A model generated the notes under the pieces. That model was not told where the DNA came from and did no database searches. It was given only the letters and a program-made list of their open reading frames with translations. Below, piece by piece: positions 1-64,000 of a stretch of 64,000 nt of DNA (its first letter is position 1; every line of letters starts with the position of its first letter). The stretch is from positions 124,001-188,000 of the forward strand of contig CALYQW010000001.1 in the NCBI GenBank assembly GCA_945290265.1, read 5' to 3'. The DNA comes from an uncultured Erwinia sp. (GTDB lineage Bacteria; Pseudomonadota; Gammaproteobacteria; Enterobacterales; Enterobacteriaceae). The position numbers were made by a program, and so were the translations under genes.

Positions 1-122
1 ATATCAGGATTGTTACCAATGTTATTTTTTTGTAATACATAATAGAGACTAAAGTCACATTAAATCTGCTGGCTTCAGGATAAAAATAAAGAAAATTATA
101 ATATTACCAGGAGCAGGAAATA

Positions 123-1442
123 ATGAATCCAGCGACGCAACTTATGGCCTCGCCGCAAGGCGGAGCCAGAAGAATCTTCAATGTGACCAGCGGTAACTTC
201 CTTGAAATGTATGATTTTATGGTGTTTGGCTATTACGCCACCGCCATTTCGCATACCTTTTTTCCCGGAGACGACCCGTTTGCTTCCCTGATGCTGACAC
301 TGATGACCTTCGGTGCCGGCTTTCTGATGCGCCCGCTGGGGGCGATTATTCTCGGTTCCTACATTGACCGCCACGGGCGGCGTAAAGGGCTGCTGCTGAC
401 CCTGACGCTGATGGCGCTGGGCACACTGACGATTGCCGTAGTGCCCGGGTATAATACCCTCGGGATGCTGGCACCGGTGCTGATCCTATTCGGCCGCCTG
501 TTACAGGGCTTCTCCGCCGGAGTGGAACTGGGCGGGGTTTCGGTATATCTCTCTGAAATCGCACCGAAAGGGAAAAAGGGCTTTTACGTCAGCTGGCAGT
601 CGGGCAGCCAGCAAATCGCGGTGATTTTTGCCGCCCTGCTGGGCCTGCTGCTGAATCACCTGCTGGATAAAGGCGAAGTGACCAACTGGGGCTGGCGCAT
701 TCCGTTTGTGATTGGCTGTCTGATTGTGCCTTTCCTGTTCTGGATGCGGCGCATGCTTGAAGAAACCGAAGTGTTCAGCCAGCGTAAACATCGCCCGTCA
801 ATGGGCCAGATTATGCAGTCGATTGGCAGCAACTGGGCACTGATCCTCGCCGGGATGCTGATGGTTGTCACCACTACCGTGATGTTTTATATGATCACCG
901 CCTTTACCCCTACCTTCGGTAAAACCGTGCTGATGATGGATGATAAGCAAAGCTTCCTGGTTACCCTGTGCGTTGGCGTGTCCAATCTGTTCTGGCTGCC
1001 GGTGATGGGTGCCCTCTCTGACCGCGTCGGTCGCCGTCCGCTGATGCTGATATTCACCGTGCTAATGATCGCCACCGCCTGGCCGGTTCTGCACTGGCTG
1101 GTGGCCGCGCCCAGCCTGAGCCATCTGCTGATGGCCGAACTTTGGCTCTCTTTTTTGTACGGCAGCTATAACGGCGCAATGGTGGTTTATCTGGCGGAAA
1201 TCATGCCGGCCGAGGTGCGGGCGACCGGCTTCTCACTGGCGTACAGTCTGGCCACCGCGCTGTTTGGCGGCTTTACACCGGCGATTTGCAGCTATCTGAT
1301 CCATGCCACTGGCGATAAAGCCATGCCAGGCGTCTGGCTAAGTATAGCCGCGGTGTGTGGCCTGCTGGGCACCCTGCTGATTAAGCGGCTGGTCAACCGT
1401 TACCAAATCCGACACCCACAGCCGAAGGCACTTGTAGTCTGA
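123..1442 (+). CDS. citA: Citrate/tricarballylate:H+ symporter, MFS (MHS family)
   Basis: A 439-aa inner-membrane transporter that probably imports citrate or a related tricarboxylate with protons. The N-terminal stretch VTSGNFLEMYDFMVFGYYAT and the loop motifs DRHGRRKG (after TM2) and SDRVGRRP (between TM8 and TM9) are typical of the metabolite:H+ symporter branch. GRLLQGFSAGVELGGVSVYL closely matches the same segment of enterobacterial CitA. About 12 hydrophobic segments are visible. The ATG is supported by AGGAG at 109-113. It stands alone, convergent with ftsP. Substrate is inferred from family resemblance; tricarballylate (TcuC-type) is the main alternative, but no tcuAB genes are in view. 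Confidence 0.78.
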   Translation: MNPATQLMASPQGGARRIFNVTSGNFLEMYDFMVFGYYATAISHTFFPGDDPFASLMLTLMTFGAGFLMRPLGAIILGSYIDRHGRRKGLLLTLTLMALGTLTIAVVPGYNTLGMLAPVLILFGRLLQGFSAGVELGGVSVYLSEIAPKGKKGFYVSWQSGSQQIAVIFAALLGLLLNHLLDKGEVTNWGWRIPFVIGCLIVPFLFWMRRMLEETEVFSQRKHRPSMGQIMQSIGSNWALILAGMLMVVTTTVMFYMITAFTPTFGKTVLMMDDKQSFLVTLCVGVSNLFWLPVMGALSDRVGRRPLMLIFTVLMIATAWPVLHWLVAAPSLSHLLMAELWLSFLYGSYNGAMVVYLAEIMPAEVRATGFSLAYSLATALFGGFTPAICSYLIHATGDKAMPGVWLSIAAVCGLLGTLLIKRLVNRYQIRHPQPKALVV

Positions 1443-1456
1443 AAATCCGATCCGGC

Positions 1457-1485
1457 TGGTGCAGGGGGTTAAACCCACTGCACCA
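1457..1485. terminator. Hairpin between convergent citA and ftsP
   Basis: TGGTGCAG at 1457-1464 pairs with CTGCACCA at 1478-1485, overlapping the ftsP stop region. There is no clear T tract on either side, so a terminator role is only likely from the convergent position. Confidence 0.3.
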
Positions 1486-2881
1486 CCAGCTGCCCGGTCG
1501 TACCGCGATCGGCCATTTCCAGGGTCTGACTGTAGTAAACAAACGGGAAATGTTCCGAAGAAGGCTGAGTAAACGACACTAACAGTTCCACATCCCCATC
1601 CACCCAGACGGTATCCTTCCAGCCCCGGTCTTCCACCATTGGCTGCGCGCCATTAACCCGCTTAATCAGGAACATCACCCCCTGAATATGGAAGGCCTGC
1701 GGGGTATCTGCATGGATAACCCAACGCTCAAAACTGCCCTGCTGCGCCTGAGTATCTACCCGGTTCATATCCCAGATGGCACCATTGATGCCAGGCGTGC
1801 TGTCACCCAGCCGGAACTCACGGGTGCGGCTGACGCTGCCTTCCATAATCTGATCGGCCAGCAGGCGAATCGGCAGATTATCGGTGACTAACGGCAGCAG
1901 TCCGGTGGGGCGTAGAGTCAGGATCAGCGTTGAAGTCAGGATCGTTGACGGCTCAAACAGCCCTTTCAGCCGGTCAATAATCCCTGCAGCTTCACCGGCG
2001 GTGACGGAGACCTCATCACCCTGGGTCATATCAATCAGGATTTCACGCCGCTCACCGGGTGCCAGCGCCAGCTGGTTCACCGCCACCGGTACCGCTAAAA
2101 AGCCCTGATCGTTAGCAATCACATTAAACGGGCGGCTGTCACTCATGCGCATCAGATAACGTCGTGAATTCGAGGCATTGAGTAACCGCAGCCGCACCCA
2201 GCCACGGGAAACCTCGATAAATGGATTCTGTACGCCATTCACCAGCAGCACATCGCCGCTAAACCCCCCGTTCTCCGGCGGGTTGTAGCGCGGCTGCCCG
2301 AAGTTATCCAGCTGTTTATCCTGAATAATCAGCGGGAAGTCATCCACCCCATAGTGGTTTGGCAGAGGTAAGGACTTACTGACCTCATCTTCCACCAGCC
2401 ACATTCCCGCCAGGCCGTTGTACACATGTGGTGCCATGCGGTTTGGGGTATTGGCATGATACCAGCAGGTGGCCGCCGCCTGACGAATGGGCACCACCGG
2501 CGCCCAGTCAACGCCGCTGGACATCAGGCGCGCCGCGCCGCCCATAAACGCCCCCGGCACCTGCAGGCCGCTGACCGTCATCGCCACCGCTTCACTCAGG
2601 CGGTTGCTCCAGATCACCTTCACATCATCGCCATTCCAGACGCGCACCGTTGGACCCAGATACAGCCCGTTAATCCCCCAGACCTTCGCTTTAGCGCCGC
2701 CGGTAAACGACCAGTGGGTACGCTGCAGCGTCAGAAACAGTGGCTGACCACGACGGGATTCAAGTAGCGGGGGAACCGGCAGCGGCACCATCTGACCGGA
2801 CGCCAGGGCAACAGAAGGTAAAGCAGTAGCACCAAGCATAATACCCGAAGCCTGAATAAACTGACGACGACTGAATGACAT
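1469..2881 (-). CDS. ftsP: Cell division protein FtsP (SufI), Tat-exported cupredoxin-fold protein
   Basis: A 470-aa periplasmic protein that stabilises the divisome under stress. It begins MSFSRRQFIQASG, a twin-arginine signal (SRRQFIQ) followed by a hydrophobic stretch and an ALAS-type cleavage site near residue 28. Three cupredoxin-like domains follow, as in multicopper oxidases, though this family is known to lack most copper ligands. A longer reading frame continues upstream to 2956, but the start at 2881 puts the Tat motif at the N-terminus, has GGAG just upstream and gives exactly the usual E. coli length. The downstream half of the same strand's ftsP-plsC-parC block is conserved in enterobacteria. 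Confidence 0.93.
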   Translation of the reverse strand: MSFSRRQFIQASGIMLGATALPSVALASGQMVPLPVPPLLESRRGQPLFLTLQRTHWSFTGGAKAKVWGINGLYLGPTVRVWNGDDVKVIWSNRLSEAVAMTVSGLQVPGAFMGGAARLMSSGVDWAPVVPIRQAAATCWYHANTPNRMAPHVYNGLAGMWLVEDEVSKSLPLPNHYGVDDFPLIIQDKQLDNFGQPRYNPPENGGFSGDVLLVNGVQNPFIEVSRGWVRLRLLNASNSRRYLMRMSDSRPFNVIANDQGFLAVPVAVNQLALAPGERREILIDMTQGDEVSVTAGEAAGIIDRLKGLFEPSTILTSTLILTLRPTGLLPLVTDNLPIRLLADQIMEGSVSRTREFRLGDSTPGINGAIWDMNRVDTQAQQGSFERWVIHADTPQAFHIQGVMFLIKRVNGAQPMVEDRGWKDTVWVDGDVELLVSFTQPSSEHFPFVYYSQTLEMADRGTTGQLVVQWV

Positions 2882-2969
2882 ACCCACTCCGTAAACTAAA
2901 AAACGGTCGCTGCCAGCGACCGTCTTATCTGTTTTCACACCCGGCAGTGCCGACAATGATGTTCAGTAA

Positions 2970-3710
2970 TTACCCTATTTTGCCTGACGCTTCCCGCGCG
3001 GCAACTTCATTATTCAATTCAGTCAACTTTTCAGCCATTAACTCACGGCAGTGGGTTGCCAGTTTACGTACCGACTGATTTTCAAAGGCTTTCACATCCA
3101 CTGGCGGCAGCATTTCAACGATGGCCAGACCATTTTTCAGGCGGTTAAGTTTGATTTTGTCGTGGGTGTCCGACACCACCACCGGAATAATTGGCACACC
3201 TGCAGCCACTGCCGCATGGAATGCCCCGGTTTTAAACGGCAGCAGGCCACGACCACGGCTGCGGGTGCCTTCCGGGAACATCCAGAACGAAATGGTCTTC
3301 GTCTGGAACTGATTGACCAGCTCGCCAATGGTGCCATGCGCTTTGGTGCGGTTATCGCGCTCAATCAGCAGATTACCGGTCAGCCAGTAAAGCTGGCCGA
3401 AAAACGGAATCCACAGCAGGCTCTTTTTGCCCACGGTCACCGTCGGTGACTGCACAATCTTCGCCGCGGTAATCATGTCGTAATTATTCTGGTGATTACA
3501 GATATAAATGGCATTGGGATAGTTGTCCGCATCCTGCGGTTTACGCAGCTCAACCTTTAACCCGAACAGCGGAGAAAGGCGACCAAACAGATGGCCAAAC
3601 GTTGCCACATGACGCGGGTTACGCGGGCTGAACAGACAGTAAATACAGCCAGCGACGCACACTACAACAGAATAGAGCACCACCACAAGGAACCGAAAAA
3701 TTAACAGCAT
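2970..3710 (-). CDS. plsC: 1-acyl-sn-glycerol-3-phosphate acyltransferase
   Basis: A 246-aa inner-membrane enzyme that acylates lysophosphatidic acid to phosphatidic acid, the second acylation of phospholipid synthesis. The start MLLIFRFLVV opens an N-terminal membrane segment. The acyltransferase NHQNNYD motif gives catalytic His73 and Asp78, and FPEGTRSRG is the acceptor-binding block. The frame is open to 3770, but the start at 3710 matches the family N-terminus and follows GAGG. It lies between parC and ftsP on the same strand, as in E. coli. Confidence 0.95.
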   Translation of the reverse strand: MLLIFRFLVVVLYSVVVCVAGCIYCLFSPRNPRHVATFGHLFGRLSPLFGLKVELRKPQDADNYPNAIYICNHQNNYDMITAAKIVQSPTVTVGKKSLLWIPFFGQLYWLTGNLLIERDNRTKAHGTIGELVNQFQTKTISFWMFPEGTRSRGRGLLPFKTGAFHAAVAAGVPIIPVVVSDTHDKIKLNRLKNGLAIVEMLPPVDVKAFENQSVRKLATHCRELMAEKLTELNNEVAAREASGKIG

Positions 3711-3796
3711 CACAACCTCATTATTACTGACTGCCTGGCTTTGTGCGCATCTGACCCCTGTCAGACGCACGCCATCTGAGCCATTCGCTCAGACGA

Positions 3797-6070
3797 TTAC
3801 TCTTCACCTTCACTGAGTGCAGGGCGCGCCGATCCTTCGACATCCACCCGATCGATACGCTGCAATCCACGTGGCAGCAGGGTGCCGCGCCGCCCACGTT
3901 CGGCACGGAATTTCTGCAGATCGTCCGGTTTCAGCGTTAGCTTACGCTTGCCGACGTACAGCGTCACGCTGCTTTGTTCCGTCAGCAGCAGTAGCCATAC
4001 CAGCTTATCTTCACCGGAAGCCGCCTGTGCGGACGGAATAGAGACGATTTTGTTACCTTTACCTTTGGACAACTGCGGCAGATCGCCTGCCGGGAACATC
4101 AGCATCCGCCCGGCGGCCGTGATCGCCAGTAGCAGCTCGTCATTACCGTAAATCGCCAGCGGAGCCAGCGCTTTGGCATTTTCCGGCAGCGTCAGCAGCA
4201 CTTTACCGGCACGGTTACGCGATATCAGGTCACTAAAGTTACAAACAAAGCCGTAACCGGCATCGGACGCCATCAGCAGTTTCTGCTCGTCAGCCGCCAT
4301 CAGCACCTGCTCAACCACCGCACCCGGCGGTGGCGTCAGCTTACCGGTCAGCGGCTCACCCTGACCACGCGCCGATGGCAGGGTCAGGGGATCCAGCGCG
4401 TAGCTGCGGCCAGTGGAGTCAATAAACACCACCGGCTGATTACTCTTACCGCGCGCCGCCGCGCGGAAGCTGTCGCCCGCTTTATAACTCAACCCTTCCG
4501 GATCGATATCATGGCCTTTGGCACTGCGTACCCACCCCATCTGTGACAGCACAATGGTGACCGGCTCAGACGGCACCAGCTCACTTTCGCTGATGGCTTT
4601 GGCTTCCTCACGCTCACACAGCGGCGAACGGCGCTCATCGCCATAAGTTTCGCTGTCGGCCTGCAGCTCTTTTTTCAACAGGGTATTCATTTTACGCTCG
4701 GAAGCCAGGACGCCCTGCAGCCAGTCGCGCTCTTTTTCCAGCTCCGCCTGCTCACCGCGAATTTTCATCTCTTCCAAACGGGCAAGATGACGCAGTTTTA
4801 ACTCCAGAATCGCCTCTGCCTGGGTTTCTGACAGCGCGTAGCGCGCCATCAGTTCGGCCTTTGGCTCATCTTGGGTACGAATAATATGGATGACTTCATC
4901 AATATTGAGGAAAGCCACCAGCAAACCGTCCAGAATATGCATGCGTTTCAGCACCTTATCCAGACGGTAATTCAGACGACGCCGCACGGTATCGCGGCGG
5001 AAGACCAGCCACTCACTGAGAATTTCCAGCAGGTTTTTCACTGACGGGCGGTTATCCAGACCAATCATATTCAGATTGATGCGGTAGCTGCGCTCCAGAT
5101 CGGTGGTGGCAAACAGATGATTCATCACCTGCTCCACGTCCACCCGGTTAGAACGCGGCACAATCACCAGCCGCGTCGGGTTTTCATGGTCTGATTCATC
5201 GCGCAAATCTTCCACCATCGGCAGCTTTTTATTGCGCATCTGGGTAGCAATCTGCTCCAGCACCCGCGCACCGGATACCTGGTGAGGCAGTGCGGTGATC
5301 ACCACGTCACCGTCCTCTTTTTTCCAGACGGCGCGCATCCGTACCGATCCCCGTCCCTGCTGGTAAATTTTACGGATTTCGCTGCGCGGGGTGATGATTT
5401 CCGCTTCGGTCGGATAATCCGGTCCCTGCACGATAGTCAGCAGGTCGTCGAGGGTGGTTTTCGGGTTATCGATCAGGCTGATCACCGCACGGGTCACTTC
5501 CCGCAGGTTGTGCGGCGGAATATCCGTTGCCATGCCGACCGCAATTCCGGTGGTGCCATTCAGCAGGATATTCGGCAGACGCGCCGGCAGAATAGCCGGT
5601 TCCTGCAGAGTACCGTCGAAGTTAGGCACGTAATCCACCGTGCCCTGGCCCAGCTCACCCAGCATCACTTCAGCGTATTTCGACAGACGGGATTCGGTAT
5701 AACGCATGGCGGCGAACGATTTAGGATCGTCCGGGGCACCCCAGTTACCCTGTCCGTCTACCAGCGGATAGCGGTATGAGAACGGCTGCGCCATTAGCAC
5801 CATTGCTTCATAGCAGGCACTGTCGCCATGAGGATGGTATTTACCCAGCACATCCCCCACGGTCCGTGCGGATTTTTTAAACTTGGCGCTGTTACTCAGC
5901 CCCAGTTCTGACATGGCATACACAATACGCCGCTGTACCGGCTTCAGGCCGTCACCAATATAGGGAAGAGCCCTGTCCATAATGACGTACATGGAGTAGT
6001 CCAGGTACGCCTTTTCGGTAAATTTATGCAGGGCCAGGCGTTCAGCGCCATCCTGCGTCAGATCGCTCAT
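3797..6070 (-). CDS. parC: DNA topoisomerase IV subunit A
   Basis: A 757-aa subunit that breaks and rejoins DNA in topoisomerase IV, the decatenase acting after replication. The start [15 protein letters not shown] was chosen by homology over an upstream ATG at 6115. The catalytic tyrosine is Tyr124 in AAMRYTESR. The quinolone-resistance positions are wild type: Ser84 and Glu88 in HGDSACYE, equivalent to E. coli Ser80 and Glu84. C-terminal beta-pinwheel repeats run from about residue 500. Its partner parE lies about 7 kb away, separated by the accessory insertion. Confidence 0.97.
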
Positions 6071-6320
6071 TATTCTTTTCCTCACGGCGTGGCGCGTTAA
6101 CAGCCAGTGCGCCACATTGCGGCAGATTTGGCGGGGATAGTACCTTATTCAGGCTGGTTCTGTCACAGAGTTCAGCATCCCGCCAGTGGTTTGTTCCTTA
6201 CAGCATGGTAGAGAGGCGGCTGCACAATATGCCAACGTACTTGCAGAACTGCCCGAACAGACTGAAACGGTTACAGAGTGTTTGTCTTTGTGCCAGCGGT
6301 TGACTGGCAGAATTTTACTG

Positions 6321-7403
6321 TTACTGCTCTGCTATTAAAGGTAACTGCTTCAGAGTACACAGCCGTTGTGCGCTGCTGCACAAAATGCTGGCCCGGTGAT
6401 TCAGAATGAAGGGCTGGTTGGTTTCTCCGTGTCCGAATTCCGGATAGTAATAAACGGGGTAGTTAACACGCTCTGCAAAATCCTTTACCACCTCTCTGTA
6501 AAGGCTTTTTTCAGCATCACCTGCAGTTTGGGGGTAGAACTGACCAAATATGACGGCCCGGGGATGAAACTTCCTGCTGTACTCAATCTGATGAAGGGTC
6601 CGGTCAAGCTGCTTTGCCGTCACCCCCGTATCTTCAAGCATCATTATTTTGTCCGTATAAATGCCCTCATATTTTGTGGAGAACAGCGACTGGACCAGCG
6701 TCAGGTTTCCTCCATCCAGCTTACCGGTAAACGTTTTAACGGCCTGAGGATTCAGCGGCTCTACGCCGGAGTAATCCACCCCATGAGAAAGCGTGGCAAA
6801 CACCTCATTCAGGCTGCTGTTAAGGTTAAGCGTTTTATTTTTGTCAATTTGATTCATGTTCCTGTTGTAAGCGGCAACAACGCCATGCACGCTGGGCCAG
6901 TTCAGCTCATGGTTAACAAAACTGTGAACGGCCGTCACGTCGCTGAAACCGACGATAATTTTTGGTGGAGATGCGGAAATATGCTTCCGGTTTGAATGGA
7001 GAACAGGGTAAAGGTTCAGCGCTCCTGAACCACCTTTAACAAACCAGAGATAGTGCACGCTCCGGTCACTGAGCGCGTCGGTAAGCGTTTTTGCGCGTTT
7101 GTCATCGGTGTTGACGTAACCAAGCCGGGTCGGCTTCTGGTCAAGATAACGCCGGTCAGTGGCGTAGCACAGGCGGGAGAACGCTTCCTCAATTTCAGGG
7201 ATGACCTTTTCGTCATACTGCGATGAGCTTGCAATCAGGTATATCTTTCCCTTCTGACCGGAACACTCTTTTTTTACAGGTGCTTCGGTGGGAGCCGCGC
7301 TTTTCTGGACGAGAGAATGTGAAGGGAGTGTACATCCGGACAGTAAAAGCAAAAACAGAGGTAGCGTGAATCTGCTGACTTTTCTTTTATCTACCTGAAT
7401 CAT
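6321..7403 (-). CDS. Lipoprotein of the S66 LD-carboxypeptidase/MccF family
   Basis: A 360-aa protein with a lipoprotein signal (lipobox LSGC, Cys24; +2 is Thr, so outer membrane is likely) followed by a full peptidase S66 domain. The triad is visible as Ser154 (GFSDVT), Glu257 (MLEDTG) and His325 (FGHGETN). Their spacing of 103 and 68 residues closely matches that of cytoplasmic LdcA. Family members trim muropeptide tetrapeptides or inactivate microcin C-type peptides. An export signal is unusual, since characterised LdcA and MccF are cytoplasmic. The ATG at 7403 was preferred to 7415 because GAGGA lies between them. It sits in the accessory region beside parC. Confidence 0.8.
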   Translation of the reverse strand: MIQVDKRKVSRFTLPLFLLLLSGCTLPSHSLVQKSAAPTEAPVKKECSGQKGKIYLIASSSQYDEKVIPEIEEAFSRLCYATDRRYLDQKPTRLGYVNTDDKRAKTLTDALSDRSVHYLWFVKGGSGALNLYPVLHSNRKHISASPPKIIVGFSDVTAVHSFVNHELNWPSVHGVVAAYNRNMNQIDKNKTLNLNSSLNEVFATLSHGVDYSGVEPLNPQAVKTFTGKLDGGNLTLVQSLFSTKYEGIYTDKIMMLEDTGVTAKQLDRTLHQIEYSRKFHPRAVIFGQFYPQTAGDAEKSLYREVVKDFAERVNYPVYYYPEFGHGETNQPFILNHRASILCSSAQRLCTLKQLPLIAEQ

Positions 7404-7549
7404 ATTTATCCTCATGAATAATATGTTAAATGCTTTCAGTTGTTCCTGACAGCGGATAAGCGACGAAAACCATCACTTACTGCCAGGCAGTAGTGAATAA
7501 AAAACCTTGCAGCGAAATCTGCAGGGCTTTTGTCTGCTGAAAACGGTGG

Positions 7550-7780
7550 CTACTCAGGGTGTACCGGCTGCCCGCAGGGCAGAGCCTGAATGGCCTCGTT
7601 TACATAGTTCAGTTTCCATGAGTAAAACTGAGCGGTAGCGGGTGCCTCCCGGTGAGTCAGGAAAAGCCACAACCTGACCCGCTTTTTGGCCAAGGCTTTC
7701 ACCCCGTTTGTGGCTCAGGCCCGCCGCTCAGGGGTATTCACCGCCCGGGTAAAATAACACACTCCACGAAAGTTCGGCAT
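7550..7780 (-). pseudogene. Small ORF interrupted by an in-frame TGA
   Basis: Read on the minus strand from the ATG at 7780, the frame gives MPNFRGVCYFTRAVNTPERR, then Ala and a TGA at codon 22 (7715-7717). It then stays open for 54 further codons to a TAG at 7550-7552, ending QALPCGQPVHPE. The composition on both sides looks protein-like, and a TGG-to-TGA change would explain the break. An internal GTG at 7702 could give a 50-aa product. I do not recognise the family. It lies in a decayed intergenic region. Confidence 0.4.
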
Positions 7781-8362
7781 TACTCTGCTTATTAATGGTA
7801 CTGAAACGCTGTTTGCAAAACAGTATATTCATAACGTTGGTAGTCGTGGCAGACTGTGCTTATTGCTGATTAAATGCTGATACTGAATGTCAGTGGGGAG
7901 TATTCTGTATGATCAGTTATGACTGACGCTCATTTTTAGATCCGTCAGGCATCTGGCCTGATATGAGTAATGCTGCTAAATTAATTAATCCTGAATTATT
8001 TCTGACTGAACTGAGCGAAATATACAGTGAGGATTTTAACTATTCAGTGCGTACGCGGACTGGCGGCGTTGCCTGTAGTCACCGCCCATAATTCTGCCCA
8101 GTATTTTTTTACTCTCAGTTGTAGTAAGAACCAGGACAGCGTCAGTTATGTTTCGCCTGGCTGAAGTACCCCGGCGCACCCAAAAAAAATCATCTGGGAT
8201 ATCTCTCTGAAAAGAGCCCCCGAAGGCAGCCGGTTACAGGTGCGCAGTTCATTTGAGTCGGGCGCATCAATGCCTCCGGGATGAATTTGCAGACAGCATC
8301 AGTTATGCGTCACGTACAAATAATATTGATGTTCATATTTTTAATTAAGGTGGTTACCTGTG
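7781..8362. other. AT-rich gap with decayed coding traces
   Basis: No intact gene is convincing here. A 42-codon frame at 7963-8091 (+) begins MSNAAKLINPELFLTELSE and could be the N-terminus of a lost gene. A second fragment at about 8182-8283 (+) reads protein-like (IIWDISLKRAPEGSRLQVRS) up to a stop but has no start. The autotransporter promoter must also lie here, but I could not place it with confidence. Confidence 0.35.
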
Positions 8363-10801
8363 ATGAAGAAGATCTCTGTGGGCCTTATCTGCTGCCTAGT
8401 AGCCGTTACAGCACGAGCGGCCATATCGGAAATTCCGGAAATCGTTCCCGTGACGCCATCCGTTATAACTGGTGGCCCTTATGCCTTCACGCAAAGCACA
8501 TTTGATTTATATCTAAACGCCGGAGCTCCCGAGATTAATAGTTACTTTATAGTGGATCCCGCCGGTCTGAATTCTGTTGGTATCCTGTTTGGGTCAGAGC
8601 AGGCCTCTCCCGGTGTTAACCTGAGGGGACTTAACGGATTTGTTCTGCAGGGCTCTACCAACACCAGTACGACCGGAAGGTATTCAATATTTGATGATAT
8701 GAACCCGGCACAAAGCATCGCCGGCTACGATCAGTTTTTGTTTCTTGTTGCACCCGGCTCCATTATCACCCGCTGGGAAACGACCGGCGGCAGTACCGTA
8801 TCCGGTGCCGGACGCGCGCTCTGGATTACCGGGGGTGCTACCGTCGGCAGTGTGATCAATGCCACCACCACGCTGTCAGATACGGTTGCCTTTACGAGCA
8901 ACGGCATTATTTCTGGTGCGTTCACTAATACCGGTACCGTCAGGGCCGGTCAGGTTGCGTTGGACATTGAAGATAACGGCAGCGTGGGGGCGATAGATAA
9001 TCGGGGAACACTCGCAGGTGGCCTTTATGCGGTGCGCAACACCGGGACGCTCGGCACTTTCACGAACACCGGCACGGTTACAGGCGGCATCCTCAACGCC
9101 GGCACCATCAGTGGTGACGTCAGCCTGGGTGGTGCCACCCTCATTCTGGCCGGTAACCGGGCCGTACTCGGTGGCACTGTCAGCGGCACACCCGGCGACG
9201 GCTCCAGCGTATCCGTGGGCGACGGCAGTAACAGCGCAACCTTCACTGCCACGAATCGCGTCAGTGTGGACAACATTACCGTGACTTCCGGCAGTTCGCT
9301 GACCCTATCTCCCTCTGCACACTGGGCTGCCGTTAACGGCATGGTAAATAACGGCACACTTCTTTTCAGTACTGAAAAGACCGCCTCCTCCACAATCAAT
9401 GCCAGCCTGACCAACCGCGGGAGCCTCGTGCTGAACCCGACCCCGACCAGCGCCGGTAATACCCTGACCGTTAACGGTGACTATACCGGCCTGCCAGGCA
9501 GCACGGTGTCGCTCGGCAGCGTGCTGGCCGGCGATGACTCCCTGACCGACCGTCTGGTGGTAACCGGGAACACGAGCGGTGCCAGTACCCTCTTCGTGAC
9601 TAATGAGAACGGCGGTGGTGCGCAGACGCTGGACGGTATTCAGCTCATCAGCGTGGGAGGACGCTCTGATGCGGTATTCTCGTTGGGTAACCGCGTGGTC
9701 GCAGGGGCCTATGACTACAATCTGCGTAAAGGAAACGTGTCGGGCACTGACACGGCAGGCTGGTACCTGACCAGCCTCACCTCCGTATCACCTCAGCCAG
9801 ATCCTGAGCAGGTCAGAATGTACCGCCCGGAGGCGGCGGCCTATACCGCCAACCTGCAGGCGGCGAGTACTCTGTTTGACCTGTCGATGAGGGATCGCAG
9901 CGGCGAAACGCGCTATACCGACCCGTTAACGGGTGAAAACCGGACAACCAGCCTGTGGATGCGTAACCTGGGCAGTCACGGGCATGCGTCCATGGCAGAC
10001 GGCCAGAACCGCACGCAGACAAACCGCTACGTGCTGCAACTGGGCGGTGACGTTATTCAGGGTTCCACGAACGGAACGGACGCGCTTCACGCAGGTCTTA
10101 TGGGCGGCTACGGCCGGGCGGACAGCAGCTCACACAACGGCATGACCGGCCGGGACGCTAAAGGCCGCGTGAGCGGATACAGCGTCGGGCTTTACGGGAC
10201 CTGGTACCAGAACGCAGAGGCAAAGACCGGCGCGTGGGCAGAGACGTGGGCGCAGTACAACTGGTTCCGTAACGAGGTTTCCGGCGACATGCTGCCGACA
10301 GAGCGTTACAACAGTCAGGGAATAAAGGCATCGGTTGAGGGGGGCTACGCGTGGCTGGTGAAAAGCTGGCAAAGCGCCGCCGGTACGGAAAACCGGATAT
10401 TCCTTGAGCCGCACGCGCAGGCCGTCAAGTCCGGCATCCGGGCGGACGACCACACCGAGGCTGGCGGCACCCGCGTGCAGGGGACGGGAAACGACGGCGT
10501 CACCACCCGCCTTGGACTCAGAACCTACCTGAATGGGAAAAGCCGGCTCGACCAGCAGACCGTCCGCGAATTTCAGCCTTTCGTGGAGCTGAACTGGCTG
10601 CATAATACAAAAGTATACGGCGTGCGCATGAACGGAGAAACGGATGCTGTGCGGGGGAGCCGGAATATCGCCGAGTTGCAAACGGGCGTGGAGGGGCGTC
10701 TTTCGCGGAGTCTTACGGGGGCCGTGGTGTTCACGCAGCAGGCCGGGGGTGCTGGCTACCGCGACAGCCAGGGTTCGCTGCAGGTGAATTACCGGTTCTG
10801 A
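8363..10801 (+). CDS. Autotransporter (type V secretion) with pertactin-like passenger
   Basis: An 812-aa surface protein. Residues 1-20 form a signal peptide ending TARA. The passenger, to about residue 525, is rich in Gly, Thr, Asn and Ser, with short repeats such as FTNTGTV and LNAGTIS typical of a beta-helix. A pertactin-like autochaperone section ending VVAGAYDYNLRKG follows. The last 270 or so residues, from LWMRNLGSHG, are the outer-membrane beta-barrel, ending in the aromatic VNYRF signature. A GTG at 8360 is an alternative start; AAGG at 8347-8350 serves either. No protease serine motif was seen, so adhesion or aggregation is the more likely role (inference). Confidence 0.85.
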   Translation: MKKISVGLICCLVAVTARAAISEIPEIVPVTPSVITGGPYAFTQSTFDLYLNAGAPEINSYFIVDPAGLNSVGILFGSEQASPGVNLRGLNGFVLQGSTNTSTTGRYSIFDDMNPAQSIAGYDQFLFLVAPGSIITRWETTGGSTVSGAGRALWITGGATVGSVINATTTLSDTVAFTSNGIISGAFTNTGTVRAGQVALDIEDNGSVGAIDNRGTLAGGLYAVRNTGTLGTFTNTGTVTGGILNAGTISGDVSLGGATLILAGNRAVLGGTVSGTPGDGSSVSVGDGSNSATFTATNRVSVDNITVTSGSSLTLSPSAHWAAVNGMVNNGTLLFSTEKTASSTINASLTNRGSLVLNPTPTSAGNTLTVNGDYTGLPGSTVSLGSVLAGDDSLTDRLVVTGNTSGASTLFVTNENGGGAQTLDGIQLISVGGRSDAVFSLGNRVVAGAYDYNLRKGNVSGTDTAGWYLTSLTSVSPQPDPEQVRMYRPEAAAYTANLQAASTLFDLSMRDRSGETRYTDPLTGENRTTSLWMRNLGSHGHASMADGQNRTQTNRYVLQLGGDVIQGSTNGTDALHAGLMGGYGRADSSSHNGMTGRDAKGRVSGYSVGLYGTWYQNAEAKTGAWAETWAQYNWFRNEVSGDMLPTERYNSQGIKASVEGGYAWLVKSWQSAAGTENRIFLEPHAQAVKSGIRADDHTEAGGTRVQGTGNDGVTTRLGLRTYLNGKSRLDQQTVREFQPFVELNWLHNTKVYGVRMNGETDAVRGSRNIAELQTGVEGRLSRSLTGAVVFTQQAGGAGYRDSQGSLQVNYRF

Positions 10802-10835
10802 ACTGTCATACAGTGACGGATGACAGGTCAGCTTT

Positions 10836-11612
10836 CTACGGCAGCAGGTCGCTCAGCCGGTTCACCGGCCATTCCTGGATATGGCCGGGGACATAACGCA
10901 GCCACGCCTCCGGGTCGACACCATTAAGCCGGCAGGTGCCGATAAGAGAGTACAGCACAGCGGCCCGCTCACCGCCTGCGTCTGACCCGCCGAACAGCCA
11001 GATCTTCCGGCCGAGGGTAACGCCACGCAGCGCGTTCTCTGCGATGTTGTTGTCGATTTCCGACCACACATTGCCGCAGAACAGATTCAGCGCGTCCCAC
11101 TGTTTCAGCAGGTACGCGAACGCCTTCGCCGTATCCGAATGGCGCGACAGCACCGTCATCTGCACCTGTATCCAGTGGTACAGCGACTGCATCAGTGGAA
11201 CAGACCTGGCTTTTCTAACCGCCAGCCGTTCGTCTTGCCGGGCTGCCGCGTATCTCCGCCTTGATGGCGTACAGCTCACCGATGCGCTTCAGCGATTCGG
11301 TGATGATGTCGGTCGGGGTACGGACGTGAACGTCGTGAATTTTTCGCAGGGAATGCGCCCAGCACACAGCTTCGGTGATGCGCCCGTCTTCGTACAGCGC
11401 GTTGTAGCCGCCCTATGCATCCGCCTGCAGGATACCGATGTACCCTGCAAGGTGCTGCTGTGGATGTATCCCCTTACGGTCCGGTGAATACGTGAACCAG
11501 ACCGCGGGCGGCAGCTGTGAACCCGCGTTGCGGTCATCCCACACGCAGACCCACAGCCGGGCCGTGCGCGTTTTGCCGCTGCCCGGCTCCTGAACCGGTA
11601 CCGGGATCTCCT
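10836..11612 (-). pseudogene. IS66-family transposase (tnpC) remnant
   Basis: The C-terminal half of an IS66 TnpC transposase, broken. The conserved end ([20 protein letters not shown], then [20 protein letters not shown]) lies at 10836-11240. A frameshift near 11247 separates it from the middle part ([20 protein letters not shown]). A TAG at 11413-11415 replaces the Tyr expected in QADAYGGYN. The left part reads PVPVQEPGSGKTRTARLWV and then joins in frame to an unrelated transposase N-terminus. The N-terminal half and any tnpA/tnpB are absent, so the element is dead. Confidence 0.85.
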
Positions 11613-11856
11613 CCTCCAGGCGCTCAGGCGTGTATTTCTCTGACAATGACCAGTTAATACCTGTGCGGCGAAAACGCTTGAACATTTTATGGGTGGCGGA
11701 AGTACTGATGTTCAGTTGTTCAGCGATTTCCCGGTAAGTCAGAGCGTCGTTAAACCGCAGGCTGAGTGCAGTGGTGATCCAGAGCCTATTAATATAAGGG
11801 GTATTTTTGTCCACGGTAGTGTCCATGTTCGCGAAAGTGTCCATGGTAGGAAACAC
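11613..11856 (-). mobile_element. IS21-like transposase N-terminus and terminus remnant
   Basis: The segment starting near 11856 encodes a helix-turn-helix (ALTYREIAEQLNISTSATHK) followed by TGINWSLSEKYTPERLEEE. This resembles the start of IS21-family IstA proteins, where a Ser-Trp-Pro-Leu-like segment follows the HTH. Three copies of TGTCCA at 11808, 11820 and 11838 (plus strand) resemble the multiple terminal repeats of IS21-type ends. The frame then runs into IS66 TnpC sequence at about 11612, so two elements have been joined by a deletion. Family assignment is tentative. Confidence 0.5.
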
Positions 11857-11925
11857 GGCCAGAAATGGAAGACGGTGTGAACAAGACGCTTATACTTATG
11901 CAAAGTCACCGAAATGAGATTTTTT

Positions 11926-12507
11926 ATGAAAAACGTACTGATTATCGATGCCGGCAAGGCCTTTGGGCATTCTGCTGGCGAGCTGAACCACACCCTGACT
12001 GACGTGGCTGCCAGCGAGCTACAGGAGGCGGGCCATCAGGTCAGGGTGACGGTAGTTGATCGCGGCTACCAGATTGAAGAAGAGGTGGAAAAGTTGCGAA
12101 CGGCGGACGTGATTATCTATCAGATGCCAGGCTGGTGGATGGGCGCGCCCTGGACGCTGAAGAAGTATATTGATGAGGTATTTACCGCCGGTCACGGCAC
12201 GCTGTATGCCAGTGATGGCCGCAGCTGCAGCGATGGCAGCAAAAAATACGGTTCCGGGGGCCTGCTGCAGGGTAACCAGTACCTGCTGTCGCTGACCTGG
12301 AACGCCCCTTCAGAAGCCTTTACCGATCAACAACAGTTCTTCGCCGGTACAGGCGTGGATGGCGTTTATCTGCCGTTCCATAAGGCAAATCAGTTTCTCG
12401 GTCTGTCCCCGCTGCCCACTTTTATCTGTAACGATGTGATAAAGCAGCCGGATATTGAAAATGATATTATACGTTACCGGACACATCTGAAGGCCATTTT
12501 TGCGTAG
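11926..12507 (+). CDS. mdaB: NADPH:quinone reductase MdaB (modulator of drug activity B)
   Basis: A 193-aa cytoplasmic FAD-dependent flavodoxin-fold enzyme that reduces quinones by two electrons and limits redox cycling. QMPGWWMGAPWTLKKYIDEV and the block GHGTLYASDGR match E. coli MdaB closely, and the length is identical. The start at 11926 (MKNVLII) was preferred over an in-frame ATG at 11914 by length and a GAGA upstream. It is followed 55 bp later by ygiN, its usual partner. Confidence 0.93.
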   Translation: MKNVLIIDAGKAFGHSAGELNHTLTDVAASELQEAGHQVRVTVVDRGYQIEEEVEKLRTADVIIYQMPGWWMGAPWTLKKYIDEVFTAGHGTLYASDGRSCSDGSKKYGSGGLLQGNQYLLSLTWNAPSEAFTDQQQFFAGTGVDGVYLPFHKANQFLGLSPLPTFICNDVIKQPDIENDIIRYRTHLKAIFA

Positions 12508-12562
12508 CGTCTGGCGCTGCCGTGGTTACTGTCCTGCTGCTATCATTCACTAAGGAAACGCG

Positions 12563-12871
12563 ATGCTAACCGTAATTGCTGAGATTTGTATCAAGCCGGG
12601 TCGCCGCACTGCCGTTTTACAGGCGATTGAAAAACTGATTCCCCTGGTGTTAGCGGAACCGGGATGCGGTCAGTATCAGGCGCTGACCGATCATAAAGCG
12701 CAGATTACCTGGAAACAGCACTCACCGGATTCTATTTTTATGCTGGAAAAATGGCAATCACTGCGCCATCTGGAGCAGCATCAGCAGTCAGCACATATGG
12801 AGGTGCATCGCGCCACGATTAAACATCATGTGCTTAACGTGAAAATTTTCGTGCTTGATCCGGCTGCATAA
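12563..12871 (+). CDS. ygiN: Quinol monooxygenase YgiN (ABM domain)
   Basis: A 102-aa dimeric ferredoxin-like protein of the antibiotic biosynthesis monooxygenase family. In E. coli YgiN oxidises menadiol, which links it functionally to MdaB, the upstream gene. It begins MLTVIAEICIKPG and contains DSIFMLEKWQSLRHLEQHQQ, the family core. AAGGA lies upstream of the start. The length fits the E. coli protein (104 aa). Confidence 0.9.
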   Translation: MLTVIAEICIKPGRRTAVLQAIEKLIPLVLAEPGCGQYQALTDHKAQITWKQHSPDSIFMLEKWQSLRHLEQHQQSAHMEVHRATIKHHVLNVKIFVLDPAA

Positions 12872-12877
12872 TACGTG

Positions 12878-12904
12878 CGGGCGGTGATACACCGCCCGTT
12901 TACC
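12878..12904. terminator. Terminator between convergent ygiN and parE
   Basis: CGGGCGGT at 12878-12885 and ACCGCCCG at 12891-12898 form a GC-rich stem with a 5-nt loop, followed by a short TTT. It can serve ygiN and possibly parE. Confidence 0.6.
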
Positions 12905-12935
12905 ACAGACTGAAGCTCGTTCAGAAAGGTTGATA

Positions 12936-14852
<1,917 letters not shown>

Positions 14853-14858
14853 CTAAGC

Positions 14859-15461
14859 TTAGTGTCCAATTCCCGACTCACCGCTGCCTGAGAATCCCAG
14901 GAAATCGAGCATGGCGGGGAAATGGCGTTCAATTCCGGTAAATGCATGATTTCCGCCCACTTCGACCGTTTGACGACAGGCTGCGTAGTAGTCCACAGCC
15001 TGACGATAGTCGAGCACTTCATCACCGGTCTGCTGTAGCAGCCAGATTAAATCAGGCGACTCCAGCGGATCTATCTGCATTACTTTCAGGTCGTAAATAT
15101 GGCGAGACTCTAACACATATTGCTGACCGGTGTACGGGTTCTGGTTTTCTCCCAGATAATCCACCAGCAGTTCAAAGGGACGAACGGCCGGATTAATCAC
15201 CACGGCAGGCAGGACAAAACACTGCGATAACCAGGTCGCATAGTAGCCGCCCAGCGATGAGCCCACAAGCGCCAGTTGCTCACCGGCTGACTGTAATACC
15301 GTGTCTTCCAGCTGTGCCGCCGCTTGCTGCGGAAAGGCAGGCAACTGCGGCACCAGCAGACGAATATGTGGATGATGTTCGCTAAGCCAGCGCTGAAACA
15401 AAGTGGCTTTTGCCGACTGTGGTGAACTGTTAAAACCGTGCAGATAAAGTATGGTTGCCAC
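14859..15461 (-). CDS. yqiA: Esterase YqiA
   Basis: A 200-aa alpha/beta-hydrolase esterase active on short acyl esters in vitro; its physiological role is unclear. [11 protein letters not shown] is the oxyanion loop, [14 protein letters not shown] carries the nucleophile Ser, and GGNHAF near the end gives the catalytic His. The start is GTG at 15461, only 3 nt after the cpdA stop, which implies translational coupling. It belongs to the nudF-yqiB-cpdA-yqiA-parE series. Confidence 0.9.
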
Positions 15462-15464
15462 GAT

Positions 15465-16292
15465 TTAATACCCTTCCGAGTCAATATCGGGGCTGAACTG
15501 CCGGGTTGCCAGACGCTGAACCCCGGTATCCAGACGCCCGTCACTGTGCAGTTCAATCCAGCGCCAGCCCGGTGGTTCCTGGTCAATAGTAAAGGTAGTG
15601 CAGTGCGGTTTAAACTGCACGCAGGTGGACGGCGTAGTCAGTACCCGCCGCCCCTGCCATTGCAGGTCAAGTTCCTGATGGATGTGGCCACATAACAGAT
15701 GTTTTGCCAGCGGATATTTCTGCAGCACCTGATCGAACACTGACGAATTACGCAGGCTGTGTTGATCGAGCCAGTTACAGCCCGAAGGCAGCGGATGATG
15801 ATGTAATAACACCAGAGTATGTCGCTGTGGTTCCTGCGCCAGCTGTTTTTCCAGCCACTCCAGCTGATAGTCACTCAGCTCACCGTGCGGTACGCCGGAC
15901 ACCTGACTGTCCAATAACAGGATCTGCCAGTGTTCACCGGCCAGCACCTTTTTTTCAGCTGCAATGCCGGCATCGGCAAATGTCTTATACATCAGCGGCT
16001 GAAAGTCATGATTGCCAGGTAACCAGACGCAGGGTGCCGGCAGGCGAACAATTTCGTGAGCAAAGTGCTGATAGGCCTCTGCGGAATGGTCCTGCGCCAG
16101 ATCACCGGTGGCCACGATCAAATCAATCGGCTGCTGCTGCCCGGCGATGGCGTTCAACACGGCATTAAAGCTGTCCCAGGTATTCACGCCCAGCAGCGTT
16201 TCATGTTTACCGGCAAACAGGTGGCTGTCCGTAATCTGCAAAATTCTGAATCCGGATCCACTTGTTACAGGAATATCTAACAGACTATCCAA
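15465..16292 (-). CDS. cpdA: 3',5'-cyclic-AMP phosphodiesterase
   Basis: A 275-aa metallophosphoesterase that hydrolyses cAMP and so tempers CRP signalling. All metal-binding blocks are visible: QITDSHLF, GDLAQD, LPGNHDF, LLHHHPLPSG and CGHIHQE. The length equals E. coli CpdA. The start codon is TTG at 16292, supported by AAGGA 9 nt upstream and by the conserved N-terminus; no ATG fits. Confidence 0.94.
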   Translation of the reverse strand: MDSLLDIPVTSGSGFRILQITDSHLFAGKHETLLGVNTWDSFNAVLNAIAGQQQPIDLIVATGDLAQDHSAEAYQHFAHEIVRLPAPCVWLPGNHDFQPLMYKTFADAGIAAEKKVLAGEHWQILLLDSQVSGVPHGELSDYQLEWLEKQLAQEPQRHTLVLLHHHPLPSGCNWLDQHSLRNSSVFDQVLQKYPLAKHLLCGHIHQELDLQWQGRRVLTTPSTCVQFKPHCTTFTIDQEPPGWRWIELHSDGRLDTGVQRLATRQFSPDIDSEGY

Positions 16293-16341
16293 TCAATATA
16301 TCCTTAGGGTTACCACCATCTCAGCGTTCTGATACCGCATG

Positions 16342-16764
16342 TTAGTAAACCGGAACTGCTAACGCGCCATGGGATAAACAATAGCGCAGCCACTCCGCAA
16401 GAAACTGGTTTATTTGATGCTTTTCATCACGTTGGTGCAGTTTTTTATTAGGATAATCATAACGTGCCTTAAAGCGGTAGATCTGCTGAGTAGAACACAC
16501 TTCAGCCACCCGCGCATCATGGTACAGGCGTACCGACATCGACGGCAGGCTCCAGTAACTGACGGCAGGAGTCGTCTGTTTTATCTCTACAAGAGTAGTA
16601 TAGCGGGTCGGTTCCTGGACGGTAATCTGATAACTGGCACCGTTAACCCGATAGATAACGGATTCCCCTGTGCGCTCTTCCCGAGGCAGCAAACGACGTA
16701 ACTGCGCATAATTGGTTTCGCTGATGCGCATCATTTCAGGAAAGTCAGGGACATAATGCTTCAT
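16342..16764 (-). CDS. yqiB: DUF1249 protein YqiB
   Basis: A 140-aa cytoplasmic protein of unknown function, conserved between nudF and cpdA in enterobacteria. The end ([20 protein letters not shown]) is almost identical to E. coli YqiB. Two adjacent ATGs (16767 and 16764) overlap the nudF stop as ATGATG; the second gives the E. coli-like [12 protein letters not shown] start. Coupled translation with nudF is likely either way. Confidence 0.88.
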
Positions 16765-17402
16765 CATTGGTTAACCCACTCTTTACGTAATTGTGTATGG
16801 TGCAGTTCAAGCCATTGTAAGGCAATAACCGCAGCCGCATTATCAATTTTCCCTTGCTCCACCCACTGGTAAGCCTGCTGACGGCTGACCACATGCACCA
16901 GGATATCCTCGTTTTCCTCTGCCAGCCCGTGATTTCCCCCGGCCTGACGGGCATCCACTTCACCGACATACACCGCCAGCCGTTCACTGGTGCCCCCGGC
17001 ACTGGAAAGATAGCTGATCACTGGCTTGATCCGGCCTGGGGTAATATCCGCTTCTTCCAGCGCCTCGCGGCGGGCCACCTCTTCCGGTTGTTCACCGGGT
17101 TCGATCATGCCGGCGATCAGTTCCAGCATCCAGGGCGTCGGTGAATTGTCCCAGGCCGCAATGCGGATCTGTTCAATCAGCACTACCTGATCGCGTTGCG
17201 GATCATAGGGTAACAACGCTGCCGCATGGCCGCGCTCAAAAATATCGCGGATAACCTCGCCACTCATGCTGCCGTTAAACAGGCGGTGACGAAAACGATA
17301 ACGCTCCAGTGAAAAAAAGCCGCGATAGAGTGTTTCCCGTGCAATAATCTCTACATCGTCTTTACCGTAGGTCACCGGATAATGATTGTTATCGCTGGCC
17401 AT
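16764..17402 (-). CDS. nudF: ADP-ribose pyrophosphatase NudF
   Basis: A 212-aa Nudix hydrolase that splits ADP-ribose to AMP and ribose 5-phosphate. The Nudix box is readable as [20 protein letters not shown]. Length and sequence fit E. coli NudF (209 aa). It is the first gene of the minus-strand cluster with yqiB, cpdA and yqiA, and is divergent from tolC as in E. coli. Confidence 0.94.
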
Positions 17403-17665
17403 ACATTTTCTCCTGAAAATATCTGCTGATAATGATAAAACTCACTATATTCTGAGCAACTCAGGTTGCCGGATAGCGGCAGAAGAGTCAAAAATCAGGT
17501 TGCGCAGACCGGTTACTGCCTGCCCGGCGGGGGCGCTGCAAAAAAAGCCAGCTCAGACAACCTGGGATAAACTGGAAAAAGGCGGGTACTATAGTGTAGC
17601 GATCGTCGGTGCTTCACTACACGACTAACGTAAAGTACGGTGTAATTTACGCAAATTAAGGCGAA

Positions 17666-17684
17666 ATGGCACGTTCAGCCAAAT
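17666..17684 (+). promoter_or_regulatory. Mar/Sox/Rob box of tolC
   Basis: ATGGCACGTTCAGCCAAAT fits the MarA/SoxS/Rob consensus AYnGCACnnWnnRYYAAAY at every defined position. It abuts the tolC promoter, as in E. coli, so tolC is expected to respond to MarA-type activators. Confidence 0.75.
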
Positions 17685-17711
17685 TACCTCTTCTGCGCTC
17701 TCTGTTAGAAT
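17684..17711 (+). promoter_or_regulatory. tolC sigma-70 promoter
   Basis: TTACCT (17684-17689) and TAGAAT (17706-17711) are separated by 16 bp, directly after the marbox. The weak -35 fits an activator-dependent promoter. Confidence 0.6.
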
Positions 17712-17775
17712 CGACGGCAATTTTGATTTATGTCAGCGCTACCATAGCAAGCCTGCTGCATTACAAGGAATACAA

Positions 17776-19248
17776 ATGAAAAAACTGCTACCTCTACTCG
17801 TTGGTCTTGGCCTGTGCGGCTTTAGCGTATCCAGCCAGGCAGAAAACTTACTGCAGGTTTATCAACAGGCCCGCCTGTCTAACCCGGATCTCCGCAGTTC
17901 TGCAGCCGATCGTGATGCGGCATTTGAGAAAATTAACGAAGCCCGCAGCCCGCTGTTACCTCAACTGGGCCTGGGCGCTGACTACACCTGGAATAACGGT
18001 TTTCGTGACAGTAGCGGTTTAAGCTCCAATGCCAAAAGCGCCTCATTGCAGTTAACCCAAACCATTTTTGATATGTCTAAATGGCGGGCATTAACCCTGC
18101 AGGAAAAAACGGCCGGGATTCAGGATGTCACCTATCAGACCGCACAACAGACGCTAATCTTAAATACCGCAACGGCGTATTTTAACGTACTGAACGCCAT
18201 TGATACCCTGTCTTATACTGAAGCTCAGAAACAGTCTATCTATCGCCAGCTGGATCAAACCACTCAGCGCTTTAACGTGGGTCTGGTCGCGATTACGGAC
18301 GTGCAGAACGCCCGCGCCCAGTACGATACCGTACTGGCCAGTGAAGTCACCGCGCGCAACAACCTGGATAACGCTGTGGAAAGCCTGCGTCTGGTTACCG
18401 GTAACGATTATCTGAGCCTGGCGTCACTCAATATTGATCGCTTCCAGACCAGCAAGCCTCAGCCGGTTGCCCGGCTACTGAAAGAAGCCGACAGCCGTAA
18501 CCTCAGCCTGTTGTCTGCCCGTCTGTCACAGGATCTGGCGCGTGAGCAAATCCGCTCAGCGGAAACCGGCCATATGCCAACCCTCGGCCTGACTGCCTCT
18601 ACCGGTCTGTCTAACACCCGCTATGGCGGCAGCCGCGCTAACCAGTCTTCCAGCACCTCGGACAATATCAGCGGCAGTAATCAGGTCGGCCTGAGCTTTA
18701 GCCTGCCACTGTACAGCGGCGGCGCAGTTAATTCACAGGTGAAACAGGCACAGTACGCCTTTGTCGCCGCCAGTGAGCAGCTGGAAGGCGCGCACCGCAG
18801 CACCGTACAGACCGTACGCTCTTCATTCAATAATGTGAATGCCTCCATCAGCAGCATCAACGCCTATAAGCAGGCGGTAGTGTCAGCGCAAAGCTCGCTG
18901 GATGCGATGGAAGCCGGTTATCAGGTCGGTACCCGCACTATCGTTGACGTACTGGATGCCACCACCACGCTGTACAATGCGAAGCAGCAGCTGTCTGACG
19001 CGCGTTATACCTATATGATTAATCAGCTGAATATTAAGTCCGCGCTGGGTACCCTGAACGAGCAGGATCTGGCCCAGCTGAATGCGCAGCTGGGCAAAGA
19101 GGTCAGCACCACTGCTGAAAACGTTGCGCCGGAAAATCCGCATCAGGATGCGCTGGCCGACGGTACCGAAGCAGGTGCAACCACGCATGCTCAGCCGGCC
19201 AGTGCGTCAACACCTGCTCGTCGCGGTTCAAATCCTTTCCGTCAGTAA
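17776..19248 (+). CDS. tolC: Outer-membrane efflux channel TolC
   Basis: A 490-aa outer-membrane channel that docks with AcrAB-type pumps and type I secretion systems. A signal peptide ends SSQA near residue 22, leaving ENLLQVYQQARLSNPDLR as the mature start. Two TolC/OEP repeats follow, each with coiled-coil helices and beta strands, as in VGLVAITDVQNARAQYD and VGTRTIVDVLDATTTLYNA. The C-terminal tail is Ala/Thr-rich. It is a single gene followed by a strong terminator. Confidence 0.97.
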   Translation: MKKLLPLLVGLGLCGFSVSSQAENLLQVYQQARLSNPDLRSSAADRDAAFEKINEARSPLLPQLGLGADYTWNNGFRDSSGLSSNAKSASLQLTQTIFDMSKWRALTLQEKTAGIQDVTYQTAQQTLILNTATAYFNVLNAIDTLSYTEAQKQSIYRQLDQTTQRFNVGLVAITDVQNARAQYDTVLASEVTARNNLDNAVESLRLVTGNDYLSLASLNIDRFQTSKPQPVARLLKEADSRNLSLLSARLSQDLAREQIRSAETGHMPTLGLTASTGLSNTRYGGSRANQSSSTSDNISGSNQVGLSFSLPLYSGGAVNSQVKQAQYAFVAASEQLEGAHRSTVQTVRSSFNNVNASISSINAYKQAVVSAQSSLDAMEAGYQVGTRTIVDVLDATTTLYNAKQQLSDARYTYMINQLNIKSALGTLNEQDLAQLNAQLGKEVSTTAENVAPENPHQDALADGTEAGATTHAQPASASTPARRGSNPFRQ

Positions 19249-19257
19249 TTCTCACTG

Positions 19258-19287
19258 CCGGGCAGTCCTGACTGCCCGGTCTTTTTT
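19258..19287 (+). terminator. Rho-independent terminator of tolC
   Basis: CCGGGCAGT and ACTGCCCGG (19258-19279, loop CCTG) form a perfect 9-bp stem, followed by TCTTTTTT. Confidence 0.9.
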
Positions 19288-19408
19288 CCTGCCCGGTTTT
19301 GTTCAGGGTAGCGCCCGATAAAAATCTGCCCCCTCGACGCGCGATCGCTTCATTTTCCATCAATATTCCCCTATTCTGTGCTTCCTTAACCTGGGGAATG
19401 ATTAAAAC

Positions 19409-20068
19409 ATGAAACGGACGACAAAAATCAACCGCGCTTCATTTCGTAAAAAATGGAGTGCAAATCATTTAACGCCAGTTGCCCTGGCGATCACTACCGT
19501 CATTTTACTGGCAGGCTGTGAACAGAAAGATGAGACTGTCGCGCTTTACCAGAATGCCGACGACTGCTCACAGGCCAATCCGGGAAAAAGTGCGCAGTGC
19601 ACCACCGCGTTTAATAATGCCAAACTGGAAGCAGCTAAAACTGCCCCTAAATATGCCAGCCGCGAAGACTGCGTGGCAGAATTTGGTGAAGGGCAATGCC
19701 AGCAGGCTCAGGCTGGCCTGGGCAGCACTAACGCTGAATCATCGTCCGGCGGCAGTTTCTGGATGCCGCTGATGGCCGGCTATATGATGGGACGCATGAT
19801 GAGCGGCGGTCTGGGCTCACAGCAGCCACTGTTTACCTCGCGCGCTGCAGGCAACCCGGCCAATGGTAAATTTGTTGATGCCACCGGCAAAAGCTACGGC
19901 CCTGCCACTACCGGACGCAGTATGACGGTACCGAAAAGCGCACTGACCCCGAAACCCGCCACCACCCATACCGTCACCCGCGGTGGTTTTGGTGAAACCG
20001 TGGCGAAACAGAGCAGCCGTCCGTACAGCAGCGCCTCGCAGAACAGCCAGCGTAGTTTTGGGGGGTAA
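19409..20068 (+). CDS. ygiB: DUF1190 lipoprotein-like protein YgiB
   Basis: A 219-aa protein of unknown function. A basic N-terminus and hydrophobic stretch end in LLAGC (Cys37), a lipobox, so it is probably a lipoprotein. The C-terminal half is rich in Gly, Ser and Thr and ends RSFGG. It precedes ygiC by 6 bp, and the pair is conserved after tolC in E. coli. An acidic-Cys segment ([16 protein letters not shown]) is typical of the family. Confidence 0.88.
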
Positions 20069-20074
20069 TCACTG

Positions 20075-21235
20075 ATGGAGCGGATTGCGATCGCTGAGCG
20101 CCCGGACTGGCGGGCAAAAGCTACCGAATACGGATTTAATTTTCATACCCTGTATGGCGAGCCTTACTGGTGTGAAGATGCCTGCTATCGTTTCACCCTG
20201 CAGCAGATTGAGACGCTGGAGACGGTGACAGCAGAACTGCATCAGATGTGCCTGCAGGTAGTGGAAAAGGTGGTTAGCAGTGAAGCCCTGCTGACCCGGT
20301 TTCGCATTCCTGCCCATACCTGGGATTTTGTTCGGGAGTCATGGAGAAGCGCCCAGCCTTCGCTCTATTCGCGACTCGATCTGGCCTGGGATGGCATTTC
20401 TGCCCCCAAACTGCTGGAGAATAATGCCGACACGCCAACCTCGCTGTATGAAGCGGCTTTTTTTCAGTGGATCTGGCTGGAAGATCAGCTGAAAGCCGGC
20501 CACCTGCCCGCCGGCAGTGACCAGTTTAACAGCCTGCAGGAAAAGCTGATCTCACGCTTTACTGAATTCCAGCGGCAGCGGGGGATTAATCAGCTGCATT
20601 TTTCCTGCTGCCGTGACAGCGAAGAAGATCGCGCCACGGTGCAGTATCTGCAGGACTGTGCCAGTGAAGCCGGCTTGCCCAACGATTTTCTGTTTATTGA
20701 CGACATCGGTCTCGGCGAAAAAGGTCAGTTTACCGATCTCAACGATCGGGTGATCGGTAACCTGTTTAAGCTGTATCCGTGGGAATTTATGTTGCGCGAG
20801 GTTTTCTCGACCAAGCTGGCAGATTGCGGCGTGCGCTGGCTGGAGCCAGGCTGGAAATGCATTCTGTCCAATAAAGCGCTGCTGCCGCTGCTGTGGCAGA
20901 TGTTTCCTAACCATCCGAATCTGCTGCCCGCCTGGTTTGCCGAAGATACTTTTACCGCGCCGGATAAATATGTGGTGAAGCCACTGTTTTCCCGCGAAGG
21001 TGCCAATATTCGCATTATGGAACAGGGTCAGGAGATCGCCCGCGCTGAAGGTCCTTACGGTGAAGAAGGCATGATTGTGCAGCAGTTTCACCCGCTGCCG
21101 AAGTTTGGCGACAGCTATACCCTGATTGGCAGCTGGCTGGTCAACGACCAGCCAGCCGGTATCGGAATCCGCGAAGATCGCCAGCTCATCACTCAAGATC
21201 TGTCGCGCTTCTATCCGCACTTTTTTGTCAGCTAA
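20075..21235 (+). CDS. ygiC: ATP-grasp protein YgiC (glutathionylspermidine synthase-like)
   Basis: A 386-aa ATP-grasp enzyme related to the synthetase half of glutathionylspermidine synthase but without an amidase domain; its substrate is unknown. Family blocks include [20 protein letters not shown], and [18 protein letters not shown] for nucleotide binding. It probably forms a two-gene unit with ygiB, 6 bp upstream. Confidence 0.9.
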
Positions 21236-21240
21236 GCGCT

Positions 21241-21266
21241 CAGGGAACCCGCGACCGGGTTTCCTG
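21241..21266. terminator. Hairpin between convergent ygiC and ygiD
   Basis: CAGGGAACCCG and CGGGTTTCCTG (21241-21266) form an 11-bp stem with one G-T pair. There is no T tract, so it may act as a bidirectional hairpin. Confidence 0.45.
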
Positions 21267-21271
21267 ACTGC

Positions 21272-22057
21272 TCACCCCACCTGCACTGACAGCATACTGA
21301 GCGAGGCCATCTCAATTCCGTCCACCACCACCGCGGCATTTTCATCCGCCTGGCATGCGCCCAGTACATATAGCAGCGGCAGATAGTGCTCCGGGGTGGG
21401 ATTAGACAACGCGGCCCCCGGATGCTGCAGGTAATTCACCAGCGGATGCTGACCGGCTTCTCCCTGCCAGTTAAGATTGTCATGGACGTACTGGTTAAAC
21501 CCCTGCGCCCAGGGATACGCCGGTGCCTCCGCCTGCCAGCTCGCCGCCCGCAGGTTATGCACCACATTACCGCTGGCGACAATCATCACCCCCTGCTCAC
21601 GCAGCACCGCCAGTTTACGCCCGAGCTCAAAGTGGTATGTCGCAGGCTGACGGCGATCGAGGCTCAGCTGCACCACCGGAATATCGGCCTCCGGGTAGAG
21701 TTTGATTAATACGCCCCAGCTGCCGTGATCCAGTCCCCACTGCTGGTCCAGCCTGACCGGCAGCGGGCTGAGTATATCTGCAACCTGCTTTGCCAGTGCC
21801 GGGCTGCCGGGGGCCGGATATTCGGTTTGATACAATGCGTCCGGGAAACCACCAAAATCGTGGATGGTGCGCGGTTGCGCCATCGCCGTCACTGCCGTGC
21901 CATCGGTATACCAGTGCGCCGAGATGGCGAGGATCGCACTCGGGCGCGGTAAGCGGCTGCCCAGCCCGCGCCAGCTAAGGGTATAGTGATTTTCTTCCAG
22001 CACGTTCATCGGACTACCGTGACCGAGGAAAAGTGCCGGCATACGTGGCTGATTCAT
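21272..22057 (-). CDS. ygiD: 4,5-DOPA dioxygenase extradiol (LigB family) YgiD
   Basis: A 261-aa non-haem iron extradiol dioxygenase. E. coli YgiD cleaves DOPA in vitro. Likely metal and catalytic histidines are in FLGHGSPMN, ISAHWYTDG, DHGSWGVL and GNVVHNL. The frame is open upstream to 22213, but the start at 22057 (MNQPRMPALF) has AGGAG before it and fits the family. Confidence 0.92.
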   Translation of the reverse strand: MNQPRMPALFLGHGSPMNVLEENHYTLSWRGLGSRLPRPSAILAISAHWYTDGTAVTAMAQPRTIHDFGGFPDALYQTEYPAPGSPALAKQVADILSPLPVRLDQQWGLDHGSWGVLIKLYPEADIPVVQLSLDRRQPATYHFELGRKLAVLREQGVMIVASGNVVHNLRAASWQAEAPAYPWAQGFNQYVHDNLNWQGEAGQHPLVNYLQHPGAALSNPTPEHYLPLLYVLGACQADENAAVVVDGIEMASLSMLSVQVG

Positions 22058-22177
22058 ACTGCTGCTCCTGCCGGGTAATCTGTAATACCGGCTACAGTAC
22101 GCTTTTTTTGCCGCTAAAAAACCTGGCGAATGCTGACAGTGATCATCAGTAAAACTGAATAAGAAGAAAAACCGCTG

Positions 22178-22211
22178 GGAAAAAAGTGGAGCTCCCCGAG
22201 CAGGTAGCTCC
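22178..22211 (-). terminator. Rho-independent terminator of ribB
   Basis: On the minus strand GGAGCT (22211-22206) pairs with AGCTCC (22193-22188), and a run of six T residues follows at 22186-22180. It separates ribB from ygiD. Confidence 0.65.
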
Positions 22212-22219
22212 ATAAAGGC

Positions 22220-22876
22220 TTAGCTGGCCTGCAGGGTTTCGCGACTGCGGCGCCAGGTCACCAGATCGTCAATGGTCACCACCGGCATCTGATGCCGTTT
22301 ACCAAAGGCCACCACCTCGGCTGCCCGTGCCATCGAACCATCATCGTTGGTCAGTTCACACAGCACGCCAGCCGGGGTAAAGCCTGCCAGGGTCACCAGG
22401 TCGATAGTGGCTTCGGTATGTCCGCCACGGGTCAGTACCCCGCCCTCACGTGCCCGCAGCGGGAAAACGTGCCCCGGACGGTTAAGATCGGCAGGTTTTG
22501 CCTGTTCAGCAATCGCCGCACGGATGGTGGTCAGGCGATCGGCAGCCGACACCCCGGTGGTCACACCGCTGGCCGCTTCAATGGTCACGGTAAAGCCGGT
22601 GCCATAAGCGCTGGTGTTATTGTCCACCATCATCGGCAGCTCAAGCTGTTTAAGACGGGATTCCGGCAGGCACAGACAGACAATGCCGCTGCCGTGGCGA
22701 ATGGTTAATGCCATCTGCTCGACGGTCATGGTTTCGGCAGCGAAGATCATATCACCTTCGTTTTCACGATCTTCATCGTCAAGCACCATTACCCCGCGCC
22801 CGGCGCGTAGTGCAGTGAGAGCTCGTTCAACACGCTGTTCAGGCGTGCCAAATTCAGAAAGTAGCGACTGATTCAT
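22220..22876 (-). CDS. ribB: 3,4-dihydroxy-2-butanone 4-phosphate synthase
   Basis: A 218-aa enzyme converting ribulose 5-phosphate to the four-carbon precursor of riboflavin (E. coli 217 aa). [16 protein letters not shown] carries the acidic metal and substrate site, and [13 protein letters not shown] is the second conserved block. It is monofunctional, with no fused GTP cyclohydrolase II. An FMN riboswitch and a strong promoter precede it. Confidence 0.96.
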
Positions 22877-22984
22877 GGTAAATAAACCTTAGTATATGTA
22901 CGAGTTACCAGAACCAGGGCGTGCTTAGGAGCGTCATATGTTGACCAAAAGATAACGCGCGTCGGGCATACGCCCGGCAGGATA

Positions 22985-23133
22985 CGTTACTCTCTCCCAT
23001 CCGGACTGTAACCGTCGGCCCCGGAATTACACCGGATCTGCTGACCTTCGGAAGTGCTCCCGAAGCGCTCGCGGGCTTTCAGCCGTAGCTGATTTACCGC
23101 CGGTGGGGAATTTCGCCCCGCCCTGAGAATAAG
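22985..23133 (-). promoter_or_regulatory. FMN riboswitch (RFN element) of ribB
   Basis: The minus-strand leader carries the RFN signature blocks in order: AGGGCGGGGCGAAATTCCCC, ACCGGCGGTAAAT, AGCCCGCGAGCG, CAGATCCGGTG, AATTCCGGGGCCGACGG and GTCCGGATGGGAGAGAGTAA. About 110 nt separate it from the ribB start. In E. coli the same leader controls both transcription and translation of ribB and is also detected as the small RNA SroG. Confidence 0.95.
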
Positions 23134-23140
23134 CAGATTT

Positions 23141-23169
23141 ACTATAACGCTGTTAGCGATGGCGGGCAA
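23141..23169 (-). promoter_or_regulatory. ribB sigma-70 promoter
   Basis: On the minus strand TTGCCC (23169-23164) and TATAGT (23146-23141) are spaced by 17 bp, just ahead of the RFN element. Confidence 0.75.
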
Positions 23170-23280
23170 CGGGCAAAAATGTCATTTTTCTCACCATGTT
23201 TCATCACAACGTTTTCAGGTTTATCCTTTCAGCTACAGGGATTACACTTAGATAAACTTTGCCGTTATCAGGAAGCTGCC

Positions 23281-23580
23281 ATGATTGACCCGAAAAAGAT
23301 TGAACAACTGGCTCGCCAGGTCCACGACTCAATGCCGAAAGGCATCCGTGAGTTTGGTGATGATATTGAAAAGAAAATCCGCCAGACCCTGCAGGCGCAA
23401 CTTTCTCGCCTTGATCTGGTTAACCGCGAAGAGTTTGATGTACAGACTCAGGTACTGTTACGCACCCGTGAAAAGCTGGCGGCGCTGGAACAACGCATCA
23501 GTGAACTGGAAAAACGCGGCACCAGCCCGGAAAGCGGCGTAGCCACTGCGGCCCCCACCATTCCGGCGCAGGACAGCTAA
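23281..23580 (+). CDS. ubiK: Ubiquinone biosynthesis accessory factor UbiK
   Basis: A 99-aa protein (formerly YqiC, DUF526) that helps the cytosolic Ubi complex in aerobic ubiquinone synthesis. It begins [20 protein letters not shown] and ends with a predicted coiled coil ([20 protein letters not shown]), which drives trimerisation. The start at 23281 follows AGGAAG; an in-frame ATG at 23179 is rejected. Confidence 0.92.
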
Positions 23581-23585
23581 ACCGA

Positions 23586-23619
23586 CACACCTGCTGCCCG
23601 TGCACCGGCAGCAGGTGTG
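23586..23619. terminator. Strong hairpin between convergent ubiK and hldE
   Basis: CACACCTGCTGCC (23586-23598) and GGCAGCAGGTGTG (23607-23619) form a perfect 13-bp stem with an 8-nt loop. The T tracts are short (GTTTATC on plus), so it is probably a bidirectional terminator. Confidence 0.65.
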
Positions 23620-23624
23620 GTTTA

Positions 23625-25055
23625 TCAGCTGGTACGGCTGACGATAGTCTTAATGATATTGCTGGTCGAAATCCCGTCTTCAAAGTTAAGCACCCGAACG
23701 TCACCGCCATTGGCCCACACTTCTTTGCTACCAGCGATATCTTCTGGCTGATAATCACCGCCTTTAACCAGCAGATCCGGCAGAATTTCGGCAATCAGAC
23801 GCTGCGGCGTATCTTCTTCAAAGCTGACCACCCAGTCCACCGCTTCCAGCGCACCCAGCACGATCATGCGGTTTTCCTGCGGATTCACAGGACGGGTTTC
23901 GCCTTTCAGACGGCGGGTTGAGACATCACTGTTCACGGCAACAATCAGCCGGTCGCCCAGCTTACGCGCATTCGCCAGATAAGAAACGTGGCCGGCATGC
24001 AGGATGTCAAACACCCCGTTGGTCATCACTACTTTTTCACCGCGCTGACGCGCTTTAGCCACTTCGGCTTTCAGCTGTGCTTCATTCATCACGCCAAAAC
24101 CGGACTCAGGTCGGGCGCGAATAGCATTTTCCAGCTCTACCGGAGAAACGGTGGAGGTGCCGAGTTTACCCACCACCACACCTGCCGCCGCGTTTGCCAG
24201 GAAGCAGCTCTCTTCCAGGCTGTTCCCGGCGGCCAGTGCTGCCGCCAGCACGCCGATCACCGTATCGCCGGCACCGGTGACATCAAACACTTCCTGAGCC
24301 TGGGTTGGCAGATGGAACGGCGCTTTACCCGGCTGCAGCAGGGTCATACCATGTTCCGAGCGGGTCACCAGCAGCGCCGCCAGATCGTGCTGTTTAATCA
24401 GCGCATGACCGCGTTCAGCGATTTCTTCATCGGTTTTACACTTACCCACCACCGCTTCAAATTCAGAGAAATTTGGCGTCAGCAGGGTCGCGCCGTGATA
24501 GCGGCTGAAGTCCGAGCCTTTCGGGTCAATCAGCACCGGTACCCCGGCCTCACGCGCCAGGGTGATCATGGTACTGACGTTTTCCAGCGCCCCTTTGGCA
24601 TAGTCAGACAGCACCAGCGCACCCAGTCCGGGTAACGCCTGGCGGATTCGCTGATGCATCGGTTCTGCATCTACCCCGGCAAAGCCTTCCTCGAAGTCCA
24701 GCCGCAGCAGCTGCTGACTGCGTGACAGTACCCGCAGTTTGGTGATGGTAGGATGCCCCGGCAGTGCCACAAAATCGCACTGAACATTAACGTTACTCAG
24801 CGACGCGCTCAGTACGCTGGCCGCTTCATCCACCCCGGTCAGTCCGACCAGACGTGACTGCGCGCCCAGCGCCGCAATATTCATCGCAACGTTAGCCGCG
24901 CCCCCCGGACGATCTTCCACCTGTTCAACTTTCACCACCGGCACCGGGGCTTCAGGTGAGATGCGACTGGTCGGGCCGTGCCAGTAGCGATCCAACATCA
25001 CATCGCCAACCACCAAAACTCCGGCACGACTAAAATCGGGCAGTGTAACTTTCAT
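23625..25055 (-). CDS. hldE: Bifunctional heptose 7-phosphate kinase/heptose 1-phosphate adenylyltransferase
   Basis: A 476-aa cytoplasmic enzyme with two steps in ADP-L-glycero-D-manno-heptose synthesis for the LPS core (E. coli 477 aa). The N-terminal PfkB-type kinase (residues 1 to about 315) has [14 protein letters not shown] and the [11 protein letters not shown] catalytic block. The C-terminal nucleotidyltransferase shows [20 protein letters not shown] with the HxGH motif. glnE lies upstream on the same strand, as in E. coli. Confidence 0.97.
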
Positions 25056-25164
25056 CCAGTGACTCCAGACTGAGTAAAACGGTAAAAAATACTGCGCGCG
25101 ATGATAGCACAGTTGTTAATCCGGCAAATAACTGGCGTGCTCCCCGATGGCCGCACGCCGGTCG

Positions 25165-27990
25165 TTATTCGGCAAACCACCACTGCCAGCAGCGGTTTAC
25201 GGTTTCCTGTTCACTCAGAAACGCCTGCGGCTCAACGTGGCCAGGCAGTTCCTGCAGCGCCAGACGATGCAGCGCATCACGCAGGGTGACATAGGCATGG
25301 GTCAGCGCCTGCGCCTGTTGCGGCGCCATTTTCCCGCTGTCCGCCAGCATTGCCAGAATGCGCACATTGTCGGACCAGCGGGTTAACTCCGGCTCTTCCG
25401 CCGCATAGCGCAGCACCAGATACTGGGTAATAAATTCTATGTCGGTGATACCGCCAACATCGGCCTTTATATCCCAGCGCCCTTTATGCTTCTGCCCGAG
25501 ATGGGCGCGCATTTTTTCGCGCATCTCACGTACTGCAGTTTTGAGTTTTTCCGCTTCACGCGGCTGTGCCAGCACCCTGCGACGAATGGCGCTAAAACGC
25601 TGCTCCAGCGCCGGTTCACCGTAGACAATGCGCGCCCGCACCAGCGCCTGATGCTCCCAGGTCCAGGCTTCCTGATGCTGATACTCTTCAAAGGCCGCAA
25701 AGGTACTGACCAGCATCCCCGCCGCACCGGACGGACGCAGGCGCGCATCCACCTCGTACAGAATGCCGGAGGTGGTGCGGGTACTGAACAGATGCATTAC
25801 CCGCTGTGCCAGGCGCAGATAAAACTGGCGGCCATCAATGCTGCGCTCGCCAATCGTCACCGTCTCCGCCGGACAGTCATGGAGAAACACAAGGTCGAGG
25901 TCGGAACGGTAGCCCAGCTCCCAGCCGCCCAGCTTGCCGTAGCCCACTACGGCAAAGCCGCGTTCACCGTTATCACTCAGATGCGCAGGCCGCCCGTAGC
26001 GCTGCACCATCATATGCCACGCCTGTTGCACCACTGCTTCGGTGATGGCTTCCGCCAGCCAGGTCAGATGATCGCTGACCTTCATCACCGGCAAAGTACC
26101 GACAATATCCGCCGCCGCAATACGCAGCTGTTGCGCCTGCTTAAACTGACGCAGTGCTTCCAGCTGCTGCTCCTCATCCTCTTCCGGGATACGCAGCAAA
26201 TACTGGCGCAGTTCGTCGCGGTAGGCATTGGTGGCCTGATACAGCGTTGCCGGATCCAGCAGTTCATCCAGCAGCAGTGGATAACGCGCCAGCTGGCTGG
26301 CCACCATCGGCGATGCGGCGCACAGGCGGATCAGATGTTGCAGTGCCCCCGGAAACTCGGTCAGCAGCTCAAGGTAGGTGCTGCGGGTCACCACACCCAG
26401 CAGCAGCGGCGTCAGCCGGCTGAAGGTTACCGCCGCATCCGTGCGTGGCACCACCTCACTCATCAAACGCGGCATCAGCTGGTCAAGAGCCTGACGTCCA
26501 CGCGGTCCGATAGTGCGTTTATCCACATCGCTACGGAGCGCGTTGATGCTGTGCAACAGCTTGTGGCGCGCCTCACTGTCAAGATGCGGCACCAGCGGTG
26601 CAAGTTCCGCATCCTCCAGCCGATCCTGCCACAGCAGCTCAAATTCCGTGACTTCACGGCTTTCGCTGCTTTCCGCATCATCATCACCAATCAGCTGATT
26701 GAACAGGATGCGCACCACGCTCATATGCTGTTCCAGCTGGTGAGTAAGCACTGACCAGTCCGCCAGCTGCATACCCCAGCACAGACGCGCCCGGTCCAGC
26801 GCACTGGCGGGCAGGGTCTGGGTCTGTTCATCGTTAATGCTCTGCAACAGGTTTTCCAGCCGGCGTAAAAACAGATAGGCGGCGCGCAGTTGCTGCACCG
26901 CCTCCGGCGACAGCAGTTGCAGTTCGGCAATGGCTTCCAGGGTGGGCAGCAGAGCACGCTGCTGAAGTGAGCGCTCACGTCCACCCCGGATCAGCTGAAA
27001 GACCTGGGCAATAAACTCCACTTCACGGATGCCGCCCGCCCCGAGTTTAATATTATCCGTTAACCCACGGCGTCTGACTTCACGGGCAATCATCGCTTTC
27101 ATCTTGCGCAGTGACTGGATCACGCTGAAATCAATGTAGCGCCGGAAGACAAAGGGACGCAGCATCTGCTGCAGTTCCTGGCTCCAGCGGTCATCGTCCG
27201 CCCCCATCAGCCGGGCTTTGACCATCGCGTAGCGCTCCCAGTCGCGTCCCTGCTCCTGATAGTAGTCTTCCAGCGCGGCAAAGCTCAGTACCAGCGGCCC
27301 GCTGTCACCAAACGGACGCAGGCGCATATCCACGCGATACACAAAGCCCTCGGCCGTGGGCTGGTTAAGCACTTTAATCAGCCGCTGTCCGAGACGGGTA
27401 AAAAACTGGGCATTATCCAGTTCACGGCGTCCGCCACGGGTGACGCCATTTTCCGGCCAGGTAAATATCAGATCGATATCTGAAGAGAAGTTCAGCTCGC
27501 CGCCGCCCAGCTTGCCCATGCCGAGGATCAACAGCGGCTGCGCTTCCCCCCGTGCGTTGACCGGGGTGCCATACTCCTGGCATGCCGCCTGCCACAACCA
27601 GTCGCGCGCCGCGACGATCAGGGTTTCCGCCAGTGCGCTCAGCTGACGCAGCGACTGTTCCGTGCTGCTGAGCATCAGCGCCTGCATCCAGGCAATGCGC
27701 GTCAGCATGTGACGACGAAACAGCCGCAGTTGGCACATCAGGCTGTTTTCATCGCTGACAGCAGCCAGCTGCTGCTGCAGCCAGGCCGGATAGTGCCTGT
27801 CCTCTTCAGCGGATGGCGGGTTTTCATTTAACTGCTGCCACCAGGACGGATACGCCAGCAGGCTGTCACTTATAAAATCACTGAAAGCCAGCACCTGACG
27901 CTGACTGTCGGTTATTTCCCCTAACGCATCCAGGCTATCTGTCCGGGCGGCAATGCGCTCAGCGAACGGCTGGGTTATTAATGGCACCAT
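25165..27990 (-). CDS. glnE: Bifunctional glutamine synthetase adenylyltransferase/deadenylase
   Basis: A 941-aa regulator that adds or removes AMP on glutamine synthetase under control of GlnB. It has two nucleotidyltransferase domains: the N-terminal deadenylase with [17 protein letters not shown], and the C-terminal adenylylase with [17 protein letters not shown]. The ATG at 27990 was chosen over a GTG at 28002 because GGGAG lies between them. It sits between ygiF and hldE. Confidence 0.96.
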
Positions 27991-28065
27991 AGTCACTCCC
28001 ACAGCGCCGGCATTTCCGGCGCGTCGTTTCCCTTCAGACAGAATCCGCTGGCGCAGCAGGCGGGG

Positions 28066-29370
28066 TTAGTTAGTGCCGTTTCTCCAGAATGCCGGTTGCT
28101 TCAGCACCTCACGGCGCTGGCGATCGAGCCAGGCATCCTGACCGGCAACAATGTACTGCTGAAATTGCTGCCAGCCCGCCAGCCACGGCGTCACCGCGGC
28201 CGCGTCACTGGCACCGGCCAGCAGCCGTACCGCCAGCAGCTGATTGCGCAGACGTGGCAGCTTATCCTGATACTCATTTGGCTGGTTGATTTTGCCAAAA
28301 CAGGCTTTCAAATCGGCGACCACGCGTCCCAGCATAATATCGCTGAATCGCTTAAACGATCCCTGCAACGCCGTTGCGGCTTTGGTATCGATATACTGCT
28401 GCCAGCGTTGGGTCACCACCCAGTCAGTGAGGGCTAACTGCGCCTGAACCCAGGGCGCTGAGGTGCATAATACCGCCGCCTCCTGCGCCTGCTGTTGCAG
28501 GCTTTCTTCGGTTGCTGTCAGCATCTGGCGCAGTTCGCTGCTGGCTTTACGCGGGATCAACGCACCATACAGGACAAAGATCTGGCGCAGCAGATCCAGC
28601 GCGTCAATGATCCCCTGACGGGCAGCCTGATTACCTTCCAGCCATAACTCCTCATGAAACTGCCAGTGATTTAATGCCAGCAGCAGCGAGGCGGACAGCG
28701 CATCGGCAACGCTCGCCTTCGCTGCAACCGCTAACACCGTCAGCGGGCGCACCGTGCGCACCGGATTTCCAGCCGCCAGGTCATAGCCACGCGCCGCCTT
28801 ACTGCGGCTGCCGAGCCGTAAACCACCTGCAGCAGCCAGCTCTGCGGCCAGCGCCAGCAGATCGCTGCGTTCACCGCTTTTCAGTTCCAGCTCGACTTCA
28901 CACAGCGGCTCACTGCGCTGCTGCGCACTGATTTCCCCCTGGTCACAGGCCACTTCAATTTCACTCTGGCGGTAAGTCACCAGCCAGGTTTCGCGGGTGA
29001 AGTGGGTGGTAAACAGGGCGCTGAGCTGCTGTTGCAGCGCCTCAACATCGGTATCATGCGGCCAGACCTGCGGCGGTAAGCGCGTCAGATCCAGGGCCGG
29101 TTCAGTAAGCGGAATATTATATTCCGGCCTTTGCTGCAGGCTGCCAACGCACTGACCGGCGGTCTTCAGCGTCATTTCATAACGGTCACCCAGTCCGCGA
29201 ATACGCAGCCCCATATCCCAGCGGCGCAGCTGGCTGTCCGGGGTTTCAAAATAGATATTTGTCAGGGACTTTCCGCTGCTGTGCTGGTGAGGAAACGCCG
29301 TCAGTTTTTGACGTGTTTCGGCAACGGCATCAGTGGTGGCAATGAACTTCAACTCAATTTCAATAGTCAT
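28066..29370 (-). CDS. ygiF: Inorganic triphosphatase YgiF (CYTH-CHAD)
   Basis: A 434-aa protein (E. coli 433) that hydrolyses tripolyphosphate. The N-terminal CYTH domain starts with the ExExK signature in MTIEIELKF and has acidic and basic strands lining the tunnel. The C-terminal half is a CHAD domain, helical and rich in His and Arg. It is 75 bp upstream of glnE on the same strand, as in E. coli. Confidence 0.93.
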   Translation of the reverse strand: MTIEIELKFIATTDAVAETRQKLTAFPHQHSSGKSLTNIYFETPDSQLRRWDMGLRIRGLGDRYEMTLKTAGQCVGSLQQRPEYNIPLTEPALDLTRLPPQVWPHDTDVEALQQQLSALFTTHFTRETWLVTYRQSEIEVACDQGEISAQQRSEPLCEVELELKSGERSDLLALAAELAAAGGLRLGSRSKAARGYDLAAGNPVRTVRPLTVLAVAAKASVADALSASLLLALNHWQFHEELWLEGNQAARQGIIDALDLLRQIFVLYGALIPRKASSELRQMLTATEESLQQQAQEAAVLCTSAPWVQAQLALTDWVVTQRWQQYIDTKAATALQGSFKRFSDIMLGRVVADLKACFGKINQPNEYQDKLPRLRNQLLAVRLLAGASDAAAVTPWLAGWQQFQQYIVAGQDAWLDRQRREVLKQPAFWRNGTN

Positions 29371-29721
29371 AATGTCTTAATCCCGGTGATAACCCGCACA
29401 TATTAGCGCTGTTTGCGGTGATTATGCCCGGTTTTACCATACGGCGGGGGAAATTGTCCGGCTGTGTTTAATCGGGCAAATATCAGCCAAATGTTAATAA
29501 ATATAAATGAAAGACTCCCACTGGCGGCATAACCGCCCGGGTTTTGTTATGCTTTGTACCATAACCAAGCTTAACGCCTGTTTTAAGCAGGCCTTAATAT
29601 TCTCGGTAGTGTGAGTACACCTTGCTCATTAGCAGGGGTCTGAGATAGTTCTTATTCAGATTTGGCACAGCCCCACTCAGACTGTGGATCCACTTTTTCA
29701 GCAAATTAATAACGAGTTCGA
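29371..29721. promoter_or_regulatory. ygiF-ygiM divergent intergenic region
   Basis: 351 bp with no gene. A TATGCT at 29548-29553 may be a -10 for ygiM, but no convincing -35 is present. A GC hairpin (GGCGG/CCGCC) lies at about 29523-29538. Beyond these I see nothing definite. Confidence 0.3.
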
Positions 29722-30336
29722 ATGAAAAAAACTCACCTTATCGCCTTAGCTTTCCTGACTTGCAGCGCTGCAGCGACCGCTTACGCCGACGAAACGCGTT
29801 ATGTTTCCGATGAACTTTCTACCTGGGTACGCAGCGGCCCGGGTAATGAGTACCGCCTGGTGGGCACCGTCAATGCCGGTGAACAGGTCACTCTGCTGCA
29901 GAGCAATGGCAAATATGGCCAGATCCGTGACGCTGAAAACCGCACCACCTGGATCCCGCTGACACAGCTGAAAGATCAGCCCAGCCTGCGTACCCGGGTG
30001 CCGCAGCTGGAACAGCAGGTGAAAGATTTAACCGCGAAGCTGGCCAATATCGACAACAGTTGGAATCAGCGCACCGCAGAAATGCAGCACAAAGCCTCCA
30101 GCAGCGACAGCGCGATCAACGCCCTGAAAGAAGAAAATCAGCAGCTGAAAAACCAGCTGATTGTCGCCAGGAAAAAAGTTGATGCCGCCAGCGTACAGCT
30201 GGACGATAAACAGCGGTCCATCATTTTACAGTGGTTTATCTACGGTGGCGGCGTTGCCGGTGCCGGCCTGCTGCTCGGTCTGCTGCTGCCCCATATGCTG
30301 CCACGGCGTAAGAAGAACGATCGCTGGATGCGTTAA
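29722..30336 (+). CDS. ygiM: SH3-domain membrane protein YgiM
   Basis: A 204-aa envelope protein of the TIGR04211 family. A signal peptide ends near residue 23 (TAYA). A bacterial SH3 domain follows to about residue 90 (VSDELSTWVRSGPGNEYR). Next comes a coiled coil of about 70 residues, then one C-terminal TM segment (FIYGGGVAGAGLLLGLLLP) with a basic tail. It is 95 bp upstream of cca, the E. coli arrangement. Function is not established. Confidence 0.9.
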   Translation: MKKTHLIALAFLTCSAAATAYADETRYVSDELSTWVRSGPGNEYRLVGTVNAGEQVTLLQSNGKYGQIRDAENRTTWIPLTQLKDQPSLRTRVPQLEQQVKDLTAKLANIDNSWNQRTAEMQHKASSSDSAINALKEENQQLKNQLIVARKKVDAASVQLDDKQRSIILQWFIYGGGVAGAGLLLGLLLPHMLPRRKKNDRWMR

Positions 30337-30431
30337 TCCCTGCCCTGTCCGTTTTACACTGATCCCTGCCTGCCTCCACACAGAGCCAGGCAGTAAACTC
30401 AGCGATAGTTGACCTCTTACGGAGACAGACC

Positions 30432-31664
30432 GTGAAGACTTACCTCGTCGGTGGGGCGGTTCGTGACCAACTGCTTAATTTACCGCTTAAAGATAAAGAC
30501 TGGGTAGTGGTGGGAGCCTCTCCTCAGCAGATGCTGGAGCAGGGGTATCAACAGGTTGGCCGTGATTTCCCGGTTTATCTGCACCCTGTCAGCCATGAAG
30601 AGTATGCGCTGGCCCGTACCGAACGTAAGTCCGGGCACGGTTATACCGGCTTTACCTGTTATTCCGCGCCGGATGTCACTCTGGAGCAGGATCTGGCGCG
30701 CCGCGACCTGACGATTAACGCGATTGCGGCCGATGAAACGGGTCAGTATTACGATCCTTACGGCGGACGGGACGATATTGAGCAACGCATTCTGCGCCAT
30801 GTTTCCCCGGCATTCAGCGAAGATCCGCTGCGCGTATTGCGCGTTGCTCGCTTTGCCGCGCGTTTTGCCGCTCTGAACTTCCGCATTGCCCCTGAAACCC
30901 TGGCACTGATGCGCGCGATGGCGCACAGCGGCGAACTGGCGCAGCTAACCGCTGAGCGCGTCTGGAAGGAAACCGCAAGTGCTCTGCTGACTGACAGCCC
31001 GGCGGTTTACTTTCAGGTACTGCGTGACTGCGATGCGCTGGCGATCCTGTTCCCGGAGCTGGATAAGCTGTTTGGCGTACCGGCACCGGAAAAATGGCAC
31101 CCGGAGATCGACAGCGGCGTCCACTCCCTGCTGTCACTGACCCTGGCCGCTCAGCTCAGCCCGCGCCTGGATATCCGTTTTGCCACGCTGTTCCATGATG
31201 TCGGCAAAGGCTTGACCCCGCCGGCGATCTGGCCGAGCCACCCCGGCCACTGCGCAGCCGGCGTGCCGCTGGTTGCCGCTCTCTGTGAGCGCCTGCGGGT
31301 TCCGGCCAGCGTGCGCGATCTGGCCCTGCTGGTGACCGAGTTTCATGACCGGGTACATACCATCGAGCGCCAGTCTGCCGCCGGGCTGGTCAGCCTGTTC
31401 GATCGCCTCGATGCCTGGCGCAAGCCGGAGCGGGTGGATCAGCTGGCCCTGACCAGTGAAGCCGATGCCCGTGGGCGCAGCGGCTGGGAAAATAATCCTT
31501 ATCCGCAGGGGGATTATCTGCGTAACGCCTTCCATATTGTGCAGAAGGTGGCGGCCAGCGAGGTGGTGGCTGACGGATTTAAAGGCAGGGACGTCAGAGA
31601 AGAGCTGATCCGCCGCCGCATTGCGGCCATCAGCGGCTGGCAGTTATCAGTCAACGCAGAGTAA
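30432..31664 (+). CDS. cca: Multifunctional CCA-adding enzyme
   Basis: A 410-aa class II tRNA nucleotidyltransferase that builds or repairs the 3' CCA end of tRNA. It starts with [12 protein letters not shown] and the DxD metal motif in [21 protein letters not shown] is the nucleotide-recognition block. A C-terminal HD domain (LFHDVGKG) gives phosphodiesterase and phosphatase activity. The start is GTG with GGAG 7 nt upstream, as the E. coli gene also uses GTG. Confidence 0.96.
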
Positions 31665-31672
31665 TGAACAGC

Positions 31673-31694
31673 GCGGGAGGCGATTGCCTCCCGC
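31673..31694. terminator. Hairpin between convergent cca and uppP
   Basis: GCGGGAGGC and GCCTCCCGC with loop GATT form a perfect 9-bp stem at 31673-31694. There is no T tract. Confidence 0.5.
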
Positions 31695-31707
31695 TGGATG
31701 TGACCAG

Positions 31708-32529
31708 TTACAGCACAAACAGGGCATACACTGCGGCAGCCACAATAAAGCGATAGATGGCAAACGGAATAAACGAAATCCGCTTGATCAGTTCGAGGAA
31801 GGTTTTAATCGCAATCAGCGCCACAATAAAGGCGGTGACAAAGCCCACGGAGAACATCGGAAAATCCGCCATGCTGAGGAATCCGAGACTTTTATAGAGA
31901 TCGAGTCCGGTAGCGCCAATCATCATCGGTACTGCCAGCAGAAAGGAGAATTCCGATGCCGCGTAGCGACTGACCCCCATCAACATCCCGCCGGAAATAG
32001 TCGCCCCGGAGCGGGAAAATCCCGGCCACAGCGCCAGACACTGAAAGCAGCCAATAATGAAAGCCTGACGATAGCTGAGATCATCAATACCCTCTGCCTT
32101 AGGCTGTTTAGGCTTCAGCAGTTCCGCCACGATCAGCAGCACCCCGCCCACCACCAGGGCATACATCACGTTAACCGGATTAAATAAGGCTTTGATTTTG
32201 TCATGCAAAATCAGGCCGATCACCACGGCAGGTGCCATACCCAGCAAAATATGGATCAGCGAAAGATGCCCAGTTCCACGCCCTTCATGCTGCAGTTTGC
32301 CAATCTGAATGCCAATCAGGCCAAACAGGCGCCGCCAGAACATCACCACTACCGCCAGGATGGAACCCAGCTGGATAACCACTTCAAAGGTTTCTGCTTT
32401 ATCCCCTTCAAATCCCAGCAAATGCCCCACCAGGATCATATGACCGGTGGATGAAACCGGTAGAAACTCTGTCAGCCCTTCCACCAGCCCCAGTACGGCT
32501 GCCGCCCACAATTGATGCATTTCTGCCAT
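31708..32529 (-). CDS. uppP: Undecaprenyl-diphosphate phosphatase
   Basis: A 273-aa inner-membrane enzyme (BacA) that recycles undecaprenyl pyrophosphate for peptidoglycan synthesis; its overproduction gives bacitracin resistance. The catalytic motifs are [15 protein letters not shown] near residue 17 and [13 protein letters not shown] near 170. Its length equals that of E. coli. Upstream on the same strand lies folB. Confidence 0.96.
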
Positions 32530-32638
32530 CGCGTTACCCCTAAAAAATGAATACCTGCCACAGAGCAGTTGCTATCTGCTGCTCCTCAGACCGAGCTTAA
32601 TGTGGTTTGGTTTCATAGTGATGGCAATCACATTCAAT

Positions 32639-32998
32639 TTATTTCGGACTATTACCCCTCTCGATAATCACCCCGACCTGACTGGCCTGAGCAACCGCAC
32701 CGGGTTTGCTGACTTTCAGACGGATCCAGGGGGAGGAAAAACGCTGCAGCAACAGGGACGCCACTTCTTCTGCCACCCGTTCCACCAGCGCAAAACGTCC
32801 GCCGCTGACATGGCTGATAATCGCTTCGGCGACATCGGCATAACTCAGGCAGTGCTGCACATCATCGCTGGCGGCAGCCTGACGGTTATCCCATGCCATT
32901 TCGACATCGAACACCAGCTTCTGCTGAATGGTTTGTTCCCAGTCATAGACGCCAATAGTGGTGATAACCGAAAGTTGTTCAATAAATACGATATCCAT
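32639..32998 (-). CDS. folB: Dihydroneopterin aldolase
   Basis: A 119-aa enzyme of folate synthesis that releases glycolaldehyde from dihydroneopterin. The family motif IGVYDWEQ near residue 16 carries the pterin-anchoring Glu, and KVSKPGA near residue 97 the catalytic Lys. It is divergent from plsY, as in E. coli. Confidence 0.94.
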   Translation of the reverse strand: MDIVFIEQLSVITTIGVYDWEQTIQQKLVFDVEMAWDNRQAAASDDVQHCLSYADVAEAIISHVSGGRFALVERVAEEVASLLLQRFSSPWIRLKVSKPGAVAQASQVGVIIERGNSPK

Positions 32999-33105
32999 AG
33001 TATGGCTCTCTATTTTTGTGGTTACCGGATACCATCACCGGCACTTTATGCGTATTATCCACAGATGCTGACAACAAAACGACCCTGAAAAGACGGAACG
33101 GTGTT

Positions 33106-33702
33106 ATGAGTTTATTCGCTACCGGCATGATTATATTCGCGTATCTGTGTGGTTCGATCTCCAGTGCAATTCTGGTCTGCCGCCTGTGCAGATTACCCGA
33201 TCCGCGCCTGCATGGTTCCGGCAATCCCGGGGCGACCAATGTGCTGCGCACCGGCGGAAAAGCGGCTGCCGCTGCGGTTCTGGTGTTTGATGTGCTGAAA
33301 GGGATGCTGCCGGTGTGGCTGGCGTATCATGTTGGTTTTTCCCCGCTGGTGCTGGGACTGACGGCCATTGCCGCCTGCCTCGGCCATATCTATCCGCTGT
33401 TTTTTCACTTTAAAGGCGGTAAAGGGGTAGCAACCGCGCTGGGAGCGATTGCGCCGGTTGGCTGGGATCTCACCGGATTAATGACCGGAACCTGGCTGCT
33501 GACGGTGTTGTTAAGCGGTTATTCTTCGCTGGGCGCGATTATCAGCGCCCTGATCGCGCCCTTTTATATCTGGTGGTTTAAACCGCAGTTCACCTTTCCG
33601 GTAGCGATGCTTTCCTGCCTGGTACTGCTGCGTCACCATGACAATATCCAGCGTCTGTGGCGCGGGCAGGAAAACAAAATCTGGCGCAGAAAAAAGAAAT
33701 AA
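33106..33702 (+). CDS. plsY: Acyl-phosphate:glycerol-3-phosphate acyltransferase PlsY
   Basis: A 198-aa inner-membrane acyltransferase that starts phospholipid synthesis from acyl phosphate (E. coli 205 aa). The three conserved loops are [29 protein letters not shown] and RHHDNIQRL. The ATG at 33106 was chosen over an open frame from 33016 by the family N-terminus [15 protein letters not shown]. Confidence 0.95.
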
Positions 33703-33712
33703 TTTCTGCGCC
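33683..33712. terminator. Terminator between convergent plsY and tsaD
   Basis: GGCGCAGAAA (33683-33692) and TTTCTGCGCC (33703-33712) form a perfect 10-bp stem overlapping the plsY stop. On the minus strand it is followed by AGATTTTGTTTT, so it suits tsaD best. Confidence 0.65.
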
Positions 33713-33718
33713 TCTGGC

Positions 33719-34732
33719 TCACACTGGCGGCAGTTCTGCCAGTGGCCAGCGCGGTCTGACGCTAACGCTCAGCCCTTCGTGAACCCCACCACGCAATCTG
33801 ACCATGCCCGCATAAGCGATCATCGCCCCATTATCGGTACAAAATTCCGGGCGGGCGTAGAATACTTCGCCCCCACGTTTCTGCATCATCTCAGCCAGCC
33901 GCTGGCGCAGCGTGCGGTTGGCACTGACGCCACCGGCAATCACCAGGCGCTTAAACCCGGTCTGATCCAGCGCACGACGGCATTTGATTGCCAGAGTATC
34001 CACTACCGCATCCTCAAAGGCGCGGGCGATATCGGCATGGGTCTGCGCATCGTGACTGTTGTCGCGAATGGTATTGGCGGCAAAGGTTTTCAGACCGGAA
34101 AAGCTGAAGTCCAGCCCGGGGCGATCGGTCATTGGCCGCGGGAAGACAAAGCGCTTCTCCACGCCCTGCTGTGCCATTTTCGACAGCATCGGCCCACCGG
34201 GGTAATCGAGGCCCAGCAGTTTGGCGGTTTTATCAAAGGCTTCACCGGCGGCATCATCAATCGACTCGCCCAGCAGCACATACTCACCGATTCCTGTGAC
34301 GCTGATAAGCTGGGTATGACCACCGGATACCAGCAGTGCGACAAAGGGAAACGCTGGCGGATTATCTTCCAGCATCGGTGCCAGCAGATGACCTTCCATA
34401 TGATGAACCGCAATCGCGGGCACATTCCAGGCAAACGCCAGCGAGCGACCAATCGTGGCCCCCACCAGCAGCGCACCGACCAGCCCAGGCCCGGCGGTAT
34501 AGGCCACGGCATCTATTTCCTCTGCCTTCAGCCCTGCTTCCTGCAGCGCCGCTTCAATCAGGGGCACCGTTTTGCGCACATGATCGCGTGACGCCAGTTC
34601 CGGCACCACGCCGCCGTAGTCGGCGTGCAGCTTCACCTGGCTGTAAAGTTGGTTGGCGAGCAGGCCGGCAGTATCGTCATAAATAGCAATACCGGTTTCA
34701 TCGCACGATGTTTCAATTCCGAGAACGCGCAT
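33719..34732 (-). CDS. tsaD: tRNA t6A threonylcarbamoyltransferase TsaD
   Basis: A 337-aa enzyme that transfers threonylcarbamoyl to A37 of ANN-decoding tRNAs, with TsaB and TsaE. The ASKHA fold starts [17 protein letters not shown]; the metal-binding histidines are in [10 protein letters not shown]. Length and motifs match E. coli YgjD. It is divergent from rpsU, the standard arrangement. Confidence 0.96.
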
Positions 34733-35247
<515 letters not shown>

Positions 35248-35294
35248 TATACTGAGGGTCTGCCCTCACGCATCACAGGCAAGTTAGTTATTAC

Positions 35295-35342
35295 CAGGCC
35301 GTGCTTCCGAAAGGAATGCGCGGCCTGTTGTTGTTTATGTTT
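35295..35342 (+). terminator. Attenuating terminator between rpsU and dnaG
   Basis: CAGGCC (35295-35300) pairs with GGCCTG (35322-35327), with further pairing inside, followed by a T-rich tract. In E. coli a partial terminator here makes rpsU more abundant than dnaG; the same role is inferred. Confidence 0.7.
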
Positions 35343-35460
35343 TACAATATATGCCGCCAAAAGCTGAACATGGAACGTCTTTACCGGGCTGATATCAGTT
35401 AACGACCGGGGTAAGCGAAGGCAGGCAACGCTGCCAGAAGCCGAAAGATGAAGGGGATTT

Positions 35461-37206
35461 ATGGCTGGACGCATTCCGCGTGTATTTATCAATGACCTGC
35501 TGGCTCGCACGGACATCGTCGATCTGATCGATGCGCGCGTGAAGCTAAAAAAGCAGGGCAAAAACTATCACGCGTGCTGCCCGTTCCATAACGAGAAAAC
35601 CCCCTCTTTCACCGTTAACGGTGAAAAACAGTTCTATCACTGCTTTGGTTGCGGTGCCCACGGCAATGCAATCGACTTCCTGATAAACTATGATCGCCTG
35701 GAATTTGTCGAAAGCATTGAAGAACTGGCAACTCTGTATGGCCTGGAAATCCCCTATGAAAGTGGCAGCGGCCCCAGCCAGCTTGAACGTCACCAGCGCC
35801 AGAGTCTCTACCAGCTGATGAGCGGGCTGGGAGACTTCTATCAACAGTCACTGACCCAGAGCCAGGCGGCCGGCGCGCGCGACTATCTGGCGAAGCGCGG
35901 ACTCAGTGCAGAAATCATCAACCATTTTTCTATCGGCTTCGCACCGGCAGGCTGGGACAATGCGTTAAAACGCTTTGGTCGTAATGCCGACGATCGCCAG
36001 TCGTTAAGCGATGCCGGAATGCTGGTTACCAACGATCAGGGACGCAGCTACGATCGCTTTCGCGAGCGGGTGATGTTTCCAATCCACGACAAACGCGGGC
36101 GGGTAATTGGCTTCGGTGGACGCGTATTAGGCGATGGGATGCCGAAATACCTGAACTCCCCGGAAACCGAGATTTTCCATAAAGGCCGTCAGCTCTACGG
36201 GCTGTATGAAGCGTTAAAGAACCATCCGGAACCAGCCAGACTGCTGGTGGTTGAAGGCTATATGGATGTGGTAGCGCTGGCGCAGTTTGGCGTGGATTAT
36301 GCCGTTGCTTCGCTGGGTACCTCAACCACTGCGGAGCATATTCAGCTGCTGTTTCGCTCCACCAGCACCGTGATTTGCTGCTATGACGGGGATAACGCCG
36401 GACGGGAAGCCGCCTGGCGCGCGCTGGAAACCGCATTACCTTACATGAATGACGGACGTCAGCTACGCTTTATGTTTCTGCCTGACGGCGAAGATCCCGA
36501 TACGCTGGTGCGTAAGGAAGGAAAAGCGGCCTTTGAAGCAAGAATGGAGCAGGCAATGCCGCTGTCCTCGTTCTTATTTGAAACGCTGTTACCGCAGGTT
36601 GATTTGCGTTCGCCGGATGGCCGGGCACAGTTGAGTACCCTGGCACTGCCGTTAATCAGTCAGGTTCCCGGCGAAACGCTGCGCATTTATCTGCGCCAGG
36701 AACTGGGCAATAAGCTGGGTATTCTGGATGACAGCCAGCTGGAGAAGCTGATGCCACGCCAGGCTGAAAATGCCCGGCCTGCGGCACAACCCCAGCTAAA
36801 ACGCACAACCATGCGTATCCTTATCGGCCTGCTGATCCAGAACCCACAGCTTGCCGCGATGGTGCCGTCACTGGACGGGTTAGCGCAGTCAGAGGTCCCG
36901 GGGTTCTCGCTATTTGTTGAATTAGTGAATACCTGTGTCGCTCACCCTGGCCTGACAACCGGACAGCTACTAGAGTTATATCGCGGCACAAAATTTAGCC
37001 AGAGCCTTGAAAGCCTGGCAACATGGAACCACATGATCGTAGATGACGAAGTGGAAACCATGTTTAAAGATGCGCTGGCCAGTATGTATGACGCTGCGCT
37101 TGAACGCAGGCTTGAAGAACTGATTGCTCGCGATCGTACACATGTACTGAATGCGGAAGAGCGTCGGGAGTACTGGGCGCTAAGCCAGGCACTGAAAAAG
37201 TCTTAA
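35461..37206 (+). CDS. dnaG: DNA primase
   Basis: A 581-aa primase that lays RNA primers with DnaB helicase. The zinc-binding domain has Cys40, His43, Cys61 and Cys64 (CCPFHNEKT and CFGCGAHG). The TOPRIM core has VVEGYMDVVAL and CYDGDNAGREA. A C-terminal helicase-binding domain runs from about residue 435. It is the middle gene of the operon. Confidence 0.98.
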   Translation: MAGRIPRVFINDLLARTDIVDLIDARVKLKKQGKNYHACCPFHNEKTPSFTVNGEKQFYHCFGCGAHGNAIDFLINYDRLEFVESIEELATLYGLEIPYESGSGPSQLERHQRQSLYQLMSGLGDFYQQSLTQSQAAGARDYLAKRGLSAEIINHFSIGFAPAGWDNALKRFGRNADDRQSLSDAGMLVTNDQGRSYDRFRERVMFPIHDKRGRVIGFGGRVLGDGMPKYLNSPETEIFHKGRQLYGLYEALKNHPEPARLLVVEGYMDVVALAQFGVDYAVASLGTSTTAEHIQLLFRSTSTVICCYDGDNAGREAAWRALETALPYMNDGRQLRFMFLPDGEDPDTLVRKEGKAAFEARMEQAMPLSSFLFETLLPQVDLRSPDGRAQLSTLALPLISQVPGETLRIYLRQELGNKLGILDDSQLEKLMPRQAENARPAAQPQLKRTTMRILIGLLIQNPQLAAMVPSLDGLAQSEVPGFSLFVELVNTCVAHPGLTTGQLLELYRGTKFSQSLESLATWNHMIVDDEVETMFKDALASMYDAALERRLEELIARDRTHVLNAEERREYWALSQALKKS

Positions 37207-37478
37207 TTAAGTAGCGGGTTGTCGTTGCGAACCAGCCATACGATTACCCCACGCAGATAAAGATTCAGCGGAGCATTAAGGGCACTGCCAGCGGTGAAAA
37301 TGGCAAGTAAGATAGCTCCGCCTAAAGAACAACGCGGCTTAAGTGCCGAATATTCGTCAGGCAGCCCCTGACAGCCGCCACGACGGGCAGCGGCAAAAAT
37401 CGAAACGCCCTCACTGTTATTGTTAGCTTGTTAGCTGACCGACACCAATCTAATTAACAGAAGTGTGGATACCGTCTT
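37207..37478 (+). other. dnaG-rpoD intergenic spacer
   Basis: 272 bp without a gene. It carries several stem-forming stretches (for example CAGGCAGCCCCTGACAG). In E. coli this spacer is where RNase E processes the operon transcript; I infer the same but cannot place a cut site. The last 20 bases before rpoD are E. coli-like. Confidence 0.4.
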
Positions 37479-39323
37479 ATGGAGCAAAACCCGCAGTCAC
37501 AGCTAAAGCTGCTTGTCACCCGAGGTAAGGAGCAAGGCTATCTGACCTATGCCGAGGTCAATGACCATCTGCCGGAAGATATCGTCGACTCCGATCAGAT
37601 CGAAGACATCATTCAGATGATCAACGACATGGGTATCCAGGTTGTAGAAGAAGCACCTGATGCCGACGATCTGATGCTGAATGAAAACAGCTCCGATACG
37701 GATGAAGATGCTGCCGAAGCCGCTGCTCAGGTGTTATCCAGCGTAGAGTCAGAGATCGGACGAACGACCGATCCGGTGCGCATGTACATGCGTGAGATGG
37801 GTACCGTTGAACTGTTAACACGCGAAGGCGAGATCGATATCGCTAAACGCATTGAAGACGGGATCAACCAGGTACAGTGTTCTGTTGCTGAATATCCTGA
37901 AGCCATTACCTATCTGCTGGAGCAGTACGATCGGGTGGAAGCTGGCGAAGCGCGCCTGTCTGACCTGATCACTGGCTTTGTCGATCCCAACGCTGAGGAA
38001 GATATTGCCCCAACGGCAACCCACGTTGGTTCCGAGTTGTCAGAAGAAGATCGTGATGACGATGAGGATGAAGACGAAGATTCTGATGATGACAGCTCAG
38101 ACGACGACAACAGCATTGACCCTGAGCTGGCGCGTGAGAAATTTAACGATTTGTGCGTTCAGTACGAAGCAACTCGTACTGTCATTAAAGCGAAAGGGCG
38201 CAGTCATGCTGATGCGGTCAGCGAGATCCAGAATCTGTCCGACGTATTTAAGCAGTTCCGCCTGGTGCCAAAGCAGTTTGACTACCTGGTGAACAATATG
38301 CGCACGATGATGGATCGTGTGCGTACTCAGGAACGCATCATTATGAAAATGTGCGTTGAACTGTGCAAAATGCCGAAGAAAAACTTTATCACCTTATTCA
38401 CCGGCAATGAAACCAGCGAAACCTGGTTTAACGCGGCGCTGGCAATGAACAAACCCTGGTCAGAGAAGCTGCACGAGGTCTCTGATGATGTTCATCGCGG
38501 CCTGCAGAAACTGCAGCAAATCGAAGAAGAAACCGGCCTGACCATTGAGCAGGTGAAAGACATTAACCGTCGCATGTCGATTGGTGAAGCGAAAGCCCGC
38601 CGCGCCAAGAAAGAGATGGTTGAAGCTAACCTGCGTCTGGTTATTTCTATCGCCAAGAAATATACCAACCGTGGTCTGCAGTTCCTTGATCTGATTCAGG
38701 AAGGGAATATCGGCCTGATGAAGGCGGTAGATAAGTTTGAATATCGCCGTGGTTATAAGTTCTCCACCTATGCGACCTGGTGGATCCGTCAGGCGATCAC
38801 CCGTTCGATTGCCGATCAGGCGCGCACCATCCGTATTCCGGTGCATATGATTGAGACGATTAACAAGCTCAACCGTATTTCGCGTCAGATGCTGCAGGAA
38901 ATGGGGCGTGAACCTACGCCGGAAGAGCTGGCAGAGAGGATGCTGATGCCGGAAGATAAAATTCGCAAGGTGCTGAAAATTGCCAAAGAGCCGATCTCCA
39001 TGGAGACGCCGATTGGTGATGATGAAGATTCACATCTGGGCGACTTTATCGAGGACACCACGCTGGAGCTGCCGCTGGATTCGGCCACTTCGGAGAGCCT
39101 GCGTTCCGCGACTCACGATGTGCTGGCTGGTCTGACCGCGCGTGAAGCAAAAGTGCTGCGTATGCGTTTTGGTATTGATATGAATACCGATCATACGCTG
39201 GAAGAAGTGGGCAAGCAGTTTGATGTTACCCGAGAGCGTATTCGTCAAATTGAAGCGAAGGCGTTACGCAAGCTGCGCCACCCAAGTCGTTCCGAAGTGT
39301 TGCGCAGTTTCCTCGACGATTAA
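37479..39323 (+). CDS. rpoD: RNA polymerase sigma-70 factor RpoD
   Basis: A 614-aa housekeeping sigma factor. Region 1.1 starts [20 protein letters not shown]. An acidic tract ([20 protein letters not shown]) lies in the non-conserved region near residue 190. Region 2 has [20 protein letters not shown] for -10 recognition, and region 4.2 has [20 protein letters not shown] for -35 recognition. The C-terminus LRSFLDD is standard. Confidence 0.99.
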
Positions 39324-39352
39324 TCGTCGTTTCGGGGACGGTCTGTTGCTGA

Positions 39353-39380
39353 AGCCTGCATTTTTATGCAGGCTTTTTTT
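39353..39380 (+). terminator. Rho-independent terminator of rpoD
   Basis: AGCCTGCA (39353-39360) and TGCAGGCT (39367-39374) form an 8-bp stem followed by a run of T residues to 39380. It ends the macromolecular synthesis operon. Confidence 0.92.
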
Positions 39381-39486
39381 TGGCGCCAGGTGTGTGGATT
39401 AGCTTCGCTGTTTTGTTTTCAACAATTACGGCAAAAACCAGGGCCAGGTCAACTACGTTTCACCATTCCACTGCGCGGACTGGCGA

Positions 39487-39516
39487 CAAGGGGATATCAA
39501 TCGCGATATCCCCTTG
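39487..39516. repeat. Perfect palindrome, 12-bp arms
   Basis: CAAGGGGATATC and GATATCCCCTTG with loop AATCGC. There is no T run after it, so a terminator is less likely than a repeat-element core or a protein-binding site. Confidence 0.75.
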
Positions 39517-39690
39517 ACCCCGCGCTTGCGGCGTCACATCGCCTGCTGCGCAGGTTCCCTCGGCCACGCCGCTTTCTGGCGGACCGGCGTGATTCGACAT
39601 CCTGTCTCAACACGCCTTTCGCCGCCGTCCTGGCGGCTCTTCCTTGAAAACGTCCTGTCCTCGGCTCCGTTCCTGATGCCGCCAAAAAGT

Positions 39691-39750
39691 CAAAAACCAG
39701 GTCAAAAGCCAGGTCAACAGCAAAGGCAAAAGCCAGGTCAAAAGCAGTTT
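39691..39750. repeat. Five tandem 12-bp units
   Basis: Units of CAAAAGCCAGGT type: CAAAAACCAGGT, CAAAAGCCAGGT, CAACAGCAAAGG, CAAAAGCCAGGT and CAAAAGCAGTTT, head to tail. Units 2 and 4 are identical; the outer and middle units have drifted. Confidence 0.85.
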
Positions 39751-39999
39751 GCTTCTGCAGGTTGTATTTGGTGAGTCAGAAAACGAAGTTTATCCGACAG
39801 AGTGCGTAAAATTTCGCAGCACTGCTGCTGGGTCATATTTTTATGTCATCCGCCAGGAATTATCACTGTAAGCAATCCTGTTGTACTTTCATTGAATTTT
39901 ACCGGCTGGCGTACTGTGATAAATTAGCTTTTTTTTGAACGCATTCCACTTTACCCCGCTGTGCAAGGGATTGTGTCGTTATCAGGATAAATTGTTCTT

Positions 40000-42294
40000 A
40001 TGGTTTCTGCGTGGTTATCGCTGTTATTGTTTTTCGCCTCTGTTTCTGTTTATTCATGGAAAGCCGGACGCCATAAGCTGTGGTTTGCCATAGTGCTGGT
40101 TTTGCTGGGTACCTATATCGTCCTGAATGCCTCGCTGTTAGCCAGTAACTATTTTACCGGCGAAGGGATTAACGATGCGGTCATCTATACCATTACCAGC
40201 AGCCTGAGCGGTGCCGGATTAAAAAAATATCTGCTTCCCGCCTGCGGCTTATTGCTGGGGCTGGTGTTGCTGTTTTTGTTGCTGTCGCGCGTGCTGCGTT
40301 TGCGCCGTCAGCACAATCACAGCCATCTCTGGAGTATGCTGGCGCTGACCCTGGCGTTGGGATCGATTAAAACTACCCCCGCCTTCGAGCAGGTGTCCGC
40401 GCTGATTACCTCTCAGATCGGCAAAGGGGAGTCTGATTTTTACGATCACTATAAGGTTCCAGGCAGCCATATTGAGGGTAAACGTCCGAATCTGGTGTAT
40501 ATCTACGCCGAAAGTCTGGAGCGGACTTACTTTGATAACCAGGCTTTTCCGGATCTGGCTCCGGAGCTGAATGCGGTTAAACGTGACGCGCTGGATTTCA
40601 GCGCAACCGAACAGCTGCCCGGCACCGAATATACCATTGCCGGGATTGTTGCCTCGCAGTGCGGGATCCCGCTATTCGCCCCCTTCGACGGCAATGCTTC
40701 CAGTTCACTTTCGACCTTCTATCCGCAGAATATCTGCCTGGGCGATATTCTGAAAGCTGCCGGTTATCAGAACTATTTTTACCAGGGTTCCAGCCTGAAT
40801 TTCGCCGGTAAAAATCTGTTCTTCTCCTCCCACGGCTTCGATCATCTGTACGGATTTAATGAACTGAAAGAGGTGGTGGCGGATAAGAAATACCGCAATG
40901 ACTGGGGCTGGTACGATGACACCGTGCTGGATCAGGTGTTTGATAAATATCTGGCGCTGTCGCAAAGCAATCAGCCTTTTTCCCTGTTTGCCCTGACCGT
41001 GGATACTCATCATCCGGACGGTTTTATCTCCCGTACCTGTCAGCGTAAAAGCTATCTGGTTGACGGCAAAGACAACAAATCCTTTGCCGCCGTGGCCTGT
41101 AGTCAGGAGCATATTGCCCGCCTGATTAACCGCATCCGCGCCACGCCTTACTTTAAAAATACCATTATCGTGGTCAGCTCCGACCACCTGGCGATGAATA
41201 ACACCGCCTGGAAAGCGCTGAATCTGCATCCGCGTAATGACCTATTCTTTATGTTGCGTGGCGATAAACCCGGTGGTGAATTGCTTACCGGGAAACGCAG
41301 TACCCTGGATAATGGTGCCACAGTACTGGATGCCCTGGGTGGGGATAATGCTATCGGACTGGGGCGCAGCAGCCTGTCATCGACCTCGCTGTCGGCCAGC
41401 GAAAGTAATCTGAAGGAGAAAATCTCCAGCTGGAAGCCGGACGTGATTAAGCTGTGGAATTTCCCTAAAACTATCACCCGCTATCAGGTGGATGCCGCCA
41501 GTAACACCTTCAGCTTTTCCGGTAGCCACTTTAAGCTGCCGCTGCTGCTGACGGTGATGCCTGAGAAGATCGAACCTCATCTGGATACCTGGCTGGCAAC
41601 GCCGCTGAAACAGCAGCTGGCAAGATTTGCTGCCGGTGAAAAATTTGTCTGGATTGACCGCTGTTACAAAATTGGCAGCATCTGGGATCCTGCACTGGCG
41701 CTGAATACCGGGCTGTGCCTTGCCAGCGGCACGCTGAATACCCCGCCGCAGATTATTCAGATGAAAACCAGCGGGATCACTGAGGGAAATATTCGCTTTA
41801 GCGACGACACCGGCAGCGATCAACACTATCAGCACAGCGTGCAACGACTGCGCATCAGCGATGATGATTTAAAATATCCGTCAGATCGCATCCTGTTTAA
41901 CCTGCCCGGTCTGCCTGAGCAGGTGAAAAAAGTGTCCGGCCTTTCGAGAGTCGAATCCTGGGGACGCTGGTCAGATGCCCTGTTGCAGCCACAGGTGAAG
42001 ATCCAGTATCAGCAACCGCTACCCGCTGCCTTTACGCTGACGCTGACCGCGCGCGCTTATGGCATCAACAGCCAGCGCCCGGTGACCGTCAGCGTCGGTA
42101 AATGGCAGCAGCAGGTAACTATTGGTGAACAGGACAGCGCGCTGACGCTGGAGGTAAACCATACCGGGCGGGCCGATACCATCGTGATCACGCCAGCTGA
42201 GCCGGTTGAGTCAATGGAAGGGGCGCTGGATAGCTTTCCCGCACGTAAGCTGGGCATTGGGCTGGTCACACTGCAGGTAACAGCGCAGCCCTGA
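40000..42294 (+). CDS. opgB: Phosphoglycerol transferase I
   Basis: A 764-aa inner-membrane enzyme (MdoB; E. coli 763 aa) that moves phosphoglycerol from phosphatidylglycerol to osmoregulated periplasmic glucans. Four N-terminal TM segments precede a large periplasmic alkaline-phosphatase-like domain. GTEYTIAGIVASQCGIPLF is the nucleophile region, TVDTHHPDGFISRTC and VVSSDHLAMNNTAW carry metal ligands. It lies downstream of rpoD here, not near dnaT as in E. coli. Confidence 0.95.
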   Translation: MVSAWLSLLLFFASVSVYSWKAGRHKLWFAIVLVLLGTYIVLNASLLASNYFTGEGINDAVIYTITSSLSGAGLKKYLLPACGLLLGLVLLFLLLSRVLRLRRQHNHSHLWSMLALTLALGSIKTTPAFEQVSALITSQIGKGESDFYDHYKVPGSHIEGKRPNLVYIYAESLERTYFDNQAFPDLAPELNAVKRDALDFSATEQLPGTEYTIAGIVASQCGIPLFAPFDGNASSSLSTFYPQNICLGDILKAAGYQNYFYQGSSLNFAGKNLFFSSHGFDHLYGFNELKEVVADKKYRNDWGWYDDTVLDQVFDKYLALSQSNQPFSLFALTVDTHHPDGFISRTCQRKSYLVDGKDNKSFAAVACSQEHIARLINRIRATPYFKNTIIVVSSDHLAMNNTAWKALNLHPRNDLFFMLRGDKPGGELLTGKRSTLDNGATVLDALGGDNAIGLGRSSLSSTSLSASESNLKEKISSWKPDVIKLWNFPKTITRYQVDAASNTFSFSGSHFKLPLLLTVMPEKIEPHLDTWLATPLKQQLARFAAGEKFVWIDRCYKIGSIWDPALALNTGLCLASGTLNTPPQIIQMKTSGITEGNIRFSDDTGSDQHYQHSVQRLRISDDDLKYPSDRILFNLPGLPEQVKKVSGLSRVESWGRWSDALLQPQVKIQYQQPLPAAFTLTLTARAYGINSQRPVTVSVGKWQQQVTIGEQDSALTLEVNHTGRADTIVITPAEPVESMEGALDSFPARKLGIGLVTLQVTAQP

Positions 42295-42384
42295 TATCAA
42301 TTCAGTAAATAATCGGGGTCACTTGCAGTCAATAGTAAGAAATTTACCATTAAACGGCGATCTCTTATCAACCGGACACACACT

Positions 42385-43554
42385 TTGAAAATATCGCTCC
42401 GTGCTTTGCTTTTTCTGCTGGCGATCCCCGCTGTCAGCCTGGCAGAAACCAGCTCTGACCCTCTGCAGGCTTCAGAGATTGTCAGACGTTACGCCGATAA
42501 TATTTACTACAACGCTAAAGCCAGCGGAATGGCGATGGTGGTGATCGATGCGAATCAGCGCATCTTCACCAGTCGGGGTGTGGTTCGACCCGGTAGCAGG
42601 CTGGCTCCGCAGCAGAATTCCCTGATCCGCATTGCTTCGCTAACTAAGTTGCTTACCAGTGAAGTGATGGTAAAGCTGTCTGAAGAGGGGCGTCTGCAGC
42701 TGAACGATCCACTGCGCAAATATGCCCCACCTGGCCGCCGGGTGCCTGAGTATAACGGCCAGCCGATCCGGCTGATCCATCTGGCTACCCATACCAGCGC
42801 CCTGCCACGAGAGCAACCGGGTGGTAAAGCGAACCGCCCGGTATTTACCTGGCCTGACTATGCCCAGCGCTGGAACTGGCTGCAAACGGCGCAACTGAAG
42901 CGTGCACCGGGCAGTAGCGCGGCTTATTCCAATCTGGCCTTCGATTTACTGGGGGATGCGCTGGCGCGTGCGGCGGGTAAACCCTATCCGCTGCTGTTAC
43001 AGGAAGTGGTCACCCGTCCGCTGGGCATGAAAGATACCACCTTTACCCCGACGCTGGAGCAGTGCGGGCGGATGATGATCCCGACGAAAAGCCCCAGCCC
43101 CTGTAACAGTTCGCTGGCCGCCATTGGCAGCGGTGGCATCTACTCTACCCCGGAGGACATGGGGCGCTGGATGCAGCAGTTTCTCTCCTCCGATGTACAT
43201 ACCCGTAGCCCGCAGGCCGATCGTCTGCAAACCATGATCTATTCACGCGCCCAGCTGGTGAAAGTTGAAGGGATGGATGTCCCCGGACGGGCGGATGCGC
43301 TGGGGATGGGCTGGCTGTATATGGCACCACGCGATGGTCGCCCCGGCATTATTGAAAAAACCGGTGGTGGTGGCGGCTTTATTACCTATATGGCGATGGT
43401 GCCACAGTACAGCGTTGGCGTATTTGTGGTGGTGGCCCGCACCTCTGAAAGCCAATTCAAAGAGATGAGTGACGGCGTGAATAATCTGCTGAGCGAACTG
43501 ATTGGTAACTCTGCCGGCAGCGCCCGGCTGGCGGCCAGTATCATGGCAAACTGA
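42385..43554 (+). CDS. ampH: D-alanyl-D-alanine carboxypeptidase/endopeptidase AmpH
   Basis: A 389-aa periplasmic class C-like penicillin-binding protein that trims peptidoglycan peptides. A signal peptide ends VSLA (residue 20). The SxxK motif is Ser85-Leu-Thr-Lys88 and the YxN motif is in AAYSNLAFDLLG; KTGGGGGFITYMA is the third box. The start codon is TTG, chosen because it puts the signal peptide at the N-terminus and no upstream ATG is available. It follows opgB by 90 bp. Confidence 0.93.
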   Translation: MKISLRALLFLLAIPAVSLAETSSDPLQASEIVRRYADNIYYNAKASGMAMVVIDANQRIFTSRGVVRPGSRLAPQQNSLIRIASLTKLLTSEVMVKLSEEGRLQLNDPLRKYAPPGRRVPEYNGQPIRLIHLATHTSALPREQPGGKANRPVFTWPDYAQRWNWLQTAQLKRAPGSSAAYSNLAFDLLGDALARAAGKPYPLLLQEVVTRPLGMKDTTFTPTLEQCGRMMIPTKSPSPCNSSLAAIGSGGIYSTPEDMGRWMQQFLSSDVHTRSPQADRLQTMIYSRAQLVKVEGMDVPGRADALGMGWLYMAPRDGRPGIIEKTGGGGGFITYMAMVPQYSVGVFVVVARTSESQFKEMSDGVNNLLSELIGNSAGSARLAASIMAN

Positions 43555-43556
43555 CG

Positions 43557-43584
43557 GCTCCCCGCCCTTCAGGGTGGGGGGAGC
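43557..43584. terminator. Hairpin between convergent ampH and the UPF0149 gene
   Basis: GCTCCCCGCCC (43557-43567) pairs with GGGTGGGGGGAGC (43572-43584), with one bulge and loop TTCA. There is no T tract. Confidence 0.5.
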
Positions 43585-43603
43585 GCGGGTGGCCGGCCGC
43601 TGG

Positions 43604-44161
43604 TTAATGCTGTGGCCAGGGTGCATACAGGCTGAGTGCTGCCGGGCGGATCGCCTCAATACTGGCTGCAAAGGCCTCCGGACTTAGGCTTTCCAGCCGG
43701 CTTAACTGCTCTTCGCTACCGTGCAGTGCTATCGCCGCTAATGCCGGTTGTAACGCTGGCGGCAGAGATGACCAGTCATCCAGATTCGCCCCTTTCATAT
43801 AGCCGTAACACCAGTCATCGGCCACGGTCAGCAGATCGCCATCAGCGTCGATAGTGCCAAACAGCGGTTCAAACTGATCGGGATACTCACTCAACCGATC
43901 GACAATATCATTCAGGTGGCGTGATAACAGCTGATGAAACTGCATCATTTCCTGCTCTGACTCCCATTCCGGCAGGTGTTCTGCGCCGCCCCAAATTTGC
44001 GGCAACCAGAATTCGGGACCCGGTTTACCCGGCCCGGAGAGCAGCGCGGTTAACATACCGTCCAGTTCAGAGGTATCCAGTACCGAGTCCCCATGGCCGT
44101 ATTTGCTCAGTACCTCATCCAGCCAGTCCAGTTCATCTGCGCTTAGCGGCCCCTGGTTCAT
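43604..44161 (-). CDS. UPF0149 (YecA/YgfB-type) family protein
   Basis: A 185-aa acidic protein of unknown function. It begins with the family pattern LDWLDEVLSKYG...LDTSELDGMLTALLSGP, and later WCYGYMKGANLDDWSSLP matches the YecA core. The C-terminal SEC-C zinc motif of YecA is absent. It stands alone between ampH and a regulator on the same strand. Confidence 0.75.
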   Translation of the reverse strand: MNQGPLSADELDWLDEVLSKYGHGDSVLDTSELDGMLTALLSGPGKPGPEFWLPQIWGGAEHLPEWESEQEMMQFHQLLSRHLNDIVDRLSEYPDQFEPLFGTIDADGDLLTVADDWCYGYMKGANLDDWSSLPPALQPALAAIALHGSEEQLSRLESLSPEAFAASIEAIRPAALSLYAPWPQH

Positions 44162-44336
44162 ATCTCTTTTCTCCGGTGTGTTGCCTGGATGCTGCCGTCA
44201 GGCGGTTAGCTGATAAACAGGGCAACAGTGGATTACCCTGACCCGGGTATTTTCCGGGGCAGGAAGAGAAAAAGCCATATCTGAAATTAACTTTTGTTAT
44301 AAAGCACCGCAGCATGGCATTTGCTACGCACTCGAA

Positions 44337-45098
44337 TCAGAGCATCCCCTCAGCCAGTAAAGCGAGTTCGCCGGATGCCGTCAGCAAAAAAGAGCATAAA
44401 CAGAGCGTCGTCAGCGACAGCAGTTTCGCCGCCTGGCTGGCGCATCCCCGCGGGAGAAAAAAGATCTCTTTCAGCTTGCGGTAACCCATTTTCCATAACG
44501 CATTCTGCTTATGCTGACTGATAGTTTTCACACTACAGCCCCGCTCACGCGCGATGGATGGGATACTTTTATCGCGGCATAGCTCAGCCATAATCACCCG
44601 CTCCATCTGCGTCAGCATTACCGGGCGCGGATAACAGTTTACCTGCGCCGTCAGTTCTCTTTCACTGGTTAAGCGGGCAACCGACGGACTGAGATAAAAG
44701 CACTCAGCGGAAAGGGTAATAGCTTCATTGACGCATTGCAGAGAATCCTGCTTGGCGATAATTTTTTTAACGCCAAAACTTCTGACTAATGTCACGGATG
44801 GAATATGTGGAAAATCAACCAGCACAATCACTTTAATCTGCGGATAATGTTCGCGCATGTGATGTAAAATATGCAACGTCCGACTCCACACCGGATTATA
44901 GGAGATCAAAACTGTATCGATAAAACTGTTAATTTCCAGTCGCTGAAAAAAGCCTTCTGCACTGGCGGTGACGCTGATAAAATTATGGCTACTCATAGCC
45001 CACTGATTGACTGCATACACGAAATACTGGTTATTATCAAAGAGTAATACCCGATGATGTGAATATTTCACTGGCAACGTTGAAAATTCGTCATCCAT
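44337..45098 (-). CDS. LuxR-type HTH regulator with hydrophobic C-terminal tail
   Basis: A 253-aa protein. Residues 15-130 resemble a response-regulator receiver fold (HRVLLFDNNQYFVYAV), but the phosphoacceptor Asp position is not evident (DTVLISYNPVW). A LuxR HTH follows (SIPSIARERGCSVKTISQHK). The last 30 residues hold a hydrophobic stretch (LLSLTTLCLCSFLLTA), unusual for this fold. The start could also be GTG at 45110. Its targets are unknown; the roughly 700-bp AT-rich gap upstream suggests it is transcribed on its own. Confidence 0.6.
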   Translation of the reverse strand: MDDEFSTLPVKYSHHRVLLFDNNQYFVYAVNQWAMSSHNFISVTASAEGFFQRLEINSFIDTVLISYNPVWSRTLHILHHMREHYPQIKVIVLVDFPHIPSVTLVRSFGVKKIIAKQDSLQCVNEAITLSAECFYLSPSVARLTSERELTAQVNCYPRPVMLTQMERVIMAELCRDKSIPSIARERGCSVKTISQHKQNALWKMGYRKLKEIFFLPRGCASQAAKLLSLTTLCLCSFLLTASGELALLAEGML

Positions 45099-45110
45099 TT
45101 CCTTTTCCAC

Positions 45111-45807
45111 CCTGACTGTATTATTTTACGCCATTATTCCATTATCCTCTGACAGTTTAGCCAGACGTGAAATCTCCATCACGATTTTATGACCTCTTAT
45201 TCATAACGAGTTATCTTACTTTAAAAAAAGTAGAGAAGAAAATATCAATCCATCAATTAATCAAAATAACAGAACACTCCAGGAAAGCACCTGAAATAAA
45301 GAACAAAAATAAATATTATTAGAAATAACCAGCTGTATCCGCTAAAAAAGAACACAAAATTTTAATTAAAACCCCCATGGATACGATAAAGGATTAATGA
45401 GAAATAAATAAATATTTTCATCTTTTGCTAAATAAAAATAAATGAAACCTGAGTTTAAATAAAATACGGATATCAATAATATTCAGGCGAAAAACTATAA
45501 ACTTAACGCAATATTCCTTTTCTGCCCATGGGATTATGCAAATCAGCGCATAATTAATATCCCCATAGCAAAGAAAATAACAGCCTGTAGCCAGGGGCCA
45601 GCAATCCTGGTTAACACGCGCCATTTCTGGCTGTTGATTGCTGTCGGTGGCAGCAACCCCGTCGGTTTCTGCTGTCATCTCACGATATGGATCACAGAAT
45701 CTACCTGCTCAGCATATTTATCCATATTTTCACAAATTCATTACCTGTGGCTGCCCCCTGATTATCTTCTATGTTCGTAACGTCTCCTTAACCATGTGGG
45801 CCGGAAA
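45111..45807. promoter_or_regulatory. AT-rich region upstream of the regulator and araE
   Basis: Nearly 700 bp with no supported gene. The first 350 bp are very AT-rich (poly-A and poly-T runs). An 86-codon minus-strand frame at 45418-45678 has no ribosome site and looks spurious. The right end carries an AraC-like half-site at 45711-45726 ahead of araE. Confidence 0.5.
45711..45726 (+). promoter_or_regulatory. AraC half-site-like sequence ahead of araE
   Basis: AGCATATTTATCCATA matches the E. coli AraC half-site AGCATTTTTATCCATA at 15 of 16 positions. TATGGATCACAGAATCTA at 45686-45703, a weaker inverted match, lies 7 bp to its left. Both are about 80-120 bp before the araE start. Confidence 0.7.
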
Positions 45808-47226
45808 ATGAATAGTTCAATTGCCGAGGTCGAAGTCCCGTTGCGCAGTCGTCAGGGCACGCAGCGGATGAATCGTTTTGTTTCACTGGCAGCTGCCGTC
45901 GCCGGCCTGCTGTTCGGGCTGGATATTGGCGTGATTGCCGGTGCCCTACCGTTTATCAGCGACCATTTCACCCTCAGTATCCGACTGCAGGAGTGGGTGG
46001 TCAGTAGCATGATGCTCGGCGCAGCGCTGGGCGCACTGGCCAATGGCTGGCTCTCATTTCGTCTTGGCCGTAAATACAGCCTGCTGGCAGGCGGGGCGCT
46101 GTTTGCCCTCGGTTCGCTGGGTTCGGCATTTGCCGCCAACGTCGAAATTCTGCTGATTTCCCGTATTTTCCTCGGCGTTGCCGTGGGGATAGCCTCCTAC
46201 ACCGCCCCGCTCTACCTGTCAGAAATGGCCGATGAAAAGGTGCGTGGCAAAATGATCAGCATGTATCAGCTGATGGTGACCCTGGGGATCGTGCTGGCGT
46301 TTCTGTCAGATACCGCCTTCAGTTATTCCGGTAACTGGCGCGCCATGCTGGGGATTCTGGCGCTGCCGGCGCTGATCCTGATCGTGATGGTGCTGTTTCT
46401 GCCGGACAGCCCGCGCTGGCTGGCAGAAAAAGGCCGGCACCGCGAAGCGGAACAGGTGCTGCGACTGCTGCGCGATACCTCGGAAAAAGCCCGTGATGAG
46501 CTGAACGGGATCCGTGAAAGCCTGACGATCAAACAGGGTGGCTGGCTGCTGTTTAAATGTAACCGTAACGTCAGACGGGTGGTGTTTCTCGGCATGCTGC
46601 TGCAGGCGATGCAGCAGTTTACCGGGATGAATATCATTATGTATTACGCGCCGCGCATTTATAAGATGGCCGGCTTTACCACCACGGAACAACAGATGGT
46701 GGCGACTCTGGCGGTCGGTCTGACCTTTATGTTTGCCACCTTTATTGCCATTTTTATGGTGGATAAAGCCGGCCGTAAACCGGCGCTGAAAATCGGCTTC
46801 AGCGTGATGGCGCTGGGCACCTTTGTCCTCGGCTACTGCCTGATGCAGTTTGATAGTGGTCAGGCATCCGGAGCACTCTCCTGGCTGTCGGTGGGCATGA
46901 CGATGATCTGTATTGCCGGCTATGCCATGAGTGCCGCCCCGGTAGTGTGGATACTGTGCTCAGAAATTCAGCCGCTGAAGTGCCGCGATTTCGGCATCAC
47001 CTGCTCCACCACCACTAACTGGGTGTCCAATATGATTATAGGTGCCACTTTTCTGACGCTGCTGGATGCCATCGGCGCCGCCGCTACCTTTTGGCTGTAT
47101 ACAGGACTGAATATCCTGTTCATTATCATTACCTTCTGGCTGATCCCGGAGACCAAGAATGTCACGCTGGAGTCCATTGAGCGTAAGCTGATGAAAGGGG
47201 AAAAACTGCGTAATATCGGGGTCTGA
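45808..47226 (+). CDS. araE: Arabinose:H+ symporter AraE
   Basis: A 472-aa sugar porter of the MFS, the same length as E. coli AraE. The N-terminal [20 protein letters not shown], the loop FRLGRKYSL and the internal [20 protein letters not shown] are nearly identical to AraE. The ATG at 45808 was chosen by homology over a GTG at 45796. It is convergent with araC, within a complete arabinose cluster. Confidence 0.95.
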
Positions 47227-47240
47227 ACGGTTACCGGCGG

Positions 47241-48155
47241 CTAACCTCCGGTTTTCTCACGCCACTCCACCTCACAGTCAGCGCGAAATTCACTGGGGCT
47301 GACGCCGGTACATTTGCGAAATACCCGCGAGAAATAGAGCTGATCCTCAAATCCCACGTTACAGGCTACCGCCGCCACCGGCATCCGGGTGGTGCTCAGC
47401 AGCAGCCTGGCGCGACTGATGCGCTGATCTTCACGCCAGGCCAGCACGCTGACCCCCAGTTGCTGACGGAACAAATGTGACAACCGTGAGGCAGATAAAC
47501 AGGCATGCTGCGCCAGGCGCGCAACCGTCAGATCGCGGTCAGCAAGATTTTCCACAATATGCTGACAAACCGCCAGAATGCGGCTGTCAATCGGCTGGTG
47601 TCGGGATGCGCTCAGGGCTTCTGCACGTCGGATCAGCAGTTGCTCCAGCAGATTCATGCCCAGTAACTCCTGATAACGTCCGCGCTGCTGTCCAACGGCG
47701 ACAATCTCACTAAACAGCCGCGCCATCACTGGCATACTGACCTCATCCGGGCGATAGTGTCCGGTTTTACCAAACACCGCAGGCCAGGTTAACCACTCCT
47801 GCCAGTAGGCGCGGGGACGAAAATAGACCCACTGGTGATACCATTCTGCCGCCTCCGGGTGGCGACCATAGTGATGTACCTCACCGGGTGGGAACAGCAG
47901 CATATCCCCCTGCTGACAGCGAATATGTTGATCGCCGTGATAAATGATCCCCTCCCCCTGCAGCGTCAGATTAAGAATAAAGCCCTTCATACCGGGACGC
48001 CGGTCAATAAAAAAGTCCAGATGTCCCCCGGCTTCTATCGGCGTCAGCCCTGCCACCAGATGCGCATTAAACGAATAGCCAGGCAGCAAGGGATCAAGCT
48101 GCTGTTTGGTCGCGGTTTTGCTGTGAGCAGTAAAAGGCATAAACATTTTATCCAT
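47241..48155 (-). CDS. araC: Arabinose operon regulator AraC
   Basis: A 304-aa activator/repressor that senses L-arabinose. The N-terminal cupin-type arm and sugar pocket read [19 protein letters not shown] and [19 protein letters not shown]. The C-terminal double HTH has [20 protein letters not shown] and [21 protein letters not shown]. coli AraC is 292 aa; the extra length is at both ends. It is divergent from araB. Confidence 0.95.
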
Positions 48156-48433
48156 ATTCTTAAGGGATTACCTGCTGCAGCGCAGATCCTGTAGTCCACC
48201 ATCCGACACGGCGGTTTAGCGTTGTTCGCCCTAACCCCGGCAAAGACAGGGAGCTTATGCGACAACAGAATCATGAATAATCGCGGCAGGATTATCCACA
48301 GCAATAAGTTGTCAGCGATCACAAATCCCCCATAAGCAGCCAGATTATCCATATATCCGGCACTCCACTTATCACCTGACTGGCCGTCACTGTTTTATTT
48401 TCGTAGCCATTGATAGCGTGAGGGAGTAACACC
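48156..48433. promoter_or_regulatory. araC-araB divergent control region
   Basis: 278 bp containing two AraC-type half-sites, GGCAGGATTATCCACA (48285-48300) and AGCCAGATTATCCATA (48338-48353), 53 bp apart, and a weak CRP-like sequence (GTTGTCAGCGATCACA, 48308-48323) between them. The order CRP then AraC then araB matches E. coli. A 53-bp spacing is close to 5 helical turns, so the two sites lie on about the same face (inference). Confidence 0.6.
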
Positions 48434-50119
48434 ATGACCTTAACCTTAGGGCTTGATTTTGGCAGTGATTCAGTACGTGCGCTGGTGGTGGACTGCCAGA
48501 ACGGCAAAGAGCTGGCCTCCGGTGTTGCGGAATACCCGCGCTGGAAAAGCGGCCTGTTCTGTCAGGCAACGGTTCATCAGTTCCGTCATCATCCGCAGGA
48601 TTATATTGATGCGATGGAAATGGCGGTCAGACAGGCCACGGCACAGCTCAGTGCCAGCCAGCGTCAGGACATCGTGGCGATTGGCGTGGACAGTACCGGC
48701 TCGACGCCAGCACCGGTGGATGCCAGCGGCCAGGTACTGGCACTGCGCCCGGAATTTGCCGACAACCCCAATGCCATGTTTATTCTGTGGAAAGATCATA
48801 CCGCGGTCGCAGAAGCCGAACAGATCACCCGCCTGTGCCATAGCGCCGGGAAAACCGACTATTCACGCTATATTGGCGGCGTTTACTCCAGCGAATGGTT
48901 CTGGGCAAAAATTCTGCATATTACCCGCCAGGATGCGCAGGTAGCCGCCGCTGCGACCTCCTGGGTTGAACTCTGTGACTGGGTGCCCGCCCTGCTGAGC
49001 GGCACCACCCAACCACAACAGCTGCGGCGCGGGCGCTGCAGTGCCGGCCATAAAACGCTGTGGCATCCCTCCTGGGGTGGCCTGCCGCCCGCCCGCTTTT
49101 TTGATGAGCTGGATCCGCTGATTAACCAGTCGCTGTCGTACCCGCTGTTCACTGAAACCTGGACGGCGGATATTCCGGTTGGCACGCTGACGGCGGACTG
49201 GGCGGATCGGTTCGGGCTGTCTGCACAGGTGGTGATTGCCGGCGGGGCATTTGACTGCCATATGGGTGCCGTGGGTACCGGAGCCCGTCCTCATACCCTG
49301 GTGAAAGTGATTGGTACCTCCACCTGCGATATTTTAACTGCCGATTATCACACCACCGGTGACCGCACCATCAACGGTATCTGCGGTCAGGTTGATGGCA
49401 GCGTGATGCCGGGTCTGATTGGGATGGAAGCCGGTCAGTCCGCCTTTGGCGATATCTATGCCTGGTTTGAACGCCTGCTGAGCTGGCCGCTGACCCGGCT
49501 GGCGGCACAGCAGCCGGAATGGCAGCCACAGCTGGATCACAGCCGCAAAACCCTGATTGCCTCACTGACTCAGGCCTGGGCGGATCGCCCCGATCTGGAA
49601 CATCTGCCGCTGGCGCTGGACTGGTTTAATGGCCGCCGCACCCCGTATGCCAATCAACGTTTAACCGGGGTGTTGGGCAATCTCAATCTGGCCACCGATG
49701 CTCCCGCCCTGTTTGGTGGTCTGATCGCCGCCACCGCCTTTGGTGCCCGCAGCATTATGGAATGCTTTACCCAACAGGGGATTGCCGTAGAGCAGGTCAC
49801 CGCGCTGGGCGGCATTGCCCGTAAAAATCCGGTGATTATGCAGGTGTGCTGTGACGTGCTGAACCGGCCGCTGGATATTGTCGCCTCCGATCAGTGCTGT
49901 GCGCTGGGTGCCGCGATTTTTGCCGCCGTGGCTGCCGGGATCTGGCCGGATATCCCACGCGCTCAGCGCGCCATGTCCAGCCCGGTGGAACATACCCTGC
50001 AACCGCACCCGCAGCAGGCCGCCCGCTATAACCAGCTTTATCAGCGCTATCTCAACTGGGCACAACAGGCAGAAAAACTGTGTGATGCCGCCGTCACCGA
50101 CGATCAACTGACCTTCTGA
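48434..50119 (+). CDS. araB: Ribulokinase
   Basis: A 561-aa FGGY-family kinase that phosphorylates L-ribulose to L-ribulose 5-phosphate. The ATP-site start [20 protein letters not shown] and the substrate block [14 protein letters not shown] are araB-specific. Size is close to E. coli AraB (566 aa). araA begins 7 bp after it. Confidence 0.97.
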
Positions 50120-50126
50120 GGATCTT

Positions 50127-51632
50127 ATGAAAACGATTTTCGATAATTATGATATCTGGCTGGTGATTGGCAGCCAGCATCTGTATGGCGCAGAAACCTT
50201 ACGTCAGGTGAACCTGCAGGCGCAGGAGGTGGCTGCCGCGCTGAATGGCGGACAGCGCCTGCCCTGCAATCTGATCCTGAAATCGCTGGCCACCACGCCG
50301 GATGAGATCACTGCGCTGTGTCAGCAGGCAAATTATGATGCGCGCTGCGCCGGCATTGTGGTCTGGCTGCACACCTTCTCGCCCGCCAAAATGTGGATCA
50401 ACGGCTTAACCCGCCTGCATAAACCGCTGCTGCAGCTGCACACTCAGTTTAATGCCACCCTGCCGTGGGACAGCATCGATATGGACTTTATGAACCTGAA
50501 CCAGACCGCCCACGGCGGACGAGAATTCGGCTTTATTGGTGCGCGCATGCGCCAGCATCACAGCGTGATCGCCGGTCACTGCCAGGATGCCACCACCCAA
50601 CAGCGGCTGGCGGGCTGGATCCGTCAGGCTGTCTCGGAGCAGGATACCCGCCAGCTGAAAGTGGCGCGCTTTGGCGACAATATGCGCGAGGTGGCGGTTA
50701 CCGAAGGGGATAAAGTGGCTGCCCAGATGCGCTTTGGTTATGCGGTCAATACCTGGCCGGTAGGCGACCTGGTGCAGGTAGTAAACGCGGTCAGCAGCGG
50801 CGAGATTAACGCGCTGCTGGATGAATATGAGTCCAGCTATCGGCTGACGCCCGCGGTACAGGTGAACGGGGCGAAACGTCAGAACCTGCTGGATGCTGCT
50901 CGCATCGAGCTGGGGATCAAAACCTTTCTGCAACAGGGCGGTTTTCACGCCTTTACTACCACCTTTGAAGATTTACATGGCCTGGCACAGTTACCGGGAC
51001 TGGCGGTTCAGCGCCTGATGCACCAGGGCTACGGCTTTGCCGGTGAGGGTGACTGGAAGACCGCCGCGCTGCTGCGCATGATGAAGGTACTGAGCTTTGG
51101 CCTGCCGGGCGGCACGTCATTTATGGAGGATTACACCTACCACTTTGAGCCGGGTAATGACCTGGTGCTTGGCTCGCATATGCTGGAAGTCTGCCCGACG
51201 ATTGCCACTGACGACAAGCCGATCCTCGACGTTCAGCCGCTGGGCATTGGCGGCAAAGCCGATCCGGCGCGGCTGATCTTCGCAACCCGCCGTGGCCCGG
51301 CGATTAACGCAAGCCTGATCGGTCTGGGCGATCGCTTCCGGCTGCTGGTGAGCTGCGTCAATACCGTCGATGCACCGCAGCCACTGCCGAATCTGCCGGT
51401 CGCCAGCGCCCTGTGGCAGGCCGAGCCGGATCTGCCCACCGCTGCCGAGGCCTGGATCCTGGCCGGAGGCGCGCACCATACCGTCTTCAGCCACGCGCTG
51501 ACGCTGGAAGATATGTTTGCCTTCAGCGAACGCTATGACATTGAGATCGCGGTGATCGATCGGCATACCCGCCTGCCCGCCTTTAAGAATGCACTGCGCT
51601 GGAACGAACTGTATTACGGGATGAAACGCTGA
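50127..51632 (+). CDS. araA: L-arabinose isomerase
   Basis: A 501-aa Mn2+-dependent enzyme (E. coli 500 aa) that converts L-arabinose to L-ribulose. It begins [20 protein letters not shown]. The metal/catalytic region includes [25 protein letters not shown] and GGAHHTVFS. It is second in araBAD. Confidence 0.98.
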
Positions 51633-51666
51633 GAGCGCGGAGCCGCCGGATCCGCAGGAGAAGACG

Positions 51667-52368
51667 ATGCTTGAACAACTGAAACAGCAGGTTTGCGCCG
51701 CTAATCTGGCTCTCCCGCAGCATAGCCTGGTGACGCTGACCTGGGGGAATGTCAGCGCCATTGACCGCCAGCGCGGTCTGCTGGTGATCAAACCCTCCGG
51801 GGTAGAATACAGTGCGATGACGCCCGACGATATGGTGGTGGTCAGCCTGGAAAGCGGTGACGTGGAGGAAGGTGCGGCAAAACCCTCGTCCGATACGCCG
51901 ACCCATCGCTACCTGTACCAGCACTTTCCTGATATCGGCGGCATTGTGCATACCCATTCGCGTTACGCCACCATTTGGGCGCAGGCCGCACGTCCGATCG
52001 CGGCTTTGGGCACCACCCATGCTGACTATTTTTACGGTGCGGTGCCCTGCACGCGCGCACTGACCGCCGGGGAGATCGAACAGGCTTACGAGCGGGAAAC
52101 CGGTAAAGTGATTGTCGACACCTTCCGCCAGTTGGATCTCGATCCGGCCGCCATCCCCGGCGTGCTGGTACATTCTCACGGCCCTTTTACCTGGGGCCGC
52201 GATGCGGCAGATGCCGTGCGCAATGCCATTGTGCTGGAGGAAGTCGCCTGCATGGCAATTTACAGTCATCAGCTCAGAGCATTACTGCCGTCAATCCCGC
52301 AGAGCTTACTCGACAAACATTATTTACGGAAACACGGTGCCAGTGCCTATTACGGCCAGGGTAAATAA
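51667..52368 (+). CDS. araD: L-ribulose-5-phosphate 4-epimerase
   Basis: A 233-aa class II aldolase-fold zinc enzyme producing D-xylulose 5-phosphate for the pentose phosphate pathway. Zinc histidines are in [14 protein letters not shown] and [19 protein letters not shown] near residue 28 binds phosphate. An AGGAG lies just before the ATG. Last gene of araBAD. Confidence 0.97.
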
Positions 52369-52380
52369 TTCCGTCTCAGC

Positions 52381-52407
52381 CAGCCAGCGCGAATCCTGCG
52401 CTGGCTG
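52381..52407 (+). terminator. Hairpin after araD
   Basis: CAGCCAGCGC and GCGCTGGCTG form a perfect 10-bp stem with a 7-nt loop (52381-52407). No T run follows; it may end araBAD or protect its 3' end. Confidence 0.55.
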
Positions 52408-52579
52408 CAAAACTGCACACCGCCTTCGCAACTGATGATCCGGTTTACTTCTTTCACAAAAATAAGTTAATTTATTCGGCGCTGACGTTTGACGTCAGGA
52501 AAATAACAATGCGCACTGCGCAGGGAAAAGCCGTTTGAGTGGGATCCACTGTACTGGCTTAAAACACAGGAAAAGTGCT

Positions 52580-53143
52580 ATGAGTTTTAGTTTACCGGGA
52601 ACACGCCTCTATTATCTGTTACACGATAATCTGGAACCTGAACGTTACGAATCAATTGTTGGCCCGGCCGAGGCCTGGCGATATATCACTGATCACTTAG
52701 AGTTCGATGATTTATACCGCGGTTACTATCATATTGATGGCGTGCGCCACCGTCCTTCAAAGAATAATCCTCACCAGCGGGCTGCTTACAGAACTAAAGC
52801 GGAACGTCATCTGCGCAATCTGGTTTATCGCGGTGAAGTGGTATTACTGGGCGATCATACCACTCAGGGAAAATTATTTTATATCAACCGTCATGGCGAA
52901 CTGGTGTGTCATCTGTCGCGCATGTTTGAATTCAGCGGTGAAGAACATATTATCCGTGAGTATCAGCGTTCGGTCCGTCGTCGTAAAGGTCAGAATACCG
53001 ATCCTTTAGCCGTCGAAGTCACGCCTGCCGACAGAGGACGCCCTGCGTTTTCTCCGGTACTGACGGCCAGCAGCCAGGCAACCTCACGCGATCCCTATAC
53101 GGCCCCGGTTAACACCATGAAAACTGGTTATACCAAAAGGTAA
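52580..53143 (+). CDS. Hypothetical protein, 187 aa
   Basis: I do not recognise this family. The product is soluble and basic. It has a Tyr-rich N-terminal half (LYYLLHDNLEPERYES, then YRGYYHIDGVRHRP). Next comes a segment with a likely RNA- or DNA-binding Arg cluster (SVRRRKGQN), and then a Pro/Ser/Thr-rich tail. The start at 52580 has AGGA upstream; an in-frame ATG-less extension to 52535 is rejected. It lies alone between araD and a HAD hydrolase. Confidence 0.55.
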   Translation: MSFSLPGTRLYYLLHDNLEPERYESIVGPAEAWRYITDHLEFDDLYRGYYHIDGVRHRPSKNNPHQRAAYRTKAERHLRNLVYRGEVVLLGDHTTQGKLFYINRHGELVCHLSRMFEFSGEEHIIREYQRSVRRRKGQNTDPLAVEVTPADRGRPAFSPVLTASSQATSRDPYTAPVNTMKTGYTKR

Positions 53144-53255
53144 AATCGCGCTCTGACCAGGCGCTGACACTCACCGTGCCTGTGATATCGTCCTCAGTGC
53201 AGATTTGATATTATCTACACATCAGAAAACTGCTAATGACAGAGTGACGCAAAAA

Positions 53256-53939
53256 ATGAGCATGGATTTACAGATGCATAGCGACAGTAAGGTGCTGTCG
53301 GTATTCGATTTTGATGGCACCCTGACGTTCCACGACAGCTTTATCCCTTTTCTGCGCTTCGCGTTTGGCCGGCGTTTCTTTGCCCGACGCTTGGTGAGAA
53401 TGGCGTTCCCCACCCTGCGCTGTATGCGTAAAAAACTGACCCGTGATGAGTTAAAAGAGGTGCTGATTAAAACCTTTTTAACCGGCGTGGAAGAGAAATG
53501 GCTGCACGCACAGGCACAGGCATTTTGTGACGCCAACTGGACGCGCCTGATGCGCCCTGCCGGACTGCTGGCGGTTGCCGCAGAAGTTAACACCGGTGCC
53601 GAAGTAACCATCTGTTCGGCCTCACCGGCAATAGTACTGGAACCGTTTGCCCAGCGCCTGGGAATTAAGTTGATCGGGACTCAGCTGGAGGTTGCCGACG
53701 GTATGCTTACCGGTCGCATCACCGGACATAACTGCCGCTGCGGACAGAAGGTCGCACGCCTGAAAGCGATTTATGGCCCACTGACGCATTATCACCTCAG
53801 GGCCTGGGGCGATACGCGCGGTGACTATGAGCTGCTGGCTGCGGCACAAACGCCACACTGGCGACACTTCCATTCGGGGTGGTCTAAAAAGCGCCGCTCC
53901 CCGCTGGAAAAGTTACAGCTGTCATCACCAGGACGCTGA
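53256..53939 (+). CDS. HAD-IB family phosphatase
   Basis: A 228-aa hydrolase of the phosphoserine-phosphatase-like HAD-IB group. The catalytic DFDGTLT is at Asp18-Asp20, TICSASP is motif II, and WGDTRGDYELL is motif IV. A basic helix (RRFFARRLVRMAF) follows motif I, as in PGP-phosphatase-like members. The start at 53256 (MSMDLQMHS) is by position; 53205 is an alternative. The substrate is unknown. It is convergent with the TerD-like gene. Confidence 0.7.
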   Translation: MSMDLQMHSDSKVLSVFDFDGTLTFHDSFIPFLRFAFGRRFFARRLVRMAFPTLRCMRKKLTRDELKEVLIKTFLTGVEEKWLHAQAQAFCDANWTRLMRPAGLLAVAAEVNTGAEVTICSASPAIVLEPFAQRLGIKLIGTQLEVADGMLTGRITGHNCRCGQKVARLKAIYGPLTHYHLRAWGDTRGDYELLAAAQTPHWRHFHSGWSKKRRSPLEKLQLSSPGR

Positions 53940-53944
53940 CGGCA

Positions 53945-53966
53945 GGCAGCGGCACTCTCCGCTGCC
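53945..53966. terminator. Hairpin between the HAD gene and the TerD-like gene
   Basis: GGCAGCGG and CCGCTGCC with loop CACTCT (53945-53966). No T tract. Confidence 0.4.
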
Positions 53967-53990
53967 ATCGAGGTCAGGTACATATCCAGG

Positions 53991-54446
53991 TTAACCTAAA
54001 GCAAATAATTTCCAGCCATCATCCTCACGACAGATATCAATTATCATCATGGCCTTATCTTCAGGGCTCTTTACCAGCGGGGCCCAGGAAGCGATGCCAT
54101 CCACGATCACTTTCAGACGGCTTAACTGACTGAGGGTATTACCATGGTCACCACTGATCGCCAGACTGAAAGCTATTTTGTGCACATCGGCGGGGATTTT
54201 ATCCAGCGCCAGCTTAACCATACTGCCCTGGCCGAGCGGTTTTAACAGCACGTTACGACTGGGGGTCGCGGGGCAATGGTTTGAAATATAGTCACTGTTG
54301 CGGCTGATACTCCCCCCGGCATTGATCAAACAAATATTGACCTTGACCTCATCCATAAACGTGGGGGGGAAATTGTGATGGATACCAAGCGTCACTCTGG
54401 TGGTTTTTAATAACAGACTCTCACCGGGTTGCAGTTTCAAACGCAT
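53991..54446 (-). CDS. Degenerate TerD-like protein
   Basis: A 151-aa protein resembling the TerD fold in its second half (VKLALDKIPADVHKIAFSLA, then MMIIDICREDDGWKLFALG). It lacks the acidic [13 protein letters not shown] loop that binds calcium in TerD, TerE and TerZ; the equivalent stretch reads NHCPATPSRN. A strong GGAGG precedes the start. A terminator separates it from terE, so it may be transcribed on its own. TerF is not found here. Whether it is functional is unclear. Confidence 0.6.
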   Translation of the reverse strand: MRLKLQPGESLLLKTTRVTLGIHHNFPPTFMDEVKVNICLINAGGSISRNSDYISNHCPATPSRNVLLKPLGQGSMVKLALDKIPADVHKIAFSLAISGDHGNTLSQLSRLKVIVDGIASWAPLVKSPEDKAMMIIDICREDDGWKLFALG

Positions 54447-54569
54447 AACCTCCTGTTAAACACGCTAATTCACTGAAAATAAATGCTGAATACGGTTAGT
54501 TTATTGACTGCCCGCCCCCACTGCAATCCCAAATACTGCTGCCTTGAGCTGGCCTTTAAAAAAAACACC

Positions 54570-54594
54570 AAAAAAACCCCCGGCTATGCCGGGG
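54570..54594 (-). terminator. Rho-independent terminator of terE
   Basis: On the minus strand CCCCGGC (54594-54588) pairs with GCCGGGG (54584-54578), loop ATA, then a run of T residues at 54576-54571 and a second T run. Confidence 0.9.
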
Positions 54595-54618
54595 TCCACT
54601 CACGCGCAAGCGTTACAA

Positions 54619-55194
54619 TCAAACATTCACACCATGCTGCGCTGCCAGCGCCGCCAGACCACCGGCAAAACCCTGACCTACTGCTTTAAACTTCCAGTCA
54701 CCGTTATGGCGATACAACTCACCAAAAATCATCGCAGTTTCAGCAGACGCATCTTCCGACAGGTCAAAACGGGCAATCTCATTGCCATTGTCGTTATTAA
54801 AAATGCGCATATAACTGTTACTGACCATACCAAAGTTCTGCTTACGCTCTTCGGCATCATAAATCGTCACTGCAAATACCAGCTTGCTGACCGCAGCCGG
54901 CACCGCCGCCAGGGTGATTTTAACCTGCTCATCATCACCATCGCCTTCACCGGTGCGGTTGTCACCCTGATGCTGCACAGAACCACAACCGCTTTCTTTG
55001 TTGTTGAAGAAGATAAAGCTGGTGTCATTCAGCACTTTGCCATCTTCGCCGACCATAAACACCGAGGCGTCGAGGTCAAAGTCCTGACCGTCAGTAACGC
55101 GTGCATCCCAACCCAGGCCGACCATCGCCACGCTCATGGTGGGTGCTTCTTTGGTCAGTGATACGTTACCGCCTTTTACCAGAGAAACTGCCAT
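54619..55194 (-). CDS. terE: Tellurite resistance/stress protein TerE
   Basis: A 191-aa calcium-binding TerD-family protein. It starts [19 protein letters not shown] and carries [19 protein letters not shown] and the acidic loop [14 protein letters not shown]. Close to E. coli TerE along its length. It is the last gene of terZABCDE before a strong terminator. Confidence 0.95.
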
Positions 55195-55299
55195 TGACTG
55201 ACTCCTGATTATTCTTTGTCAGCGCGCAGAGGATGGCCTGCTGCGCGCGATAATGATTGGCTTCCGGCGCTGGCCGGAATGGATTGCAGCCTGAAAGGA

Positions 55300-55878
55300 T
55301 CAGGACGCGTTAATACCATACTGCGCACAAACAGACGCCAGACCACCGGCATAGCCCTGACCCACCGCACGGAATTTCCACTCACCCGCGTTGCGGTACA
55401 GTTCACCGAACAGCATCGCGGTTTCGGTAGACGCATCTTCAGTCAGATCGTAACGGGCCACTTCAGACTGGTTATCATCGTTGACCAGCCGGATAAAGGC
55501 ACCGGATACCTGACCAAAGCTCTGACGGCGCGCCTGCGCATCATGGATAGTGACCACAAAGACGATTTTGTCGACATCGGCCGGAATGGTATCCAGTTTG
55601 ATTTTCAGTGATTCATCATCACCGTCGCCTTCACCGGTACGGTTATCACCCGTATGGGTTACCGAACCGTCCGCAGAGCGTAGGTTGTTATAGAAGATAA
55701 AGTCAGAATCGCTGCGCACTTTACCGCTGGCGGCCAGCAGAAACGCCGAAGCATCGAGGTCAAAATCCTGACCGTCAGTGGAACGCGCATCCCAGCCAAG
55801 GCCAACAAGGACGTTCTTCATGGTGGGGGCCGCTTTGCTCAGCGAAACGTTACCGCCTTTAGAAAGAGAAACGCTCAT
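55300..55878 (-). CDS. terD: Tellurite resistance/stress protein TerD
   Basis: A 192-aa paralogue of TerE with the same calcium-binding blocks ([12 protein letters not shown] and [14 protein letters not shown]). It is preceded by a strong GGAGG site. The terD-terE gap of 105 bp has an inverted repeat (GCGCGCAG and CTGCGCGC) that may control relative expression. Confidence 0.95.
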
Positions 55879-55949
55879 TGTATTACCTCCTGATTGTAGT
55901 TTTTCCGGTTCATTATTGCTGCCTGCCGGTACAGGCAGGCAGTCGCAGA

Positions 55950-56987
55950 TTAATGTTCAGCTTTTTCTTCGTTCTTGCCAGGGAAAATCACACTCACGAT
56001 AATCCCCACCGCCAGCACGCCCAGTACCACAAACAGGCTGGTCGTAGCGGAAATATTGTAACCATGATGCCAGATATGGTCGGTGGCATTCAGGCCGAGT
56101 TTGGCGGCAATAAAGAACAGCAGCACGATCACCGCCTTCTCCAGATGCACCAGGTACTGTTTTAACGCTTCCAGCACAAAGTAGAGCGTGCGCAGACCGA
56201 GGATGGCGAACATCATGGCACTGTATACAATCAGCGGCTCGCGGCTGACGGCGATAATCGCCGGCACCGAGTCAAAGGCAAACATCACGTCCGACAGCTC
56301 GACCACCGCCACACACAGCAGCAGCGGGGTAGCATAGCGCATCGCTTTCGCCCCACGGCCAACGGTAACGTCTTTGTTTTCCGGTTTTTTCAGCTCTTCA
56401 TCCACTTCCGACTGACTGAGGAAGAAGGCGTTGCCGCGCAGTTTTGGCCAGATGGGGAACAGGCGTTTCACCATCCGGTAAGCCAGATGCTGCGAGTAGT
56501 CTTCAATCTCATCGCTGTCATCACCGCTTTTCAGCATCATCACCGCCGTCCAGGCGACAATCAGGGCAAAGACAATCTCTACATACGGCCCCAGGCTGAG
56601 CAGTCCGGTACCAATCGCCACGAAAATTCCGCGGAAGACAATGGCACCAATAATCCCCCAGTAAAGTACCCGGTGGCGATAGCGATCGGGCACCGCAAAC
56701 CAGGAGAAAATCGCCATCATGACAAACAGGTTGTCCACTGACAGCACTTTCTCCAGCGCGTAACCGGTGACAAACAGGCTGGCCACTTCAGCGCCGTGGT
56801 GAATATACAGGAAGCCGGCAAAGCCCATCGCCACCAGCACCCAAAACACTGACCAGAGTGCGGCGCTTTTCAGCGTCACCGGCTTGTCGCCACGGTGCAT
56901 AAACAGGTCAATAACGATCGCACCAATCGACAGCACGATAAAGACGATAACGGTTTCCGTGGGAAAGCCGATATGTGTAGAGTTCAT
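55950..56987 (-). CDS. terC: Tellurite resistance membrane protein TerC
   Basis: A 345-aa integral inner-membrane protein with about nine TM segments. The conserved acidic membrane residues lie in [13 protein letters not shown] and [13 protein letters not shown], features of the TerC/Alx family linked to metal-ion transport. In Ter systems it is thought to anchor the TerB-TerD proteins at the membrane. Confidence 0.95.
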
Positions 56988-57011
56988 AGTTAACCCTTAG
57001 CAATAACGCTA

Positions 57012-57467
57012 TTAAAGACCGAATTCGGCCGGTTCAAGGCCAAGTGCAACCGCGATTTCCCGTACCGCTTTCTGTTCGTCCTGATCGAAATTGCCATCAC
57101 TTTTACCCACTGCAATACCCACGCGGATCGCCAACTGCGCGGCTTCCGGCTGATCTTTCAGCGCCAGGATATATTTCATAGTTTCACCCTTCCCGATTTC
57201 CATATCGAAATCGAAGCCGGTGACCAGCTTGTTGAAGAATTCAATGATTTCGGTGGTATCAAACCCCTTCAGCTCTTCGGAAGAACGCAGAAAGCCGATC
57301 ATTTTCTGCTTTTCTTCCGCGCTGACGCCATCACTGGCCATGGCGATACGTGCGCATACCGCTACCGTGCCCTGCATAAACTTCTTATTTTTAAAACGCC
57401 CAACCTGGCGGGTTAGCTCTTCCCGGCTGGTGTTGAATGCCCCTTTGACCTTATCGAAAAAACTCAT
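57012..57467 (-). CDS. terB: Tellurite resistance protein TerB
   Basis: A 151-aa helical protein with acidic clusters that bind metal. It begins MSFFDKVKGAFNTSREELTR and contains ASDGVSAEEKQKMIGFLRSS and KSDGNFDQDEQKAVREIAVA, the paired EF-hand-like helices of the family. It sits between terA and terC. Confidence 0.94.
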   Translation of the reverse strand: MSFFDKVKGAFNTSREELTRQVGRFKNKKFMQGTVAVCARIAMASDGVSAEEKQKMIGFLRSSEELKGFDTTEIIEFFNKLVTGFDFDMEIGKGETMKYILALKDQPEAAQLAIRVGIAVGKSDGNFDQDEQKAVREIAVALGLEPAEFGL

Positions 57468-57487
57468 TCTTCTTCCTCTTTTCGTGA

Positions 57488-58627
57488 TTATTTGGAACCT
57501 GATTTCCAGCGAAACCCCCAGCCAAATGCCTGATCCATATCGGCATGGCCCTTAAAAAATTGGTTGATACGTTCAACCCTGATACTGCCATCATTGTTCA
57601 CCAGTCGGGCGATGGCGCACATATTGCGCCGGTTTTGCCCTGCGGTCAGACGGGTTTCAATCGGTGGCTGATCCGGCATATGAATAATAACCACGCCATC
57701 AGTTTTATCCCAGCTGGCCACGCCGTCATAAATAAAGGCAAAAATCATCACTTCGCGGATTTTGTTCCAGCGCTGACCGTTGATATGCAACCACTCACCG
57801 TTACTAATATCTCCGGTACGGTCATCGCCCTGCAGCTGTACATAAGGCTGGTCGTACATTGAACCAAAGCTGTTACCCAGCGCCTGAATCACCAATTTGT
57901 GGCCATCGGCCAACTCGACAAAGGCTCCCAGATCGAGGTCAACACCCTTGTTGCCGCCAAAAATCGCGCGCAATCCGCCAGCCCCCGCCGTGGCACGGTG
58001 CCAGTTAAGGTTAATGCGAATTTCACCAAAGCTGTCACGTTTGGTCAGGCTGATGGCGGGTTTCTCTTTGGTCAGCGAGACTTTGCTTAAACTGACTTTC
58101 GCCGCCGGGACGGGTGCCGGAGCAGGAGCATCAGCCGCAATATCAACGCCAAAATGCTCCGCCAGCGGCTGCAGACCGCCGTTAAATCCCTGAGCAATAA
58201 AGCGGAACTTCCACTGGTCATTGCGCCGGTACAGCTCACCCAGGATCAGCGCCGCTTCCTGACGTCCGGCCAGTTCAACCGGACCTTTAAGCAGCACTTC
58301 ACCGTTCTGTTCCAGCTGAATCACCAGATGCTGCAGCCCGGCGACGGTTTTCCCGCCATCACAGGTTACGGTAAACGCCACTTTTTGCACGCCAGCCGCC
58401 AGCCGGGCAAGTTCAACCTGAAACAGGATGTTATTCCCTTCGTTTTTCAGGCTGATGGTGCGATCGTCATTTTCCGGCTGACCATAAAACACCATATCGG
58501 CATCGCCGTTCACTTTACCGCTGGCATACAGGCGAAACGCCGAGGCATCGGCCGCCGCACCGGACAGTACACGCAGGGTTAACTGCCCTGCAGGCACTGC
58601 GGCATTACTTCCGGGAGTCATTATCAT
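57488..58627 (-). CDS. terA: Tellurite resistance protein TerA
   Basis: A 379-aa protein with two TerD-like beta-sandwich domains joined by an Ala/Pro-rich linker near residue 170 (APAPVPAAK). Its start ATGA overlaps the terZ stop, implying translational coupling. The second domain carries KGVDLDLGAFVELADGHKL and GDDRTGDISNGE. Confidence 0.93.
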   Translation of the reverse strand: MIMTPGSNAAVPAGQLTLRVLSGAAADASAFRLYASGKVNGDADMVFYGQPENDDRTISLKNEGNNILFQVELARLAAGVQKVAFTVTCDGGKTVAGLQHLVIQLEQNGEVLLKGPVELAGRQEAALILGELYRRNDQWKFRFIAQGFNGGLQPLAEHFGVDIAADAPAPAPVPAAKVSLSKVSLTKEKPAISLTKRDSFGEIRINLNWHRATAGAGGLRAIFGGNKGVDLDLGAFVELADGHKLVIQALGNSFGSMYDQPYVQLQGDDRTGDISNGEWLHINGQRWNKIREVMIFAFIYDGVASWDKTDGVVIIHMPDQPPIETRLTAGQNRRNMCAIARLVNNDGSIRVERINQFFKGHADMDQAFGWGFRWKSGSK

Positions 58628-59208
58628 CGCTGCACCACTATACGCACAATATCGTCAAACATGGCATCAATGGTCTTGCCTTCGCAGGCAGAGCCATGCG
58701 CGGTAAAGTCCCACTGACCGCCGTTGCGTCGCAGCGAGGCAATCACCACCCCGGTATGGCGCCCCTGCTCGTTCAGCTGATAGCGGGCCAGTTCTTTGCC
58801 GTTTTGATCCACCACGCGGCAGAAGGCATTCTCAACATCATGGAAGGTCTGTCCGCGGAAACTGTTCACGGTAAACGCCAGATATTCAACATCGTTACGC
58901 AGCTTTGTCAGATCAACGTTGATCACCTCATCATCACCCTCGCCTTCACCGGTCAGGTTATCACCGCTGTGAATGACCGCTTTACAGCGTGAATGCAGCG
59001 CGCGGAACCAGACGGTATCCAGACGCTCTCCCGCACTGTTGAGCAAAATACAGCTGGCATCCAGGTCAATGGATTCCTCAGCGCCAAAAAGTTTCGCCAT
59101 AAACCCCTTCTTTTTAATCGGGTCCCAGCCTAAACCGAAATGCAGTTTATTAAGCGCTGTAGATTGTTTACTGAGTGATACCGTCTGATTTTTGCTTAAT
59201 GAAACCAT
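58624..59208 (-). CDS. terZ: Tellurite resistance protein TerZ
   Basis: A 194-aa TerD-family protein, the first gene of the terZABCDE operon. SIDLDASCILLN and the acidic loop GDNLTGEGEGDDEV mark it. GAGGG precedes the ATG. Its promoter must lie in the divergent region to the right. Confidence 0.94.
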   Translation of the reverse strand: MVSLSKNQTVSLSKQSTALNKLHFGLGWDPIKKKGFMAKLFGAEESIDLDASCILLNSAGERLDTVWFRALHSRCKAVIHSGDNLTGEGEGDDEVINVDLTKLRNDVEYLAFTVNSFRGQTFHDVENAFCRVVDQNGKELARYQLNEQGRHTGVVIASLRRNGGQWDFTAHGSACEGKTIDAMFDDIVRIVVQR

Positions 59209-59528
59209 GTCTTAATTCCCTCAAACAGACATTAAAAAGGCGCTAATTTTTTAGGGTATATCGAATAGTGAAAAATCATATCATGATGCTACTTGTGAAC
59301 AAGCACAAATTTAAATCAAATTACGAAAAATAAATTAACCACTTGAATAACAAAGAATACAAATAGAATCTCTTTTGAAAAATTCACCGCTCAATGACAA
59401 TTCCTTACATTATAATTCATAAACTTACCTTAAATAGTCAATCATATTATGATTTTCATCATTGGTATAAAAAATACTCACTCCATACATAGTAAGCTGA
59501 TGAAAACCTGGCAGGTAAATAATAAAAA
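59209..59528. promoter_or_regulatory. Divergent promoter region of ter operon and PRTase operon
   Basis: 320 AT-rich bp with no gene. Two related 15-bp palindromic sites, AATCATATCATGATG (59274-59288) and AATCATATTATGATT (59440-59454), flank it. A candidate terZ promoter on the minus strand has TTGTTC (59302-59297) and TATGAT (59280-59275) spaced by 16 bp, overlapping the first site. For the right-hand operon a TATAAA near 59466 is possible but weak. Confidence 0.6.
59275..59302 (-). promoter_or_regulatory. Candidate terZ promoter
   Basis: TTGTTC and TATGAT spaced by 16 bp, reading toward terZ. The -10 overlaps the palindrome at 59274-59288, so a regulator bound there would block it (inference). 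Confidence 0.4.
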
Positions 59529-59756
59529 ATGAACCTTAAATTGTGGATTATGGAAGGCAAACCGCGCCAGAGAAATATTATCAGGCGCACTCGTTCTGCT
59601 GTTGATGATTATCCACAACAGTTGCAGGTTTATGCCTCTCACCGTGATGAGCGTATGAAATACTTTCTCGCATTAACTGAGCCAGCATATAAATCACAGC
59701 GCTACGTATTTATTCCGCGCCCCTGGTTCACTGAACCAACTAACCGCATTGCATAA
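59529..59756 (+). CDS. Small protein (75 aa) leading the Ter-linked operon
   Basis: I do not recognise a family. It reads MNLKLWIMEGKPRQRNIIRR and then VYASHRDERMKYFLALTEPA, soluble and basic, with an aromatic end (YVFIPRPWFTEP). The stop is 7 bp before the ATG of the PRTase gene, fitting an operon leader gene. The ribosome site is weak (AGG 14 nt upstream), so expression is uncertain. It could be a true small protein or a leader frame. Confidence 0.5.
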   Translation: MNLKLWIMEGKPRQRNIIRRTRSAVDDYPQQLQVYASHRDERMKYFLALTEPAYKSQRYVFIPRPWFTEPTNRIA

Positions 59757-59763
59757 GGCTGAA

Positions 59764-60894
59764 ATGATGAACACCACCTGGAGCAGAACGCTTTCCTGTG
59801 GCACGCTAAGCATTACCCCACACAGCGAGCGCTACCCCCTGAGCGATTTGTTTGAAATCGCCGAACGCCGCAATCCCAAACGCGCCTTTTTGTTTGTCAG
59901 CAAAGTACTGGGACGGCATATTCCGGTCGAACCGGCCGTTATGCGTGCAACCTACCGCCAGCTGGCCAGTCAGTTCCCGCCGCTGCCTGACGGCCCGGTG
60001 CTGTTTATCGGCATGGCGGAAACCGCCGTCGGCCTCGGAGCCGGGGTATTTGATGAGCTGCGCCAGCGCACGGATAACGCGCTGTACCTGACCTCAACCC
60101 GCCATCCGCAACCGGCTGAACTACTGTGTGAATTTAAGGAAAACCACAGCCATGCTACCGACCATCTGATCTACTTACCGGACGATGCGGCGCTGCGCCA
60201 GCGGGTGCGGGCGGCGCGTACCCTGGTGCTGATCGACGATGAAGCCACCACCGGCAATACCTTTATCAATCTGCTGGAGGCGCTGCGTCACGACGGTGGC
60301 CTGAGCGAGCTGACCCGGGTGATCGCCGTGACCCTGACCGACTGGAGTGGTAATGCGCTGCACCAGCGCTGCCCACTACCGGTGAGCACGGTTGCGCTGG
60401 TTACCGGCCGCTGGCAGTGGCAACCGCGCCCGGATGCCGCGCTGCCGGCAATGCCGGAGGTGAACGTCAGCAGCAGCGGCAGTGTGGCCATCACCGGCAA
60501 ACAGAGCTGGGGTCGGCTGGGGATGACGGTGCCGGCAGCCGATCTCGGCACGGATATCAGCAGCCGGCCGGGGGAGAAGATTCTGGTTCTCGGCAGCGGT
60601 GAGTTTGTCTGGGAACCCTTCATGCTGGCGGAACGGCTGGCCGCTCAGGGGGCTGAAGTGAAATACAGCGCGACCACCCGGTCACCGATTGCCTGCGGTT
60701 TTGCTGTCGAATCCGCTCTGACCTTCAGCGATAACTACGGGCTGGGCATCGCCAACTTTATTTACAACGTGGTGCACCAGCAGTTTGACCGCATTCTGCT
60801 GTGCTGTGAAACCCCCGCCGCCAGTATTGATCCGCAGCTGATCGCCGCGCTGGATGGGGTGGCACCGCGCGTAGAGGTCATCTGCTATGAATAA
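59764..60894 (+). CDS. Phosphoribosyltransferase-TRSP domain protein
   Basis: A 376-aa protein. The PRPP-binding loop is LVLIDDEATTGNT at residues 154-166, in an N-terminal type I PRTase domain. A C-terminal TRSP domain follows, with its namesake motif in YSATTRSPIACG and CCETPAASIDPQ. The ATG at 59764 has AAGG 5 nt upstream; a TTG at 59749 is rejected. Ter-linked biosynthetic operons are predicted to use this enzyme to attach a base-like group to ribose. It overlaps the next gene by 8 nt (ATGAATAA). Confidence 0.8.
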   Translation: MMNTTWSRTLSCGTLSITPHSERYPLSDLFEIAERRNPKRAFLFVSKVLGRHIPVEPAVMRATYRQLASQFPPLPDGPVLFIGMAETAVGLGAGVFDELRQRTDNALYLTSTRHPQPAELLCEFKENHSHATDHLIYLPDDAALRQRVRAARTLVLIDDEATTGNTFINLLEALRHDGGLSELTRVIAVTLTDWSGNALHQRCPLPVSTVALVTGRWQWQPRPDAALPAMPEVNVSSSGSVAITGKQSWGRLGMTVPAADLGTDISSRPGEKILVLGSGEFVWEPFMLAERLAAQGAEVKYSATTRSPIACGFAVESALTFSDNYGLGIANFIYNVVHQQFDRILLCCETPAASIDPQLIAALDGVAPRVEVICYE

Positions 60895-61669
60895 ACCGGT
60901 GATCTTCTCCGATCTTGACGACACCCTGTTCCAGACCCGGCGCAAAATGGTCGATGAGCTGGATCAGACCCCCTTCCGCTGTGGCGCACTCGATCGCAGT
61001 CATGAGCCGCGCAGCTTTATGACCGAAGAGCAGGCGATGCTGGTTGACTGGATGCTGGCCAGTGCCGAACTGATCCCGGTCACGGCGCGTGGCAGTGAAG
61101 AGCTTAGCCGGGTACAGATCCCGTTTACCTCCTGGGCAATCGCCACCCACGGCGCGGTGATCCTTAACCCGCAGGGGGAAGCCGATGCGCAGTGGCGCGG
61201 CCTGATGCTGGATCGGCTGCAGCCTTACCGCGCACAGCTGCTGGATATGCAGGCAGCCATCAGCGCCCTGATGGCCGAACGCGGCGTTAACGGCTGGGCG
61301 CGTATTAATTACGAATATAACCAGACCCCGGTGTATCTGGTGATGAAACACCGCGACAGCACCCGGCTGGACGAACTGTACGCTATTGCCGATGACGTTG
61401 CCCGGCGTTTTCCGCTCAGCGGCTATTACCAGCATCGCAACAGCAATAACGTGGCCTGGCTTCCGCAGGTGGTGGAAAAAGGGCTGGCGGTCAGCTGGCT
61501 GCTGGACAAACTGCGGGCAGAACGCGGCACCTTCCCGGTGATTGGCCTCGGAGACAGCCTGAGCGACCACCTCTTTATGAAACTGTGCAGCTGGTACGGC
61601 CTGCCGCGCCAGTGTCAGTTTGCCACCGCGATTAACCAGACCCTTTTTGGAGACGCGCACGATGCCTGA
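60887..61669 (+). CDS. HAD family phosphatase of the Ter-linked operon
   Basis: A 260-aa hydrolase. It starts with the nucleophile motif SDLDDTLF (residues 8-15); PVTARGSEELSRV carries motif II, and IGLGDSLSDHLFMK the metal motif. A cap domain lies between. The start overlaps the PRTase stop and its own end overlaps stiP by 8 nt, so all three are translationally coupled. It probably dephosphorylates an intermediate of the predicted pathway; the substrate is unknown. Confidence 0.8.
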   Translation: MNKPVIFSDLDDTLFQTRRKMVDELDQTPFRCGALDRSHEPRSFMTEEQAMLVDWMLASAELIPVTARGSEELSRVQIPFTSWAIATHGAVILNPQGEADAQWRGLMLDRLQPYRAQLLDMQAAISALMAERGVNGWARINYEYNQTPVYLVMKHRDSTRLDELYAIADDVARRFPLSGYYQHRNSNNVAWLPQVVEKGLAVSWLLDKLRAERGTFPVIGLGDSLSDHLFMKLCSWYGLPRQCQFATAINQTLFGDAHDA

Positions 61670-62741
61670 TATCAAGAGTTTTTCCGGCAGCTATCGCCCG
61701 GAAGATGTGCAGTTTTTACTGCAACCGGTTGAGATTGATATGACCCCGGTGGAGCAGAAAGAGCAGCTGATCCAGTCCGGGCAGCGTCACTATTCCGAGA
61801 TGCTGAGCCAGGAGCCGGTGCCGGGCCACTGGCATCTGGATCTGTTTTCCCGCGCGCTGGAACAGGGCAAAGAACGGCTGGCGCGCGAAGTCACCATGCT
61901 GGCGCGTGCGCTGGCCAGCCGCTTTGCCGGTCAGCCGGTGATCCTGGCAAGCCTGGTCCGTGCCGGGGTGCCGTTAGGGGTAATGCTGCAACAGGCGCTG
62001 AGCGCCATGGGGCATACGTCAACCCATTACGGCATCAGTATTATCCGCGATCGTGGTATCGACAGCTGCGCACTGGACTGGATCGAAGCCCGCCATGGCA
62101 GCGAAAATCTGGTTTTTGTTGATGGCTGGACCGGTAAAGGCGCTATTACCGCAGAACTGACCCGCACCCTGCAACAGCGCCCCGGCTATCCGGCGCAGCC
62201 GCGTCTGGTGGTGCTGGCCGATCCCTGTGGTCGTGCCTGGCTTGCAGCCAGCCATGAAGACTGGCTGATCCCGTTTGGCATTATGGGCGCACCGGTTTCC
62301 GGCCTGGTGTCACGTTCGCTGTGGCGCGCAGACGGACTGCATGGCTGCCTTCAGTGCGATCATCTGGCGCGTTTCGACTGCAGTCAGTCACTGGCAGACA
62401 GCGTAACCGCCTGCGCGGCTGGCCTGGATTTACGCGATCTGCCCCCCAGCCCACAGGACACAGTGCGCCAGCGGCAGTTGAGCCAGCAGAGTGAGCAGAC
62501 CATTGCCACCCTGACACAGCGTTATCAGATCGACAGTATTAACCGCATTAAGCCGGGGATTGCCGAAGCCACCCGCGCGGTGCTGCGCCGGGTGCCGGAT
62601 CATGTACTGGTCAGATCGGTGGACGATCCTGACGTTGCGCTGCTGGTGTATCTGGCACGCCAGAAAGCGCTGACCATTACTGAAGCCGGCAACGATCTGG
62701 GTCAGTATCGTGCCGTCACTATTATCAAAAAGGTGCTGTAA
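61662..62741 (+). CDS. StiP-type protein (PRTase-like and PELOTA domains)
   Basis: A 359-aa protein usually annotated as cysteine protease StiP. The N-terminal two-thirds resemble a PRTase fold (VILASLVRAGVPLGVMLQQA and VFVDGWTGKGAITAEL). The C-terminal 70 or so residues form a PELOTA RNA-binding domain (VPDHVLVRSVDDPDVALLVY). The start is 61662, inside the end of the HAD gene; 61620 is rejected. The protease label is doubtful from this sequence; a nucleotide or RNA-linked role fits the neighbours better (inference). Confidence 0.75.
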   Translation: MPDIKSFSGSYRPEDVQFLLQPVEIDMTPVEQKEQLIQSGQRHYSEMLSQEPVPGHWHLDLFSRALEQGKERLAREVTMLARALASRFAGQPVILASLVRAGVPLGVMLQQALSAMGHTSTHYGISIIRDRGIDSCALDWIEARHGSENLVFVDGWTGKGAITAELTRTLQQRPGYPAQPRLVVLADPCGRAWLAASHEDWLIPFGIMGAPVSGLVSRSLWRADGLHGCLQCDHLARFDCSQSLADSVTACAAGLDLRDLPPSPQDTVRQRQLSQQSEQTIATLTQRYQIDSINRIKPGIAEATRAVLRRVPDHVLVRSVDDPDVALLVYLARQKALTITEAGNDLGQYRAVTIIKKVL

Positions 62742-63703
62742 TGAACGCTCGTCTTTCTCCCTGGCGACTGGGGGCCACCCTGTATATGCCCGCCCTGCGC
62801 TGCGATATCGCGGATGCCATTTTGCATAATAAGGTCCCCGGGCTGCGCTCACTGGTGATCTGCCTGGAGGATGCGGTCGCGGAAGCCGATTTGCCGCAGG
62901 CGTTGGCGAATCTGCAACAGTTGCTGCAGACGCTGAATGCGGCACGCACTGCCGGTGGGCATCAGCACTGGCCACTGGTGTTTATTCGTCCCCGCCACTG
63001 TGTCATGGGCCGCGAACTGATCGCCGGTTTCGATCTGAGTGCCGTTGACGGTCTGGTGCTGCCTAAATTTACCCGCGCCTCGCTGCCAGACTGGTGGCAG
63101 ATGATGGAACCCACCCACCTTGCCATGATGCCCACTCTGGAAACCGAAGAGGTGTTTGACGTGCAGCAGATGCGTGAACTGGCGCTGACTGTGCAGCAAC
63201 ATCCCTGCCGCCGGCGTATTATTGCGTTGCGTATCGGTGGCAACGATCTGATGAATGTCATTGCACTGCGACGCCCGCGCCATTGCACGCTGTATGACAG
63301 CCCAATGGGCTACACCATCAAAATGCTGGTTGCGGTGTTTGCTGCACGTGATTTCGCCCTGACCGCACCGGTGTGTGAGCATATTGATGACCAGCACATC
63401 ATGGAGCAGGAACTGGCGCTGGATATTGCCCATGGACTGGTGGGAAAAACCGCCATTCATCCCTGCCAGATTGGGTTAATCCATCAGAAAATGATGGTTT
63501 CGTCCGGCGATCACGCCGATGCGCTACGTATTCTGAATTCAGCCCAGGCGGTATTTAAATCCCAGGGGGCGATGTGCGAACCGGCAACGCACCGCCGCTG
63601 GGCGGCGGCCATCCTTGCCAGAGCGCAGGTTTACGGTATTGCTCAGGATAAAGTCTCACTCTCAAGGCGTTTTTCTGCTGATATCTGGCACAGTAACTTC
63701 TAG
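62741..63703 (+). CDS. CitE-like HpcH/HpaI aldolase/citrate lyase family protein
   Basis: A 320-aa TIM-barrel protein. ICLEDAVAEADLPQAL and RIGGNDLMNVIALRR carry acidic metal and CoA-type substrate residues. KTAIHPCQIGLIHQ is the conserved end block of the family. Its ATG overlaps the stiP stop as TAATG. Ter-linked operons often end with such a lyase, predicted to add an acyl-type carbon unit to the metabolite. Confidence 0.82.
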   Translation: MNARLSPWRLGATLYMPALRCDIADAILHNKVPGLRSLVICLEDAVAEADLPQALANLQQLLQTLNAARTAGGHQHWPLVFIRPRHCVMGRELIAGFDLSAVDGLVLPKFTRASLPDWWQMMEPTHLAMMPTLETEEVFDVQQMRELALTVQQHPCRRRIIALRIGGNDLMNVIALRRPRHCTLYDSPMGYTIKMLVAVFAARDFALTAPVCEHIDDQHIMEQELALDIAHGLVGKTAIHPCQIGLIHQKMMVSSGDHADALRILNSAQAVFKSQGAMCEPATHRRWAAAILARAQVYGIAQDKVSLSRRFSADIWHSNF

Positions 63704-63758
63704 AAATCAGCGGGATGAATTAGTATTTTAATCTCTTTTCATTGGATGCAGGCTGATT

Positions 63759-64000
63759 ATGCAACTCAGTAGCCGACAGACTCGTATATACCGACTGGCC
63801 ATCCTGCTTGGCAGCAGTAAACCGCTGCCGGCAGCCAGCCTGCTCGATCAGTTGCACTGCTCCCGGCCCACGCTGATGCGGGCATTAAAAGAGCTGCGTG
63901 AAGACTGGGATGCCGACATAAAATACCATCCGGCCTCCGCCAGCTATCAGATGGCCGCAGCCGGTAAGCTGGATAAAAAATGCCTGCGCCGCTTTAGCGA
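63759..64000 (+). CDS. terW: Ter system regulator TerW (partial, runs off the window)
   Basis: The first 80 codons are visible, starting MQLSSRQTRIYRLAILLGSS. A winged-HTH follows (LLDQLHCSRPTLMRALKELR), and the frame reaches the window end. E. coli-type TerW is about 155 aa, so about half is missing. It is believed to regulate the ter promoter, and the repeated palindromes at 59274 and 59440 are candidate binding sites (inference). Confidence 0.85.
   Translation, partial: MQLSSRQTRIYRLAILLGSSKPLPAASLLDQLHCSRPTLMRALKELREDWDADIKYHPASASYQMAAAGKLDKKCLRRFS

What the first reader, a model, noticed from the sequence alone, without database searches (positions are those of the whole stretch)
59529..63703. 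Ter-linked coupled operon for a predicted unknown metabolite
Four genes (PRTase-TRSP, HAD, StiP/PELOTA, CitE-like) overlap by 8, 8 and 1 nt, so they are made together, and terZABCDE faces away from a shared promoter region. Comparative genomics has predicted that this kind of set makes a nucleoside-like compound, but no product is known. The arrangement is seen directly; the pathway is prediction.
Basis: partly seen in the sequence, partly recalled or inferred. Interest (0 to 1): 0.7.

Follow-up and report, generated by a model that had tools for sequence, protein, structure and literature searches.

The report
Pared-down Ter-linked enzyme operon
This is a known but unsolved bacterial stress gene cluster that, in this genome, has lost one of its usual enzymes and part of its usual promoter; comparing relatives shows which of its enzymes form the core and which can be dropped.

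Summary
The four genes, the 8/8/1-nt overlaps and the divergent terZABCDE are real. They belong to a known, common module: 954 of 5426 complete E. coli genomes match it. The usual first gene, the Ter ATP-grasp, survives only as a 75-codon remnant (59529-59756). terF has lost its vWA half. The operon's -35 reads TTTTCA where 77 of 80 relatives have TTGAC[A/T] beside an operator. terW follows, and two TerW-type operators lie between the operons. On a tree of 79 relatives, an outgroup and the window, ATP-grasp was lost about 6 times (5 forced), while PRTase and StiP stayed under purifying selection in ATP-grasp-less Xenorhabdus. PRTase and StiP coincide in 10 of 10 genomes that hold an intact copy of either, among 299. 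The HAD is homologous to a Pseudomonas 'trehalose phosphatase' whose near-identical plasmid copy sits inside a ter module. The nucleoside-like product remains a published prediction; these data point to a PRTase-StiP(-HAD) core with ATP-grasp and CitE optional. Moderate interest.

The parts
59767..60894 (+). PRTase_2 domain with C-terminal TRSP domain; PRPP-loop-like motif DDEATTGNT intact
   Evidence: Pfam 1e-61 and 3e-22; motif residues invariant in 12 rows
60887..61669 (+). HAD phosphatase, relative of PDB 6cj0/6d3v 'trehalose phosphatase'
   Evidence: E 1e-44; D9, D11, T66, K198, D223, D227 invariant in 11 rows; naming these as the HAD motifs is recalled
61662..62741 (+). StiP domain plus PELOTA RNA-binding-type domain
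   Evidence: Pfam 5e-88 and 7e-27; the PELOTA part matches L7Ae/S12/eL8 ribosomal proteins only weakly, E 0.07-0.6
62741..63703 (+). C-C_Bond_Lyase, CitE/HpcH-type TIM barrel
   Evidence: Pfam 6e-107; profile to PDB 3qll E 8e-7
59529..59756 (+). N-terminal remnant (75 codons) of the Ter ATP-grasp gene
   Evidence: 39% over 66 residues to the Salmonella plasmid ATP-grasp, E 8e-11 in a 19-protein set; full-length profile E 2e-10, positions 1-85 with stops
63759..64000 (+). terW, regulator gene; full gene 63759-64238 runs off the window
   Evidence: 54% to plasmid TerW; full ORF in L006:4760-5239
59275..59287 (.). Operator-like palindrome ATCATATCATGAT, terZ side
59441..59453 (.). Operator-like palindrome ATCATATTATGAT, enzyme-operon side; the following -35 position reads TTTTCA instead of TTGACA
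58624..59208 (-). terZ
57488..58627 (-). terA
57012..57467 (-). terB
55950..56987 (-). terC
55300..55878 (-). terD
54619..55194 (-). terE
53991..54446 (-). Truncated terF: TerD-like N-terminal part only
   Evidence: 32% to residues 1-147 of a 413-aa TerF; no vWA-TerF domain in the genome
53205..53939 (+). Second, HAD-IB type phosphatase, a recurrent ter neighbour
   Evidence: TIGR01490 5e-32; 73% to a gene beside ter on a Klebsiella plasmid; found in 42 of 80 named loci

Best explanation
A reduced copy of the Ter-linked enzyme module. SHOWN from sequence: PRTase-TRSP, HAD, StiP-PELOTA and CitE-like genes are intact and overlap; the ATP-grasp is a remnant; terF is cut; terW follows; two matching palindromes lie between the divergent operons; the enzyme operon's -35 differs from that of most relatives. 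INFERRED: PRTase and StiP work as a unit that puts a phosphoribosyl group on an unknown acceptor, and HAD removes the phosphate. CitE adds or cleaves a small carbon unit and the ATP-grasp, where present, ligates a further group; these two are optional finishing steps. The product acts on the TerD/TerB/TerC membrane stress system, and TerW keeps both operons down until stress. This genome should then make at most the unligated product, perhaps at altered expression.
For: Active-site-type residues kept. Coupling conserved: 74 of 75 and 72 of 79 loci. ATP-grasp lost 6 times on the tree, at least 5 forced by starred branches, with no full copy in 23 of 23 such genomes searched whole and 3 of 3 controls positive. 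After loss in 15 Xenorhabdus loci median dN/dS is 0.090 PRTase, 0.066 StiP. HAD missing in 6 of 24 ATP-grasp-less rows, 0 of 57 others. PRTase and StiP coincide in 10 genomes of 299; the only extra PRTase hit is a fragment with stops. Five loci lack both ATP-grasp and CitE (L112-L116); phage ME3 keeps PRTase-HAD-StiP. Operators: 79 of 80 loci have at least one.
Against: No enzyme activity of PRTase, StiP or CitE is known to me. The altered -35 and cut terF may mean the operon is dying here. HAD in the window evolves 1.2-1.45 times faster than in sisters, and HAD and CitE look relaxed in Xenorhabdus. Unverified phage PBAB25 has a PRTase with no StiP found, and phage scaffold L147 has PRTase, StiP and CitE without a HAD found. 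The 80 named loci were picked by a PRTase query, so PRTase presence there is given. HMM and BLAST thresholds can miss divergent ATP-grasps.
Confidence: 0.5

Rival explanations
1. The enzyme operon is dying in this genome: loss of the ATP-grasp, the changed -35 and the cut terF are stages of decay, and the four open genes are merely not yet broken.
For: ATP-grasp remnant; -35 TTTTCA against TTGAC[A/T] in 77 of 80 loci; cut terF; genome of 3.44 Mb against 3.8-5.7 Mb in the 35 same-genus genomes listed; HAD somewhat faster.
Against: Four long frames are open and motif residues kept. PRTase and CitE evolve as in sisters that keep the ATP-grasp (ratios 0.99-1.15 and 0.87-1.08). Similar ATP-grasp-less sets persist in 18 Xenorhabdus-titled loci.
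Confidence: 0.3
2. The HAD is a true trehalose-6-phosphate phosphatase and the module makes a sugar-type stress protectant.
For: Its solved relatives are deposited as 'Trehalose phosphatase'; the P. aeruginosa extra-chromosomal enzyme is assayed among trehalose-6-phosphate phosphatases (PMC6838324, passages).
Against: No OtsB or trehalose-phosphatase family matched at E up to 0.1 in Pfam or 0.01 in NCBIfam. The gene sits between PRTase and StiP, not beside a trehalose-phosphate synthase. It is lost only in ATP-grasp-less loci of the 81-row set.
Confidence: 0.08
3. StiP is a cysteine protease, as its Pfam name says, and the module controls stress proteins by cleavage.
For: Pfam description of PF11202. 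In 30 Enterobacterales rows two cysteines (232, 240) are invariant.
Against: In the 11-row set with P. aeruginosa no cysteine is invariant; 232 and 240 are each kept in 10 of 11, 189 in 9. The invariant stretches are RDRGID and DGWTGKG, which look more like a nucleotide-binding loop (inference).
Confidence: 0.04

Closest known systems
Ter-linked enzyme module of IncHI2 plasmids: ATP-grasp, PRTase, HAD, StiP, CitE, DUF4236, TerW (NZ_CP041182, L009)
   Same: Four of five enzymes at 69-72% identity, same order, divergent ter genes, TerW, operators
   Different: ATP-grasp only a remnant, no DUF4236 gene at the locus, terF cut, no terY/terX genes detected beside it, -35 altered
Chromosomal ter loci of Pantoea and Winslowiella (L032-L035, L038, L046)
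   Same: Nearest relatives on the tree; same operon order
   Different: Its 5 closest sisters keep a full ATP-grasp
ATP-grasp-less loci of Xenorhabdus and Proteus mirabilis
   Same: PRTase, StiP and CitE without ATP-grasp, TerW kept
   Different: Separate losses on the tree; HAD gone or reduced to 32 codons in 4 of the 18 Xenorhabdus-titled loci
P. aeruginosa 'trehalose phosphatase', PDB 6cj0, 6d3v, 6d3w
   Same: Homologue of the module HAD with the motifs aligned
   Different: 39% identity between the window HAD and the P. aeruginosa plasmid HAD; substrate of the window enzyme untested

Membership tests
Ter-linked enzyme module | PRTase_2 with TRSP domain | tested here: met
Ter-linked enzyme module | StiP with PELOTA domain | tested here: met
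Ter-linked enzyme module | HAD and C-C bond lyase next to them | tested here: met
   overlaps
Ter-linked enzyme module | Ter ATP-grasp (PF15632 type). Common but not defining: beside the PRTase in only 12 of 24 PRTase-bearing genomes of an order-wide sample | tested here: not met
   remnant only; sample counts
Ter-linked enzyme module | Adjacent ter genes, TerW and operators | tested here: met
Ter-linked enzyme module | Makes a nucleoside-like product | not testable with these tools
   prediction in the literature only (passages)
OtsB-type trehalose-6-phosphate phosphatase (for the HAD) | Match to a trehalose-phosphatase family model | tested here: not met
   none in Pfam at E up to 0.1 or NCBIfam at E up to 0.01; weak HAD-IIB and mannosyl-3-phosphoglycerate phosphatase hits only
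Cysteine protease (for StiP) | A cysteine conserved across the family | tested here: not met
   no invariant Cys in 11 rows, though two are invariant in 30 Enterobacterales rows
Phosphoribosyltransferase fold (for StiP) | Significant profile or fold match | tested here: inconclusive
   profile comparison with PRTase_2: probability 0.1%, E 0.41; structure prediction unavailable

The most novel reading that the evidence does not exclude
The inseparable PRTase and StiP-PELOTA proteins form one enzyme that acts on RNA: PELOTA holds an RNA, and PRTase/StiP add or exchange a ribosyl-linked group on it under stress. ATP-grasp, HAD and CitE only decorate or recycle the group, which is why they are lost again and again while the pair is kept.
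Probability: 0.1. Interest if true: 0.85.

Novelty: new member of a known kind. Interest (0 to 1): 0.4.

Why it matters
The module is common in enteric bacteria and on plasmids, and I found no report of its product. Natural deletions show where to look first: PRTase plus StiP, then HAD, with ATP-grasp and CitE dispensable in many lineages. A solved, assayable relative of the HAD already exists under another name, so substrate tests could be made now.

Tried and rejected
1) ATP-grasp lost only where TerF is absent: 7 of the 23 ATP-grasp-less genomes searched carry a TerF-type vWA gene elsewhere. Dropped.

2) The 75-codon ORF as a conserved mini-protein, because Rouxiella (L074) and Rahnella bruchi (L082) also keep N-terminal stubs of 96 and 66 codons: the three differ in end point and have lost different conserved residues. 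Read as decay.

3) StiP as a distant PRTase: probability 0.1%, E 0.41. Not claimed.

4) ATP-grasp moved elsewhere in this genome: the PF15632 hits lie in a 1080-aa and a 417-aa frame on other contigs, which I read as ordinary ATP-grasp enzymes (not checked further); the full-length profile finds only the remnant.

5) Rfam families in 53000-64000: none at gathering score. PADLOC: one weak hit, PRTase_III-A to the PRTase at E 0.004. Consensus promoter scan: 4 found against 2.8 expected, none at the aligned promoter.

6) Structures by sequence: no usable match for PRTase or StiP.
Full report
WHAT IS THERE. Pfam: PRTase_2 (1e-61) with TRSP (3e-22); StiP (5e-88) with PELOTA_1 (7e-27); C-C_Bond_Lyase (6e-107). 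The HAD has no Pfam hit over cut-off but matches PDB 6d3v and 6cj0 at 1e-44. terZABCDE faces the other way.

On an IncHI2 plasmid the order is terF-Z (-) | ATP-grasp, PRTase, HAD, StiP, CitE, DUF4236, TerW (+). In the window the ATP-grasp place holds a 75-codon ORF, 59529-59756, aligned to residues 1-66 of that enzyme (39%, E 8e-11 in a 19-protein comparison) and found by the genome-wide profile at E 2e-10 with stops. The ATP-grasp domain proper is missing. No full copy is found elsewhere in the genome. No DUF4236 gene was detected at the locus. TerW (54%) follows CitE and runs off the window. terF is cut to its TerD-like part and no vWA-TerF domain is found in the genome. A second HAD (53205-53939) is a recurrent neighbour, 42 of 80 named loci.

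CONTROL REGION. An 11-locus alignment of the divergent region shows two palindromes whose cores are near-invariant. In the window they lie at 59275 and 59441 and are the only two exact copies of ATCATATYATGAT in the 3.44-Mb genome; ATCAT-N3-ATGAT occurs only there in the window, and 0 of 100 shuffles had two. Of 80 named loci, 46 have two such sites in this region, 33 have one, 1 has none; 2 loci carry a copy outside it. The second site runs into TTGAC[A/T] in 77 of 80 loci (exceptions L068, L087, L088), followed in several aligned loci by TACACT or TAGACT about 17 nt on (my reading). The window reads TTTTCA there. The palindrome is not a discovery: PMC7843439 (passages) describes a 25-bp palindrome, two copies between the divergent operons, at the region reported as protected by TerW, and PhoP repression of both operons. 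What is added is the breadth and the odd -35 here.

CONSERVATION OF COUPLING. PRTase/HAD overlaps by 8 nt in 74 of 75 loci, StiP/CitE by 1 nt in 72 of 79; HAD/StiP overlaps by 8 nt in 25 of 74 and is separated by 1-2 nt in 35 (one of the 74, L103, is a HAD stub). In L094, which has no HAD gene, PRTase and StiP overlap by 8 nt.

LOSSES. One search kept the best 80 of 364 relatives of the PRTase, so these are biased to near kin. A full ATP-grasp is present in 57 and missing or a stub in 23: P. mirabilis, Rouxiella aceris, Rahnella bruchi, P. myxofaciens, one Enterobacteriaceae MAG and 18 Xenorhabdus-titled loci. Of these, 22 genomes (L097 shares one with L096) and the window's were searched whole: 23 of 23 have no full copy, 3 of 3 controls do. 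In the nine same-genus loci a near full-length ATP-grasp match is present in 9 of 9, one with an internal stop. On a tree of joined PRTase, StiP and CitE (81 rows: 79 named loci, L092 dropped for a split StiP, plus the window and a P. aeruginosa plasmid as a long-branch outgroup; short search) the loss needs 6 changes, at least 5 forced by starred branches. The window's 5 closest sisters keep the gene. HAD is missing or a stub in 6 of 24 ATP-grasp-less rows and 0 of 57 others, 5 changes; ATP-grasp-less branches are 27% of tree length, so 5 of 5 there has probability about 0.0015 if losses fell by length (rough).

STILL USED WITHOUT ATP-GRASP. In 15 ATP-grasp-less Xenorhabdus loci (L095-L110 without L097) median dN/dS is 0.090 PRTase, 0.066 StiP, 0.138 HAD (13 sequences), 0.126 CitE. 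In 10 Proteus loci, 9 with ATP-grasp, it is 0.078, 0.053, 0.044, 0.031; in 8 Erwiniaceae-type loci with ATP-grasp 0.127, 0.109, 0.088, 0.124 (NG86, pairs with dS 0.05-1.5, dS often near 1). So HAD and CitE look relaxed against Proteus but CitE not against the Erwiniaceae set. For the window, distances to four outgroups relative to five sisters are 0.99-1.15 PRTase, 0.87-1.08 CitE, 1.10-1.24 StiP, 1.18-1.45 HAD; TerC (1.38-1.67) and TerE (1.30-1.84) are faster still.

WIDER SAMPLES. Order sample: 24 of 394 genomes hold the PRTase; an ATP-grasp lies beside it in 12 of 24, two of them distant matches. Loci from 13 of the 24: L112-L116 have PRTase, HAD, StiP and a distant second HAD, no ATP-grasp and no CitE found; L117-L120 have PRTase-HAD-StiP-CitE without ATP-grasp, as in the window; L121-L122 have all five in another order with a divergent HAD that one search had missed; L123-L124 have all five. 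Phylum sample, 299 genomes, three of the hits shared with the order sample: StiP in 10, PRTase in 11; 10 coincide and the eleventh PRTase hit is a fragment with stops. In the 7 new loci PRTase and StiP are in 7, HAD in 6, CitE in 3, ATP-grasp in 1; three of these stretches end close to the module (L139, L140, L141). Phage ME3 keeps PRTase-HAD-StiP in a row; its Ter genes were already noted in PMC7824862 (passages). One viral contig, L144, has all five plus the second HAD. Against the rule: unverified phage PBAB25 has a PRTase and no StiP found, and scaffold L147 has PRTase, StiP and CitE with no HAD found.

THE HAD. On a P. aeruginosa plasmid the HAD lies between PRTase and StiP in a ter locus (L012). 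It matches PDB 6d3v at E 5e-161 over 251 of 252 residues, and by my count on the printed alignment its cysteines fall at 85 and 231. PMC6838324 (passages) assayed an extra-chromosomal TPP of P. aeruginosa and names Cys85 and Cys231. I therefore think that enzyme is a ter-module HAD. That it hydrolyses trehalose-6-phosphate specifically, and which of two P. aeruginosa copies was crystallised, I only recall from Cross 2018, which I saw only as a reference entry. One search listed 15 of 250 papers, none with both subjects; that does not prove the link is unpublished.

MECHANISM. The best-explanation section separates what is shown from what is inferred. The key inference is that the constant pair PRTase-StiP makes the central bond, HAD removes a phosphate, and ATP-grasp and CitE are finishing steps. 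The StiP label 'cysteine protease' is weak: no cysteine is invariant in 11 rows, though two are invariant in 30 Enterobacterales rows.

KNOWN OR NEW. The module and the metabolite prediction are published (2012 paper recalled, not held; seen through PMC8115787 and PMC7824862, passages). The five genes match in 954 of 5426 complete E. coli genomes, 953 over at least 80%, and the PRTase in 2556 plasmid records. The window copy is a reduced member. Whether reduced forms were described in 2012 I could not check.

Noticed in passing
L074:9697-9987 and L082:9728-9928: Rouxiella aceris and Rahnella bruchi also keep only N-terminal stubs of the ATP-grasp gene, decayed in different ways from the window's.
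   Followed up: yes
L012:13097-13855: A P. aeruginosa plasmid ter-module HAD is near-identical to the solved 'trehalose phosphatase' 6d3v, which suggests that enzyme's natural context is a ter module.
   Followed up: partly
L112-L116: Compact ter loci with PRTase, HAD, StiP and a second HAD but no ATP-grasp or CitE found.
   Followed up: partly
window 53205-53939: HAD-IB phosphatase beside the cut terF; relatives lie beside or within ter operons elsewhere, including directly after CitE on a P. aeruginosa plasmid.
   Followed up: partly
window 48434-52368 and L006:6528-15310: The ter locus sits between arabinose-type genes and a run that I read as pmbA, yjgA, mpl, fbp and ppa; these names come from recognising the sequences, not from a search.
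   Followed up: no
L030:3677-4251: In one same-genus relative the terD match is in two pieces and the ATP-grasp translation has a stop; possibly sequencing error or decay.
   Followed up: no
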